From the NCBI GenBank assembly GCA_902806425.1, contig CADCWP010000355.1, positions 1 through 46,595 of the forward strand: a DNA stretch of 46,595 nt, in the 5' to 3' direction. The notes below the pieces were generated by a model. It was not told the origin of the DNA and searched no databases. It saw only the letters and a program-made list of their open reading frames with translations. Position numbers and translations under genes: made by a program. The stretch comes from an uncultured Truepera sp. Lineage in GTDB: Bacteria > Deinococcota > Deinococci > Deinococcales > Trueperaceae. Below, in pieces: positions 1 to 46,595 of the stretch (its first letter is position 1; the number at the start of each line of letters is the position of its first letter).

Positions 1-1
1 T

Positions 2-421
2 GAGTTACCACCGCAGAGTGCCGCGACGCTCATTGCCAATGCTAAAAACGAAGTCTTGCTGGTTCACAAAGCTTACGGTGGACGTGTCTACGGGCTGCCC
101 GGTGGCGTCGTCGATCCAGGGGAGTTACCTGTCCAGGCGGCGGTGCGAGAGGCGCGGGAAGAGATCGGGGTTGAAGTTCGCCTCGAGTATCAGCTCGGCC
201 TCTACCATCTGCGGGGCGGCGGGCAGCCCGATCAGTACGCCTCGGTGTACGTCGCCACCATCATTTTGGGCGAGCCCCACGTCGTTGACTCACGAGAGAT
301 CAGTGATATAGGTTGGTACGGCCTGAACGCCCTACCAACCTTGCTTAACAACGACGCTATCGTTGCGCGGCGTGTTGTGGGTCGTCACGCGCAAGAACTA
401 CCCGATCTGACGCACGACTGA
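2..421 (+). CDS. Nudix hydrolase, 5' end cut by window edge
   Basis: The reading frame is open from base 2, and residues typical of a Nudix N-terminal strand lie upstream of the first in-window ATG (56), so the true start is outside the window. The Nudix box is complete: G-VVDPG-E, seven residues, then REAREEIG, which holds the Mg2+-binding glutamates. Family members hydrolyse a nucleoside diphosphate linked to another group; the substrate cannot be read from sequence. About 140 residues are visible, a normal single-domain size. It converges on the aldo/keto reductase 9 bases away. It is not closely similar to the tandem Nudix pair at 6634-7498. Confidence 0.85.
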   Translation, partial: ELPPQSAATLIANAKNEVLLVHKAYGGRVYGLPGGVVDPGELPVQAAVREAREEIGVEVRLEYQLGLYHLRGGGQPDQYASVYVATIILGEPHVVDSREISDIGWYGLNALPTLLNNDAIVARRVVGRHAQELPDLTHD

Positions 422-430
422 GCCGTCAGC

Positions 431-1327
431 CTAAGCCGCTTGCTGACGCTCCGACTCCTGCCGACCGACCTCGTCTAGCGCGCTGAAGTCTTCGTCACTC
501 AGCTCGAGGGCAGCGGCGGCGATGTTCTCCTCCAAGTGCGAAACTTTGCTGGTGCCGGGAATGGGCAGCATCACCGGGCTGCGCTTTAAAACCCAGGCCA
601 GCGCGACCTGCGACGGCGACGCGCCGAGCTTGGTTGCCACCTCATCCAACACGCTCCCAGGTTGCGCCAGACTGCCCGAAGCGAGCGGATACCAGGGGAT
701 AAAGCCGATATTTTCTACTTCACAGAAGTTCAAAACCTCTTCGCTCTGGCGGGTCACAAGGTTGTAGAGGTTTTGTACACTTGCTACCTTGAAGTGCCGC
801 TGCGCAGCCCTAATCTCTTCAACGCTGACTTCGCTTAGGCCGACGTGGCGGATCAAGCCTTCCTGCTGCATCTCGGCAATGACTGCAAACTGCTCGTCAC
901 GGTCTACTTTGGGGTCGATGCGGTGGAGTTGCCAGAGATCGATGCGTTCCACGCCCAAGCGGCGCAGGCTCATCAGCACACACTGCCGCAGGTATTCGGG
1001 GCGACCTAAAGGAACCCAGACACCGGGGCCGTTGCGAACCTGCCCACCTTTTGTCGCAATCACTAGGCCGTTATAAGGATGCAGCGCCTCGCGCAACAGG
1101 TCTTCGCTGACGTCGGGACCGTAGGCGTCGGCTGTGTCGATAAAGTTGACGCCCAGCTTGGGCAGACGTTTAAGGACGCGCAACGCCTCGTCCCGGTCGC
1201 CCGGTTCACCCCAGATGCCCTCGCCGGTAATCCGCATCGCCCCGAACCCGAGGCGGTTGACCTCGATGTCGCCGCCCAACCTAAACGTCCCGCTCGCCTT
1301 TGCATTTGCTTCTGCGCTTTTAGTCAC
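431..1327 (-). CDS. Aldo/keto reductase
   Basis: A 298-residue protein of standard AKR (TIM-barrel) length. The catalytic tetrad is visible: D64 and Y69 in the DTADAYG segment, K93 in ATKGG and H135 in QLHRID. The C-terminal part carries the expected [14 protein letters not shown] loop, which binds the NADPH phosphate and adenine in this family. It probably reduces an aldehyde or ketone with NADPH in the cytoplasm; the natural substrate is unknown. It is a single gene convergent with the Nudix gene on its left. Confidence 0.92.
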
Positions 1328-1464
1328 CTGTAAGCCTCGCTTTCCGTAGAGAACTCTACGCCCGCCCCTTTTCAGAGGCGTGTAAGGCGGGTGACGGTTA
1401 AACCAATCCGTATGTCGGGCTTAGGCCCCTCTTCGTCGTCCGGCTCGGCTAAACTATAGGTAAA

Positions 1465-2472
1465 GTGTTTAACCGACTTTTAAACCTAATCGTCAAAGCC
1501 ACCAACATCCAGCCGACCTACACGCCGGAGCACTGCCTTGTCGTGACCAAAACGGTGGGCGGCTGCTCGGTGTGCCGGGACGTGTGCCCGCACGAGGCCA
1601 TCACCATCGGGCGGCAGGTCGAGATCGACGAGATCGACTGCACCGGCTGCGGACTGTGCGTACAGGCGTGCCCGTCGCAGGCCCTTTTTAGCAGCGCGTC
1701 TTTTCAACCGGGCGCGCCGGTCAAGTGCTCGCAAGTCAAGGGCTCGGCGCAGAGCGTGCAGTGCCTGACGCGGCTGCAACCCACCGACGTGCTGAGGTTG
1801 GCGAGCCGTAAAGACAAGGTGACGCTCGTCCGGAACGAGTGCGCGGAGTGCAAGATCGGCGGTGTCGGGGTGCCGGAGGCGGTCGCCAAACTTGTCGAGG
1901 AGGCTGCGGCCCTGGCCGCCGTACGCGGACGCACGCTCAGCACCGAAGTCGTGCAGGAGACGCGCTTCGACGCCACGGACAACCCCGACGCTATGAGCCG
2001 CCGGGAGCTGCTTCGCGGCGGCGTTCGCAGCACGCAGAAGTTTTCCGCCGACCTGCTCGCGCCGCTTGAAGCCTTTAGCGAGACCGAGGCGGAGCAAAAA
2101 GGCGTGCCGATTGAGCACGAACGCCAACTGCTTACCATCAGAGCCGCCGACCCGGAGCCCGAGGCGCAGGTGCCGTGGACGCTGCCCCGCGTTCACGACG
2201 GCTGCATCATGTGTCCGGTCTGCACCAACGTCTGCCCTACGGACGCGTTTGAGCGCGAGCTGACGCCGGTCAAAGAGGGTGGCGGCGGGGTCTTGAAGCT
2301 TCACCCCGAACGCTGCAACGGCTGCAACGCCTGTGTGGTCTCCTGCCCGGTCAAGGTCATCACCTTAGACGAAGAGGTGACGTGGGGTGAGCTGTCGGGC
2401 GGGACACAGGAGGTCTATCACAAGGCGGGTGGGGGTGGGAAAGGGTCGGTCTCGAGGACGCTCGGGAAATAG
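1465..2472 (+). CDS. Multi-cluster 4Fe-4S ferredoxin-like protein
   Basis: A 335-residue soluble iron-sulfur protein. The N-terminal cysteine groups are C34-x2-C37-x3-C41-P and C59-x2-C62-x2-C65-x3-C69-P. The C-terminal groups are C247-x2-C250-x2-C253-x3-C257-P and C284-x2-C287-x2-C290-x3-C294-P. Each pair resembles a bacterial 2[4Fe-4S] ferredoxin fold. The linker has further cysteines (C-A-E-C) and an internal SRRELLRGG stretch that recalls Tat signals but lies mid-protein. The first group has only three close cysteines, so its fourth ligand (perhaps C24) is uncertain. It likely relays electrons for an oxidoreductase, but no partner subunit lies beside it. The GTG start sits 9 bases after a TAAACT box, so it may be leaderless. 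Confidence 0.8.
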   Translation: MFNRLLNLIVKATNIQPTYTPEHCLVVTKTVGGCSVCRDVCPHEAITIGRQVEIDEIDCTGCGLCVQACPSQALFSSASFQPGAPVKCSQVKGSAQSVQCLTRLQPTDVLRLASRKDKVTLVRNECAECKIGGVGVPEAVAKLVEEAAALAAVRGRTLSTEVVQETRFDATDNPDAMSRRELLRGGVRSTQKFSADLLAPLEAFSETEAEQKGVPIEHERQLLTIRAADPEPEAQVPWTLPRVHDGCIMCPVCTNVCPTDAFERELTPVKEGGGGVLKLHPERCNGCNACVVSCPVKVITLDEEVTWGELSGGTQEVYHKAGGGGKGSVSRTLGK

Positions 2473-2528
2473 TACAAAAGGCTCGAGCCTCTTATCCACC
2501 GCGCGGCACTAGGTCGTATACTGCTTTC

Positions 2529-2765
2529 ATGAGTGTGGACGATTGGGTGATAGAGGCAGTCCGTTCCACCATCCACGGCGCGTCACTGCGCGAGGTGCAG
2601 CGCTACATCGACGAGCACCACCATGAAGAGTTGTCGGTCAAGGTTTTAGGCGACGCGCTCGATAAACTTGTGCAAAAGGGGCAGCTGGAGGTTGACAACG
2701 AGCGCTACTTCGCCGTCAAGAAAACCAACCGCGAGGACGCCCTTAAAAAACTTTTCGGTGAGTAG
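2529..2765 (+). CDS. Small unknown protein, possibly winged-helix-like
   Basis: A 78-residue acidic protein that I do not recognise. It has an alpha-rich N-terminus (VDDWVIEAVRS..LREVQRYIDEHH), then a helix and a short beta-like stretch (GQLEVDNERYFAVKK), an order seen in winged-helix folds. This is only a resemblance. The start is well supported: a TATACT box at 2517-2522 lies six bases before the ATG, so transcription would begin at the start codon. It is a stand-alone gene. Confidence 0.6.
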   Translation: MSVDDWVIEAVRSTIHGASLREVQRYIDEHHHEELSVKVLGDALDKLVQKGQLEVDNERYFAVKKTNREDALKKLFGE

Positions 2766-2808
2766 ACGAGCACTTACACGCCACAAGCTACAAGCTACAA
2801 GCTCGCCC

Positions 2809-3135
2809 CTAAAACGTATACCGCATCGCCACCTCACCGATCAGGTAGATTAAGAGGGCGACGAGTGCGCGGACGGTGTGGTTGCGCCAGACCACCCTGC
2901 CAATAACCACTTGGGCGTTGACATAAGACGAAACCGAAGCTAGCACAAGTCCAATAACCAGAATCGTGCGGGTGTAGGGGATGCTTGAGGCAAGCGCCGC
3001 CGCCGCGATCACCAACACCACCGCCGAGAGCATAAAAAGCCGCGCCACCCACGGTTTCCGGCGGCTCACCAACCACGCACCAAAGGCGTTGACGACGGCG
3101 TACATGGCGGTAGCCAAAAACGCCACCAGCAGCAC
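2809..3135 (-). CDS. Small multi-spanning membrane protein, unknown
   Basis: A 108-residue protein with about four hydrophobic helices (residues 1-22, 32-50, 57-75, 88-103) and short basic loops such as SRRKPW. No known family was recognised. The GTG start overlaps the last base of the stop codon of the upstream gene (3135-3965), so the two are almost certainly translated together. That pairing is the only clue to function. Confidence 0.65.
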   Translation of the reverse strand: MLLVAFLATAMYAVVNAFGAWLVSRRKPWVARLFMLSAVVLVIAAAALASSIPYTRTILVIGLVLASVSSYVNAQVVIGRVVWRNHTVRALVALLIYLIGEVAMRYTF

Positions 3136-3965
3136 TAGGGACTTTCACCGAGCCGCTGAATGTAGACGATAGAAAGCGGCTTGTGGGCGGCGCGCTCAAC
3201 CTGCGTGACCAGCCACATGTCCGTGCCGGAGGTTTCGTCGGCGATCATGAGAAGCCGTTCGACGTTGCCCTTGCGGCCCAGAAACCGGGCTGCCCCTAGC
3301 ACTTCGGTATCGGTACCGACCAGGCGGCTATCTAGCCGGCGGCCCTCTTCGCGCAAAAGGGCGGGGTCGAGCTGATGCTGCGACACGGTATGAACGTCCC
3401 CGGCTGCGCGCCGTACCAGCGCATCACCCAAAAGCCACGGCTGACCGACAACGCCCACCGTACCACCCTCGGACGGACGCACCCGCCACTTGGGGTCGGG
3501 GAGGCGGGGCGCTTTTGCCGCGCCGCGCCCCCGCTCCCAGACGCGCCGCACCAGGCCCGCGTCGTGCGTCAGGTTGAGCAGCGTGCTGACGACCAGACCC
3601 TCGAGCCCCGGTTCTGAGAGCGACGCCGGAACCCCGATGACCGGCGGCAGCCCCACGAGCGTCGTAGCGAGCGCCTCGGGAAAATGGGCGATAAAGGCGT
3701 CCTGCCCACCCCCGCGCGTAGCACTCTCGCCGGGGTTCAGCTCGGGAGCGAAGATTACGTCGGCGTCAGCACCCAGCGCAAGCGCCTGCGCCGCCGCCAG
3801 CCGAAACGCCGTGCCGGGGACCCGCTCGAGCCGTGGGTCGTTCAGCGCCCGCCGCACCGCGTCGTCAGCGGCGTAGATAGGCTCTAAACCCGCACCCGAG
3901 ACAAGTTTGGTCCAAAACTCCCCGTAGCGGGACCATAAGAGTTGTGTAATAAAGCCGACGCGCAT
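3135..3965 (-). CDS. Cysteine-free DUF2229 / HgdB-like protein
   Basis: A 276-residue protein. The opening MRVGF..LLWSRYGEFWTKL and the central GTVGVVGQPWLLGDALVRR segment resemble the N-terminal and internal motifs of the 2-hydroxyacyl-CoA dehydratase-related family (COG3580/DUF2229). Those proteins normally hold a [4Fe-4S] cluster by cysteines; here I find no cysteine at all in the translation. If the assignment is right, this is a lineage that keeps the fold without the cluster. It is coupled to the small membrane protein at 2809-3135. Alternative: an unrelated Rossmann-type protein. Confidence 0.5.
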   Translation of the reverse strand: MRVGFITQLLWSRYGEFWTKLVSGAGLEPIYAADDAVRRALNDPRLERVPGTAFRLAAAQALALGADADVIFAPELNPGESATRGGGQDAFIAHFPEALATTLVGLPPVIGVPASLSEPGLEGLVVSTLLNLTHDAGLVRRVWERGRGAAKAPRLPDPKWRVRPSEGGTVGVVGQPWLLGDALVRRAAGDVHTVSQHQLDPALLREEGRRLDSRLVGTDTEVLGAARFLGRKGNVERLLMIADETSGTDMWLVTQVERAAHKPLSIVYIQRLGESP

Positions 3966-4000
3966 AAGCAGATAAGTCTAGCACGCGCTTCACGCGTGAC

Positions 4001-5005
4001 CTATGGGGCTAATGCGAGAGCACGCCCCTGCGCCGCCGAGGTGATGGCACCCAGGGTCAGCGCCAGACTCCCCAAGTTGTGCCTGCCTGAACTCAGGGGT
4101 TCTTGGCCCGTTGCGACGGCCTCGGCGAATGTTGAGAGCACGCCGCGCCGCCCGGTCCGCGTCAGCTCGGGAAGCGTCAGCCGCCGTCCACGCAGGGTGA
4201 CCCGTTCGCCGCTTAGGTCACGGCCGTTGCGGCTCGTCCAGCTCAGGCGGCCCCGACTGCCCTCCAAGCGCCATACACCCGCCCAGTTGGTAGACGGGCC
4301 CTCCAGCCAGCTGCCCCGGTAGCTGACCGTCCCGCCTGCACCAAGCCGCACCGCTGCGCTCGCTACCGCCGGATGGGTAAAGGGGCTGCCGTGAGGGTTC
4401 CAGCTCGTGCAGCTTACCTCTGTAGCCTCGCCCAGCGTAAAGCGCAGTAGGTCAAAGTGGTGAATTGACATGTCTAGGAGCAGTGGGTCGGGAAGGGCGA
4501 AGTATGCGCTTCCCGACCCGAGCCGCCGCGCCATGTCGACCCGAAAATCGGCGTACACGCTGCCCACTACGCCGATAGCACCCTCCTCGACGAGTGCGCG
4601 CACCGCCCACGGAGCCGGAAAAAAGCGGTAGTTCTGGCTGACCATCAGCACCCGGTTCTGCGCGGCAGCGGCGGCGACGACGGCCTGAGCCTCGGCGAGG
4701 GTGGGCGCGAAGGGCTTCTCGACGAGCACGTGTTTGCGCGCCGCGAGCGCGCTCAGAGCCAGCGGCGCGTGGACCGCCGCCCCCGCTGTGATGAGCACAG
4801 CGTCCGCGTCGGTAGCGGAGAGAGCCGCCCCCAGCGAAGCGAAACAGGCATGTTCGGGCAAGCCGTAACGCGACCGGGCTGCCCCCAGCGCCGCCGGATT
4901 CGGGTCAGCTACGCCGACCGTTTGGACCTCCGGGGTGTCTAAAACAACCTTTGTCCAGTCGAGTCCCCAACCACCGAAGCCCACATGAACTAGCTTTAAC
5001 GCCAT
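4001..5005 (-). CDS. Gfo/Idh/MocA family NAD(P)-dependent dehydrogenase
   Basis: A 334-residue two-domain oxidoreductase. The N-terminal Rossmann domain opens with HVGFGGWG. The family hallmark EKP (residues 96-98, with the catalytic/cofactor lysine) follows the KHVLVEKPF strand, and the histidine motif MSIHHFDLLRF (about 179-189) lies in the substrate domain. Such enzymes oxidise or reduce sugars, inositols and their derivatives; the substrate is not predictable here. The start is preceded by a good ribosome site (AGGGAGGG) about five bases before the ATG. Confidence 0.9.
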   Translation of the reverse strand: MALKLVHVGFGGWGLDWTKVVLDTPEVQTVGVADPNPAALGAARSRYGLPEHACFASLGAALSATDADAVLITAGAAVHAPLALSALAARKHVLVEKPFAPTLAEAQAVVAAAAAQNRVLMVSQNYRFFPAPWAVRALVEEGAIGVVGSVYADFRVDMARRLGSGSAYFALPDPLLLDMSIHHFDLLRFTLGEATEVSCTSWNPHGSPFTHPAVASAAVRLGAGGTVSYRGSWLEGPSTNWAGVWRLEGSRGRLSWTSRNGRDLSGERVTLRGRRLTLPELTRTGRRGVLSTFAEAVATGQEPLSSGRHNLGSLALTLGAITSAAQGRALALAP

Positions 5006-5058
5006 ATACCCTCCCTGCCGCCGCGTTATACCGCGTTACCAGGAATAGGACAAGGCGT

Positions 5059-5895
5059 TTACAGACGGCGCAGGGCGGCCAGGATATGCGTGCCGCCGTC
5101 CAGGATGCCCGGTTCGGCGCAGAGCCTAAGTTCCCGCCTGAGCAGCCGCCGCCACAGTTCAGGTTCTTGAGAAGCCGCCAGTACGGTTTCCGGATGCGAA
5201 GTCGTGAGATGGTTTGTTGCCGACGCCACGACAAGCTCGCACGGGTGCCGCGCTAAAAGTGCCTTCAACTCCGCCCAGCTGTACATCGTCATGGCGTGGC
5301 CGTTGTTGTGCTGCCCAGGCAAAACGCCGGTGGCGATGACGTTCTCTACAAAGGCCGGGTCTTGACGCCCCAACGCCAACACTCCCGGCAAAAAGGTGCG
5401 CGTCGCGCCGACTTTGGACATCACGCTGAGAAGTACGGGGCCGCCCGATCTGGTCACGCGCAAAAGTTCGCTTACGGCGTCGTCAGCCCTGTCCATCGTG
5501 TAACTGATTGGGCCGCCGTAACAAACCACCGCGTCAAACGAGGCGTCCGGAAAACGCGACAGGTCGGTGATGTCAAACTGATGGTGGGCGACGACGGCGT
5601 GCTCTAAACCCGCCTCTTCAAGCCGCCGTCAATGCTGCGCCAACTGTCCCGCCGAGATGTCCCCGACGGTCGCCGTCGCGCCAAGTTTGGCGAGTTCAAT
5701 CGTAAAGCGCCCCGGCCCCGCGCCCGCGTCCAGCACGTGCATAACCGCCTCTACAAAGCGGTTCAGGTAGTGCTGATGGATGTGGAGGTTGCCCTGATCC
5801 AGAGGCGCGGTACCGAAACGGTCCCACTCGCGCTCACCGTAAGCGTCGAAAAACGAGGCGATGGGCGCGGCGTCATAAGTGTCCACGCGCTTCAA
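5059..5895 (-). pseudogene. SAM-dependent methyltransferase interrupted by in-frame TGA
   Basis: One continuous frame of 279 codons encodes a class I methyltransferase: the SAM-binding motif HVLDAGAGPGRF lies in the first part, and VVCYGGPISY and the LLRVTRSGG strand in the second. The frame is broken once, by TGA at 5629-5631, directly after GQLAQH; reading continues without any shift into RRLEEAGLEHAVV. A single C-to-T change in a CGA arginine codon would explain it. TGA followed by C is a leaky stop context in other bacteria, so some readthrough is possible. The start shown is TTG at 5895; GTG at 5886 is an alternative. Either a recent nonsense mutation or a sequence error. Confidence 0.8.
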
Positions 5896-5928
5896 CTTAG
5901 CAAGCGCACCTATGGCTGGGCAAGCACC

Positions 5929-6465
5929 CTAAGGTACCGACCAATCGAACGGTCTCAGTCCCGCCACACTTACCGGGCCTTTGACCAGCACATGCGGTAC
6001 CCGTGAAAACCACGCCCCACGCTTACCCTCCGTGTGAAGTTCCCTGTACCACTCGAGCGTAGCGGGCGGCAGGGTCAGCTCGTGATACGTCTCAGAGTCG
6101 AACCAGCTCACGTCCGCGTCCGGAATGTCGTCTCCGACCGCACCACTCGGAACGAAGATGACCGCCGGAAGCTCGGCGAAGCGTTCGACCGGGATGCGAA
6201 ACCAGAACTTAGACGGAAGCGTCACACCAAGGTCTGCCCAGGCCCGGTAGATGAGGTGCGGATGGACGGGCGCGAAGTTTAGGACCCCTTGACGCGAGCA
6301 CTCGAGCTTAGCGACGCGCGCCCACGGGATGCGTTTTCGGGCCGGATGATCGTCATACTTGAGCCTCTCATGGGCATAAAGCTTGGGATAAAGCATCTTC
6401 AGGTCAGCGAGTGGATAGAGCGTAGCGCCCAGCATTTCGGCTGGGCAGGCGTGGTAGACGAACAT
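5929..6465 (-). CDS. Conserved hypothetical protein
   Basis: A 178-residue cytoplasmic protein. It begins MFVYHACPAEMLG and contains PLADLKMLYPKLYAHERLKY and NFAPVHPHLIYRAW, a pattern I associate with uncharacterised proteins of scattered bacteria, but no function is known to me. There is no signal peptide or membrane span. It is rich in aromatic residues and histidines. The region upstream (6466-6633) is about 170 bases without a gene and holds a GTATAC-centred box at 6545-6551 and an AAAACGTTTT palindrome near 6525. Confidence 0.6.
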   Translation of the reverse strand: MFVYHACPAEMLGATLYPLADLKMLYPKLYAHERLKYDDHPARKRIPWARVAKLECSRQGVLNFAPVHPHLIYRAWADLGVTLPSKFWFRIPVERFAELPAVIFVPSGAVGDDIPDADVSWFDSETYHELTLPPATLEWYRELHTEGKRGAWFSRVPHVLVKGPVSVAGLRPFDWSVP

Positions 6466-6633
6466 AAGTCACCCCGACCGCAGCCTAGCAAGACGCTGAA
6501 AACGCGACGTTTACGGGCTCTACGGAAAACGTTTTTCGCCTAGGGTATACTGGACGCACCGGCACAGCTAAGGTTTACCCCGACTTACACGCGTCAGGCT
6601 TTAACCCTTTTGCCCGACGCAGCAGACGTACTC

Positions 6634-7009
6634 TCAGTTTAGTTTTCCCCTGACAACTGCTAGCATGTTTAGATTGGGCGGAAAGATGGGTTCAGGCAGA
6701 GCGTCGAGGGCGAAGTAGCGAAGCTCGAGACTTTCTTCCTCATCGGCTACCGGCTCGCCCCTGATGTCGTCTGACGTGTAGACGATGAAGACGGTCTGCG
6801 CCTGATTACCTACTGTATACACATGCTCATCTGTAAAAACGCCAAACAACGTGAGTTCACCGACCTCGAGTCCAGTCTCCTCAAAAACCTCGCGCCGCGC
6901 GGCATTGCAAAAGCAAACGGCCCGAACGGTCTCTGATGAGGACGACCGCGGCGACAAAGATCGCCGGTTTCTTGCCGACCATCTCGCGGAGGTACTGAAT
7001 GTAGTCCAT
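6634..7009 (-). pseudogene. Nudix hydrolase copy with internal deletion
   Basis: The ATG at 7009 begins MDYIQYLREMVGKKPAIF, clearly paralogous to the intact Nudix gene next door (7043-7498). After the strand RLLLQ the frame runs into a stop. A second frame resumes with ARREVFEETGLEVG and continues to 6634. Aligned to the paralog, about 68 bases are missing, removing the GG...GE half of the Nudix box and shifting the frame. The deletion ends look like short GCCGCGC-type repeats. The product cannot be an active Nudix enzyme. Confidence 0.88.
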
Positions 7010-7042
7010 AGGGCAACCTATCACCAACACGGGCCGCCAACC

Positions 7043-7498
7043 CTACCGACGCCCTCCAAAACGCACGCGAATCGCCTCGAGAATCGGCTTGTTAGGTGCA
7101 AATAAGGGTTTTGGCAACGCACTAAGATTGAAATGGCGCAACTCGAGCCCCTCTGCACTGAGCTGAGGGGTGCCGCTCGCCTCGTCCGATACGTACCCGA
7201 CGGTCACAAGCTGAATCCGGTCACCGTTGGTGAAGGTCAACAGTTCAGCCGAAGAAAACACGCCTAAAAGCTCGAGCCGCCCGACCGCAAGTCCGGTTTC
7301 TTCCAAGACTTCACGCCGGGCTGTCTCCTCTACCGTTTCGCCCAACTCCATAAAGCCGCCGATAAGCCCCCAGGTTCCGTCTTGAGCGCGGCGCTGCATA
7401 AGCAATTCGCCTTGAGTGTTCAAGATCCCCACGTCGGCCGTAACCATGATGACGGGTTCGTACCCGACCATGCTGCGGATGTACTGGATATAGTCCAC
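7043..7498 (-). CDS. Nudix hydrolase
   Basis: A 151-residue Nudix protein with a complete box: G48, five residues, E54, seven residues, then REVLEETG (62-69). The N-terminal MDYIQYIRSMVG leader is typical of a group of ADP-ribose-pyrophosphatase-like Nudix proteins, but substrate assignment is inference. It lies directly upstream of its broken tandem copy (6634-7009), 33 bases apart on the same strand. It is divergent from alaS with a short shared spacer. Confidence 0.9.
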   Translation of the reverse strand: MDYIQYIRSMVGYEPVIMVTADVGILNTQGELLMQRRAQDGTWGLIGGFMELGETVEETARREVLEETGLAVGRLELLGVFSSAELLTFTNGDRIQLVTVGYVSDEASGTPQLSAEGLELRHFNLSALPKPLFAPNKPILEAIRVRFGGRR

Positions 7499-7546
7499 AC
7501 CTCAGCCTACCCAACGACCCGACAGAGCTGAAGCGTGTAGCGCCTG

Positions 7547-7552
7547 TATAAT
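7547..7552 (+). promoter_or_regulatory. -10 box of alaS
   Basis: A perfect TATAAT lies 21 bases before the alaS GTG codon, with the ribosome site AGGAGG at 7563-7568. The expected transcription start (about 7559) leaves a leader of only some 15 bases. No T-box or other riboregulator is possible in so short a leader. I saw no convincing -35 element. Confidence 0.6.
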
Positions 7553-7573
7553 CGCCGTTAGCAGGAGGCTACC

Positions 7574-10255
7574 GTGCAGAGCCATACGCAAATTTCAGCC
7601 GACGACTTGAGGCGCAAGTACCTCGAGTTTTTCAAGAGCAAACAGCACCTCGTCTACCCAGCCACGTCCCTAAAGAGTGACGACCCCACCTTGATGTTTA
7701 ACGTCGCGGGGATGCAGCAGTTCAAGCCGTACTTTCAGGGCGCGACGCCCCGGTTTCCGGGCGTTGAAGGGGTGTGGCCGCGCGTCACCACCAGCCAGAA
7801 GTGTATGCGCGCGGGCGGCAAAGATTCGGACATCGAGAACGTCGGGCGTACCCGGCGGCACCACACGTTTTTCGAGATGCTCGGCAACTTCTCGTTCGGC
7901 GACTATTTCAAACGCGAGGCGATCACCTGGGCGTGGGAGTTCCTTACTTCGCCCAAGTGGCTGGGACTCCCTCCCGAAAAGCTTTACGCCACCGTCTTTA
8001 CGGACGACGACGACGCGTACGCCATCTGGCGTGATGAGGTGGGCATCCCCGAAGTGCGGCTCTCGAGGTGGGGTGAAGGCGAGAATTTCTGGCCCGCCAA
8101 CGCCATTAAAGATGAGCGTTCCGGCCCGTGCGGCCCCTGTTCAGAAATCTTCTACGACCGTGGTCCCGACTTCGGCTCTCCGGACGAGACCGGCCCCAAC
8201 ACCGGCTCTGGCGACCGCTACATCGAGATTTGGAACCTGGTATTCACCCAGTACAACCTTGAGGGCGGCGTGCTGAGCCCCCTGCCGCAGCAAAATATCG
8301 ACACCGGGAGCGGACTAGAGCGCGTCGCCACCGTGGTTTCCGGCGCGCAGGACGCCTACGCGACTGAACTCTTCCAGCCGACCATCCGGCGCTTGGTCGC
8401 GCTGTCCGGCGTGCCCTACAACGACATCGTTTCCGTTCAGCACCGCATCATCGCCGATCACGTGCGCTCGGTGAGCATGTGCATCACTGACGGCATCCTG
8501 CCCGCGAACGATGGGGCGGGCTACGTCATCAAGATGCTCATCCGGCGCGCGTCGCGGCAGGCGTACCTGCTGGGGCTGCGCGCGCCGGTCTTGCACAAAC
8601 TCGTCGCCGGAGTTGTCGAGGCGATGGGAGACGCGTATCCGGAGGTGCGGGACGCGCAAGGACGCATCGAGGGTGTTTTGGAGGCGGAAGAGGCGCAGTT
8701 TTTGCGGACGTTGGAGAGCGGCATCCTCCGCGTGTCGCAGCTTTTGGACGGACTGGGCGGCACCGAACTCCCCGGCGACGTGGCCTTCGACCTCTGGCAG
8801 ACCTACGGTTTTCCGTTATCCCTTACTGAGGAGATGGCCGAAGAACGCGGCGTCACGGTAGACCGGGCCGGGTACGAGGCGGCGCGGGGGACGGCTCGAG
8901 AGACCTCCCGCGCATCACGAGAGGGTGGCGTTCTCTTCGCGGCGCAAGACGCCTTCAGTCGCGTGGCCGAAACCCACGGGCCGACGGTTTTCACCGGCTA
9001 TACCGAACGGGACGCCTCTGCGACGGTGCTGGCGCTCGTCCGGGGCGGGGCCGAACTTGCAGAAGGGCGCGAAGGGGACGCCGTGCAGGTGGTCCTGGAC
9101 ACGACGCCTTTCTACGCCGAAGGAGGCGGACAGATCGGCGACGCCGGGGCGCTCGAGTGGCCTGACGGTAAGGCGATGGTCAGCACCACCACCAAGACCA
9201 AGGGCGGCGTCTTCGTCCTTCAAGCACGCGTGCTGCGCGGCACGCTCACACCCGACATGCAGGTGCGGGCAGTTATCGACCCAAGCCGCAGCGAGACCGA
9301 GAAGCACCACACCGCCACCCACCTGCTGCACGCGGCGCTGCGGAGTGTCCTCGGCACGCACGTCGCGCAGGCCGGGTCGCTGGTTGCACCCGACCGCCTG
9401 CGGTTCGACTTTTCACACCCGAAGGCGCTCGCAGCGGGCGAGGTGACCCGCACCGAAACGCTCGTCAACCGCTGGGTGCAGAGCGATTTGCAGGTGTCGT
9501 GGCAGGAAGTGTCCATCGCCGAGGCGCGGCAGGCCGGGGCGATGATGCTCTTCGGCGAACGGTACGGCGAGCGGGTGCGGATGGTCACGGTCGCGCCTGA
9601 AAGCGGCGAAAGGGGGGTGTCCAGAGAGCTGTGCGGCGGCACCCACGTCTCCCGCACGGGGACACTGGGCGTCTTTCTGATCACAGCGGAGGAGTCGGTG
9701 TCGGCGGGAGTCCGGCGGCTCGAGGCGCTCGTCGGTGAGGCGGCCTTAGCGTATCTGCACAGCCTGAGGGAAGGCGTCGCAGCGACCGCAAAAGCCCTAG
9801 GCGTCAAACCGGACGAAGTAACCGGACGCGTGGAGCGGTTGCAGGGCGACCTCAAGGTGCGCGAGCGTGAGGTCGCGGGGCTCCGCGACAAGCTGGCGGC
9901 GGCGCAGACACAAGGTAGCACGCAGAGCGTGGTGCGGGAGGCGGGTGGTTTTCGCTACAGCACGGCGCAGTTAGACGGGCTCGACGCGGGCGCGCTGCGA
10001 AACGCCGCCGACGCGCTTTTGGAGCGCTCGGGCGCGGACATCGTGGTGCTCGCCAGCGGCCCGCTGCTGGTGACCAAAGTGAGCCGCGACGCCGAAGGGC
10101 GGGGCGCGCACGCCGGAAAGTTGGTCGGCGAGATTGCCAAACGTGCGGGCGGTGGCGGCGGCGGACGGCCCAACCTGGCGCAAGCCGGGATCAAAGACCC
10201 GAGCCGCCTCGGCGCGGCCCTCGCCGCCGTCCCCGAGATTCTTGCGGCGTCCTGA
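7574..10255 (+). CDS. alaS: Alanyl-tRNA synthetase
   Basis: An 893-residue class II aminoacyl-tRNA synthetase charging tRNA-Ala. The N-terminal catalytic core is recognisable (DDLRRKYLEFF, GMQQFKPYF, GKDSDIENVGRTRRHHTFFEMLGNFSFGDYF in pieces). The editing domain carries the zinc-site pair H579-x3-H583 and C687-GGT-H691, and the C-terminal DHHA1 (C-Ala) part includes the glycine-rich AGGGGGGRPNLAQAG. Full length for the family. The start is GTG with AGGAGG six bases upstream. Confidence 0.98.
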   Translation: MQSHTQISADDLRRKYLEFFKSKQHLVYPATSLKSDDPTLMFNVAGMQQFKPYFQGATPRFPGVEGVWPRVTTSQKCMRAGGKDSDIENVGRTRRHHTFFEMLGNFSFGDYFKREAITWAWEFLTSPKWLGLPPEKLYATVFTDDDDAYAIWRDEVGIPEVRLSRWGEGENFWPANAIKDERSGPCGPCSEIFYDRGPDFGSPDETGPNTGSGDRYIEIWNLVFTQYNLEGGVLSPLPQQNIDTGSGLERVATVVSGAQDAYATELFQPTIRRLVALSGVPYNDIVSVQHRIIADHVRSVSMCITDGILPANDGAGYVIKMLIRRASRQAYLLGLRAPVLHKLVAGVVEAMGDAYPEVRDAQGRIEGVLEAEEAQFLRTLESGILRVSQLLDGLGGTELPGDVAFDLWQTYGFPLSLTEEMAEERGVTVDRAGYEAARGTARETSRASREGGVLFAAQDAFSRVAETHGPTVFTGYTERDASATVLALVRGGAELAEGREGDAVQVVLDTTPFYAEGGGQIGDAGALEWPDGKAMVSTTTKTKGGVFVLQARVLRGTLTPDMQVRAVIDPSRSETEKHHTATHLLHAALRSVLGTHVAQAGSLVAPDRLRFDFSHPKALAAGEVTRTETLVNRWVQSDLQVSWQEVSIAEARQAGAMMLFGERYGERVRMVTVAPESGERGVSRELCGGTHVSRTGTLGVFLITAEESVSAGVRRLEALVGEAALAYLHSLREGVAATAKALGVKPDEVTGRVERLQGDLKVREREVAGLRDKLAAAQTQGSTQSVVREAGGFRYSTAQLDGLDAGALRNAADALLERSGADIVVLASGPLLVTKVSRDAEGRGAHAGKLVGEIAKRAGGGGGGRPNLAQAGIKDPSRLGAALAAVPEILAAS

Positions 10256-11045
10256 GCGGCCCAAGCTCGTCGCCTTAGACCTCGATGGGACGCTCTTAAA
10301 GGGTGACAAGACCGTCAGCCCGCGCAACCGGGCGGCGGTGCGCGGGCTCGTTACGAGCGGGGTGGTGGTCGTTATCTGTACGGGGCGGCCTCCGCGAACG
10401 GCCAAGGTTTTTGCCGAGCAGTTAGGGCTGGTAGACTTAGCCATCGTTTATAACGGCGGGGCCGTGTACAACTTCGCGGAGGACCGGGCGCTGGTGCGCT
10501 TCGACTTTCCGGGCGTGGTAGCGCGCGAGGCCGTCCGGAGGATGCGCGCCGCGCATCCGGGCGTGATGTGCGGGCTCGAGGCGGCCTACGGCTGGTACGT
10601 CGATACCAAACGCTACGAACTGCTGCGCCGCGGCGTGTTTCCCTACGAGACCGAGCCGGACGGCGTGGGGGACGTTGCCGCGTTTATTAAGGACGAGGTC
10701 ACCAAGCTCCTGTTCTGGCATCCCACCGAACCCCCTGAAGTGCTTGATAAAACCCTTGCCGACCTGCCGGTTCACGGCACCTGGAGTATGCCGGGTCTTC
10801 TGGAGGTCGTCGGGCCGGAGGTCAACAAACGCGCGGCTTTAGAACGGGTCGCGGCGGACATGGGGTTAGGGGCCAAAGACGTAGCGGCCTTTGGCGACCA
10901 GCATAACGACTGGGAGATGCTCGCCTGGGCCGGGTTCGGCGTGGCGATGGGCAACGCCGATAGGAGCGTACAGGAGCTAGCTGATTGGGTAACGAGCGAC
11001 GCTGACGACGACGGGGTCGCGGAGGTCATCGAAGGGTGGTTGTAA
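10242..11045 (+). CDS. Cof-type HAD hydrolase
   Basis: A HAD-superfamily phosphatase of about 267 residues. Motif I is LDLDGTLL, the threonine motif is VVICTGRPP, and the C-terminal motif is GDQHNDWEML (two acidic Mg2+ ligands). The cap domain between them is of the Cof/YbiV type; usual substrates are sugar phosphates or flavin-related phosphates. The frame is open far into alaS, but motif I starts just after the alaS stop, so TTG at 10242 (14-base overlap with alaS) is the most sensible start. It is likely co-transcribed with alaS. Confidence 0.88.
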   Translation: MRRPERPKLVALDLDGTLLKGDKTVSPRNRAAVRGLVTSGVVVVICTGRPPRTAKVFAEQLGLVDLAIVYNGGAVYNFAEDRALVRFDFPGVVAREAVRRMRAAHPGVMCGLEAAYGWYVDTKRYELLRRGVFPYETEPDGVGDVAAFIKDEVTKLLFWHPTEPPEVLDKTLADLPVHGTWSMPGLLEVVGPEVNKRAALERVAADMGLGAKDVAAFGDQHNDWEMLAWAGFGVAMGNADRSVQELADWVTSDADDDGVAEVIEGWL

Positions 11046-11076
11046 AAATAGGCGTGAAAGCAATGGTTGTAAAAAC

Positions 11077-11811
11077 GTGGCTTTAGGATTTGGCACGCTC
11101 GTGGTGTTCGGCTACGGGCCAGTCGAGCCTGACGGACGGCCCAACGTCTACGCCCGCCGCGCCGCGCTCGCCGCCGGAACGCTGTCAGGGCAAGGCGCGA
11201 CGAAACGGCTGCTCATCACGGGCGGACGAACCGGCGGCGACGATCTACCCTCCGAAGCAGTTCTATTGGCGGGCTACCTGACGCGCCGGCTTGGGGTGTC
11301 TTCGGAGCGACTTGTACTCGAGGAGGGCGCGCGCGACACCATCGACAACTTGGTCTTTAGCGCCAACCTTCTCGACGCCGAAGGACGCGCAGACGACAGG
11401 CTGGGGTTTCTGGCCCTGAGGCTGCACGGGCCGCGCATCGGGTATCTAGCCGACCTGGTGGGGCTTACCGGGACGTTCGTCGCACTCGAGGGGGTCATTG
11501 CGGAACGTGCGGAACGTCACTGCCGTTTTCTTGAAGATTTAAGCCGAACGCCCTTGTACGGAGATCTAGCCGCGTCGCAAGTGCGCGCCCTGCGCGGGCT
11601 GGCCCAACTGCCGGACTTCTGGTTGCCGCCGCTGGGAGGGCTTAAGAGCCCTGAACGTCTGCGCCGTCTGCAAAAGCATCCAACTGTCTCGAAGTTGGGG
11701 TTACCCGAAGACCTCACGATGTTTAGACAGGCGTTGCGTAACCGTCCCCGGCGTTACCCGGAGCCCCACCCGGACGATATGCAGCGGGGCCTCGAGGCTG
11801 CGCGTGGCTGA
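11077..11811 (+). CDS. DUF218 (YdcF/SanA-like) protein
   Basis: A 244-residue protein beginning LVVFGYGP, with RLLITGGRTGG..PSEAVLLAGYL and ERLVLEEGARDTIDNLVFSA, the order of motifs in DUF218 proteins (ElyC/SanA/YdcF). Unlike most of these, it has no N-terminal membrane helix and has a long basic C-terminal tail. Family members are linked to envelope or peptidoglycan precursor metabolism, but the reaction is unsettled. The GTG start is 31 bases after the HAD gene; the end overlaps ruvX by 8 bases. Confidence 0.78.
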   Translation: MALGFGTLVVFGYGPVEPDGRPNVYARRAALAAGTLSGQGATKRLLITGGRTGGDDLPSEAVLLAGYLTRRLGVSSERLVLEEGARDTIDNLVFSANLLDAEGRADDRLGFLALRLHGPRIGYLADLVGLTGTFVALEGVIAERAERHCRFLEDLSRTPLYGDLAASQVRALRGLAQLPDFWLPPLGGLKSPERLRRLQKHPTVSKLGLPEDLTMFRQALRNRPRRYPEPHPDDMQRGLEAARG

Positions 11812-12253
11812 ACCTGGAACTACCGGCGCTGAAGTCGTGCTCGCCCTCGATGTGGGCGCGGCGCGCATCGGCGTGGCGCGGGGCGTGGTCGGCTCAAACT
11901 TCGCCTTCGGGCGCGGCTTTATCACCAGGCAGAAACTAGCGCTCGACGTAGCGGCGGTGCAGTCCCTTGTCGACGAGGAGGGCGCGGCGCGCGTCGTGGT
12001 GGGCTTGCCGAGCCGCTTGCGCGGTGGTGACTCGCCACAGACGACGAAGGTACGCACGTTTGCGGCGGCGCTCGAAAAGGCAGGTCTCGCGGTGGTATTT
12101 GAAGACGAGCGCCTGACCACTAAAGTGGCGTCGCAGGGGCTGGCGACAAGTGGCCTTAAGAAAAAACAGCGGCAGGAAAAAGGCCGCCTTGACGAACGGT
12201 CGGCGGTCCTGATCTTAGAAAGCTACTTGGCGCGGCAGAAAAACGCCGGATAG
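11804..12253 (+). CDS. ruvX: RuvX/YqgF Holliday-junction resolvase-like protein
   Basis: A 149-residue RNase H-fold protein. The opening LALDVGAARIGVA holds the first catalytic aspartate, VVGLPSRLRGG follows, and DERLTT contains the second acidic group, all standard for YqgF/RuvX. The family processes the 5' end of pre-16S rRNA and/or cuts branched DNA. The GTG start overlaps the previous gene by 8 bases, indicating one operon from alaS to ruvX. In many bacteria mltG comes next; here a 3-kb accessory block separates them. Confidence 0.93.
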   Translation: MAEPGTTGAEVVLALDVGAARIGVARGVVGSNFAFGRGFITRQKLALDVAAVQSLVDEEGAARVVVGLPSRLRGGDSPQTTKVRTFAAALEKAGLAVVFEDERLTTKVASQGLATSGLKKKQRQEKGRLDERSAVLILESYLARQKNAG

Positions 12254-12267
12254 GGCTGAGTCAGAAG

Positions 12268-12528
12268 GGGATTCTGACGACGCCAGACAACTTCCAAAAG
12301 CACTTTGAAGCAATTTTCAAGGCGCGAGTTGCGCTTGAAGTCGGTAGTCTCTCGCCGTGGAGCAGTCACTTGCTTAAAAACTTAGGGCGTGAAGTCATCG
12401 TTGCCATCCCCGTACCCTTGCCCTCATTCACAGCTCGGATTACCGTCCACATCTCGCAGGCTGGGGAGGAACCGCAGGTAGAGCTGGACCACGCAATCAC
12501 TTCCGCTGGGAAGCGGTGGACACAGTAA
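12268..12528 (+). pseudogene. IS110-family transposase remnant
   Basis: The frame starting at 12268 has no start codon but reads GILTTPDNFQKHF..RVALEVGSLSPWSSHLL and then KNLGREVIVAIP. This is the signature of the N-terminal DEDD domain of IS110-type transposases (usual form: ALE-G-HS-WVSRLL..LGHEV-VANP). The match ends near 12415; the rest of the frame (to TAA 12526-12528) is unrelated. Only a fragment is left and no terminal repeats were seen. It marks the left edge of the inserted block before mltG. Bases 12529-12642 show nothing else. Confidence 0.72.
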
Positions 12529-12642
12529 AGGCGGGCACGGTCAGGCGTGGGACCTCGGCTCAGGGGGCGAAACGGCCCAAGCTACACGGAGGGACCCAAG
12601 CCCAAGTTGGCAGAGCCCCCCGACCCTGCGCCTCTCAGAGCT

Positions 12643-13587
12643 TCATTTGCATCTGACCCGACCCAGCGGATTAGAGCTTTCCTGCAACGCGGCACACGCT
12701 GCGTCCCAGGCGCGGTCTTCGGGGTAGAGCGCGCTGCGGAGGTAGGCCCACGTCAGCCGCTGGAGCACAGCGACTCGCTCGGGGTTCTCGTCCGTCGTTT
12801 CTGTCACGAGATACCCGGAAATCCCGCCGAGCATGTGTTCTGCTCTAAATAACGTAACCAGCCACTCCCCTCCTGGACTCAGGGTGTACGCATCCGTGAA
12901 CCAGTCCGGCCCACGGACGCTCAGCGGAGACTTGTCCTTATCACCCGCAACCACAAGGGTCGGCGTCGTCATCTCCGCAAAGCTCGGGTTCATGAACGGA
13001 AAATGCTCGGCTGCGAACGGAGTGAGAGCTTCACCTCCCCGGCCAGTTGCGGAAAGCAGCACGCCAACCTTGATCCGAGGGTCGGACATATCCTCTCCCG
13101 AGCTGCCGTCGGGGGCAACGACCCGCGCGCCTAACAGCATACCGGTCGTCTGAGCTCCGTACGAGTGCCCGGCTGCGGCGATGCGGCTCCGGTCGAAGCG
13201 CCCCCCGAGCCCCGGAACCGAAGCTTCGATGAGACCCAAGCTGTCGAGGATACGCTTCATGTCTTCGACCCGAAACCGCCAGATCGAGGGTGTCCGGGGA
13301 TCCTCTGGACTGAGGCCCAACGCTCTTGAATCGAGGAAGGTGGGTTGGATCACGGCGAAGCCGTGCGCCGCCCAGAAATTTACCAGCGGGGCATAGCCGT
13401 CGGATGAAGAACCGAAGCCGTGCGCGAAGACAATGATGGGTAGTTGGCGACCTGTCGCGGGAGCCGATACCCGCACCTGCAAGTCCTCGCCACGGCCGGG
13501 AGCTGATAGCACCACTGGACTGACCGAAACAACAGGAGTAGGCGCACTGACGGGTAAATTTAACGCTGAAGTGATTGGCTTGCTCAT
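12643..13587 (-). CDS. Alpha/beta hydrolase (chlorophyllase/PAF-acetylhydrolase-like)
   Basis: About 314 residues. The oxyanion segment is PIIVFAHGFGSSSDGY, the nucleophile elbow is GHSYG, the acid lies near PTLVVAGDKDKS, and the histidine is in FRAEHMLGG. This suits the dienelactone hydrolase/chlorophyllase-like group of esterases. The start at 13587 is chosen because an AAAGGAAA ribosome site lies eight bases upstream; a longer frame from 13623 adds only basic residues. There is no clear signal peptide. It lies in the accessory block with the SDR and TetR genes, same strand as the SDR. Confidence 0.87.
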   Translation of the reverse strand: MSKPITSALNLPVSAPTPVVSVSPVVLSAPGRGEDLQVRVSAPATGRQLPIIVFAHGFGSSSDGYAPLVNFWAAHGFAVIQPTFLDSRALGLSPEDPRTPSIWRFRVEDMKRILDSLGLIEASVPGLGGRFDRSRIAAAGHSYGAQTTGMLLGARVVAPDGSSGEDMSDPRIKVGVLLSATGRGGEALTPFAAEHFPFMNPSFAEMTTPTLVVAGDKDKSPLSVRGPDWFTDAYTLSPGGEWLVTLFRAEHMLGGISGYLVTETTDENPERVAVLQRLTWAYLRSALYPEDRAWDAACAALQESSNPLGRVRCK

Positions 13588-13798
13588 GAAAATTTCCTTT
13601 CGTGCATTTCTGCGTCTGGCCATCGCCCGTTATCATGGCGACCGGCGCGGCGCAACTCGAATGTGACTCTCTGTGGGAGCGTCTTCGGTTTGATCTGGCC
13701 GCCGTGCAGGAACGTGGGGTCCGGTTTGGCCGACAGCCGTCGGCGCTGCTGATGGCAGCCGTTCATCTGGTCCCTTCGTTCATGCACCCGAGGCTAGA

Positions 13799-14530
13799 TC
13801 ACCAGGCGACCGGGCCGTCCTCGTCCGACAACGTGCCGGTCGGGCCGTCCGGGCCGATGAGCGCGAGGCGCACGGCTTCACGTGCGCCCTGTTCGACCGT
13901 GCGCGTGCCCCGAAACCCGTTGAGATCGGTCGCGGTGAAACCCGGGCACGCTGCGTTGACCTTGACGTTCGTTGGCTCGAGTTCAATCGCAAAGGCCAGC
14001 GTGATCGCGTGCAAGGCCGTCTTCGACGGGCTGTAGGCGGCACCGAACACCGAGCGATGCGGATAGCTCGGGTCCGAGTTCAGCGTCAACGAGCCGGAAG
14101 AACTCCCCATGTTGACGATGCGTCCCGCTGGCGCTTCGCGGAGGAGCGGCAGCATCGCTTGCGTGACGGCCATAACGCCGAACACGTTCGTCTCGAACAC
14201 TACGCGCACCTCTTCGAGCGACGCGATACTCGGCGTGTTCGACGCGCCCGGCCCCCCCGCACTCGAGATGCCCGCATTGTTCACGAGTACGTCGAGGCGG
14301 CCGAACTCGCTGCGGATGCGTTCTGCAACAGCGGCGATGGAGTCTTGATCCGTAACATCGAGCTGAAGGGCGTGAGCGTCTGCCCCGACGCTCTTCGCAG
14401 CCGTTTCACCGTTTTCGAGGTTGCGCGACCCGACGAGCACGGTAAGGCCGTGTTCCGTGAGGTCCTTGGCGATTTGCAGGCCGATTCCTTTGTTGGCTCC
14501 GGTGACCAGGGCGACGGGTTGGTCTTGCAT
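13799..14530 (-). CDS. Short-chain dehydrogenase/reductase (SDR)
   Basis: A 243-residue classical SDR. The cofactor motif is TGANKGIG (about 11-18), NNAG follows at about 88-91, and the catalytic serine and Y-x3-K are in GSSSGSL and YSPSK. The fold and length match carbonyl-reductase-like SDRs using NADP(H). The ribosome site GGAGG precedes the ATG. It is divergent from the TetR gene; shared operator dyads in between make it the probable regulated target. Confidence 0.93.
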   Translation of the reverse strand: MQDQPVALVTGANKGIGLQIAKDLTEHGLTVLVGSRNLENGETAAKSVGADAHALQLDVTDQDSIAAVAERIRSEFGRLDVLVNNAGISSAGGPGASNTPSIASLEEVRVVFETNVFGVMAVTQAMLPLLREAPAGRIVNMGSSSGSLTLNSDPSYPHRSVFGAAYSPSKTALHAITLAFAIELEPTNVKVNAACPGFTATDLNGFRGTRTVEQGAREAVRLALIGPDGPTGTLSDEDGPVAW

Positions 14531-14613
14531 GGTGATCCTCCATTACGTGCTGAGTTCGCAATGGCCACAGGTGGCTTGTCGCGGGGCGTCCGTTCAGGTA
14601 TCATGCCCTAAGT

Positions 14614-14649
14614 GGAACACCGTTCCTATAAGATACGGGACTTTGTTCC
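14614..14649. promoter_or_regulatory. Two matching TetR-type operator dyads
   Basis: Two 13-base dyads of the same form, GGRAC-N3-GTTCC, lie at 14614-14626 (GGAACACCGTTCC) and 14637-14649 (GGGACTTTGTTCC), with centres 23 bases apart. A TATAAG box (14627-14632) lies between them. They sit between the SDR gene and the TetR start codon, the normal place for autoregulation plus control of a divergent target. Two sites about two helical turns apart fit two repressor dimers on one face. This overlap is also why the upstream GTG (14612) is an unlikely start for the regulator. Confidence 0.7.
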
Positions 14650-14683
14650 GTTTGTCAAGCTGGACGGCGAAGGGAAAGATGCA

Positions 14684-15286
14684 ATGACAGACATTGATGA
14701 ACCAGCAGAAAAAGCAACCCAACCCAAGCGGGCCGACGCTCGGCGAAACGAGCAGACGTTGCTCGACGCCGCCGCCGCACTTTTTGTCACGTCCGGCGTC
14801 GAGGTGCCGGTCCGCGACATCGCGGCGGAGGCTGGCGTCGGAACGGGCACGATCTACCGTCACTTCCCGACCCGAGCGGACCTCATCATCGCCGTCTACC
14901 GGCATCAGGTTGAGGCCTGCGCCGAGGCCGGTCTGGCGCTGCTGGCGAGCAGCGCCAGTCCTTACGCTGCGCTTGGACAGTGGATCGACCTCTTCGTTGA
15001 TTTCCTAGTCACCAAGCACGGACTCGCTGCCGTTATGCAGTCCGACAAAACCGGCTTTGACACGCTGCACGCCTACTTCCTCGACCGCCTCTTGCCGGTG
15101 GGTACGCAACTGCTCAACGCCGCAGCTGAGGCGCGCGAGATTCGCCCTGACATAGAGACCTACGAACTGATGCGCGGTGTCGGCAACCTCTGCATCGGCG
15201 CGGGTAACGACTCCCGCTACAACGCACGTCGCCTGGTCCACCTGCTCATCGCCGGTCTCCGCCGACCGCAGTCGCCGTCAGCCTAA
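14684..15286 (+). CDS. TetR-family transcriptional regulator
   Basis: About 200 residues. The N-terminal helix-turn-helix is typical: EQTLLDAAAALF, VRDIAAEAGVGTGTIYRHF, PTRADLI. The C-terminal ligand domain is of the group often seen beside SDR genes. The ATG at 14684 has a GAAGGGA ribosome site and leaves the dyads at 14614-14649 outside the gene. It most likely represses itself and the divergent SDR (and possibly the hydrolase). Confidence 0.92.
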   Translation: MTDIDEPAEKATQPKRADARRNEQTLLDAAAALFVTSGVEVPVRDIAAEAGVGTGTIYRHFPTRADLIIAVYRHQVEACAEAGLALLASSASPYAALGQWIDLFVDFLVTKHGLAAVMQSDKTGFDTLHAYFLDRLLPVGTQLLNAAAEAREIRPDIETYELMRGVGNLCIGAGNDSRYNARRLVHLLIAGLRRPQSPSA

Positions 15287-15463
15287 GCGGAACACCCGTC
15301 GGGGCGTTTTCTGAGCGCTTTGAGCCAGGTTATGACACCGTGTGGGGCGGCGACGACGCTCGCCTTTTTTCAGCGTTGAGCCTGGGAACCTTTAAAAGCC
15401 CGCAACCTGTGCTGAAGGTCTACACCTCTGTCGGTGCGTGCGCCGCAAGGTAGAGTAGGGCGA

Positions 15464-16519
15464 GTGAGCGAAACCACCCTACCCGAACCGTCACAGCGTC
15501 CCGCCCCGCCCCACTGGCTGCGCTGGGCGCTGCTCGTCGCGCTTTTGCTCGCTAGTACCCTTGCTGTAACGCTCGGCTGGGTGCGGCGGCAGCTGAGACC
15601 GATCTCGGACACCGGCCCCACCAAGGAGTTCGAGATAGAGCCGGGCTGGGGCGCAGCGCAGGTCGCCGGAGCTTTGGAAGAGGCTGGACTCGTTCGTAAC
15701 GCCCGCGTGTTCAGCCTGTATTTGCAGCTAGAGGGTCTCGACCGCGATGTAGGCGAAGGGCTCTACACCCTCAGCCCGACGCTCAGTACCCCGCAGCTGG
15801 CCGAGCGGCTTGCGGGCGGTGGACAGCCTAGAGTTGCCTCGGTCGTAATTCCGGAAGGCTTTCGGGCCGCCCAGGTCGCCGCCCGCTTGCGCGCCGACCT
15901 GGGCCTGGACGTCCGGCAGCTCGTTAAGAAACCGGGCGCGTTACGGCCCCCGTTCGTGCCGCCGGGGGTCGGCTTGGAGGGCTACCTCTTCCCCGCCTCG
16001 TACGAGGTTCCGGTCGGCAGCAGCGCGGGCGAGGTCGTTCAGCTTATGCTCCACCGCTTTGAGCGCGAGCTGACCCCGGAGACGCGGCGGCGGCTACAAG
16101 GGCTCGGGTTGAGCGTTCACGAGTGGGTTACGCTCGCCAGCATGGTGCAGGCCGAGGCGGGCTCCCACAACGAGATGCCGATCATCGCCGGGGTGTTCCT
16201 AAACCGCCTAGAGCGCAACATGCGCCTCCAATCCGACCCGACCGTCGCCTACGGTCTCGGCAAACGGCTTCCCGAACTCGACGCCGTAGCCGGTGATATA
16301 GACCGCGACACACCCTGGAACACCTATACCCGCGCCGGTCTCCCCCGTACCCCCATCGGTAATCCCGGCGTTCACGCGCTCTCTGTCATCTTTGGGGCCG
16401 AGCGCACCGACGCCACCGGGGAGCCCTATCTATACTTTTTACACGGTACAGACGGGACATTCAGGCCTAACCTGACCCTTGAGGACCACAACCGCGACGT
16501 CGAGGCGTACCTGAGATGA
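15464..16519 (+). CDS. mltG: Endolytic murein transglycosylase MltG (YceG)
   Basis: About 351 residues: one N-terminal membrane helix (LRWALLVALLLASTLAVTLGW), a LysM-like part, and the YceG domain with ASMVQAEAGSHNEMPIIAGVFLNRL in pieces; the catalytic glutamate is the E of QAEA. The end PIGNPG..PYLYFL is typical. It cuts nascent glycan strands at the membrane. The GTG at 15464 lies seven bases after TAGAGT (15451-15456), a leaderless arrangement; GTG at 15434 would add 10 residues. The gap 15287-15463 shows nothing else. Confidence 0.93.
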   Translation: MSETTLPEPSQRPAPPHWLRWALLVALLLASTLAVTLGWVRRQLRPISDTGPTKEFEIEPGWGAAQVAGALEEAGLVRNARVFSLYLQLEGLDRDVGEGLYTLSPTLSTPQLAERLAGGGQPRVASVVIPEGFRAAQVAARLRADLGLDVRQLVKKPGALRPPFVPPGVGLEGYLFPASYEVPVGSSAGEVVQLMLHRFERELTPETRRRLQGLGLSVHEWVTLASMVQAEAGSHNEMPIIAGVFLNRLERNMRLQSDPTVAYGLGKRLPELDAVAGDIDRDTPWNTYTRAGLPRTPIGNPGVHALSVIFGAERTDATGEPYLYFLHGTDGTFRPNLTLEDHNRDVEAYLR

Positions 16520-16529
16520 GCTGCGTAAA

Positions 16530-17705
16530 GTGAGGCGGTTCGTCCTCTTTTTGGCGCTGCGCCATATCCGCCGCCGCGCTTTGCAGAGCACCCTGACACT
16601 CTTGGGTGTGGCCGTCGGCGTGATGGTGCTGGTGACGGCGCTGTCCCTGACAAACGGCTTTATCGACGAACTCATCAGCAGCACCCTTCAGGCGACGCCG
16701 CACGTGTCGCTGGCGACCTATGGCGGCGACACGCTGGCGAACGACGCGGCCCTCCTGAGGCGCATCGAGGGGGTTCCCGGCGTGGTCGCCGCGGCACCGT
16801 ATCTGTCGGCGCAGGCGCTCATCGCCCGCCGCGCGGACGCGACCGCTGGCGTTTCCGGGGCGCAGGGGTACACCCAAGTCTTGGGCGTCGACCCCGCGCG
16901 GGAGCAGAACGTCCTCGAGCTGGGTGTGCTCAGTCGGGAAGCCGACGCGCTCGCCTCAGGCGGCATCGTCTTGGGCGGCAGCCTAGCCAACAATCTAGGT
17001 GCAGTCGAGGGCGATGAGGTGCTGCTCGTCGATATTAGCCGCAGCCGCACGGCCTTCCCGGTAGCGGGCACCTTCACCGTCGGCAACGAGATCATCGACA
17101 GCGCGGTGTCATACACCTCAATCCCGACCTTGCAAAGTTACCTGGACATCAGGGGCCAGATCAGCGGCTACCACGTGCGGCTCGCCGACCCCGAAGCGGC
17201 GGAGGTGCTTTCGCAAACGCTCGCCGACACGACGGGGTTGTGGGCGACGCCGTGGCAGAGTCTGTTCGGTGGACTGGTGCGGCAGCTCGAGCTGCAAAAA
17301 ACGCTTATCGGCGTGGTGGTCTTTCTGATCGTACTGGTCGCGGCGATGGGTATCGCCAACATTCTGATTTTAACCGTCGCTGAAAAAACCGAGGAGATCG
17401 CTATTTTGCGGGCTATCGGTGCGTCGGAGCGGCAGGTTTTGGCCGTCTTTACCACCGAAGGCTTGCTCCTAGGCGGCGGCGGCACCATCCTCGGGGCGCT
17501 GCTCGGGCTGGGGCTCTCCTTATACTTTAAGTTTCAACCGTACCCGCTCCCCGGCGACCTCTACTTCATCACCGAGCTGCCCGTCGAACTGCGGGCGTGG
17601 GACTTTATCTGGGTATGCGCACTCTCTCTAGCTACAAGCGTAGTGGCGGCGATTCTCCCGGCGCGGCGGGCTGGACGGCTCGACCCGGCGGAGATTTTGC
17701 GCTGA
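16530..17705 (+). CDS. ABC transporter permease (FtsX/MacB/LolC type)
   Basis: A 391-residue permease: an N-terminal helix (residues about 15-37) after an amphipathic RHIRRRALQS start, a large extracytoplasmic MacB_PCD-like domain to about 240, then three helices (about 260-285, 310-340, 355-385) forming the FtsX domain. It ends in RAGRLDPAEILR, the usual FtsX-family tail. Such permeases pair with an ATPase for lipoprotein or peptide movement, but no ATPase gene is adjacent. The GTG start is 10 bases after mltG, so the two are probably one transcript. Confidence 0.9.
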   Translation: MRRFVLFLALRHIRRRALQSTLTLLGVAVGVMVLVTALSLTNGFIDELISSTLQATPHVSLATYGGDTLANDAALLRRIEGVPGVVAAAPYLSAQALIARRADATAGVSGAQGYTQVLGVDPAREQNVLELGVLSREADALASGGIVLGGSLANNLGAVEGDEVLLVDISRSRTAFPVAGTFTVGNEIIDSAVSYTSIPTLQSYLDIRGQISGYHVRLADPEAAEVLSQTLADTTGLWATPWQSLFGGLVRQLELQKTLIGVVVFLIVLVAAMGIANILILTVAEKTEEIAILRAIGASERQVLAVFTTEGLLLGGGGTILGALLGLGLSLYFKFQPYPLPGDLYFITELPVELRAWDFIWVCALSLATSVVAAILPARRAGRLDPAEILR

Positions 17706-18130
17706 GGGCTTACCGCTCACAGCTTGTAGTCCAGGGTTTTGCAGCGTCCGAATCGGCGTCGAGACTGTGGGACCCGACCACCCTCTCGGCTCTCAGAGAC
17801 CTAACCGCTGCTTGAGCGAGTAGAGCGAGTAAGATTAAACACGCTTAGTCTAGCCAACCATTTTCGAGTTCTAGTTCAATCACGGTGCGGCGGCGTTCTC
17901 TCTCTAAGCGGAGTTCTTCCGTCTGGTCAAAAACGCTCTCTCACTGTATTATTGAAAGTCCACAAGGCGGCTACACGCTGTTCCCAGCTTCGAGTGTTTT
18001 GACCTGTCTCGGTGATCCCAACCCGAAACACTCCAAGCTACGGCCTATGACCCGTAGGCGGGCTTTCATCCGGAACGGGTAGAGTGATGTGTGTTTGAAC
18101 CCGCCTCCACTTCAGCTGTGCCCATCACCC
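17706..18130. other. Gene-free gap of about 425 bases
   Basis: Short frames exist on the plus strand but have no recognisable family and no good ribosome sites. A TAGAGT box at 18080-18085 could be the -10 element of the following TraB gene. No convincing terminator was found after the permease gene. Otherwise I see nothing in it. Confidence 0.5.
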
Positions 18131-19339
18131 ATGACCACCACTCCTGACACCTACGCCGCTCAGCCCGTCCGGGAAACGGAAGTGGGCGGCGCTCAGGTCA
18201 CGCTTCTTGGCACCGCGCACGTCTCGCGGGCGAGCGCCGAGGAGGTCGAACGGAGGCTGCGCAGCGGCGACTACGACGCGGTCGCGGTCGAACTCGACCC
18301 TGGCCGTCACGCGGCGCTGACCGACCCCGACCGTTGGGCCAAGACCGACCTCTTTCAGGTGCTGCGCGAAGGCAAGGCGGCGATGATGGCGGCGAGCCTG
18401 GCCCTGGGCGCGTTTCAGCAGCGTCTGGCCGAACAGTCCGGCATCGAACCCGGCGAGGAGATGCGCCGCGCCATCCGGGTCGCCGGTGAGCTGCGGTTGC
18501 CCGTCCTCCTCATCGACCGCGACATCGGCGTCACGCTGCGGCGCGTTTATCAGGGTGTGAGCTTCTGGAAGCGGATGACGCTTCTGGCCGGACTCATGGG
18601 CAGCGTCGTCAGCCACGAAGAGGTCACGCCCGACGAGATCGAAAAGCTTAAAGAGGGCGACGTTTTGGAGGCCACCTTCGCCGAGTTTTCTGATAAGGAG
18701 GGTGACCTCTATGGGCCGCTGATCGCCGAGCGCGACCACTTCATGGCGGCCCGGCTACGCGAGGAGACCGCTAAAAAACCCTTTAAAAAGGTGCTGGTCG
18801 TCATCGGTGCAGGTCACCTCAAGGGACTCTACGAACGGCTCCAGCATCCTCCCACCACGCCCCCGGCGGACGAACTGCGGGCGCTCGCGACTATCCCCAA
18901 AGGCGCACCGTGGGGTCAGATCATCTCGTGGGCGCTTGTAGCCTTTTTTGTCGTCGGCTTCGCGCTCGCCTTTATCCGGAGCCCGGAGGTCGGTTGGCAG
19001 CTTGTAACCCAGTGGCTGCTCCTAAACGGCGGTCTGGCGGCGCTCGGGGCGCTTGTCGCCTTGGCGCATCCACTTACGATTCTGGGGACGTTTCTGGGCG
19101 CGCCCGTCGGCACGCTGAGCCCGACCTTGGGTGTCGGAATGTTCGCAGCGGGGCTCGAGCTGTGGCTCCGCAAACCGCAGATGGGCGACTTTGCCGCGCT
19201 CCGGAGTGACCTCACTGAGACGCGCGGCTGGTGGCGTAACAAGGTCGCGCGTATATTTCTGATCTTTTTTCTGACGAGTATCGGCGGGGCCATCGGCAAC
19301 ACCCTCACGCTGCCGCGCATCCTCGGCCAACTTTTCTAG
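18131..19339 (+). CDS. TraB/PrgY family protein
   Basis: About 402 residues. The TraB signature is GTAHVSRASAEEVE near the N-terminus, with YDAVAVELDPGRHAAL and, later, VVIGAGHLKGL. The C-terminal third has several hydrophobic helices (about 275-300, 305-330, 345-365, 380-400), as in the archaeal/bacterial TraB proteins with a membrane tail. The family resembles the Tiki-type metalloprotease fold and PrgY pheromone inhibitors; its role here is unknown. ATG 18131 is preferred over GTG 18089. Confidence 0.85.
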   Translation: MTTTPDTYAAQPVRETEVGGAQVTLLGTAHVSRASAEEVERRLRSGDYDAVAVELDPGRHAALTDPDRWAKTDLFQVLREGKAAMMAASLALGAFQQRLAEQSGIEPGEEMRRAIRVAGELRLPVLLIDRDIGVTLRRVYQGVSFWKRMTLLAGLMGSVVSHEEVTPDEIEKLKEGDVLEATFAEFSDKEGDLYGPLIAERDHFMAARLREETAKKPFKKVLVVIGAGHLKGLYERLQHPPTTPPADELRALATIPKGAPWGQIISWALVAFFVVGFALAFIRSPEVGWQLVTQWLLLNGGLAALGALVALAHPLTILGTFLGAPVGTLSPTLGVGMFAAGLELWLRKPQMGDFAALRSDLTETRGWWRNKVARIFLIFFLTSIGGAIGNTLTLPRILGQLF

Positions 19340-19340
19340 C

Positions 19341-19829
19341 GTGAGTGACGCGCCCCCCGACGCGTACCCGTATGAACGAGCTTGGAGTTACGCGCTCTGG
19401 CTGCTCGGGCGGCAGGCGTACACGACCGGGCAGCTGCGTGACAAACTCACGCGCAAGGGCGCTACAGAAGATACCGTTACCCGTGTGCTAACTAAACTAA
19501 TCGACCTCAAACTGGTCGACGACGCCCTCTACGCCGAGGCGTTCGTGCGGTCGCGGGGACGTACAAAAGGCGCGCTCAGGCTGCGGCAAGAACTCTTTCG
19601 TAAGGGCGTTGCGGAGCCGCTGGTAGACAAGGCGGTAGGGAATCTGGACGAGGCCACGCAGTTAGAGAGTGCTGTAGCGCTGGCCGAAAAAAACCGCTGG
19701 CGCTGGAAGGGCGAGCCGCGCGAGCAACGTTCCAAAGCGTACGCGTTTCTGGCGCGGCGGGGGTTTCCGGGGGACGTGGTGCGAGGGGCGCTCGAGCAGA
19801 CGTTCGCCGCAGACGAAGAAGACAATTAG
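19341..19829 (+). CDS. recX: Regulatory protein RecX
   Basis: A 162-residue all-helical protein with RecX three-helix repeats: AWSYALWLLGRQAYTTGQL, LIDLKLVDDALYAEAFVRSR and KAYAFLARRGFPGDVV. RecX binds RecA filaments and limits their activity. The GTG start lies one base after the TraB stop, so they share a transcript. RecA is not in the window. Confidence 0.88.
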   Translation: MSDAPPDAYPYERAWSYALWLLGRQAYTTGQLRDKLTRKGATEDTVTRVLTKLIDLKLVDDALYAEAFVRSRGRTKGALRLRQELFRKGVAEPLVDKAVGNLDEATQLESAVALAEKNRWRWKGEPREQRSKAYAFLARRGFPGDVVRGALEQTFAADEEDN

Positions 19830-19901
19830 GTCTGCTAACCCCTCAACTCCACACGTTATAGTCGTCCTACTGCGGTCTAAACTGCACGCTCGGAGGTCAC
19901 T

Positions 19902-20255
19902 ATGGCGCTACTCAACATCCACAACTACTACGGCCAATTTTTACAACTCGTTCCCATCGTCGCCCTGATCTGGTTCGCCGTGCGCCGCACCCTACCCTTG
20001 CAGCGCGTCGCGCCGATTTTGCTAGACATCAACGTGCTGATTGGACTGATTCTCTACGTCGCCTCAGGGCAGCAGGTGTCGGTGTGGCACCCGGTCTTTA
20101 TGCTGGCGGCTATCGGCCTCGCACACGGGGTCGCGCGAAATACCGACCGGCGTGTGGTTATTGGGGCCTGGGTAGGCGTCTTGGTGCTCGTGCTGGTAGG
20201 CGTTCAGATCGCCTCGGGCAGGTTACTTACCGCGCCGCTTCTGCCCGCGCTCTAG
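19902..20255 (+). CDS. Small membrane protein, unknown
   Basis: A 117-residue protein with four hydrophobic helices (about 12-28, 37-55, 63-77, 88-108) and the conserved-looking start [19 protein letters not shown] do not recognise the family. The ribosome site GGAGGT is ideal and a TATAGT box lies at about 19857-19862, giving a leader of some 35 bases. It stands alone before the tRNA. Confidence 0.65.
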
Positions 20256-20298
20256 CTTGACGCCCCCAACGCGGGTTTTGTAGACTAAGCTCTTGCGT

Positions 20299-20376
<78 letters not shown>

Positions 20377-20377
20377 C

Positions 20378-20420
20378 AAAACCGGAGACTCGTGATGCGA
20401 GCCTCCGGCCTTCTTTATTT
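20378..20420. terminator. Bidirectional terminator after tRNA-Pro
   Basis: A stem (CCGGAG..CTCG / CGAG..CTCCGG at 20382-20408, with one mismatch and a five-base loop) is followed by CCTTCTTTATTT on the plus strand. On the minus strand the same hairpin is followed by TTTTGTT. It can end the tRNA transcript and the convergent gene 20514-21767. Confidence 0.8.
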
Positions 20421-20513
20421 CAGCGGGTTGTGACGTATGAAAAACCACCCGCCAACACCGGCACACGCTTTTGTCTGTCGGTTACAGTGACGGTCTCGGT
20501 TGACCTTCCCGCC

Positions 20514-21767
20514 TTATCGTAAATGTAGGCTGTCACTTGAGAAAGAAACAGGCTCGCGCCTTATCAAGCGCACGGGCACACGCGAACCGGCCTCAACAAC
20601 AGTTCCTGTAGGATTTCCCGCCCCATCGTAGGTCGTTATCAAGAGCCAAGAATCGAGACTTACCACCCGCCGCTGCGGGGCGAAGCTCTGCAAGAGGGTT
20701 TGCCGGGTGTCGCCGCTAAGACCGAGCCGCGCCACCTCCGGCCTCACCAAAAAAGCGTCGAGGTTGACGGAATCGCCGGTCGCAGTCGCGGTCAGTGAAG
20801 TGGTCCCTGCGTCTAGAGCCTGCACCTGACCGGACGTTTTCGCCAGAGCTACCGTCAGCAAGCCCTCGTTGGGCGACACGCCGGGGTCGCCCGCACCGCC
20901 CTGCGCGAGCCTGTAGGTCTGTCCGCCCAAGCTGATGTCCGCGCCCGCCGCGAACAAGTTGACGGGCTGCCGCTCGAAAACCGGCAGGACGGCGTAGCGC
21001 CCCGCTGTAGGGAGGGGGACCTCCACACTGAGTTCTCCCCCGGGTGGGAGCGTGACGTACGCCCCGCCGCTCCAATTGGCCTCCCCGTTCCAGGCACCCT
21101 CCGGCGTCACGACCTCGCCGCCCGTTAGCGTGCCGGATTCGGCCTCCACGAGTTGCCAGCTCTCGAGCTCTGCGCGCGTGGCACCCTCCGCGAAGGCCGC
21201 GTACCCCTCACCGAAAGCCCACACCGTCCGGGCGAGCCAATACGACGCGCCCGAGTCGGAAGGGTCGGGGAGTTCGACGGGCTCGGCGCTGGGGTTGAGG
21301 GTACCGTCAGGCTGCATCCACAAGACGACGTTGCCCTCCGACGGCCCCTTTGTTACAGTCTGTAAGTAGGCAACCGTTCGCAGCAGCTCGTACGCCGAAG
21401 CACGGCTGCTCTCCTCGCCGGACGCCCGCCAGTGCCGCAGGTAGACGACGGCGGCGCGCGTCAGGTCGTCGGCGTTAAAGGCCCCTTGGCTCCAGGTGTC
21501 TGTAGCCGCGTCGTAGTCGCCGCCACCCACATGCCGGTAGCCGCTTCCATCCTCGAGGGGTTCGGCGTAGGTCCAAAGCGCCAGCAGCTCGGGTTCTTCG
21601 TCAAGACGATAGGTGCTGTGACCGGCCCCTTCGGGCGGCGTGACGGGAACGGTTAAAAAGTCCAGGTGCGACAGGTTCGCAAGGGGTTCCGGGGCGGCGG
21701 CAAAAGCGGAAGCCGAACAGATCAGGGTCGTGACCAGCGCGGACAGGGTTAAGCGCCTGCACATCAT
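20514..21767 (-). CDS. Secreted carbohydrate-associated protein, unknown
   Basis: A 417-residue protein with a signal peptide (MMCRRLTLSALVTTLICSASAFAA) cleaved near residue 24. Residues about 60-200 look like an alpha/alpha-toroid sugar enzyme segment (LWTYAEPLEDGSGYRHVGGGDYD, DDLTRAAVVYLRHW, SYWLARTVWAFGEGYAAF). Residues about 210-330 resemble a beta-sandwich carbohydrate-binding module (ESGTLTGGEVV..ANWSGGAYVTLPPGGELSVEVPLPTAGRYAVLPVF in pieces). The toroid part is shorter than a whole glycoside hydrolase. The neighbouring GH130 gene supports a role in glycan use. The start has a GAGGAG ribosome site. Confidence 0.65.
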   Translation of the reverse strand: MMCRRLTLSALVTTLICSASAFAAAPEPLANLSHLDFLTVPVTPPEGAGHSTYRLDEEPELLALWTYAEPLEDGSGYRHVGGGDYDAATDTWSQGAFNADDLTRAAVVYLRHWRASGEESSRASAYELLRTVAYLQTVTKGPSEGNVVLWMQPDGTLNPSAEPVELPDPSDSGASYWLARTVWAFGEGYAAFAEGATRAELESWQLVEAESGTLTGGEVVTPEGAWNGEANWSGGAYVTLPPGGELSVEVPLPTAGRYAVLPVFERQPVNLFAAGADISLGGQTYRLAQGGAGDPGVSPNEGLLTVALAKTSGQVQALDAGTTSLTATATGDSVNLDAFLVRPEVARLGLSGDTRQTLLQSFAPQRRVVSLDSWLLITTYDGAGNPTGTVVEAGSRVPVRLIRREPVSFSSDSLHLR

Positions 21768-21834
21768 CGTTTACGCTCCTCAGCGTGGCGCAGCATAGAA
21801 CTTACGCCAAAGGACGTTTTTTGACCAAGCGTGT

Positions 21835-22743
21835 CTAACCGTTTTGCAGCGTCCACTCGAGCAAATCCCTGAGGTTCGCCGTCGCCAACCCCACCACCCG
21901 GTCCGCGCCGCCGTAGTAGAGGTACACGGTGCCGTCTACCACGGGGTTGGCGCAGCCGAAAACGACGTTCGGCACGTCGCCACGCCGCTCCCACGAGGTG
22001 CGGGGTTCTAAAACCGAGGTCTCGGGCCTTTTTAGAACCTTCGTGGGGTCGTCACGGTCGAGCAGCGCCACCCCCATGCAGTAGCGGTGGTCGTCGTCGT
22101 AGCCGTGATAGATGGTCAGCCAGCCCTCGTCGGTCTCGATAGGCGGCCCCCCCGCCCCGATGCGTTTGCCGTCCCACAGCCCCGGCCTCGGGCAGAGGAT
22201 TTCGGCGTGGTCTTCCCAGGTCAGCATGTCGTCGCTAAACGCCAGCCAGATGCTCGGGGGTCGCCGGTGAAAGGTCACGAAACGCCCGCCGACCTTGGCT
22301 GGAAAGAGCGCGTGGTCTTTGTTGTCTTCGTTTTTAACCACCGGCCCCAGCGTCTCCCAGGTGATGAGGTTGTCCGAAACCGCGTACATCGGGGTGACGC
22401 CCAGGGGCGCGGTGCCGGTGTCTGGAAACTGGCTGTGCTTATCGAACGCGGTGTAGGCCATGTAGAAGCGCCCACCGAGTTCGGTAACGCGCGGGTCTTC
22501 GACGCCGCGGGCGTCGAGGTCGCTGCTCGGGCTCAGCACAGGTTCTTGAAGCCGGTTCCAGTGAATCCCGTCGCGCGAGACCGCGTAGCCGATATGCGAC
22601 ACGTAGTCAAACCCTTGCGCGCGGTAGTGCATGTGAAAGAGCCCATTATGGACGACGACCGACGGGTTAAAAACGTTCACGGCCTCCCAAGCGTTGTGCG
22701 GGTTTGGAACGAGGACGGGGGCAAAGTGGCGGTGAAACTTCAC
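21835..22743 (-). CDS. GH130 family glycoside phosphorylase/hydrolase
   Basis: A 302-residue five-bladed beta-propeller of GH130. Family motifs are VFNPSVVVHNGLFHMHYRA, the catalytic-acid region RGVEDPRVTEL and GGPPIETDEGWLTIYHG. GH130 enzymes mostly phosphorolyse beta-mannosides (mannose-1-phosphate product), some hydrolyse them; which applies is not shown. No signal peptide, so cytoplasmic. The GTG start has AGGAG upstream and a TATAAG box just before. Downstream of the decayed lacI on the same strand. Confidence 0.88.
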   Translation of the reverse strand: MKFHRHFAPVLVPNPHNAWEAVNVFNPSVVVHNGLFHMHYRAQGFDYVSHIGYAVSRDGIHWNRLQEPVLSPSSDLDARGVEDPRVTELGGRFYMAYTAFDKHSQFPDTGTAPLGVTPMYAVSDNLITWETLGPVVKNEDNKDHALFPAKVGGRFVTFHRRPPSIWLAFSDDMLTWEDHAEILCPRPGLWDGKRIGAGGPPIETDEGWLTIYHGYDDDHRYCMGVALLDRDDPTKVLKRPETSVLEPRTSWERRGDVPNVVFGCANPVVDGTVYLYYGGADRVVGLATANLRDLLEWTLQNG

Positions 22744-22754
22744 GAAGAACTCCT

Positions 22755-22789
22755 TATACTGACGGAACGGTCAGCTGAGAAACGCTCAG
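22755..22789 (-). promoter_or_regulatory. GH130 promoter with overlapping dyads
   Basis: On the minus strand a TATAAG box lies immediately before the GH130 ribosome site. Directly upstream is a dyad with arms CTGAC/GTCAG (22759-22763 and 22770-22774), and beyond it a second stem CTGAG/CTCAG (22775-22789) that covers the lacI stop codon. The position fits a LacI-family operator; that it is bound by the neighbouring LacI is inference. Confidence 0.45.
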
Positions 22790-23749
22790 GGACTGCTGTG
22801 GCGGACGATCAAGGGGACGGGAAGCACCAGCGACTCCGGCGCGCCGCCAGCAAACATCTTTAGCAGTTCCCTGGCGGCGACGGTGCCGAGTTCCCGGCGC
22901 GGCACCCGCACGGTCGATAGGGGCGGGTAGCTGTAGCGGGCGAGCGCGATGTCGTCAAAGCCGACGACGGCAACGTCGCCCGGTACCTGTAGGCCCGCCT
23001 CGGCAAGCGCCCGCAACGCGCCGAAGGCGGCGGTATCGTTGGCGGCGAAAATGGCGTCAAAAGGGGTCGCGGCGAGCAGCTTCCGAGTAGCTTGGTAGCC
23101 CTCGTCCGGTCCCAGCGTACCCGCTTGCACTCTTTCAGGATGTACCTCCACGTTGTATTTGGCGTGCGCCCGCCGGTAGCCCTGGCAGCGCAGTGAGAAG
23201 TTCGGGTTGTCCGGCGTCTCGGCGATAAAGGCAACCCGGCGACGTCCGTGCGCGAGCAGGTGCTGCGTCGCCGCGTACCCACCCGCTTCGTTGGCGACGG
23301 TGACGCTGGCGACGTCCCCAGGCCAGTCGCAGTCGGCCAACACCAGCGGCACGCCGAGCTGCTGAAGCGCTTTCAGCAACTCTAGCGGCAGGTCGCAGCC
23401 GAGGGCGACGACCCCGTCACAGCGCCCACGCTGCGAAAGCCGCCGCTCCGCGCCCGCACTTCCGGCCCGCACCAGTAGCAGGCTCAGGTCGTTCGCCTCG
23501 AGATGCGCCTCGACGCCCCCCCAAGACCTCCGCGTAAAAGGCGTCTAAAAGGGCTGGCCCGTGACTTCCCGAAACGAGCACGGCGACCGTACCGGCGCGG
23601 CCCGACTTGAGCGCCTGACCCGCCGCGTCGGGGGTATAGCCGAGGCTGCGCGCAACCTCCCTGACCCGCGCCCGCGTAGCCGGGCTCACGTCCGTGTAGC
23701 CGCGGAGCGCCCTCGAGACCGACCGCTTGGCCGTTACCTTTAACCGCAT
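22786..23749 (-). pseudogene. LacI-family regulator, frameshifted and lacking its HTH start
   Basis: Two frames together make a LacI repressor. Frame one (from 23749) gives VSRALRGYTDVSPATRARV and the hinge and first core strands; frame two gives the rest of the periplasmic-binding-like core (RRVAFIAETPDN, FDAIFAANDTAAFGA, PGDVAVVGFDDIAL). They are joined by a run of seven G (23516-23522, minus strand); six would keep the frame and give LGGVEAHLEAN. The first eight codons (MRLKVTAK) are antisense to the histidine kinase opposite, and about six residues of the HTH are missing, so DNA binding is lost even if the frame is restored. Confidence 0.85.
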
Positions 23750-24433
23750 GTCTAAAGCGCTAGAGACTTACGAGCACGAACGGAGGGCGATGGTCGCCGA
23801 CATCGCCCACGAACTCCAGACGCCGCTGACCGCCTTGCAGATGCGGCTCGAGGCCATTCAGGATGGGCTCGTCCCGCTTACGGACACGCAAGTCGAGCAT
23901 CTCCTGACCCAGACGGGTGTGCTCTCGAGGCTCGTCGAGGACCTGCGGACGCTTTCTCTGGCCGACGCGGGCCGCTTGACCCTGCATCGGCAACCGACCG
24001 ACCTCAGTGAGCTCGCCGCCGAGGTCGTAGAGGCTTTTGCCGAGCGGGTACAGCAGCGGGGGGTCGCGCTCAGGCTCCTAGCCAAACCGGTTACGGCCAC
24101 AGTCAACCAGACCCGGCTGATGCAGGTACTCGACCACCTCCTCGACAACGCCCTGCGCGTGACCTCGGCGGGGGCGAGGTGCACCTAAGCGTTCGGGGAG
24201 ACCAAACCAACGTGTGGTTGGAGGTTCACGACAGCGGCCCCGGCATCCCCGAGGACGAACTGCCCAGTATCTTCGAGCGGTTTGTGCAGGGCAAGGACAC
24301 AAAGGGCTCCTCCGGTTTGGGCCTCGCCATCGTCGACGCACTTGTCAAGCTGCACGGCGGCAGCCTGCGGGTAACCAACCGAGCTGAGGGCGGGGCGTCG
24401 TTTCAGGTAAGCTTGCCCGTGCGGATTGCCTAA
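23727..24433 (+). pseudogene. Sensor histidine kinase fragment, 5'-truncated and frameshifted
   Basis: The frame opens inside a HAMP domain (LAVTFNRMSKALE) and continues with the H-box IAHELQTPL, the N-box LLDNALRV and, after a frameshift near 24172, DSGPGI, FERF and GSSGLGLAI (ATPase). The shift lies in a run of five G where six would restore SAGGEVHLSV. Sensor and membrane segments are absent: upstream sequence belongs to the opposite-strand lacI. It resembles BaeS-type kinases. No response regulator is adjacent. Confidence 0.85.
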
Positions 24434-24449
24434 AGTGGAGTAAGGTGGT

Positions 24450-24926
24450 TTAAGACGGGTCAACCAGGTCGGTGTCCGGGTTGCCGGGATGAGGATAGCC
24501 GAGCGCCCGTGCTACGGCCAACGCCTGTCCTTTGTGGTGAAACTCGTGCGTGATCGGATGCAAGATCAACCAGCGCCGCGTCAGCCTGCTCGTCTTGCCT
24601 GTAGGTGAGGTCCAGTCAAAGGGTTTATCCAACGCTGAAAAGGTCCCGAGCGCTTCCGAAAGGGTGGCGTCTACTTCTGTGAACGCCTCGCGCAGCGCGT
24701 CCACACCCCTCGCCTTAATGTCGCGTTCGGCTTTACCCAGTCCTACGGTGCCAACCCACCACAGGTAACACTCCGCGATGTGGGCGTACACGCCGCACAG
24801 GTTGCCATGCGCCACACTTTCGTCCACCGTGGTAAAAACGTCGGGCGGCAGGGTGTCAAACCAGTCGAGTACGCCCGAGCGCGTGCGCCGGGTGAGGTCG
24901 TAAAACGTCCTTAAATCCTGATTCAT
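24450..24926 (-). CDS. DinB-family protein
   Basis: A 158-residue four-helix-bundle DinB/YfiT-type protein with metal-binding histidines in AHIAECYLW and HPITHEFHHKGQ. Many family members are thiol transferases or stress-induced proteins of unknown activity, often expanded in Deinococcota. ATG 24926 is chosen because a TATAGT box (24933-24938, minus strand) lies six bases before it, a leaderless arrangement; the longer frame from 24953 would start upstream of that promoter. Confidence 0.85.
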   Translation of the reverse strand: MNQDLRTFYDLTRRTRSGVLDWFDTLPPDVFTTVDESVAHGNLCGVYAHIAECYLWWVGTVGLGKAERDIKARGVDALREAFTEVDATLSEALGTFSALDKPFDWTSPTGKTSRLTRRWLILHPITHEFHHKGQALAVARALGYPHPGNPDTDLVDPS

Positions 24927-24953
24927 CCCGCGACTATAGATGCCCGTGAACAA

Positions 24954-25291
24954 GGTGGAGGGTTTCGCGGATACTTCAGGCCGTTAGGGTGACCTCGAGT
25001 CAGCTGGTTGCAGATAAGGAGCGGTTTGCGCGGTGGCCTTCAGCAAGGGCTGGAGCATGTGAGGAACGGTATATGTTAAGCCGGTGTCTATGACCGGGTG
25101 CCCCTTGATTTTAACCAACGTTCTCGGTGCTGTCGCGCTCCCAGCCGCACACCAACCTGGCACGAACCCGTGTGAGCGCTTCAGCTTACCCGTTTCCACC
25201 GTGCTAAAAACGCCGCGCAGAGTATGCTCCTTAGAATGTTTATAGATTACCCCTGCACACCCCGCCTCACATCGAACGCACTCATCCTCTC
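24954..25291. other. Gene-free gap of about 340 bases
   Basis: A 124-codon minus-strand frame crosses this gap but is rich in Arg/Pro/Ser, has no ribosome site and overlaps the ROK gene, so I do not call it. A TTATAGATT box near 25240-25250 could be the promoter of the ROK gene. I see nothing else in it. Confidence 0.45.
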
Positions 25292-26176
25292 GTGACGGCT
25301 GCGGGCGTCGTGATCGACTTGGGCGGCACGCACCTGCGTTTGGGGCACCTGAGCGCACAAGGACCTAGCGCGGCCGAGGAAAAGATCAAGACAGAAGGGT
25401 TACGGCGGGGCGAGCCTATCGGTTTTATAGCCCAAAGGGTGCAGGATTACGCCCAAACTCGAAACCTCATGGTCACAGGCGTCGTGATCGGCGTTCCGTT
25501 CACACCCAACCACGACCTCACAGCGGCGGTCTCGAGCCCCAACATCCCCAACCTCGAGGGCGTCCCGCTCGCTTCCGGTCTCAGCGCAGCGCTGGGGTGT
25601 CCGGTGCGTCTCGAGCGCGACATCAACCTTCTGCTAATGGGTGAGTGGCGTGCCGGGGCCGCGCAGGGTGTGGGGAGCGTGTTCGGCATGTTCGTCGGAA
25701 CGGGCGTCGGCGGCTGTTATCTGGAAAACGGCGCGCCGTTTCGGGGCAGCACGGGCGCGGCGCTCGAGCTCGGTCACATCCCTATCCGCAGCGAAGGTGC
25801 GGTGTGCGGCTGCGGCAACGTGGACTGCCTCGAGGCCTACGCCTGTGGCCGGGTGCTCGAGCGCTGGGCCGATGAGGTCGGCGTCCCTGTCGGCAAGATT
25901 TTCACAGAAGGGTTGACACACCCGACCCTCGGCCCGCGACTAGGAGCCTTCACCGACGACCTGGCGCGGGCGCTCGCTACGGGCGTCAACCTGTTTCACC
26001 CAGAAGTAGCACTTGTCGGGGGCGGCGTCACCGAGATGCCGGACTTTCCGAAGGAGCGTTTTGTGGGGACGTTTTTCGCCCATCTGCGCCGCCCGGTACC
26101 GTCGGAAACGCTTTCGCTCGTGTGGGCGACGTTGGGCTCGAGGGCGTCCCTGTACGGAGCCGCGGGGCTTATCTAG
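25292..26176 (+). CDS. ROK-family sugar kinase/regulator
   Basis: A 294-residue ROK protein without an N-terminal DNA-binding domain, so more likely a kinase than a NagC-type repressor. The phosphate motif is DLGGTHLRLG, the second motif is GTGVGGCYLENG, and the zinc motif is CGCGNVDCLE. Typical activities are glucokinase, fructokinase, N-acetylhexosamine or allose kinase. With GH130 nearby, phosphorylating a released hexose is a plausible role, but that is inference. Start GTG 25292. Confidence 0.88.
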   Translation: MTAAGVVIDLGGTHLRLGHLSAQGPSAAEEKIKTEGLRRGEPIGFIAQRVQDYAQTRNLMVTGVVIGVPFTPNHDLTAAVSSPNIPNLEGVPLASGLSAALGCPVRLERDINLLLMGEWRAGAAQGVGSVFGMFVGTGVGGCYLENGAPFRGSTGAALELGHIPIRSEGAVCGCGNVDCLEAYACGRVLERWADEVGVPVGKIFTEGLTHPTLGPRLGAFTDDLARALATGVNLFHPEVALVGGGVTEMPDFPKERFVGTFFAHLRRPVPSETLSLVWATLGSRASLYGAAGLI

Positions 26177-26178
26177 GC

Positions 26179-26586
26179 TTATTCCGGCGCGGCCTTGATG
26201 ACAGCGTCTATAACGGCCGAGGTACACCTCGAGACGCAGATCAGCCTGCCCACCTCGTCGCGAATCTCAATTCCCCAGACCTGCGTGCTACGCCCCTTGT
26301 GCAGCGGCGTGCCCACAGCCGTCACCACGCCGTCGCGTTTGCCGCGCAGGTGGTTGGCATTGATCTCGCGGCCCACCACCCGTTTTCCTTCATCCACACT
26401 GACCACCCCACCGACCGACGCGACCGTTTCAGCGAGCGCGACCGGCGCCCCGCCGTGGAGGAGACCGTAGGGTTGGTGAACCCGGCTATCTACCGTCATA
26501 GTCGCCACGACGCGCTCCGGGGTCGCTTTGGTAATCCCGATGCCAAGCGTTGCCATCAGCGTGTCTGGAGGGGTGCCGGTCACCAT
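26179..26586 (-). CDS. PaaI/MenI-type hotdog thioesterase
   Basis: A 135-residue hotdog-fold protein. The motif HQPYGLLHGGAPVALAETVASVGG holds the catalytic glutamate of the DHNA-CoA thioesterase/PaaI-like group. It hydrolyses an acyl- or aroyl-CoA; menaquinone synthesis is one option but no men gene is near. The ATG lies five bases behind a TAGGGT box on the minus strand. It is convergent with the ROK gene (2-base gap). Confidence 0.87.
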   Translation of the reverse strand: MVTGTPPDTLMATLGIGITKATPERVVATMTVDSRVHQPYGLLHGGAPVALAETVASVGGVVSVDEGKRVVGREINANHLRGKRDGVVTAVGTPLHKGRSTQVWGIEIRDEVGRLICVSRCTSAVIDAVIKAAPE

Positions 26587-26633
26587 CCCTCACCCTACCT
26601 TTTGGCTCACCCGTCCTGCGGCTATTCGCTGAT

Positions 26634-26641
26634 GGTATACT
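26634..26641 (+). promoter_or_regulatory. Extended -10 promoter of the VUT transporter gene
   Basis: TGGTATACT at 26633-26641 matches an extended -10 element (TG-N-TATAMT). It gives a leader of about 40 bases before the ATG at 26686. I found no preQ1 riboswitch signature in the leader. Confidence 0.45.
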
Positions 26642-26685
26642 CGTCGCGCCAGCGGGAGGTGACATGACCGCTCCCAGGAGCCCTT

Positions 26686-27555
26686 ATGTCTTACCCCCGT
26701 ACCGCCTTCTATCTCGCCCTCACCCTCGCCGCGCAACTCCTCTGCGGGGCACTCCTCTGGGTCGCCCGCACGTCTCAGGGCGTTGCCGCCGCCGACACGC
26801 TGCCCCTTATCGTGCTCGTTTTGGTCGGCCTGCTTTTCGTCGGGGGTACGTATACGCTGAGCCGGAGTCTGGACTCGCAGCCCCGTGCTAAAGCTTTTGT
26901 TTGGGTGGGCACGCTCGCCGTCAACGTTCTCGCCGCGTGGCTTTCCCCTACCCCGTTTGCATTCGTGATTGCCCCGCTCGTGGCGATTTTTGCGGGCGAA
27001 GCGTACCGCGTGTTCGGACGTCACGCACCGATGCTCGCGGCCATGACTATCTATATCGTCTGCACGCTCCTAGCCAACTTCACCTTCGATTCGTTTTTAG
27101 CGCTGCCGGTATACGGTCAGCTCTCGGTCGGGACGCTTTTTTTCGGCGTGACCTTTACCCAGCGCGACCGTGTACACCGCTTCGGCAAGGGTCGGGCGTA
27201 CGCGATGATCGCGGTTGCGGCGCTTACCAACCTCGCCCTCTCGGCCTACCTGGGGATTCCGCTGCGCTTTTTGCTGGCCGGATTTTTAGCCATCATCATC
27301 GCCGAGGCCGCCGACACCGAGGTTTACGGGCGGTTTATAGCACGGCGCTGGCTGACGCGGGTGGCGACTTCGAACGCCGTGAGCATCCCCCTCGACTCGG
27401 TGACGTTTACGGTCATCGCCTTTGCGGGTACCCTGAGCGTCGCCGCGATGAGCGAGATCGTCTTCGCCGACATCTTGGCCAAAACGGTGGTTGGACTTTT
27501 GGCCGCAGCCCGGATCGTGCGGCGAGAGCGCGTTTCGGCGGCCACCGCTTCATAA
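26686..27555 (+). CDS. VUT-family (YhhQ-like) queuosine precursor transporter
   Basis: A 289-residue membrane protein with about eight helices. The family motifs are FTQRDRVHR, EAADTEVYG and SNAVSIPLDSVTFTVIAF, characteristic of VUT/YhhQ (DUF165) proteins that import queuosine precursors such as preQ0/preQ1 or queuine. The N-terminal 100 residues, with extra helices, are longer than in E. coli YhhQ. AGGAG precedes the ATG. No queuosine synthesis genes are nearby. Confidence 0.87.
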   Translation: MSYPRTAFYLALTLAAQLLCGALLWVARTSQGVAAADTLPLIVLVLVGLLFVGGTYTLSRSLDSQPRAKAFVWVGTLAVNVLAAWLSPTPFAFVIAPLVAIFAGEAYRVFGRHAPMLAAMTIYIVCTLLANFTFDSFLALPVYGQLSVGTLFFGVTFTQRDRVHRFGKGRAYAMIAVAALTNLALSAYLGIPLRFLLAGFLAIIIAEAADTEVYGRFIARRWLTRVATSNAVSIPLDSVTFTVIAFAGTLSVAAMSEIVFADILAKTVVGLLAAARIVRRERVSAATAS

Positions 27556-27622
27556 GCACGCCTACGGTGACGACCCTCTCGCGCAGCTAGACTCTATACA
27601 GGCAGCGGAGAAAAGGTGAAGC

Positions 27623-27862
27623 ATGACGAACGGATCAGAGAGCAGCGCAGTCACCGAGAACGAGAAGGTGTCCTTTGTAGACCTCGGCATGGCACTCTAC
27701 GAGCGGCTCACGGGACGGGGAGCCGCGATCAACTACGACTTCCAGAACATGGTGGTCGAGGTGCCGCGCGACACGGGTGCGGACGCGCCGCGAGCCGTTT
27801 GGAAACTTAACGGCGTTTTACGCATCACCACCGACGAACCGGGCAGCCCGAACCGCGCTTAG
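27623..27862 (+). CDS. Small unknown protein
   Basis: A 79-residue soluble protein, acidic, not recognised. A good ribosome site (AAAAGGTGAAGC) precedes the ATG, and TATACA at about 27594-27599 may be its -10 box. It ends 5 bases before the next gene, so the two are probably one transcript and may act together. Confidence 0.6.
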   Translation: MTNGSESSAVTENEKVSFVDLGMALYERLTGRGAAINYDFQNMVVEVPRDTGADAPRAVWKLNGVLRITTDEPGSPNRA

Positions 27863-27867
27863 GCGTC

Positions 27868-28218
27868 GTGGCGCTCTCTATAGAGGCAAATCTCGACCTA
27901 GTGATCGACGGTCAGACTGCGACGCTGACCGGTTCAGGCAGGGTTTTAAGGCTTATGCTGGAAAGCACTAAAACGCTCAGGGCGCTGCGCTCGGTGAGTC
28001 TGCCCATTTTACCCGGGCACGCCCCGACCCTAAAGGACCTGCCGGGGCTCCTTGCCGAACAGGGCCTGACCCTCGAGCTTGCCGACGCTCAGGGTCTCCT
28101 CCTCACCCTGGGAAAAGGCGCACAGGGCGGTGGGCTCACGGTTCCGGGATGGGGGCGGCTCGAGCATGTCGCGTTAGCGGGTAAACGTGCCGCGCTGCGC
28201 TTGGCTCTAAACGCCTGA
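27868..28218 (+). CDS. Small unknown protein
   Basis: A 116-residue protein with alternating beta-like segments (ANLDLVIDGQTATLTGSG, LTLELADAQGLLLTLGKG) and a GWGRLEHVALAGKRAALRLAL ending. I do not recognise it. The GTG start is only five bases after the previous stop, and that upstream gene supports co-expression. No signal peptide or membrane helix. Confidence 0.6.
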   Translation: MALSIEANLDLVIDGQTATLTGSGRVLRLMLESTKTLRALRSVSLPILPGHAPTLKDLPGLLAEQGLTLELADAQGLLLTLGKGAQGGGLTVPGWGRLEHVALAGKRAALRLALNA

Positions 28219-28448
28219 ACATTCCCTAGCGGCTTGGCAGGCCCAAGTGTATCAGCTAAACCGCTCGCCAACGAGTTAACTGCTCGAACCCAGCGTGACG
28301 TTGCAGACGGCTATGTTTACATAAGTTTCCTAACAACTTCACCGCGGGCTCCCTTTTTGCTTTAATGTACGGACGTCACCAAATGCTCAGCGGCACTACG
28401 GTTTTTGCTCGAGCAGACGTCCTCTCCCACCGAGCTAAAAGGAGCCCT

Positions 28449-29567
28449 ATGTGTTTAACTTCTAAATACGCCCTGTCATTGGCCGCCACACTAGTTTTTC
28501 TGACGGCCTGTAACAATACGTCTGGGCCGCCCACAGACCCCCCCACGGTTCCTGAGACGCCCGCCCCACCACCCCAAACGCCCGAGGAGCCGTCCGTCCC
28601 CGAAGTCGAGGGAGCTGCTATCATCTACGACACTGACTTTGGTTTAGACGTCGACGACGTGGGCGCGCTGGCTATGATCCACGTGCTCGCCGACCGGGGC
28701 GAAGCGACCCTTTTGGGCGTCGTTTCCAACGTGAGCGACCCTTACGCGCCCGCTGCTATCGACGTGATCAACACCTACTACGGTCGCCCGGACATTCCTA
28801 TCGGCTTAGCTGAAGGGGGTTTCTACGAGGAAGCGTACCCGTATTGGCGAGACCCCGACCCGCGCTACATCAAGGACCTGGCCGAGGATTTCCCCCACGA
28901 CACTTCGGTCAATCCTGCCGACATTCCCACCGCCGTAGAGACCTACCGGAAGCTCCTCGCTGCGCAACCCGACGGCAGCGTCACGGTGGTGTCAGTCGGT
29001 TTTATGCAGAACCTGTCGGGGTTGATGGCCTCCAGCCCGGACGAACACAGCGTGCTGGGCGGGATGGCACTCGTTCGGCAAAAGGTCAAGGAACTCGTCA
29101 TCATGGGCGGTGAATATCCGGGCAGCACCAACGACCTCTATCTGGTTGGTGGGCGCGAGATGGACCCGTCTTACGCGGCAGACGTGCTGGAGAACTGGCC
29201 GACCAAGACGGTTTTTAATACCGGCTTAGAGTGTGAGGGCATCGTCAACGGACAGACGCTCGCCGACACGACGCCCGAAAGCAACCCGGTGCGCGCCGCC
29301 TACACGATGTTTTTCGGGAAGGAGGGAGAGGGTCGCCCCAGTTGGGACCTGTGTTCGGTGCTCTACACCGCGCGCGGCACGTCCGGACCTGAAGGCACCT
29401 ACTTCACCACGCGCACGGATGAGCACCTGACCCTGAGCGACGCCGGGGTCAGCCGCTGGGTAGAGCCGGGCGACGGGCGTCACGTTCGGCTCGTGCGGGT
29501 TCTAGATGAAGAGGTGATGGAGGCGATGTTCGAGGGCTTTATCACCACCCCGCCCGCCAACCCCTAG
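28449..29567 (+). CDS. Nucleoside-hydrolase-like lipoprotein
   Basis: A 372-residue protein with a lipoprotein signal: short hydrophobic stretch ending LTAC (lipobox, Cys about 22), then a proline-rich spacer, then the hydrolase fold. The Ca2+/ribose-binding motif DTDFGLDVDDVGAL matches the DTDxGxDDxxAL signature. VIMGGEYPG and a later GRHVRLV segment fit the family. It is probably anchored outside the cytoplasm and cleaves ribosides. AAGGAG precedes ATG 28449. It overlaps the convergent phosphatase gene by 4 bases. The gap 28219-28448 holds a TTTAAT box but no gene. Confidence 0.85.
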   Translation: MCLTSKYALSLAATLVFLTACNNTSGPPTDPPTVPETPAPPPQTPEEPSVPEVEGAAIIYDTDFGLDVDDVGALAMIHVLADRGEATLLGVVSNVSDPYAPAAIDVINTYYGRPDIPIGLAEGGFYEEAYPYWRDPDPRYIKDLAEDFPHDTSVNPADIPTAVETYRKLLAAQPDGSVTVVSVGFMQNLSGLMASSPDEHSVLGGMALVRQKVKELVIMGGEYPGSTNDLYLVGGREMDPSYAADVLENWPTKTVFNTGLECEGIVNGQTLADTTPESNPVRAAYTMFFGKEGEGRPSWDLCSVLYTARGTSGPEGTYFTTRTDEHLTLSDAGVSRWVEPGDGRHVRLVRVLDEEVMEAMFEGFITTPPANP

Positions 29568-30154
29568 AACCCTAAATGCGCCGTATCGTTGACCGCTTGC
29601 AGGACCGCGTTTTCACCTATAAAAAGCCGGGTGAGGGAGCCGGTATCGATATGAAAGCGCCACGCCGCCGCCTCGGGGAGCCCGGTAAAGTGGTAGAGCA
29701 AGCAGCGGATGGTGCCGCCGTGCGCAAAAGCCGCGACTCTACCCGTGGTCGGCAGCTCGGCTAGCCACGCCTCTACACGCGCGAGCAGGTCCTCGTACGA
29801 TTCGCCCCCTGGCGCGCGTTCACGGTAGGGGTTTTTGCGCCACCTTTGCAGCGCGGTCTTGTCCTCGCCCTGAAGCGCCGCCCAACGTTTGCCCTCCCAA
29901 GCACCGAAATGCACCTCGCGGAGCCGGGGCTCGAGCCGAATTTCGGCGGCGGGGAGCGCTAAGCGCGCGGTGTAGCGTGCCCGCGCCAAGTCGGAGGTGT
30001 AGACCTCATCAAACGCCACCTTACCGAGCCGCCGCGCGAGCAGCTCGGCTTGACGGACGCCTAGTTCGGAGAGCGGCGGGTCGCTCTGGCCGAGCGCCCG
30101 CCCTTCGCTATTCCAAGGGGTTTCTCCGTGACGTACCAGCCAAAGCTCGAGCAT
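29564..30154 (-). CDS. Histidine phosphatase, copy 4 of the tandem array
   Basis: A 196-residue histidine phosphatase-superfamily protein. The phosphohistidine motif is LVRHGET near residue 7, RLREVHFGAWEGK follows, and AFAHGGTIRCLLY carries the second catalytic histidine. The end VNDTAHL is shared with the other copies. The superfamily includes CobC (alpha-ribazole phosphatase of B12 synthesis) and phosphoglycerate mutases. It is last in the minus-strand operon, 100 bases after copy 3. Confidence 0.9.
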   Translation of the reverse strand: MLELWLVRHGETPWNSEGRALGQSDPPLSELGVRQAELLARRLGKVAFDEVYTSDLARARYTARLALPAAEIRLEPRLREVHFGAWEGKRWAALQGEDKTALQRWRKNPYRERAPGGESYEDLLARVEAWLAELPTTGRVAAFAHGGTIRCLLYHFTGLPEAAAWRFHIDTGSLTRLFIGENAVLQAVNDTAHLGF

Positions 30155-30254
30155 CAGAACTGCCCACCAGTTTGTGTCATCGGGGCCGCCTTATACGCGG
30201 CATATCAGGGGTAGACATTGACATGTAGGCTACCCTATCCACGTTAAGCGAGCC

Positions 30255-30878
30255 TTAATAGGAGCGCAAGTCGGGTTTGGCCTCGAGGTGCGCGGTGTCG
30301 TTGACGCTTAGGAGCTGGACCCGCTCCCCGGTCAGTCGCAAACGGGTCACGCCGGTATTGCTCGCGGTAAAACGCCAGCTCTGCACGCCGTCAACGCCGA
30401 CGATGTGGTGCAGAAGCGCGAAGATAACGCCGCCGTGCGTTACCGCCGCCACTTTGCCCGAATCGGGCAGGCTTCTCAGCCACGCCACGGCCCGCTTACC
30501 TAGGTCGCGGTAGTTCTCGCCACCGGGCGGCCGGACGTTTAGAAAATCCTGCTGCATAGCCGCGTAGACGTCCCTAAGCTCGCCCACCAGCTCAGCGCCG
30601 AGCTGGCCCTCGAGGTCGCCGCGCGCGATCTCCCGGAGCCGAATGTCAAAGCTCAGCTCACGACCGGGAAAAACGAATTCAGCCGTCTGCACCGCCCTTT
30701 TGAGGTCGGAGCAGTAAACCGTAGCGAACGCTTCACCCAGCAACCGTGCACCTAGCTGCCGCGCCTGACGCTCACCGAGGTCGCTGAGCGGGTTGTGCTG
30801 CTGCCCCTGGATGCGGCGCTCCGCGTTCCAGACCGTCTCGCCGTGCCGGATGAGCCACAGCTCCAGATGTTCAGCCAT
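30255..30878 (-). CDS. Histidine phosphatase, copy 3
   Basis: A 207-residue paralog of its neighbours: LIRHGETVWNAERRIQGQ at the N-terminus, DIRLREIARGDLEGQ, and AVTHGGVIFALLHH with the second histidine; ends VNDTAHLEAKP. It starts inside the end of copy 2 (8-base overlap), so translation is likely coupled. Closest in length to copy 1. Confidence 0.92.
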   Translation of the reverse strand: MAEHLELWLIRHGETVWNAERRIQGQQHNPLSDLGERQARQLGARLLGEAFATVYCSDLKRAVQTAEFVFPGRELSFDIRLREIARGDLEGQLGAELVGELRDVYAAMQQDFLNVRPPGGENYRDLGKRAVAWLRSLPDSGKVAAVTHGGVIFALLHHIVGVDGVQSWRFTASNTGVTRLRLTGERVQLLSVNDTAHLEAKPDLRSY

Positions 30879-31483
30879 GTGTTCCGCTTAAATGCACTGT
30901 GTCACCGAAGACCCCAAGAACGGCCTGCCCGTTGTGAAGCGTAAGCCGTGTGATGCTGGTATTACCCAAACGAGCGCGCCAGTTGCGTGCTCTGGGGTCA
31001 GCAGTCAATGAAAAGACTGCACACCGAATCGTGCCTCCATGAGTAAAGGCAACCATGCGTCCGGCAGGAGGTAACGACTTCAACCAGGAGATGACACGCA
31101 CCTCCAGGTCACGCCAAGATTCCCCTTGGGGGATGGGCACAGGGCGTAAGTTGTCACGGCACGCCCATAAGGCTTGGCGATCCGCTTCACCAAAATCATG
31201 TTTGTTTTCCCCCTCGAGCGACCCATAGGCCATCTCCCTCAAGCGTCTATAAGAGAATGGCTCGTCCCTCAAAGACAGCGCGCGCCGTTTCCTGAGCGCG
31301 ACTTAGGTCCGAGCTGTAGATAACGTCGAAGGCGTGCCGATCTAATCGAGCCTTAAGGCGCTGTGCTTGCGTACGGCCAAATTCGCCTAGCGCGACATCT
31401 GTCTGACCATAAAGACGCCCTGTCCCGTGCCACTTGGTAGCACCGTGGCGAATGACCCAAAGCTCCAAGCTACGACTCGCCAT
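30871..31483 (-). pseudogene. Histidine phosphatase, copy 2, frameshifted
   Basis: The first frame (from 31483) gives LELWVIRHGATKWHG through AVFEGRAILL and then a stop. The second frame resumes RRLREMAYGSLEGEN and holds FTHGGTIRCAVF and a GDTVHL end. Between the two matching points there are 13 bases where the paralogs have 15, so a 2-base deletion near 31250 is the simplest cause. Both catalytic halves are otherwise intact, so decay is recent or the indel is a sequence error. It overlaps copy 1 by 14 bases. Confidence 0.85.
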
Positions 31484-32087
31484 CGTCCTCCAAACCTGTC
31501 GCGATGAGGTGCGCGGTGTCGTTGACCGAGACCACGGTGTTGACCTTCCCGAGACGCAACCGGGTCAGACTGGTGTTGCCGAAAAGAACGTTCCACTCGC
31601 GCTTCCTAGGGATACCAGTTACGTAAAAGAGCGCGCTCCTTATCGTACCGCCGTGTGAAAAGGCGGCGACGCGGCCCTCGGCAGGCAACGTCCGCAACCA
31701 GGCGAACACCCGCGCGTCGAGCTCACGCCACGACTCGCCCCCCGGCAGCGCTACCTTGTAGGGGTCGTGCCAGTACACCGTAAAAGCTTCCCGCTCAGTC
31801 CCCGCCAGCTCGGCTCGAGCCTTGCCCTCGAGCGTCCCGTAGCTCATCTCTCTAAGGCGCGGCTCGGGTTGGACCGCCCTCCCGCCAAGCGCGATCTCCG
31901 CCGTGTGCAGCGCCCGCCGCGAGTCGGAGCTGTATAGGCGGTCGAAGTGCGTACCTTTTAGCCTCTGCGCCAGACGCTCGGCTTGCGCGAGACCTCGTCC
32001 GGAGAGCGGCGTGTCGCTCTGTCCCTGAATCCGGCGCTCGGCGTTCCAAAGGGTTTCCGCGTGACGAACCAGCCAAAGCTCCAGCAT
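31470..32087 (-). CDS. Histidine phosphatase, copy 1
   Basis: About 205 residues: LVRHAETLWNAERRIQGQSD (here RHAET rather than RHGET), PRLREMSYGTLEGK, and AFSHGGTIRSALFY; end VNDTAHL. The start is ATG 32087, 38 bases behind the permease gene; a longer frame to 32165 overlaps the permease and adds unrelated residues. First of four tandem copies. Confidence 0.9.
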   Translation of the reverse strand: MLELWLVRHAETLWNAERRIQGQSDTPLSGRGLAQAERLAQRLKGTHFDRLYSSDSRRALHTAEIALGGRAVQPEPRLREMSYGTLEGKARAELAGTEREAFTVYWHDPYKVALPGGESWRELDARVFAWLRTLPAEGRVAAFSHGGTIRSALFYVTGIPRKREWNVLFGNTSLTRLRLGKVNTVVSVNDTAHLIATGLEDDGES

Positions 32088-32124
32088 ACCCACCCACTGT
32101 AACCGTTTAGCGTGCGGCCCGAGG

Positions 32125-33162
32125 CTAAACCTTGCGGCGGAGCAGCCAGAGAAAAAACGGCCCACCGACGAGCGCGGTAACGACGCCGATAGGCACCTCC
32201 GCGGGGGCGACGACGGTGCGCGCGGCGAGGTCGGCCAAAACCATAAAAAGCGCCCCGAAGGTTAGCGACAGAGGCAGCAGTGTCCGGTTGTCGGGTCCCA
32301 TGACCAGGCGCACGGTATGCGGCACGATAAGACCCGCGAAGCCGATGATGCCCGAGACACTCACCGCCGCCGCTGTAGAGAGGGTCGCCGCAGCGATAAG
32401 CACGACCTTAAAGGTTTCAGTCCGGAGCCCGAGCTGCGCGGCGCTTTCCTCCCCGAGTTGCAGGACGTTGAGGCCACCTGCCGAGGTAAGCGTGACGGCT
32501 CCGGCAAACAGCATAAGGGGCAGCACGGAGCCGATCTGCGCCCAGCTCGAGAGCCCGAACGAGCCCAAAAGCCACGCCAGCACCCGCGCCGCGTCGTCCC
32601 GCTCAGAAAGCATCAGAAGCGAGGTCAGGGCGCTCGCGCTCGAGCCCAGCACCACCCCCGCCAGAATAAGCGCGACCAGCGGCGTCCCACCCCGCCGCCG
32701 CGCCAGCAGCAGCGTCAGCGCGACCGATAGAAGCGCAGAGGCAAAGCTCATCAGCGGAACGCTCCCCAAAGGCCAGGGCAAGCCAGGGCCAAAAACCAAC
32801 GCTAAAGTCGCCCCCAACCCCGCCCCGCTCGCTACGCCCAGCAAGTACGGGTCGGCCAGCGGGTTGCGAAAGACCCCCTGATACGCCGCCCCGGAGAGCG
32901 CCAGTGAGCTGCCGACAAGCGCCGCCAGCAGGACGCGGGGCAGCCGAATCTGCCAGATGATGGTGTCGCCTGAGCCCGAGAGCTGCCCCGTAACGCCGTG
33001 CAGAACCGCCCGCACAATGTCAGGCGGCCCCAGCGCCACGGTGCCGACGCCGGTTGCCAAAACGAGCACGGCCAGCAGCAGAAAAAGCGACCCCACAAGG
33101 GGCGACCAGCGCACGCCGGTAGGGGTGCTCGGTTTAGAAAGGTGTTTAGAGGCGCGCTGCAT
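32125..33162 (-). CDS. FecCD-family ABC permease (BtuC/siderophore type)
   Basis: A 345-residue permease with about ten helices. Typical FecCD segments are RLPRVLLAALVGSSLALSGAAYQGVFRNPLADPYLLGVASGAGLGA (in pieces), the central LLAGVVLGSSASA, and GIIGFAGLIVPHTVRLVMGPDNRTLLP near the C-terminus. It imports cobalamin or an iron-siderophore. The upstream cobalamin riboswitch favours B12. No substrate-binding protein (BtuF) or ATPase (BtuD) gene is found in the window. Confidence 0.9.
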   Translation of the reverse strand: MQRASKHLSKPSTPTGVRWSPLVGSLFLLLAVLVLATGVGTVALGPPDIVRAVLHGVTGQLSGSGDTIIWQIRLPRVLLAALVGSSLALSGAAYQGVFRNPLADPYLLGVASGAGLGATLALVFGPGLPWPLGSVPLMSFASALLSVALTLLLARRRGGTPLVALILAGVVLGSSASALTSLLMLSERDDAARVLAWLLGSFGLSSWAQIGSVLPLMLFAGAVTLTSAGGLNVLQLGEESAAQLGLRTETFKVVLIAAATLSTAAAVSVSGIIGFAGLIVPHTVRLVMGPDNRTLLPLSLTFGALFMVLADLAARTVVAPAEVPIGVVTALVGGPFFLWLLRRKV

Positions 33163-33186
33163 CAGCGCTGCGCTGTAGCTGAAACT

Positions 33187-33232
33187 AAACCTAATAAGGT
33201 TTCACTATAAACGAAATGCTCGTCTCTGACAT
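33187..33232 (-). promoter_or_regulatory. Internal promoter with operator dyad before the FecCD permease
   Basis: On the minus strand, ATGTCA (33227-33232, four of six to a -35) and TATAGT (33204-33209) are 17 bases apart. The dyad AAACCT-AATA-AGGTTT (33187-33202) overlaps the predicted start of transcription and is extended by TGAAAC/GTTTCA outer arms. It would drive the permease independently of the riboswitch. The repressor is unknown; a metal-responsive factor would make sense for this gene. Confidence 0.55.
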
Positions 33233-33489
33233 TGTTATCTTGGTAACGACGCTTACCCAGCGGGAAGAGACGTGGTGATTCCCGAAAAACGGTGAGATAG
33301 TGGCCTGAAAGTTTTTGTCTGAGCAGAGTGATAGTGTGACCCTGACATGACCATAACCCCTGATTCAGATTTACGATGATGACCGGAAATCGCTGCACGC
33401 AAGCCTCCTCGGGCCTTGTGCGACTCGAGGGCGGCAAAGCGCAACCGTACGGCTGCCTTCACCGGCCTTGTCCTCGCAAGCGGTGTTTA

Positions 33490-33600
33490 GGCGCGGGGGC
33501 TGGTAATCGGGCTCGCTGACATAGCTTACCGTTGCGGGACAGCGCCGGACTCTCACCGGACTTCCCCAACCACTGCGCTAGCTGAGCTTACGGCTCAGGT
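33490..33600 (-). promoter_or_regulatory. Cobalamin riboswitch
   Basis: The minus strand carries the conserved core of the B12 aptamer: GGGGAAGTCCGGTGAGAGTC, followed by CGGCGCTGTCCCGCAACGGT, and then GAGCCCGATTACCAGCC on the 3' side. A strong stem CTGAGC/GCTCAG lies at the 5' side (33582-33598). The element lies directly after the fadD-like gene and reads toward the FecCD permease about 330 bases away. I cannot define the expression platform; a CCTCG/CGAGG stem lies near 33400-33430. Confidence 0.88.
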
Positions 33601-33640
33601 GCGGGGGTGTCAAACTGAGGGGTCTGGTGAGAAGTGAGGC

Positions 33641-35244
33641 TTACGGCCGAGTAGACACCTCTTGCCCACCGACCTGCTGCTCGGCGGCGCGCAGCTCACG
33701 GCGCAAAATCTTGCCCGTAGCGTTCATCGGCAGGCTGTCCACGATAGAGAGAGCGCGCGGGTATTTGTAGGCGGCCAAACACCCTTTACTCCACGCGCGC
33801 AACTCCGCTGCGGTGAGGCTCGAGCCTGCCTGCGTCACCACGAACGCCTTTATCTCCTCCCCGTACTCCTCATCCGGCACCCCGACAACCGCCGCTAAAG
33901 ACACCTCGGGGTGCGTCATCAACACCTCTTCGACCTCGCGTGGGTAGACGTTGAAGCCGCCCCTGATGATCATGTCCTTGAGCCGGTCGACGACCGTCAC
34001 GTAGCCTTCATGGTCCATGGTGCCGATGTCGCCGGTGTGAAACCAGCCGCCCCGCAACGCCTCGGCAGTCGCCTCGGCTCGCCCGTAGTAACCTTTCATG
34101 ACGTTGTGACCGCGTAAGGCGATCTCCCCGGCTTCACCGGCGTTCAGCACCCGGTCGTCGTCTCCGACGACCCTGACCTCGACGCCGAAGACTGCCTGAC
34201 CGACCGTGCCGACCTTGCGTTCGCGGTCGTGGTGTTAAAGCACGCGACCGGGCTCGTCTCGGAAAGGCCGTAGCCCTCTAGAATCGCCACCGAAAACACC
34301 TCTTCAAAGCGCCTCAAGAGCTCAACGGGCATCGCCGACCCACCGCTCAGACAGGCTTTGAGCTTTCCTTTTAAGGCGGCAAAATCGTCCGCTGAAACGT
34401 CTCTAGCGGCATTTAAGAGGCCCCAATACATCGTCGGTACACCCGCAAACGTCGTCACCCCGCAGCTTGTCATAGCCCTCAGTGCGTCCTCGGCGGCGAA
34501 GCGGGGCAGCAGCACGACCTGTCCGCCGAGGTAGAACATCGTGTTCATCACACACGTCTGACCGAACACGTGAAAGAGGGGTAGCGCGCCCAGGAAAACT
34601 TGGTCTTTTTGCTCCATACCGCCGATATGCACTAGCCGTGAGCTGACGACCGCGTTCATGACCATGTTGAGGTGCGTCAACTCAGCCCCTTTGGGCTTGC
34701 CGGTGGTGCCGGAGGTGTAGAGGATGACCGCCGTGTCCTCCCCTCCCTGCGGCACGAGGTCAAACGCACCCGCGTGACGCTGCATAATCTGCCCGAACGT
34801 CACCGCACCCTCGAGCGGGCTCGGCGCGGCGGTATCCGCCGTCATCACGACCAGATGCTGGCACCCCGGCGCGTCCCCAAAACCCGCTGCCCCAGCCTGC
34901 GCCAGCGGCAGCTCAGGGGTACCCTCGAAGACGAAATAGGCTTTAGCATCCGAGTCTTGAAGGTGATAGGCGATTTCGGCGGGTTTAAGAAGGACGTTAA
35001 GCGGCACGACGACCATTCCGGCGCGCAGGACGCCGTAGTAGACGGCTGGAAAAAAGGGCAGGTTGGGGCAGCTCAGCGCGACCTTATCGCCGACCTCCAA
35101 CCCCTGCGCGACCAGATAACGGGCTACGGCGCTCGCCATGGCGTCGAGTTGACCGTAGGAGACGGTGCGCTCACCGAGACGTAAGGCGGTACGCTCCGGG
35201 GTGACGCGGGCGTGTTCAAGGATAAACGACGCGAGGCTCAGCAT
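33641..35244 (-). pseudogene. Long-chain acyl-CoA synthetase (FadD-like), frameshifted
   Basis: The gene starts at ATG 35244 behind a TTGGAGGA ribosome site. The AMP-binding motif YTSGTTGKPKGAEL and the A5-type motif GYGLSETSP are present in the first frame. After FNTTTANA the frame shifts (near 34218), and the second frame continues KVGTVGQAVFGVEVRVVGDD, HTGDIG, DRLKDMIIRGG and MNATGKILRREL (catalytic lysine). One missing base joins them. All motifs survive, so the break is recent or an error. It would activate fatty acids with ATP and CoA. Confidence 0.85.
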
Positions 35245-36170
35245 AAAATCCTCCAAATCGGTGTTGTGGAGGCCAGTGTAGCGCATACAGCAGGTGTCAA
35301 AGACCGTCTCACTGCGTTCAGAGCTGGTCAAACTTCAAGGCAGGCTGTCCCTAGTACCGTTACACAATGATGCCTGTAGCTGCTAGGTCGTTAAGTGCTA
35401 TAAAAATCCAAAAAAGGTTCGTTCAAGAGGACGCGACCCCAAAACAACGACTTTCTAAACGCCGAGTTGGTCGGGTGTAAATTGGAGTGTGCGCCTCACA
35501 CGTAGTTACAGCGAGGTGCCCGTAGACACCGAGCTACACGTTACTAGCACAGCTTAAAGGTGTAGCTAAGATTCACGTACAGATTTGCGCCTGCTGATGA
35601 GCCTAAAAGCCACCTACTCAACCGTTTTTCTAAAGCTGTGTCTCCGATCTGCTGCGCTCGGTTTAGCAGGTCTCATCTGGTTTGAGCCGAAGTCAGTCTG
35701 CGCTGAACTGTCGAGGACATACTTTAGGTGATGATACCTTCGTTCAACCAATTCAGTATTTATTGAAACCGCTAGTTAAAGCGAAAAGGAACAACATGCA
35801 GCAACGTTTGAGTACACCTCGTTACTAAAAGCTCTCGCAGCGCGTCGGCACGGCAAAGTACGGTAAAGAACTACCCTCATGAGGCACTCGGGCGTCCAGT
35901 CGAATGCTTTTTATCCTCTTCTATATTCTGTTTGGTCTACACTTAGCGCAGCTCAACCTCTTGAGCGCACCCCGAGCAGAGCGGTTCGGGGTGTTTTTAA
36001 TAGCGGCTGTGGGCGCGGCTCTACGAAGCAAGCTGCCGAGCCCAAACTTGAAGCGTTTTGCAGGGATGTGCAGGCGAGCGTTGGTCTACAAGCAACTCGC
36101 TGTACACCTACACTTATAACTGCCGACCCTGAAGTCGTCGGCCCGGCTCCGAACAAGGCGTTTCACCCGC
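35245..36170. other. Gene-poor gap of about 925 bases
   Basis: The region is AT-richer than its neighbours. Frames on both strands are short and resemble nothing. A ten-codon frame (35796-35828, MQQRLSTPRY) has an AAAGGA site, and a strong plus-strand terminator stands at 35968-35998, so something is transcribed rightward here, perhaps a small RNA. The fadD-like promoter must lie at its left end. Confidence 0.5.
35968..35998 (+). terminator. Strong intrinsic terminator without a matching gene
   Basis: A perfect eight-pair stem CACCCCGA/TCGGGGTG (35968-35975 and 35986-35993) with a ten-base loop is followed by TTTTTAA. It points rightward; no plausible protein gene precedes it within about 600 bases. 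Confidence 0.8.
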
Positions 36171-36818
36171 TTACGCTACCCTGTAGCTATAGTCGAGTAG
36201 CCTCTGCGGCTCGAAGCTGTAGCGCCCTCTCGTCCCGCTGACGACGCCCTGAGCGCGCATCTCACCGAGGAGCGCGGTGGTCGTTTCTCTCGCGGCCCCG
36301 ACAAGCGCCGCCAAGGTGTCGTGGGTGAGCGGCAAGGTAAGATGCGTCCGCCCTGCCTCTGAGGTGTGACCGAAACGCTGCCCAAGGCGTAGCAGCGTCC
36401 TGGCGAGCCGCGCCGAGACCGGCAGGTCGGTGTCCTCAAGCGCCTCCCTGATACGCCCGAGCTGTTCGCCGGTTGCCCCGAGGAGTTCGGCGCTGAGCGT
36501 ATTCGCCTTAGCTTTCGCCACCATGCTGACGCTGACCTTCGCCGAGAGCGCCTCAGCTCGCTCGCCGTAAAAAGGGGCCGCCGTAAGCGCGCCGAGGTAG
36601 TCGCCGGGGCCTACAAGCTGGGTGATGCGTTCGCGCCCGCTGGCCAGTTCGAGGCTCAGCTTCAGGAGCCCCTCTTCGACGCGGTAGAAACTGACGGCTT
36701 CATCTTGAGCGTGATACAAGACGTCGCCTTTACCCAGCTCCCGGCGCGGCGCGTCGGGTAGGGGCAGGGGTGGAGGGCCGCTTTGGGGCGCTGCAAAACT
36801 GCCTAAACCTGGAGTCAT
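36171..36818 (-). CDS. Crp/Fnr-family transcriptional regulator
   Basis: A 215-residue protein: an N-terminal cyclic-nucleotide-binding-like barrel (LGKGDVLYHAQDEAVSFYRVEEG, GDYLGAL) and a C-terminal winged HTH (LTHDTLAALVGAARETTTALLGEMRAQG). No cysteines suggest an iron-sulfur cluster, so it is Crp-like rather than Fnr-like. The target is unknown. The ATG lies five bases behind TAAGAT (minus strand), a leaderless arrangement. It is 52 bases downstream of pfkA on the same strand. Confidence 0.9.
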   Translation of the reverse strand: MTPGLGSFAAPQSGPPPLPLPDAPRRELGKGDVLYHAQDEAVSFYRVEEGLLKLSLELASGRERITQLVGPGDYLGALTAAPFYGERAEALSAKVSVSMVAKAKANTLSAELLGATGEQLGRIREALEDTDLPVSARLARTLLRLGQRFGHTSEAGRTHLTLPLTHDTLAALVGAARETTTALLGEMRAQGVVSGTRGRYSFEPQRLLDYSYRVA

Positions 36819-36870
36819 GGAGTATCTTACGCCGCCCCGCCGCCCAAACGTGTCGCATCTGCTATCGAGG

Positions 36871-37839
36871 CTAGCCCGCTAGGATTTTGTTGATGTCGTA
36901 AAGCGACCACTCGATCTCTTTTTGCTTTTCCCACGTTTCTCGGAGCGGAACAAAAACCGTGCCGCGTTTGTCGACGCCGACCATGACGTCGCTTTCACCA
37001 CTGAGCAGGGCTTTGACCGCGTGGTAACCGAGGCGCGAGGCCAACACCCGGTCGCGGGTACTCGGGGAACCACCGCGCTGTACGTGTCCTAAGATGCTCG
37101 TACGCACCTCGTAGCCGCTCGCCGCCTCGATGTGCTCTTCAATCGCCATCGCGCCCCCCTTGGCTGCACCCTCGGCCACGACGATGATCGACGAGCTTCG
37201 CCCCCGAAGTCGCCCCGCCGCGATGGATTTAACCATCTCCTCGACATCGTAGTCACGTTCGGGAACCAAAATCTCCTCAGCGCCGCCCGCCAAGCCTACG
37301 TTGAGCGCAATGTGGCCGGAATGCCGCCCCATCACCTCGACCAGAAAGAGCCGGTCGTGCGAGTCGGCGGTGTCGCGCAGGCGGTCAATTGCGTCGAGTG
37401 CGATGTTCATAGCGGTGTTAAAACCGATGGTGACGTCTGTGCCGTAGATATCGTTGTCGATGGTACCGGGAATGCCGACGACCTTGACGCCGTGCTCCTT
37501 AGAGAGCAGGTGCGCGCCCTGAAAGGAACCGTTTCCACCGATAACGATCAGGCCCTCTATCCCGCGCTGACGCAGATGCTCGGCGGCTTGGGCGCGCCCT
37601 TCGGGCTCCATAAAGGCCAAGCAGCGGGCGCTATAGAGCATGGTGCCGCCGCGCTGCATGATGTTGTCGACGCTGCGCGCACTAAGGTCGACGATGTCGC
37701 CGCCGATAAGCCCCTTGTACCCGCGGATGACGCCGGAAATCTCTACCTTTTCGTGAATCGCGGTGCGGACAACCGCGCGAATCGCCGCGTTCATACCGGG
37801 TGCGTCGCCGCCGCTCGTAAGAACAGCTATGTGCTTCAT
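36871..37839 (-). CDS. pfkA: 6-phosphofructokinase
   Basis: A 322-residue ATP-dependent PFK of bacterial length. LTSGGDAPGMNAAIRA (ATP loop), IGGNGS, the catalytic TIDND and the effector/substrate motif MGRHSGHIAL are all present. It makes fructose 1,6-bisphosphate in glycolysis. ATG 37839 follows TATACT (37847-37852, minus strand) by seven bases, a strong leaderless promoter, so the longer frame to 37917 is rejected. Confidence 0.97.
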   Translation of the reverse strand: MKHIAVLTSGGDAPGMNAAIRAVVRTAIHEKVEISGVIRGYKGLIGGDIVDLSARSVDNIMQRGGTMLYSARCLAFMEPEGRAQAAEHLRQRGIEGLIVIGGNGSFQGAHLLSKEHGVKVVGIPGTIDNDIYGTDVTIGFNTAMNIALDAIDRLRDTADSHDRLFLVEVMGRHSGHIALNVGLAGGAEEILVPERDYDVEEMVKSIAAGRLRGRSSSIIVVAEGAAKGGAMAIEEHIEAASGYEVRTSILGHVQRGGSPSTRDRVLASRLGYHAVKALLSGESDVMVGVDKRGTVFVPLRETWEKQKEIEWSLYDINKILAG

Positions 37840-37951
37840 GGCGGTCAGTATACCGCCTAATTCATAAGCGCTTTCCCGCGTTCTTTTCACGGTAGCGTTC
37901 GGGATGGGGGTACTCACACCTATGGCGCGCCGAGCGTAAGCCCACCCAACA

Positions 37952-37976
37952 TATACCTCATATTTTAAGGTATAGT
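37952..37976 (+). promoter_or_regulatory. Promoter with TATACCT/AGGTATA dyad
   Basis: A 23-base dyad with seven-base arms (37952-37958 and 37968-37974) overlaps a TATAGT -10 box (37971-37976). It precedes the small membrane protein by about 50 bases. A repressor bound here would block the promoter. It does not match the Deinococcus radiation-response motif as I know it. Confidence 0.45.
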
Positions 37977-38025
37977 AGCTTTAGTCAGGGGATAACGTTT
38001 CCCCTAAAGCGTGAAAGGACAGCCG

Positions 38026-38307
38026 ATGACTCCAGAAATCTCCCTACTTATCCGCGCTGTAGTGCTGAGCCTGTTGGTTTTAGGCGTAGAGTGGGCGGTG
38101 AGGTCTCGCCAGCTGAAACGTGCCGCGCAGCGGGGTCGGGTGCTGCGGTTACCCGCCGAGATCAACCCGGTAGTCAGCTTTCCCAGCCGACCCGTTCAGG
38201 TGAGTGTGGCGCAGGTTTCGGAACCCGCCGGGGTGACCGGGCAGCCTAACGTCTTGCGCCTCGAGCCCCGAGCGACCGTCTACGTTACCGAAAAGCAGGC
38301 TGCCTAG
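38026..38307 (+). CDS. Small single-span membrane protein, unknown
   Basis: A 93-residue protein with one N-terminal helix (SLLIRAVVLSLLVLGVEWAV) followed by a basic stretch and a soluble tail ending YVTEKQAA. I do not recognise it. AAAGGACAG precedes the ATG 38026; GTG 38011 is an alternative. It lies 30 bases before dnaE, which has its own start signal. Confidence 0.6.
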   Translation: MTPEISLLIRAVVLSLLVLGVEWAVRSRQLKRAAQRGRVLRLPAEINPVVSFPSRPVQVSVAQVSEPAGVTGQPNVLRLEPRATVYVTEKQAA

Positions 38308-38337
38308 CCGGTCCCCTTTAGGGGGGTAACATAGGGC

Positions 38338-41300
38338 ATGTGTGACGGCCCCAGCCAACCCCTCAAGTTCGCCCACCTGCATCAGCACACCGCCTACAGC
38401 CTCCTGGACGGCGCGGCCCGAATCAAGGACCTGATGCGGTGGGTTCGGGAGGTATCGCCGGAAAACCCCACCGTGGCGATGACTGACCACGGCAACATGC
38501 ACGGCGCAGTTGAGTTTTATAAGGCAGCCGAAAAAGAGGGCGTGAAGCCGATCCTCGGCTTTGAGGCGTATGTGACGGCGGGCTCGCGGTTTGAAAAAAA
38601 GCGGCCCTCGTCCAAGCTTGACGGCGGCTACTTTCATCTGACGCTCTTAGCCAAAAATTTTAAAGGGTATCAAAACCTGTGCAAACTAAACTCTCGTGGC
38701 TGGCTCGAGGGGTTTTACATGAAGCCCCGCGTCGACCACGAGCTGCTCCGCGAATATTCGGAGGGCGTTATCGCGCTTTCGGGGTGTCTAGGCGCGCAGC
38801 TTCCGCGCAACCTGCTAGACGTCGGCATCGAAGCGGGTGAGGGGGTCTTAAAGCAGTATCTGGACCTTTACGGCGACGACTTTTTTATCGAACTGCAAAA
38901 CCATGTGCCTACGTCGGCCTCTGAGATGACCGACAGTTTGCGCGAGCTGACCGAGCAGCAGACGCGGCTGAACCCGATGCTGCGCGAGCTTGCCGACCGC
39001 TACGGCCTCGGCATGGTCGCCACCAACGACGGCCACTACGTCAAAAAGGACGACGCCAAGGCGCACGAGGCGCTGCTGGCCATCCAGACCAAGACGACGC
39101 TCTCGGACCCCAAGCGCTTCCGGTTTCCCTGCGACGAGTTTTACGTCAAGACGCCCGAGGAGATGGCCCAGGCGATCCCTGAAGCCGAGTTCCCGAGCGC
39201 GCTCGCCAACAGTGTGACGGTCGCAGAGAGGTGCGACGTGCAGCTGCCTATCGGGTCAAAACGCGTCTATCAAATGCCCGAGCTGCCGATTCCGGCGGGC
39301 CGCACCCTGGCCGAACAGCTGCGGGTGCAGACGTACGAAGGGCTGATGGGGCGTTACGACGTCATCACCGAAGAGCTCTACCGGCACTACCTGAGCATGA
39401 CCCCTATAGACAAGTTGGACGCGTCGGGGACGCTTGCAGGGGTTTTAGACAAGCTCGCCACCGTTGGGGAACTCTGTCAGCGGCAGGCGAGGGAAGCCGA
39501 AACCAAGTACGTTTCCTACGTGCATCTGGAGAAGCTCAAAGCGCAAGGGACCGTCAGCGAAGAAGCCTTGACAATTCTAGAGCGCGCCGAATACGAACTC
39601 GGCGTCATTATCGCCATGGGTTTCCCCGATTACTTTTTGATCGTCGCGGACTTTATCAACTGGGCTAAAGACCAGGGTATCGCCGTCGGTCCGGGACGCG
39701 GCTCGGGGGCGGGGTCTATCGTCGCCTTTGCCACGCGCATCACCGACATCGAGCCCCTAGAGTTCGATCTCCTGTTCGAAAGATTTCTAAACCCCGACCG
39801 TGTGTCGATGCCCGACTTCGACGTGGACTTTTCGGATTCGCGCAGGCTCGAGGTCGTCGAGTACGTCCGGCAAAAATATGGCGAGGACAAGGTCGCGCAG
39901 ATCGCCACCTTTGGGACGATGGCCTCGAAAGCGGCAGTCCGCGACGCGGCCCGCGTGCTCGAGATCCCGTACGCCGACGCCGACGCCGTCTCCAAGCTCA
40001 TCCCGGTCGTCTTCGGTCGCTCGACGCCCATCAAACGGGCGATGGACGAGGTTTCTGAGATTAAATCCCTCTATGACGGCGGCGCGAAAGAGTTTATGGA
40101 CGTCGCCATAACGCTCGAAGGTCTCACCCGGCACGCCTCGGTTCACGCGGCGGGCGTCATCATCGCGCGCGAGCCCGTGCAGGAACTCGCCCCGGTATTC
40201 CGCAGCGGCGACGGCCCCATCGTCTGTCAATACGACATGGGCAGCATCGAGGAGCTCGGGTTTCTCAAGATGGACTTCTTGGGTCTGCGGACGCTGACGT
40301 TCATCGAGGCGGCCATACGCATCGTCAAGGAGTCGCGCGGCCTCGAGATCGACCCCGACACCTTCCCGAAGGGCGACCCCAAGACCTTTGAGCTGCTCTC
40401 GCGCGGTGAGGCGGCGGGCGTGTTTCAGTTTGAGTCGCCGGGCATGGTCGACACGCTTAAAAAACTCCGTCCCACCCGGATTCAAGACCTCATCGCGGTC
40501 TCGGCTCTGTACCGCCCCGGCCCAATGGAAAATATCCCGACCTACATCCGGCGGCATCACAAGCAAGAAGAGGTCGACTACACGCGCGAGTTCCCCAAAG
40601 CGGGCGTGTACTTAGAACCCATCTTAGAGGAGACTTACGGCATCCCGGTCTACCAGGAGCAGATCATGCAGATCGCGCAGGCGGTCGCGGGCTACTCCCT
40701 GGGCGAGGCCGACCTCTTGCGCCGCGCGATGGGCAAGAAAAAAGTCGAGGAGATGACCAAACAGCGCGAAATCTTTCTCGCCGGGGCGAAAACGAAGGGC
40801 ATTCCCGCGGGCGAGGCGAGCGCGATTTTCGATCTGTTAGAAAAGTTCGCCAACTACGGGTTTAACAAGTCGCACTCGGCGGCCTACGGGGTTTTGTCGT
40901 ATCAGACAGCGTACCTAAAGGCGCACTACCCCGTCGAGTTCGCCGCCGCCCTCTTGACCGTCGAACGCGGCGACTCGGAGAAGGTCGCGCAGTACGCCGC
41001 CGACGCGCGGCGTCTGGGTATCGAGGTGTTGCCGCCCGACATCAACGAGTCGCGGAGCGATTTCACCCCGGTCGGCGAGGTCGTCCGCTTCGGGCTGTAC
41101 GGCATCAAGAACGTCGGCGACGGCGCGGTCGAGCATATTTTAAGAGTGCGCGACCAGGGCAAGTTCAGAGACCTCTACGACTTCTGCAAGCGGGTGGACT
41201 CGTCGCTGGTCAACCGGCGGGCGCTGGAACACCTCGTTAAAGCCGGGGCGTTCGACAAGCTCGGCGACCGGAGCACGCTGTTAGCCAACCTCGAGGCTGC

Positions 41301-42153
41301 CATGAAGTGGGGCGCGGCCGAGCGCGACCAGGTAGCGGCGGGCCAGTTCAGCCTTTTCGGGGCCGAGGAGACCAAACCGCCCGTAGCGAAAAATGTAACG
41401 CCCCACAGCCTGCTCGAGCTGCTCAAGTTTGAAAAAGACGCGCTCGGACTCTATATCTCGGATCATCCGATGAACACCTATCCGGGGCTCGCGGAGGCGG
41501 CGAGCTGCACGGTAGCGGGGCTCGAGCGCCTCTACCGTGCGCTCGTAGACGCGGCGAAGGGTGAAGGGCGGCAGCGCGTCGTGCTCGCGGGCCTTGTGCA
41601 AAAGGTCCAGAAGAAGTCGACCCGCTCGGGCGGCATGATGGCATTTTTTGAGTTGGCCGACGAGACCGGCAGCAAAGAAGTCGTCGCCTTTGGTCGCACC
41701 TACGAGGACGTCGCCGAGAAGCTCGAGGAAGACGCACCCGTCGTGCTCGTCGCCGAAGTGACCGACAAAGAGGGCAGCGTCCGCCTGATCGTCGACCGGC
41801 TTATCCGTTGGGACGAGCGGGACGCGCTCCCAGAGGTCGCTATCGCCGAGTTTAGGCTCGAGGACGTAAGCGAGGGGATGCTCACCGACTTTCGCTCACA
41901 CGTCGACGAGTTCGCCGGGACGACGCGGTTGCAGCTTAAAGTCCGGTCGGAGCAGGGCACGGCGACCTACCGGACGGACGCGCTGCGCGTTGCCAGAGAG
42001 CGCCTAGATGAGCTTGGGCGCACCTGCCCGTGGCTGCGTTTATCCGTAACGCTCGACCGCGACAGCCTACTGCGTTCAGCCGCAAACCGCGGCAACCGCT
42101 TCGGCAAAGCGCAGCAGGAGGGGTCGTTTCGGCCTGCCGAGGTACCGTTTTAG
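38338..42153 (+). CDS. dnaE: DNA polymerase III subunit alpha
   Basis: A 1271-residue C-family replicative polymerase. The PHP domain opens with AHLHQHTAYSLLDGAA, the catalytic aspartates lie in MPDFDVDFSD, PGRGSGAGS and FNKSHSAAYG are present, and the C-terminus carries an OB fold (QRVVLAGLVQKVQKKSTRSGG). The length matches DnaE1 of this phylum and no intein interrupts it. ATG 38338 lies five bases after TAACAT (38327-38332), so the message is probably leaderless. Confidence 0.98.
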   Translation: MCDGPSQPLKFAHLHQHTAYSLLDGAARIKDLMRWVREVSPENPTVAMTDHGNMHGAVEFYKAAEKEGVKPILGFEAYVTAGSRFEKKRPSSKLDGGYFHLTLLAKNFKGYQNLCKLNSRGWLEGFYMKPRVDHELLREYSEGVIALSGCLGAQLPRNLLDVGIEAGEGVLKQYLDLYGDDFFIELQNHVPTSASEMTDSLRELTEQQTRLNPMLRELADRYGLGMVATNDGHYVKKDDAKAHEALLAIQTKTTLSDPKRFRFPCDEFYVKTPEEMAQAIPEAEFPSALANSVTVAERCDVQLPIGSKRVYQMPELPIPAGRTLAEQLRVQTYEGLMGRYDVITEELYRHYLSMTPIDKLDASGTLAGVLDKLATVGELCQRQAREAETKYVSYVHLEKLKAQGTVSEEALTILERAEYELGVIIAMGFPDYFLIVADFINWAKDQGIAVGPGRGSGAGSIVAFATRITDIEPLEFDLLFERFLNPDRVSMPDFDVDFSDSRRLEVVEYVRQKYGEDKVAQIATFGTMASKAAVRDAARVLEIPYADADAVSKLIPVVFGRSTPIKRAMDEVSEIKSLYDGGAKEFMDVAITLEGLTRHASVHAAGVIIAREPVQELAPVFRSGDGPIVCQYDMGSIEELGFLKMDFLGLRTLTFIEAAIRIVKESRGLEIDPDTFPKGDPKTFELLSRGEAAGVFQFESPGMVDTLKKLRPTRIQDLIAVSALYRPGPMENIPTYIRRHHKQEEVDYTREFPKAGVYLEPILEETYGIPVYQEQIMQIAQAVAGYSLGEADLLRRAMGKKKVEEMTKQREIFLAGAKTKGIPAGEASAIFDLLEKFANYGFNKSHSAAYGVLSYQTAYLKAHYPVEFAAALLTVERGDSEKVAQYAADARRLGIEVLPPDINESRSDFTPVGEVVRFGLYGIKNVGDGAVEHILRVRDQGKFRDLYDFCKRVDSSLVNRRALEHLVKAGAFDKLGDRSTLLANLEAAMKWGAAERDQVAAGQFSLFGAEETKPPVAKNVTPHSLLELLKFEKDALGLYISDHPMNTYPGLAEAASCTVAGLERLYRALVDAAKGEGRQRVVLAGLVQKVQKKSTRSGGMMAFFELADETGSKEVVAFGRTYEDVAEKLEEDAPVVLVAEVTDKEGSVRLIVDRLIRWDERDALPEVAIAEFRLEDVSEGMLTDFRSHVDEFAGTTRLQLKVRSEQGTATYRTDALRVARERLDELGRTCPWLRLSVTLDRDSLLRSAANRGNRFGKAQQEGSFRPAEVPF

Positions 42154-42392
42154 ACCTGTTGTGGCCGACATCGGCCTCCACCCGTATGCGGTATTTGGAC
42201 CGAAACGCTGCACAATATACGCTACCCTCGCCTTGGTAAACAGCCCGCGATGCGGCTCTCTCATCAGCAGACCCGCTCCTGGATACCCGAGCTGATATTG
42301 TAAGTAATTCGTGCTAACCCCTTCGCTAGACTTGGGATATGCGTCTGGAGAAGAGGTTAGCTGTTACTTCTAGTTAGTCCTTTCTGAAAGCT

Positions 42393-42503
42393 GGTACGCT
42401 CTGTCTCATCGACATGGAGCCGCGGAAATCGTTCGGTGATGTTGAGCAGGAGATGCTGACGGACCTGGCGCAGATCCTTTTCCGCCCGGATATCATTCCT
42501 TGA
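42393..42503 (+). pseudogene. C-terminal remnant of a GAF-domain protein
   Basis: The frame reads GTLCLIDMEPRKSFGDVEQE then MLTDLAQILF and stops at TGA 42501-42503. This is the last third of a GAF domain (usual form GTLCVID..PR.FS..E..LL.DLA). It has no start codon or upstream half. It ends 12 bases before the GGDEF-EAL gene, as sensor genes often do in two-gene units. The remaining spacer 42154-42392 shows no gene. Confidence 0.75.
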
Positions 42504-42514
42504 GGACGCCTGCT

Positions 42515-45487
42515 ATGCGGTGGACACTTACTCAAAAGGTTTCGCTAGCGGCCGGTCTTTGCCTGGTTCTCTTCATCGGCATGGGCGTACGGGCGATGAT
42601 CGGAATGCGCGCCAGCGACATCGCGTCGCGCCATCTCGCGCAGCATACCCTCACGCTGATCGAGCAGCGGGGGCGTTTTTCTCTGCACGTCATGCGTGTG
42701 CTGGCCGAAACCGAGGCCTACGGGCGTGCCAAACTCCCTCGTGATCGTGACGAGGCCGTGGAGATGCTTGAGCTGGCTACAGCCGACGTCGCCACTTTGC
42801 GCGACCTGTACACCACCGAAGAGCACACGGCGTCGGCGCTGCATGCCGAGCATCTGCGGATACAGGAGCGCCGGGAAGATGTGCTAACCCAGGCCCGGCA
42901 GGCTACGGCGGCCGCATTTCAGGCAGTTACATCTAACGACGCGGCGCGGATCGGCGACGCGTTCGCCACCATTGAAGCCGTCGAAGACCAGCTCGAGCAG
43001 CTACAAGTTGACGAGCAAGCGGTGATGGTACGCGATGTCACCAGCTCGACGGCAGCCCTCGAGCAGCAGAACCAGTTTGGGTTGATCTTCGTTCCTGTTT
43101 CATGGAGCCTGGTGATCGGTTTGATGCTGGGTGCCCTGCTCGCGCTGCGCCGCGTCATCGTGCGCCCGATTACAGCTGTTGCAGTTGCGGCGCGGGCCAT
43201 TGCCCGAGGCGACCTCCGGCAGACGCTCGCCGTTACCAGCACTGACGAGCTCGGTGACGTGCAGCGGGCGTTCAACCAGATGGCACGCAGCCTGGAGCGC
43301 CAATCCGAGGCATTGACCCGGGAGCGGGACGAACTCCGAGCGCAGATCGAGGAGCGCAAGCAGGCTGAGGCTGCGCTCCGGAACAGTGAAGCAAAGTATC
43401 GCGCGGTGGTGCAGAATATCCAAGAAATTGTCTACATCGTCGATACGGAGCAGGACTTGCTGCGCGGAACCCCCGTGTTAGTCAGCGAGCAGATCGAAAA
43501 CGCCACGGGCTACCCACCTGAAGCATTCATTCACAACAGGGAGTTGTGGCTCCAGCTGCTGCACCCGGACGACATTCCCCTCGTGCAGCAGTCAGATGCC
43601 GAGCTAAAGGCGACGAAGAAACCGCTGACCCGGACCTACCGCCTGCGGCACCGTTACACAGATGACTACCACTGGCTCGAAGACCGGGTGGTGCCACAGT
43701 TGGACGCCGCTGGGCGCATCGTGCAGCTTTACGGGCTGGCCCGTGATGTGACTGAGCGCAGGCGAACCGAGGAGGCCCTCCAGCAGAGCGAAGCGCGGCT
43801 GGCCGAAGCGCAGCGCATGGCGCACCTCGGCAACTGGAGCTGGGACGCCCGGACCGGTGAAGTGTTCTGGTCCGACGAAACCTACCGCATCTTCGGGTAT
43901 GAACCACGGTCGGTGGTGCCTACGCCGGAGCACATCTTAAGCGCGGTTCATCCGGACGACCGTGCGTTCTTGATGCCCCCGACCATTCCGGACGCGCCGC
44001 GCGACGGGCCTCACGAGGCGGATCTCCGCTTGCTCCTGCCCGATGGCACAGAGCGGGTTGTCCACCAGCAGGTGCAGCTGCACGTTGCCCCCGACGGGAC
44101 GCTGCTGAAGATGAGCGGCACGGTGCAAGATATCACGGAGCGGAAGCGGTTGGAGCAGCAAATGGCGCATCAAGCCTTCCATGACGCGCTCACGGGGCTG
44201 CCGAACCGGACGCTGGTTCTGGACCGGCTCACCTATGCGGTGGCGCGGAACCACCGTACAGACCGAAGTATCGCGGTGCTGTTCCTTGATCTGGATGGCT
44301 TCAAGGTGGTGAACGACGGCATGGGGCATACGGTTGGCGATCAACTGCTCGTGGCGGTTGCCAGGCGGTTGGCGGGGTGCCTACGACCGGGTGACACCAT
44401 CGCGCGGTGGGGCGGCGACGAATTTACGGTCCTGCTTGACGACGTTACGGACCCAGGCCAGGCGCAGCACATCGCCGACCGCATCCTTGAGGCCCTTGTG
44501 CCTGCCTTTGTCCTCGACGCCCGGACCATCGTGACGACGCCCAGCATCGGGATCGCTGTCAGCACCGGTGCTAAAGTCCACCCGGACGATCTGCTGCGCG
44601 CGGCCGATCTTGCCATGTACCACGCCAAGGCGCGGGGCAAGGCGCAGTACCAGGTCTTCGACGCGAGCATGCGTGTCGACCTAATGGAGCGCCTAGAACT
44701 CGAAGCGGGCCTGCGCCATGCCCTGGAGCGGGGAGAGCTCGAGGTGTACTACCAACCAAAGGTTGCCCTCAAGAGTGGTGAGGTCACCGGGTTCGAGGCA
44801 CTCGTGCGCTGGAACCATCCAGCGCATGGGATGGTGTCGCCAGCACAATTCATCCTACTGGCGGAGGAAACCGGCCTGATCCTGCCTATCGGGCAGTGGG
44901 TGCTGGAGCAAGCCTGCCACCAGGCCAAGCGGTGGCATGCGGAGGCGCCCCCTCACCCGCCGCTGTCGGTGCACGTGAACCTGTCGGCCCGGCAGTTCCA
45001 GAATCCGGATCTCGTGGCGGAGGTGGCGCAAGTCCTGAGAGCAACTGGAATGACCCCACAAGCATTGATCCTGGAAATCACTGAGACGGTAGTGATGGAC
45101 GACGGGGCCTCGAGCAGTGCGACGCTTCGGGAGCTTAAAGCGCTGGGCGTCCAACTCGCCATCGATGACTTCGGCACTGGCTACTCCTCGCTCTCGTACC
45201 TTAGGCGCTTCCCGGTCGATGTCCTGAAGATCGACAAAGCGTTCGTCGACGGCCTCGGGCACGATAGTGAAGCGACGGCGATTGTTCAAGCGGTGATCAC
45301 CCTGGCGCACACTCTTGGGATGTCCGTCGTGGCCGAAGGGATTGAGACGGCGGTCCAGGTGGCGCACTTAAACGCCCTCGGGTGTGACGCGGGGCAGGGC
45401 TACTACTTCGCCAAGCCCCTGCCCAGTCCGGCAGCAGGTAGACTGCTGAGCGAAGTCAAGAACCCGGCAGGTTACAGCATTCCGTGA
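42515..45487 (+). CDS. Membrane sensor diguanylate cyclase/phosphodiesterase (HAMP-PAS-PAS-GGDEF-EAL)
   Basis: About 990 residues. Helix 1 (about 10-30), a helical sensor region, helix 2 (about 195-215), HAMP (about 215-270), two PAS/PAC repeats (about 290-425 and 435-550), GGDEF (550-720) and EAL (730-980). The active-site GGDEF (RWGGDEFTVLL, about 633) and EAL (FEALVRW, about 761) are intact, as are NLSARQ, EITET, DDFGTG and KIDKAFV, so both c-di-GMP synthesis and hydrolysis are possible. ATG 42515 has GAGGA upstream. It stands in an accessory region. Confidence 0.95.
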   Translation: MRWTLTQKVSLAAGLCLVLFIGMGVRAMIGMRASDIASRHLAQHTLTLIEQRGRFSLHVMRVLAETEAYGRAKLPRDRDEAVEMLELATADVATLRDLYTTEEHTASALHAEHLRIQERREDVLTQARQATAAAFQAVTSNDAARIGDAFATIEAVEDQLEQLQVDEQAVMVRDVTSSTAALEQQNQFGLIFVPVSWSLVIGLMLGALLALRRVIVRPITAVAVAARAIARGDLRQTLAVTSTDELGDVQRAFNQMARSLERQSEALTRERDELRAQIEERKQAEAALRNSEAKYRAVVQNIQEIVYIVDTEQDLLRGTPVLVSEQIENATGYPPEAFIHNRELWLQLLHPDDIPLVQQSDAELKATKKPLTRTYRLRHRYTDDYHWLEDRVVPQLDAAGRIVQLYGLARDVTERRRTEEALQQSEARLAEAQRMAHLGNWSWDARTGEVFWSDETYRIFGYEPRSVVPTPEHILSAVHPDDRAFLMPPTIPDAPRDGPHEADLRLLLPDGTERVVHQQVQLHVAPDGTLLKMSGTVQDITERKRLEQQMAHQAFHDALTGLPNRTLVLDRLTYAVARNHRTDRSIAVLFLDLDGFKVVNDGMGHTVGDQLLVAVARRLAGCLRPGDTIARWGGDEFTVLLDDVTDPGQAQHIADRILEALVPAFVLDARTIVTTPSIGIAVSTGAKVHPDDLLRAADLAMYHAKARGKAQYQVFDASMRVDLMERLELEAGLRHALERGELEVYYQPKVALKSGEVTGFEALVRWNHPAHGMVSPAQFILLAEETGLILPIGQWVLEQACHQAKRWHAEAPPHPPLSVHVNLSARQFQNPDLVAEVAQVLRATGMTPQALILEITETVVMDDGASSSATLRELKALGVQLAIDDFGTGYSSLSYLRRFPVDVLKIDKAFVDGLGHDSEATAIVQAVITLAHTLGMSVVAEGIETAVQVAHLNALGCDAGQGYYFAKPLPSPAAGRLLSEVKNPAGYSIP

Positions 45488-45777
45488 GCACAGCACCGGG
45501 GGGTTCTCCTTGCTATCTGAGCACCCATCAGGCACTCCATCACACCGGTCCAGGGTGCTTGAGTACGGCCGTCTCTCCTCACTTCCCCATTCCCCAGTAT
45601 CTTTGCCATTATCGTCCCTACCCAACAGCGCCCACCGTAGCCGCAGAGGACATGGTGAGCGCTCACGACCGTCGCGCACGGATTATGGAGTGCCATCGAC
45701 TTTCCATAACAGTTGATCAGGAAACGGCCGGAAGACACCGACCCTTATGCGGTTAACGAGCGCAAACGCTGCGTAGT

Positions 45778-45877
45778 GGTTCATCCGGTTAAAACGGTAC
45801 CAGTCGTGCAAACCATTTTTGCGCCTGTAACAAAAGAAGTCAGTTGCCGCAAGGATGCGAAACTTAACGGATGAACC
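45778..45877. repeat. 100-base structure with inverted ends
   Basis: The ends GGTTCATCCGGTTAA (45778-45792) and TTAACGGATGAACC (45864-45877) are inverted repeats with one extra G. The interior (about 70 bases) has no gene. It could be a small non-autonomous element or a structured transcript end. No target duplication was found. The rest of 45488-45975 has no gene; an AGCACCC/GGGTGCT stem lies near 45518-45560. Confidence 0.5.
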
Positions 45878-45975
45878 AGTCACCTTTCCAGCAGAAGGAA
45901 CTTAGGCTTTCAGAGGCAGGGGCCACCATTGAATGGTAAGGAGCGGTCGTTTACAACCGCAGGGAGAGTGTCGGT

Positions 45976-46595
45976 ATGACGAACGAACGGCCCCCACCGG
46001 TCACAGACAAAGGTTTTGGGAAGCGTCTGGCGAGCGGCCACGACCGAAAGGGTGGTCTTCGCGAGCTGGTACGCAACACGAACTGGACGACGAGGGACCT
46101 CAAAGCCTTTGGCCGCGTCAAGGCCGCTCTCAACTACTCTCCACCCGGGGAGGGCTTGGTGTTCAACATCCCGGACGGTGGGGTAGGCATCGGCCTGCAC
46201 CTGAGCGGGTCGCAAAGGACCGCATCCCGCTACGAGGGCGAAAGGTGGCGCGAGTACGTCGACCTTCGCGGCACCGTGGACGTTATCGTGTCCGGTCGGC
46301 CGTTCGAGTCGGTGGGCGTCGGACCGTCCGAGGACCTCCACGTGCTACTTCCGGGTGACCTCATGCGCGACGTCGGCGACGAGGTAGGCGCGACTCTCGG
46401 CGGGCTCGAGTTGAGCTCCGCCTTCGCGGTCCCCGACGAGACGATGGCGCGACTTATGGCTGCGCTCGCGGACGAGGTGGCGGGCGGCGGCCTCGGGGGC
46501 CGACTCTACGCCGAGGGGCTTGCGAACGCCCTGGCGGTCCACCTCCTGCGCCGCTACTCGCCGCTCGGAAAAGGGCAACCGCTCGAGCTTGGCCT
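45976..46595 (+). CDS. AraC-family regulator, 3' end cut by window edge
   Basis: An open frame from ATG 45976 to the window end (206 codons). The stretch RLMAALADEVAGGGLGGRLY followed by AEGLANALAVHLLRRYS is the typical end of the ligand domain of a large AraC/XylS group, placed just before the two-HTH DNA-binding domain, which is beyond the window. A GGGAG ribosome site lies about nine bases before the ATG. Target unknown. Confidence 0.85.
   Translation, partial: MTNERPPPVTDKGFGKRLASGHDRKGGLRELVRNTNWTTRDLKAFGRVKAALNYSPPGEGLVFNIPDGGVGIGLHLSGSQRTASRYEGERWREYVDLRGTVDVIVSGRPFESVGVGPSEDLHVLLPGDLMRDVGDEVGATLGGLELSSAFAVPDETMARLMAALADEVAGGGLGGRLYAEGLANALAVHLLRRYSPLGKGQPLELG

Follow-up and report, generated by a model that had tools for sequence, protein, structure and literature searches.

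In Truepera radiovictrix, the sole genome of the same genus compared (G001; one contig, 3,260,398 bp), a sugar operon at locus L107 carries on one strand, in order, the genes for an SBP, two permeases, a LacI repressor with a complete HTH, a GH130 protein and a 720-aa protein. The operon also occurs in five other members of the family (G005, G010, G014, G020 and G022), where lacI precedes the transporter genes; together with T. radiovictrix, these made up the six genomes of the operon comparison. The second system relevant here is the pair of an OmpR-type response regulator and a HAMP-containing sensor kinase. Seven intact kinases related to the one studied were aligned, the corresponding regulator-kinase pairs being located at L169 to L175. 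The kinases are 371 to 433 aa long with a HAMP-HisKA-HATPase architecture, and in 7/7 cases a response regulator directly precedes the kinase. The regulators were OmpR-type where checked, and the domains of two of those beside the kinases were confirmed.

The window, that is, the whole stretch of 46,595 nucleotides that was analyzed, is contig C355 of an uncultured Truepera assembly (G000) comprising 376 contigs and 3.84 Mb, with 91.9% completeness. Within it, a lacI gene and a histidine kinase gene, abutting head to head, were found to be 5'-truncated at the same point, as the original prediction had stated, with similarity to lacI ending at 23721 and similarity to kinases starting at 23712-23724. 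The join is considered to be the scar of a real chromosomal rearrangement in a mannoside operon undergoing decay, with a probability of roughly 0.7, and deletion is the simplest form that the rearrangement could have taken.

Losses from the sugar operon

The lacI, GH130 and 720-aa protein genes of the window are orthologous to those of T. radiovictrix and the other family members and follow the T. radiovictrix order. The intact GH130 gene (21835 to 22743, minus strand; Pfam E = 7e-69) lies directly downstream of lacI, as in T. radiovictrix, and its product shares 78% amino acid identity with the T. radiovictrix counterpart. It is beta-1,2-mannobiose phosphorylase-like, this being its best NCBIfam match, under the cut-off of that family. 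At the DNA level, the window matched L107 over GH130 and lacI with 73% identity, the match ending at 23721.

Unlike the operons of the six relatives, the window contains neither the SBP nor either permease, its lacI is headless, and its counterpart of the 720-aa protein has only 417 aa (20514 to 21767, minus strand, by comparison with L107:6520-8682). About 290 codons are gone in frame from the latter gene, near 21162-21167, where the hexamer CTCGAG sits. The SBP was absent from the whole assembly at E<=1e-20, and a search with the DNA that in T. radiovictrix reaches from the SBP to the start of lacI returned only weak partial permease-type DNA matches and no candidates; in an assembly of this fragmentation and completeness, the absence of a gene falls short of proof. 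With the transporter and the repressor lost and the 720-aa protein shortened, the locus points to a mannoside-use operon in decay, the substrate being deduced from GH130. The GH130 gene itself survives with no local repressor or transporter.

No Pfam or NCBIfam match was obtained for the 720-aa operon protein, which perhaps represents an undescribed glycoside-active family. Its sequence is conserved at ∼32 to 37% across five further genera.

The lacI and kinase remnants

The lacI remnant (22786 to 23721, minus strand), delimited by Pfam and by identity to T. radiovictrix, consists of half the recognition helix, helix 3, the hinge and the complete ligand-binding domain. In the 110-aa ORF at 23749-23417 (minus strand), the HTH profile PF00356 was matched only from position 15 of 46 (15 to 46), whereas the T. 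radiovictrix orthologue matched in full (1 to 46), which confirms the proposed 5' truncation. The first HTH helix had been reported missing, and helix 1 is indeed gone, but the loss goes further, through the turn and halfway into recognition helix 2 (VTIREVAAAAGVSIST, which precedes VSRALRGY in T. radiovictrix). The first eight codons of the lacI frame had also been described as antisense to the kinase; their coordinates (23749-23726) are real, but they have no lacI similarity and are a mechanical extension of the ORF. The ligand domain PF13377 was found in a second reading frame (E = 1.8e-36), in which the ligand-binding domain runs on as far as 22786. The frame changes at a C7 run (23516-23522), although a sequencing error is possible there. 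The two pieces share 75% and 63% amino acid identity with the T. radiovictrix LacI, and the read-through match is 61%. The complete N-terminal HTH (PF00356) of a functional LacI repressor is missing, and since the remnant is unable to bind DNA in the usual way, it is most likely non-functional.

Substitution ratios for lacI were 0.40 and 0.55 versus 0.40 for GH130. These values are at most suggestive of relaxed selection on lacI and give no strong evidence of it. A search of genome contigs for a close copy of the locus, using the lacI ligand domain, found none and returned only relatives at ∼35 to 46% identity, mostly from other phyla, with a Deinococcales bin among the matches at 35%.

The kinase remnant (23712 to 24433, plus strand) was defined by Pfam and by alignment with the seven intact kinases and comprises the end of HAMP, HisKA and HATPase_c. 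HisKA was detected in 23727-24188 (plus strand; PF00512, E = 1.6e-12) and HATPase_c in 24179-24433 (plus strand; PF02518, E = 7e-21), so that both domains of a sensor kinase are present, across two different frames. The change of frame occurs at a G5 run (24170-24174). These domains are ∼43 to 57% identical to those of full-length kinases from the family and from the same assembly. In contrast to the OmpR-type pairs, the window kinase is frameshifted, has no regulator, sensor or membrane segments, and retains only the last residues of HAMP; the alignment thereby upheld the description of a kinase without sensor, membrane helices or start. No cognate response regulator was found beside it. Contigs C280 and C364 of the assembly each carry a complete regulator-kinase pair of the same subfamily. 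Orphan regulators of this subfamily were not found in the assembly, its regulators being paired with their own kinases or belonging to other subfamilies. With neither sensor nor partner, the kinase remnant is most likely non-functional.

Both genes were originally said to have gained frameshifts after the deletion. The frameshifts exist, at the C7 and G5 runs, but their order in time was unsupported: because two unrelated genes of the contig are also shifted, the lacI and kinase frameshifts do not date the event, and they may be sequencing errors or belong to an indel background that affects the sequence generally. The remnants still look gene-like in codon-position GC and in substitution patterns; therefore, either they began to decay recently or not all of the frameshifts are genuine.

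Several other features were recorded in the window. Frameshifts split an AMP-binding enzyme gene (33641-35331) near 34150 and a histidine phosphatase gene (30871-31470) near 31270, the latter being flanked on both sides by further histidine phosphatase-like genes of the same orientation. A cobalamin riboswitch (33481-33589, minus strand) lies upstream of a FecCD-type transporter gene, and ∼840 bp at 35331-36171 carry no recognisable coding frame.

The junction sequence

The DNA similarity of lacI to T. radiovictrix ends at 23721, and kinase similarity starts at 23712-23724. The breakpoint, originally mapped to 23722-23727, was therefore placed slightly to the left, at 23712-23721. On the kinase side, the alignment with relatives (ETAxL, or CTCGAG encoding Leu-Glu in G018) extends to 23712-23715. 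The window sequence ETDRLAVTFNRM aligns to the HAMP end of the seven kinases, for which relatives read ETAELARNFNQM and ETARLSEHFNQM, while G018 reads LEAKALTDNFNQM and shares CTCGAG with the window. The truncation of lacI and the kinase at one point is well beyond chance, because the matches to two strong domain families both break off no more than ∼10 bp from it. A consensus scan found no promoters at the join.

The junction CTCGAGACCG is compatible with both sides, being readable either as Val-Ser-Arg codons of lacI on the minus strand or as Leu-Glu-Thr codons of the kinase on the plus strand. Since the lacI side and the kinase side both claim 23712-23721, it may represent a microhomology 7 to 10 bp long, as read from present-day relatives rather than from the parent sequences. 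In Salmonella, a microhomology of >=8 bp was the deduced cut-off for true spontaneous deletion junctions (PMC3411829). As in pseudogenes produced by short-microhomology deletion, two genes in the window are truncated at one point with <=10 bp shared; in contrast to those cases, the event is deduced from one assembly, and the ancestral arrangement was seen in no relative.

No hexamer is more over-represented in the window than CTCGAG, for which a second-order Markov model predicts 23.8 copies whereas 75 occur, most of them in frame as Leu-Glu codons. The motif is present at both joins, at 23712 and at 21162, the second of which was placed by protein alignment only, and ∼2% of positions fall within 3 nt of a copy. 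The coincidence of the two joins with a motif picked after the fact is suggestive, a lead rather than a result. That this abundant palindrome serves as a recurrent microhomology driving gene loss in the family of Truepera is very doubtful. CTCGAG was enriched in every stretch examined from the family and the order (L199, L171, L175, L107 and L164-L174), reaching 13-fold in L173 (G018). Two other hexamers, CGATCG (0 seen versus 29 expected) and CTGCAG (0 versus 13), are missing from the window and almost missing from three other stretches of the same assembly; CTGCAG is not avoided in T. radiovictrix. Their absence looks like a signature of restriction avoidance.

Origin of the scar

The ancestor would have carried a T. 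radiovictrix-like operon in the order SBP-permease-permease-lacI-GH130-(720-aa protein). Breaks would then have occurred within the lacI HTH and, in an OmpR-type sensor kinase gene, where HAMP ends, and the two broken ends would have been joined. On the lacI side, the locus would have lost the start of the gene and the entire ABC transporter, and on the kinase side the response regulator and the sensor-encoding half. The simplest single event would be a deletion of at least ∼4.4 kb, joined via the 7- to 10-bp microhomology (CTCGAGACCG); we infer the single event, the deletion mechanism and the microhomology alike. Rearrangement with loss is the simplest reading because the two 5' truncations coincide and the missing partners of the genes were not found in the assembly. 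As the transporter is absent and no orphan regulator was found, sequence appears to have been lost or moved on both sides.

A single deletion would need both loci to have once been close and head-to-head, an order that we infer. Relatives were searched for a divergent lacI and intact kinase, and none was present in the six operons: neither a kinase nor a response regulator adjoins lacI in any of them (0/6), and the upstream neighbor in T. radiovictrix is a same-strand permease. The original view of lacI and the kinase as divergent neighbors was thus unsupported, and because a kinase lies beside the operon in no relative, a single deletion is not demonstrable. The best T. radiovictrix match to the kinase reached 34% identity, which does not amount to a close copy, and on this evidence a deletion would look the same as an inversion or a translocation with loss.

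An inversion or translocation, in which two far-apart breaks, one in lacI and one in the kinase, were joined, with the reciprocal halves located elsewhere or later lost, is unlikely yet deserves consideration. Gene order is poorly conserved between the window assembly and T. radiovictrix, in which the window genes map to scattered positions, and the assembly's copy of the T. radiovictrix transporter neighbor lies on contig C336 in an unrelated setting. Rearrangement rates are also elevated in radiation-resistant bacteria, Truepera being among the species analyzed (PMC5378121). However, none of the reciprocal halves, namely the transporter, the start of lacI, and the response regulator together with the first part of the kinase, turned up in the assembly. 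The copy of the T. radiovictrix upstream neighbor on contig C336 was considered as the site of a reciprocal junction and rejected, as unrelated genes were found near it. Matches to the T. radiovictrix downstream flank were spread over several contigs of the assembly.

Joining of two unrelated pieces in the contig by an assembly or binning artefact is distinctly improbable. The assembly is fragmented, and four frameshifted genes on one contig suggest imperfect sequence, but the join shares at most ∼10 bp and its 21-mer occurs once in the assembly, which makes a misjoin through a shared k-mer unlikely. Furthermore, G+C is continuous through the join, the missing parts are on no other contig, and the second loss in the same operon has a clean in-frame join. 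That the short lacI and kinase are conserved and functional, for instance with lacI encoding a sugar sensor deficient in DNA binding and the kinase acting in soluble form, is highly implausible despite their still gene-like codon composition, since both are frameshifted, the cognate regulator was not found, and every relative examined has full-length and never short forms.

The scar is ordinary gene loss and involves no new mechanism. Caution is warranted in annotation, where remnants of this type may pass for a genuine repressor and a genuine kinase. For Truepera, the locus represents a clear case of operon decay, in which a mannoside-use operon has lost its transporter and repressor and has kept the phosphorylase.
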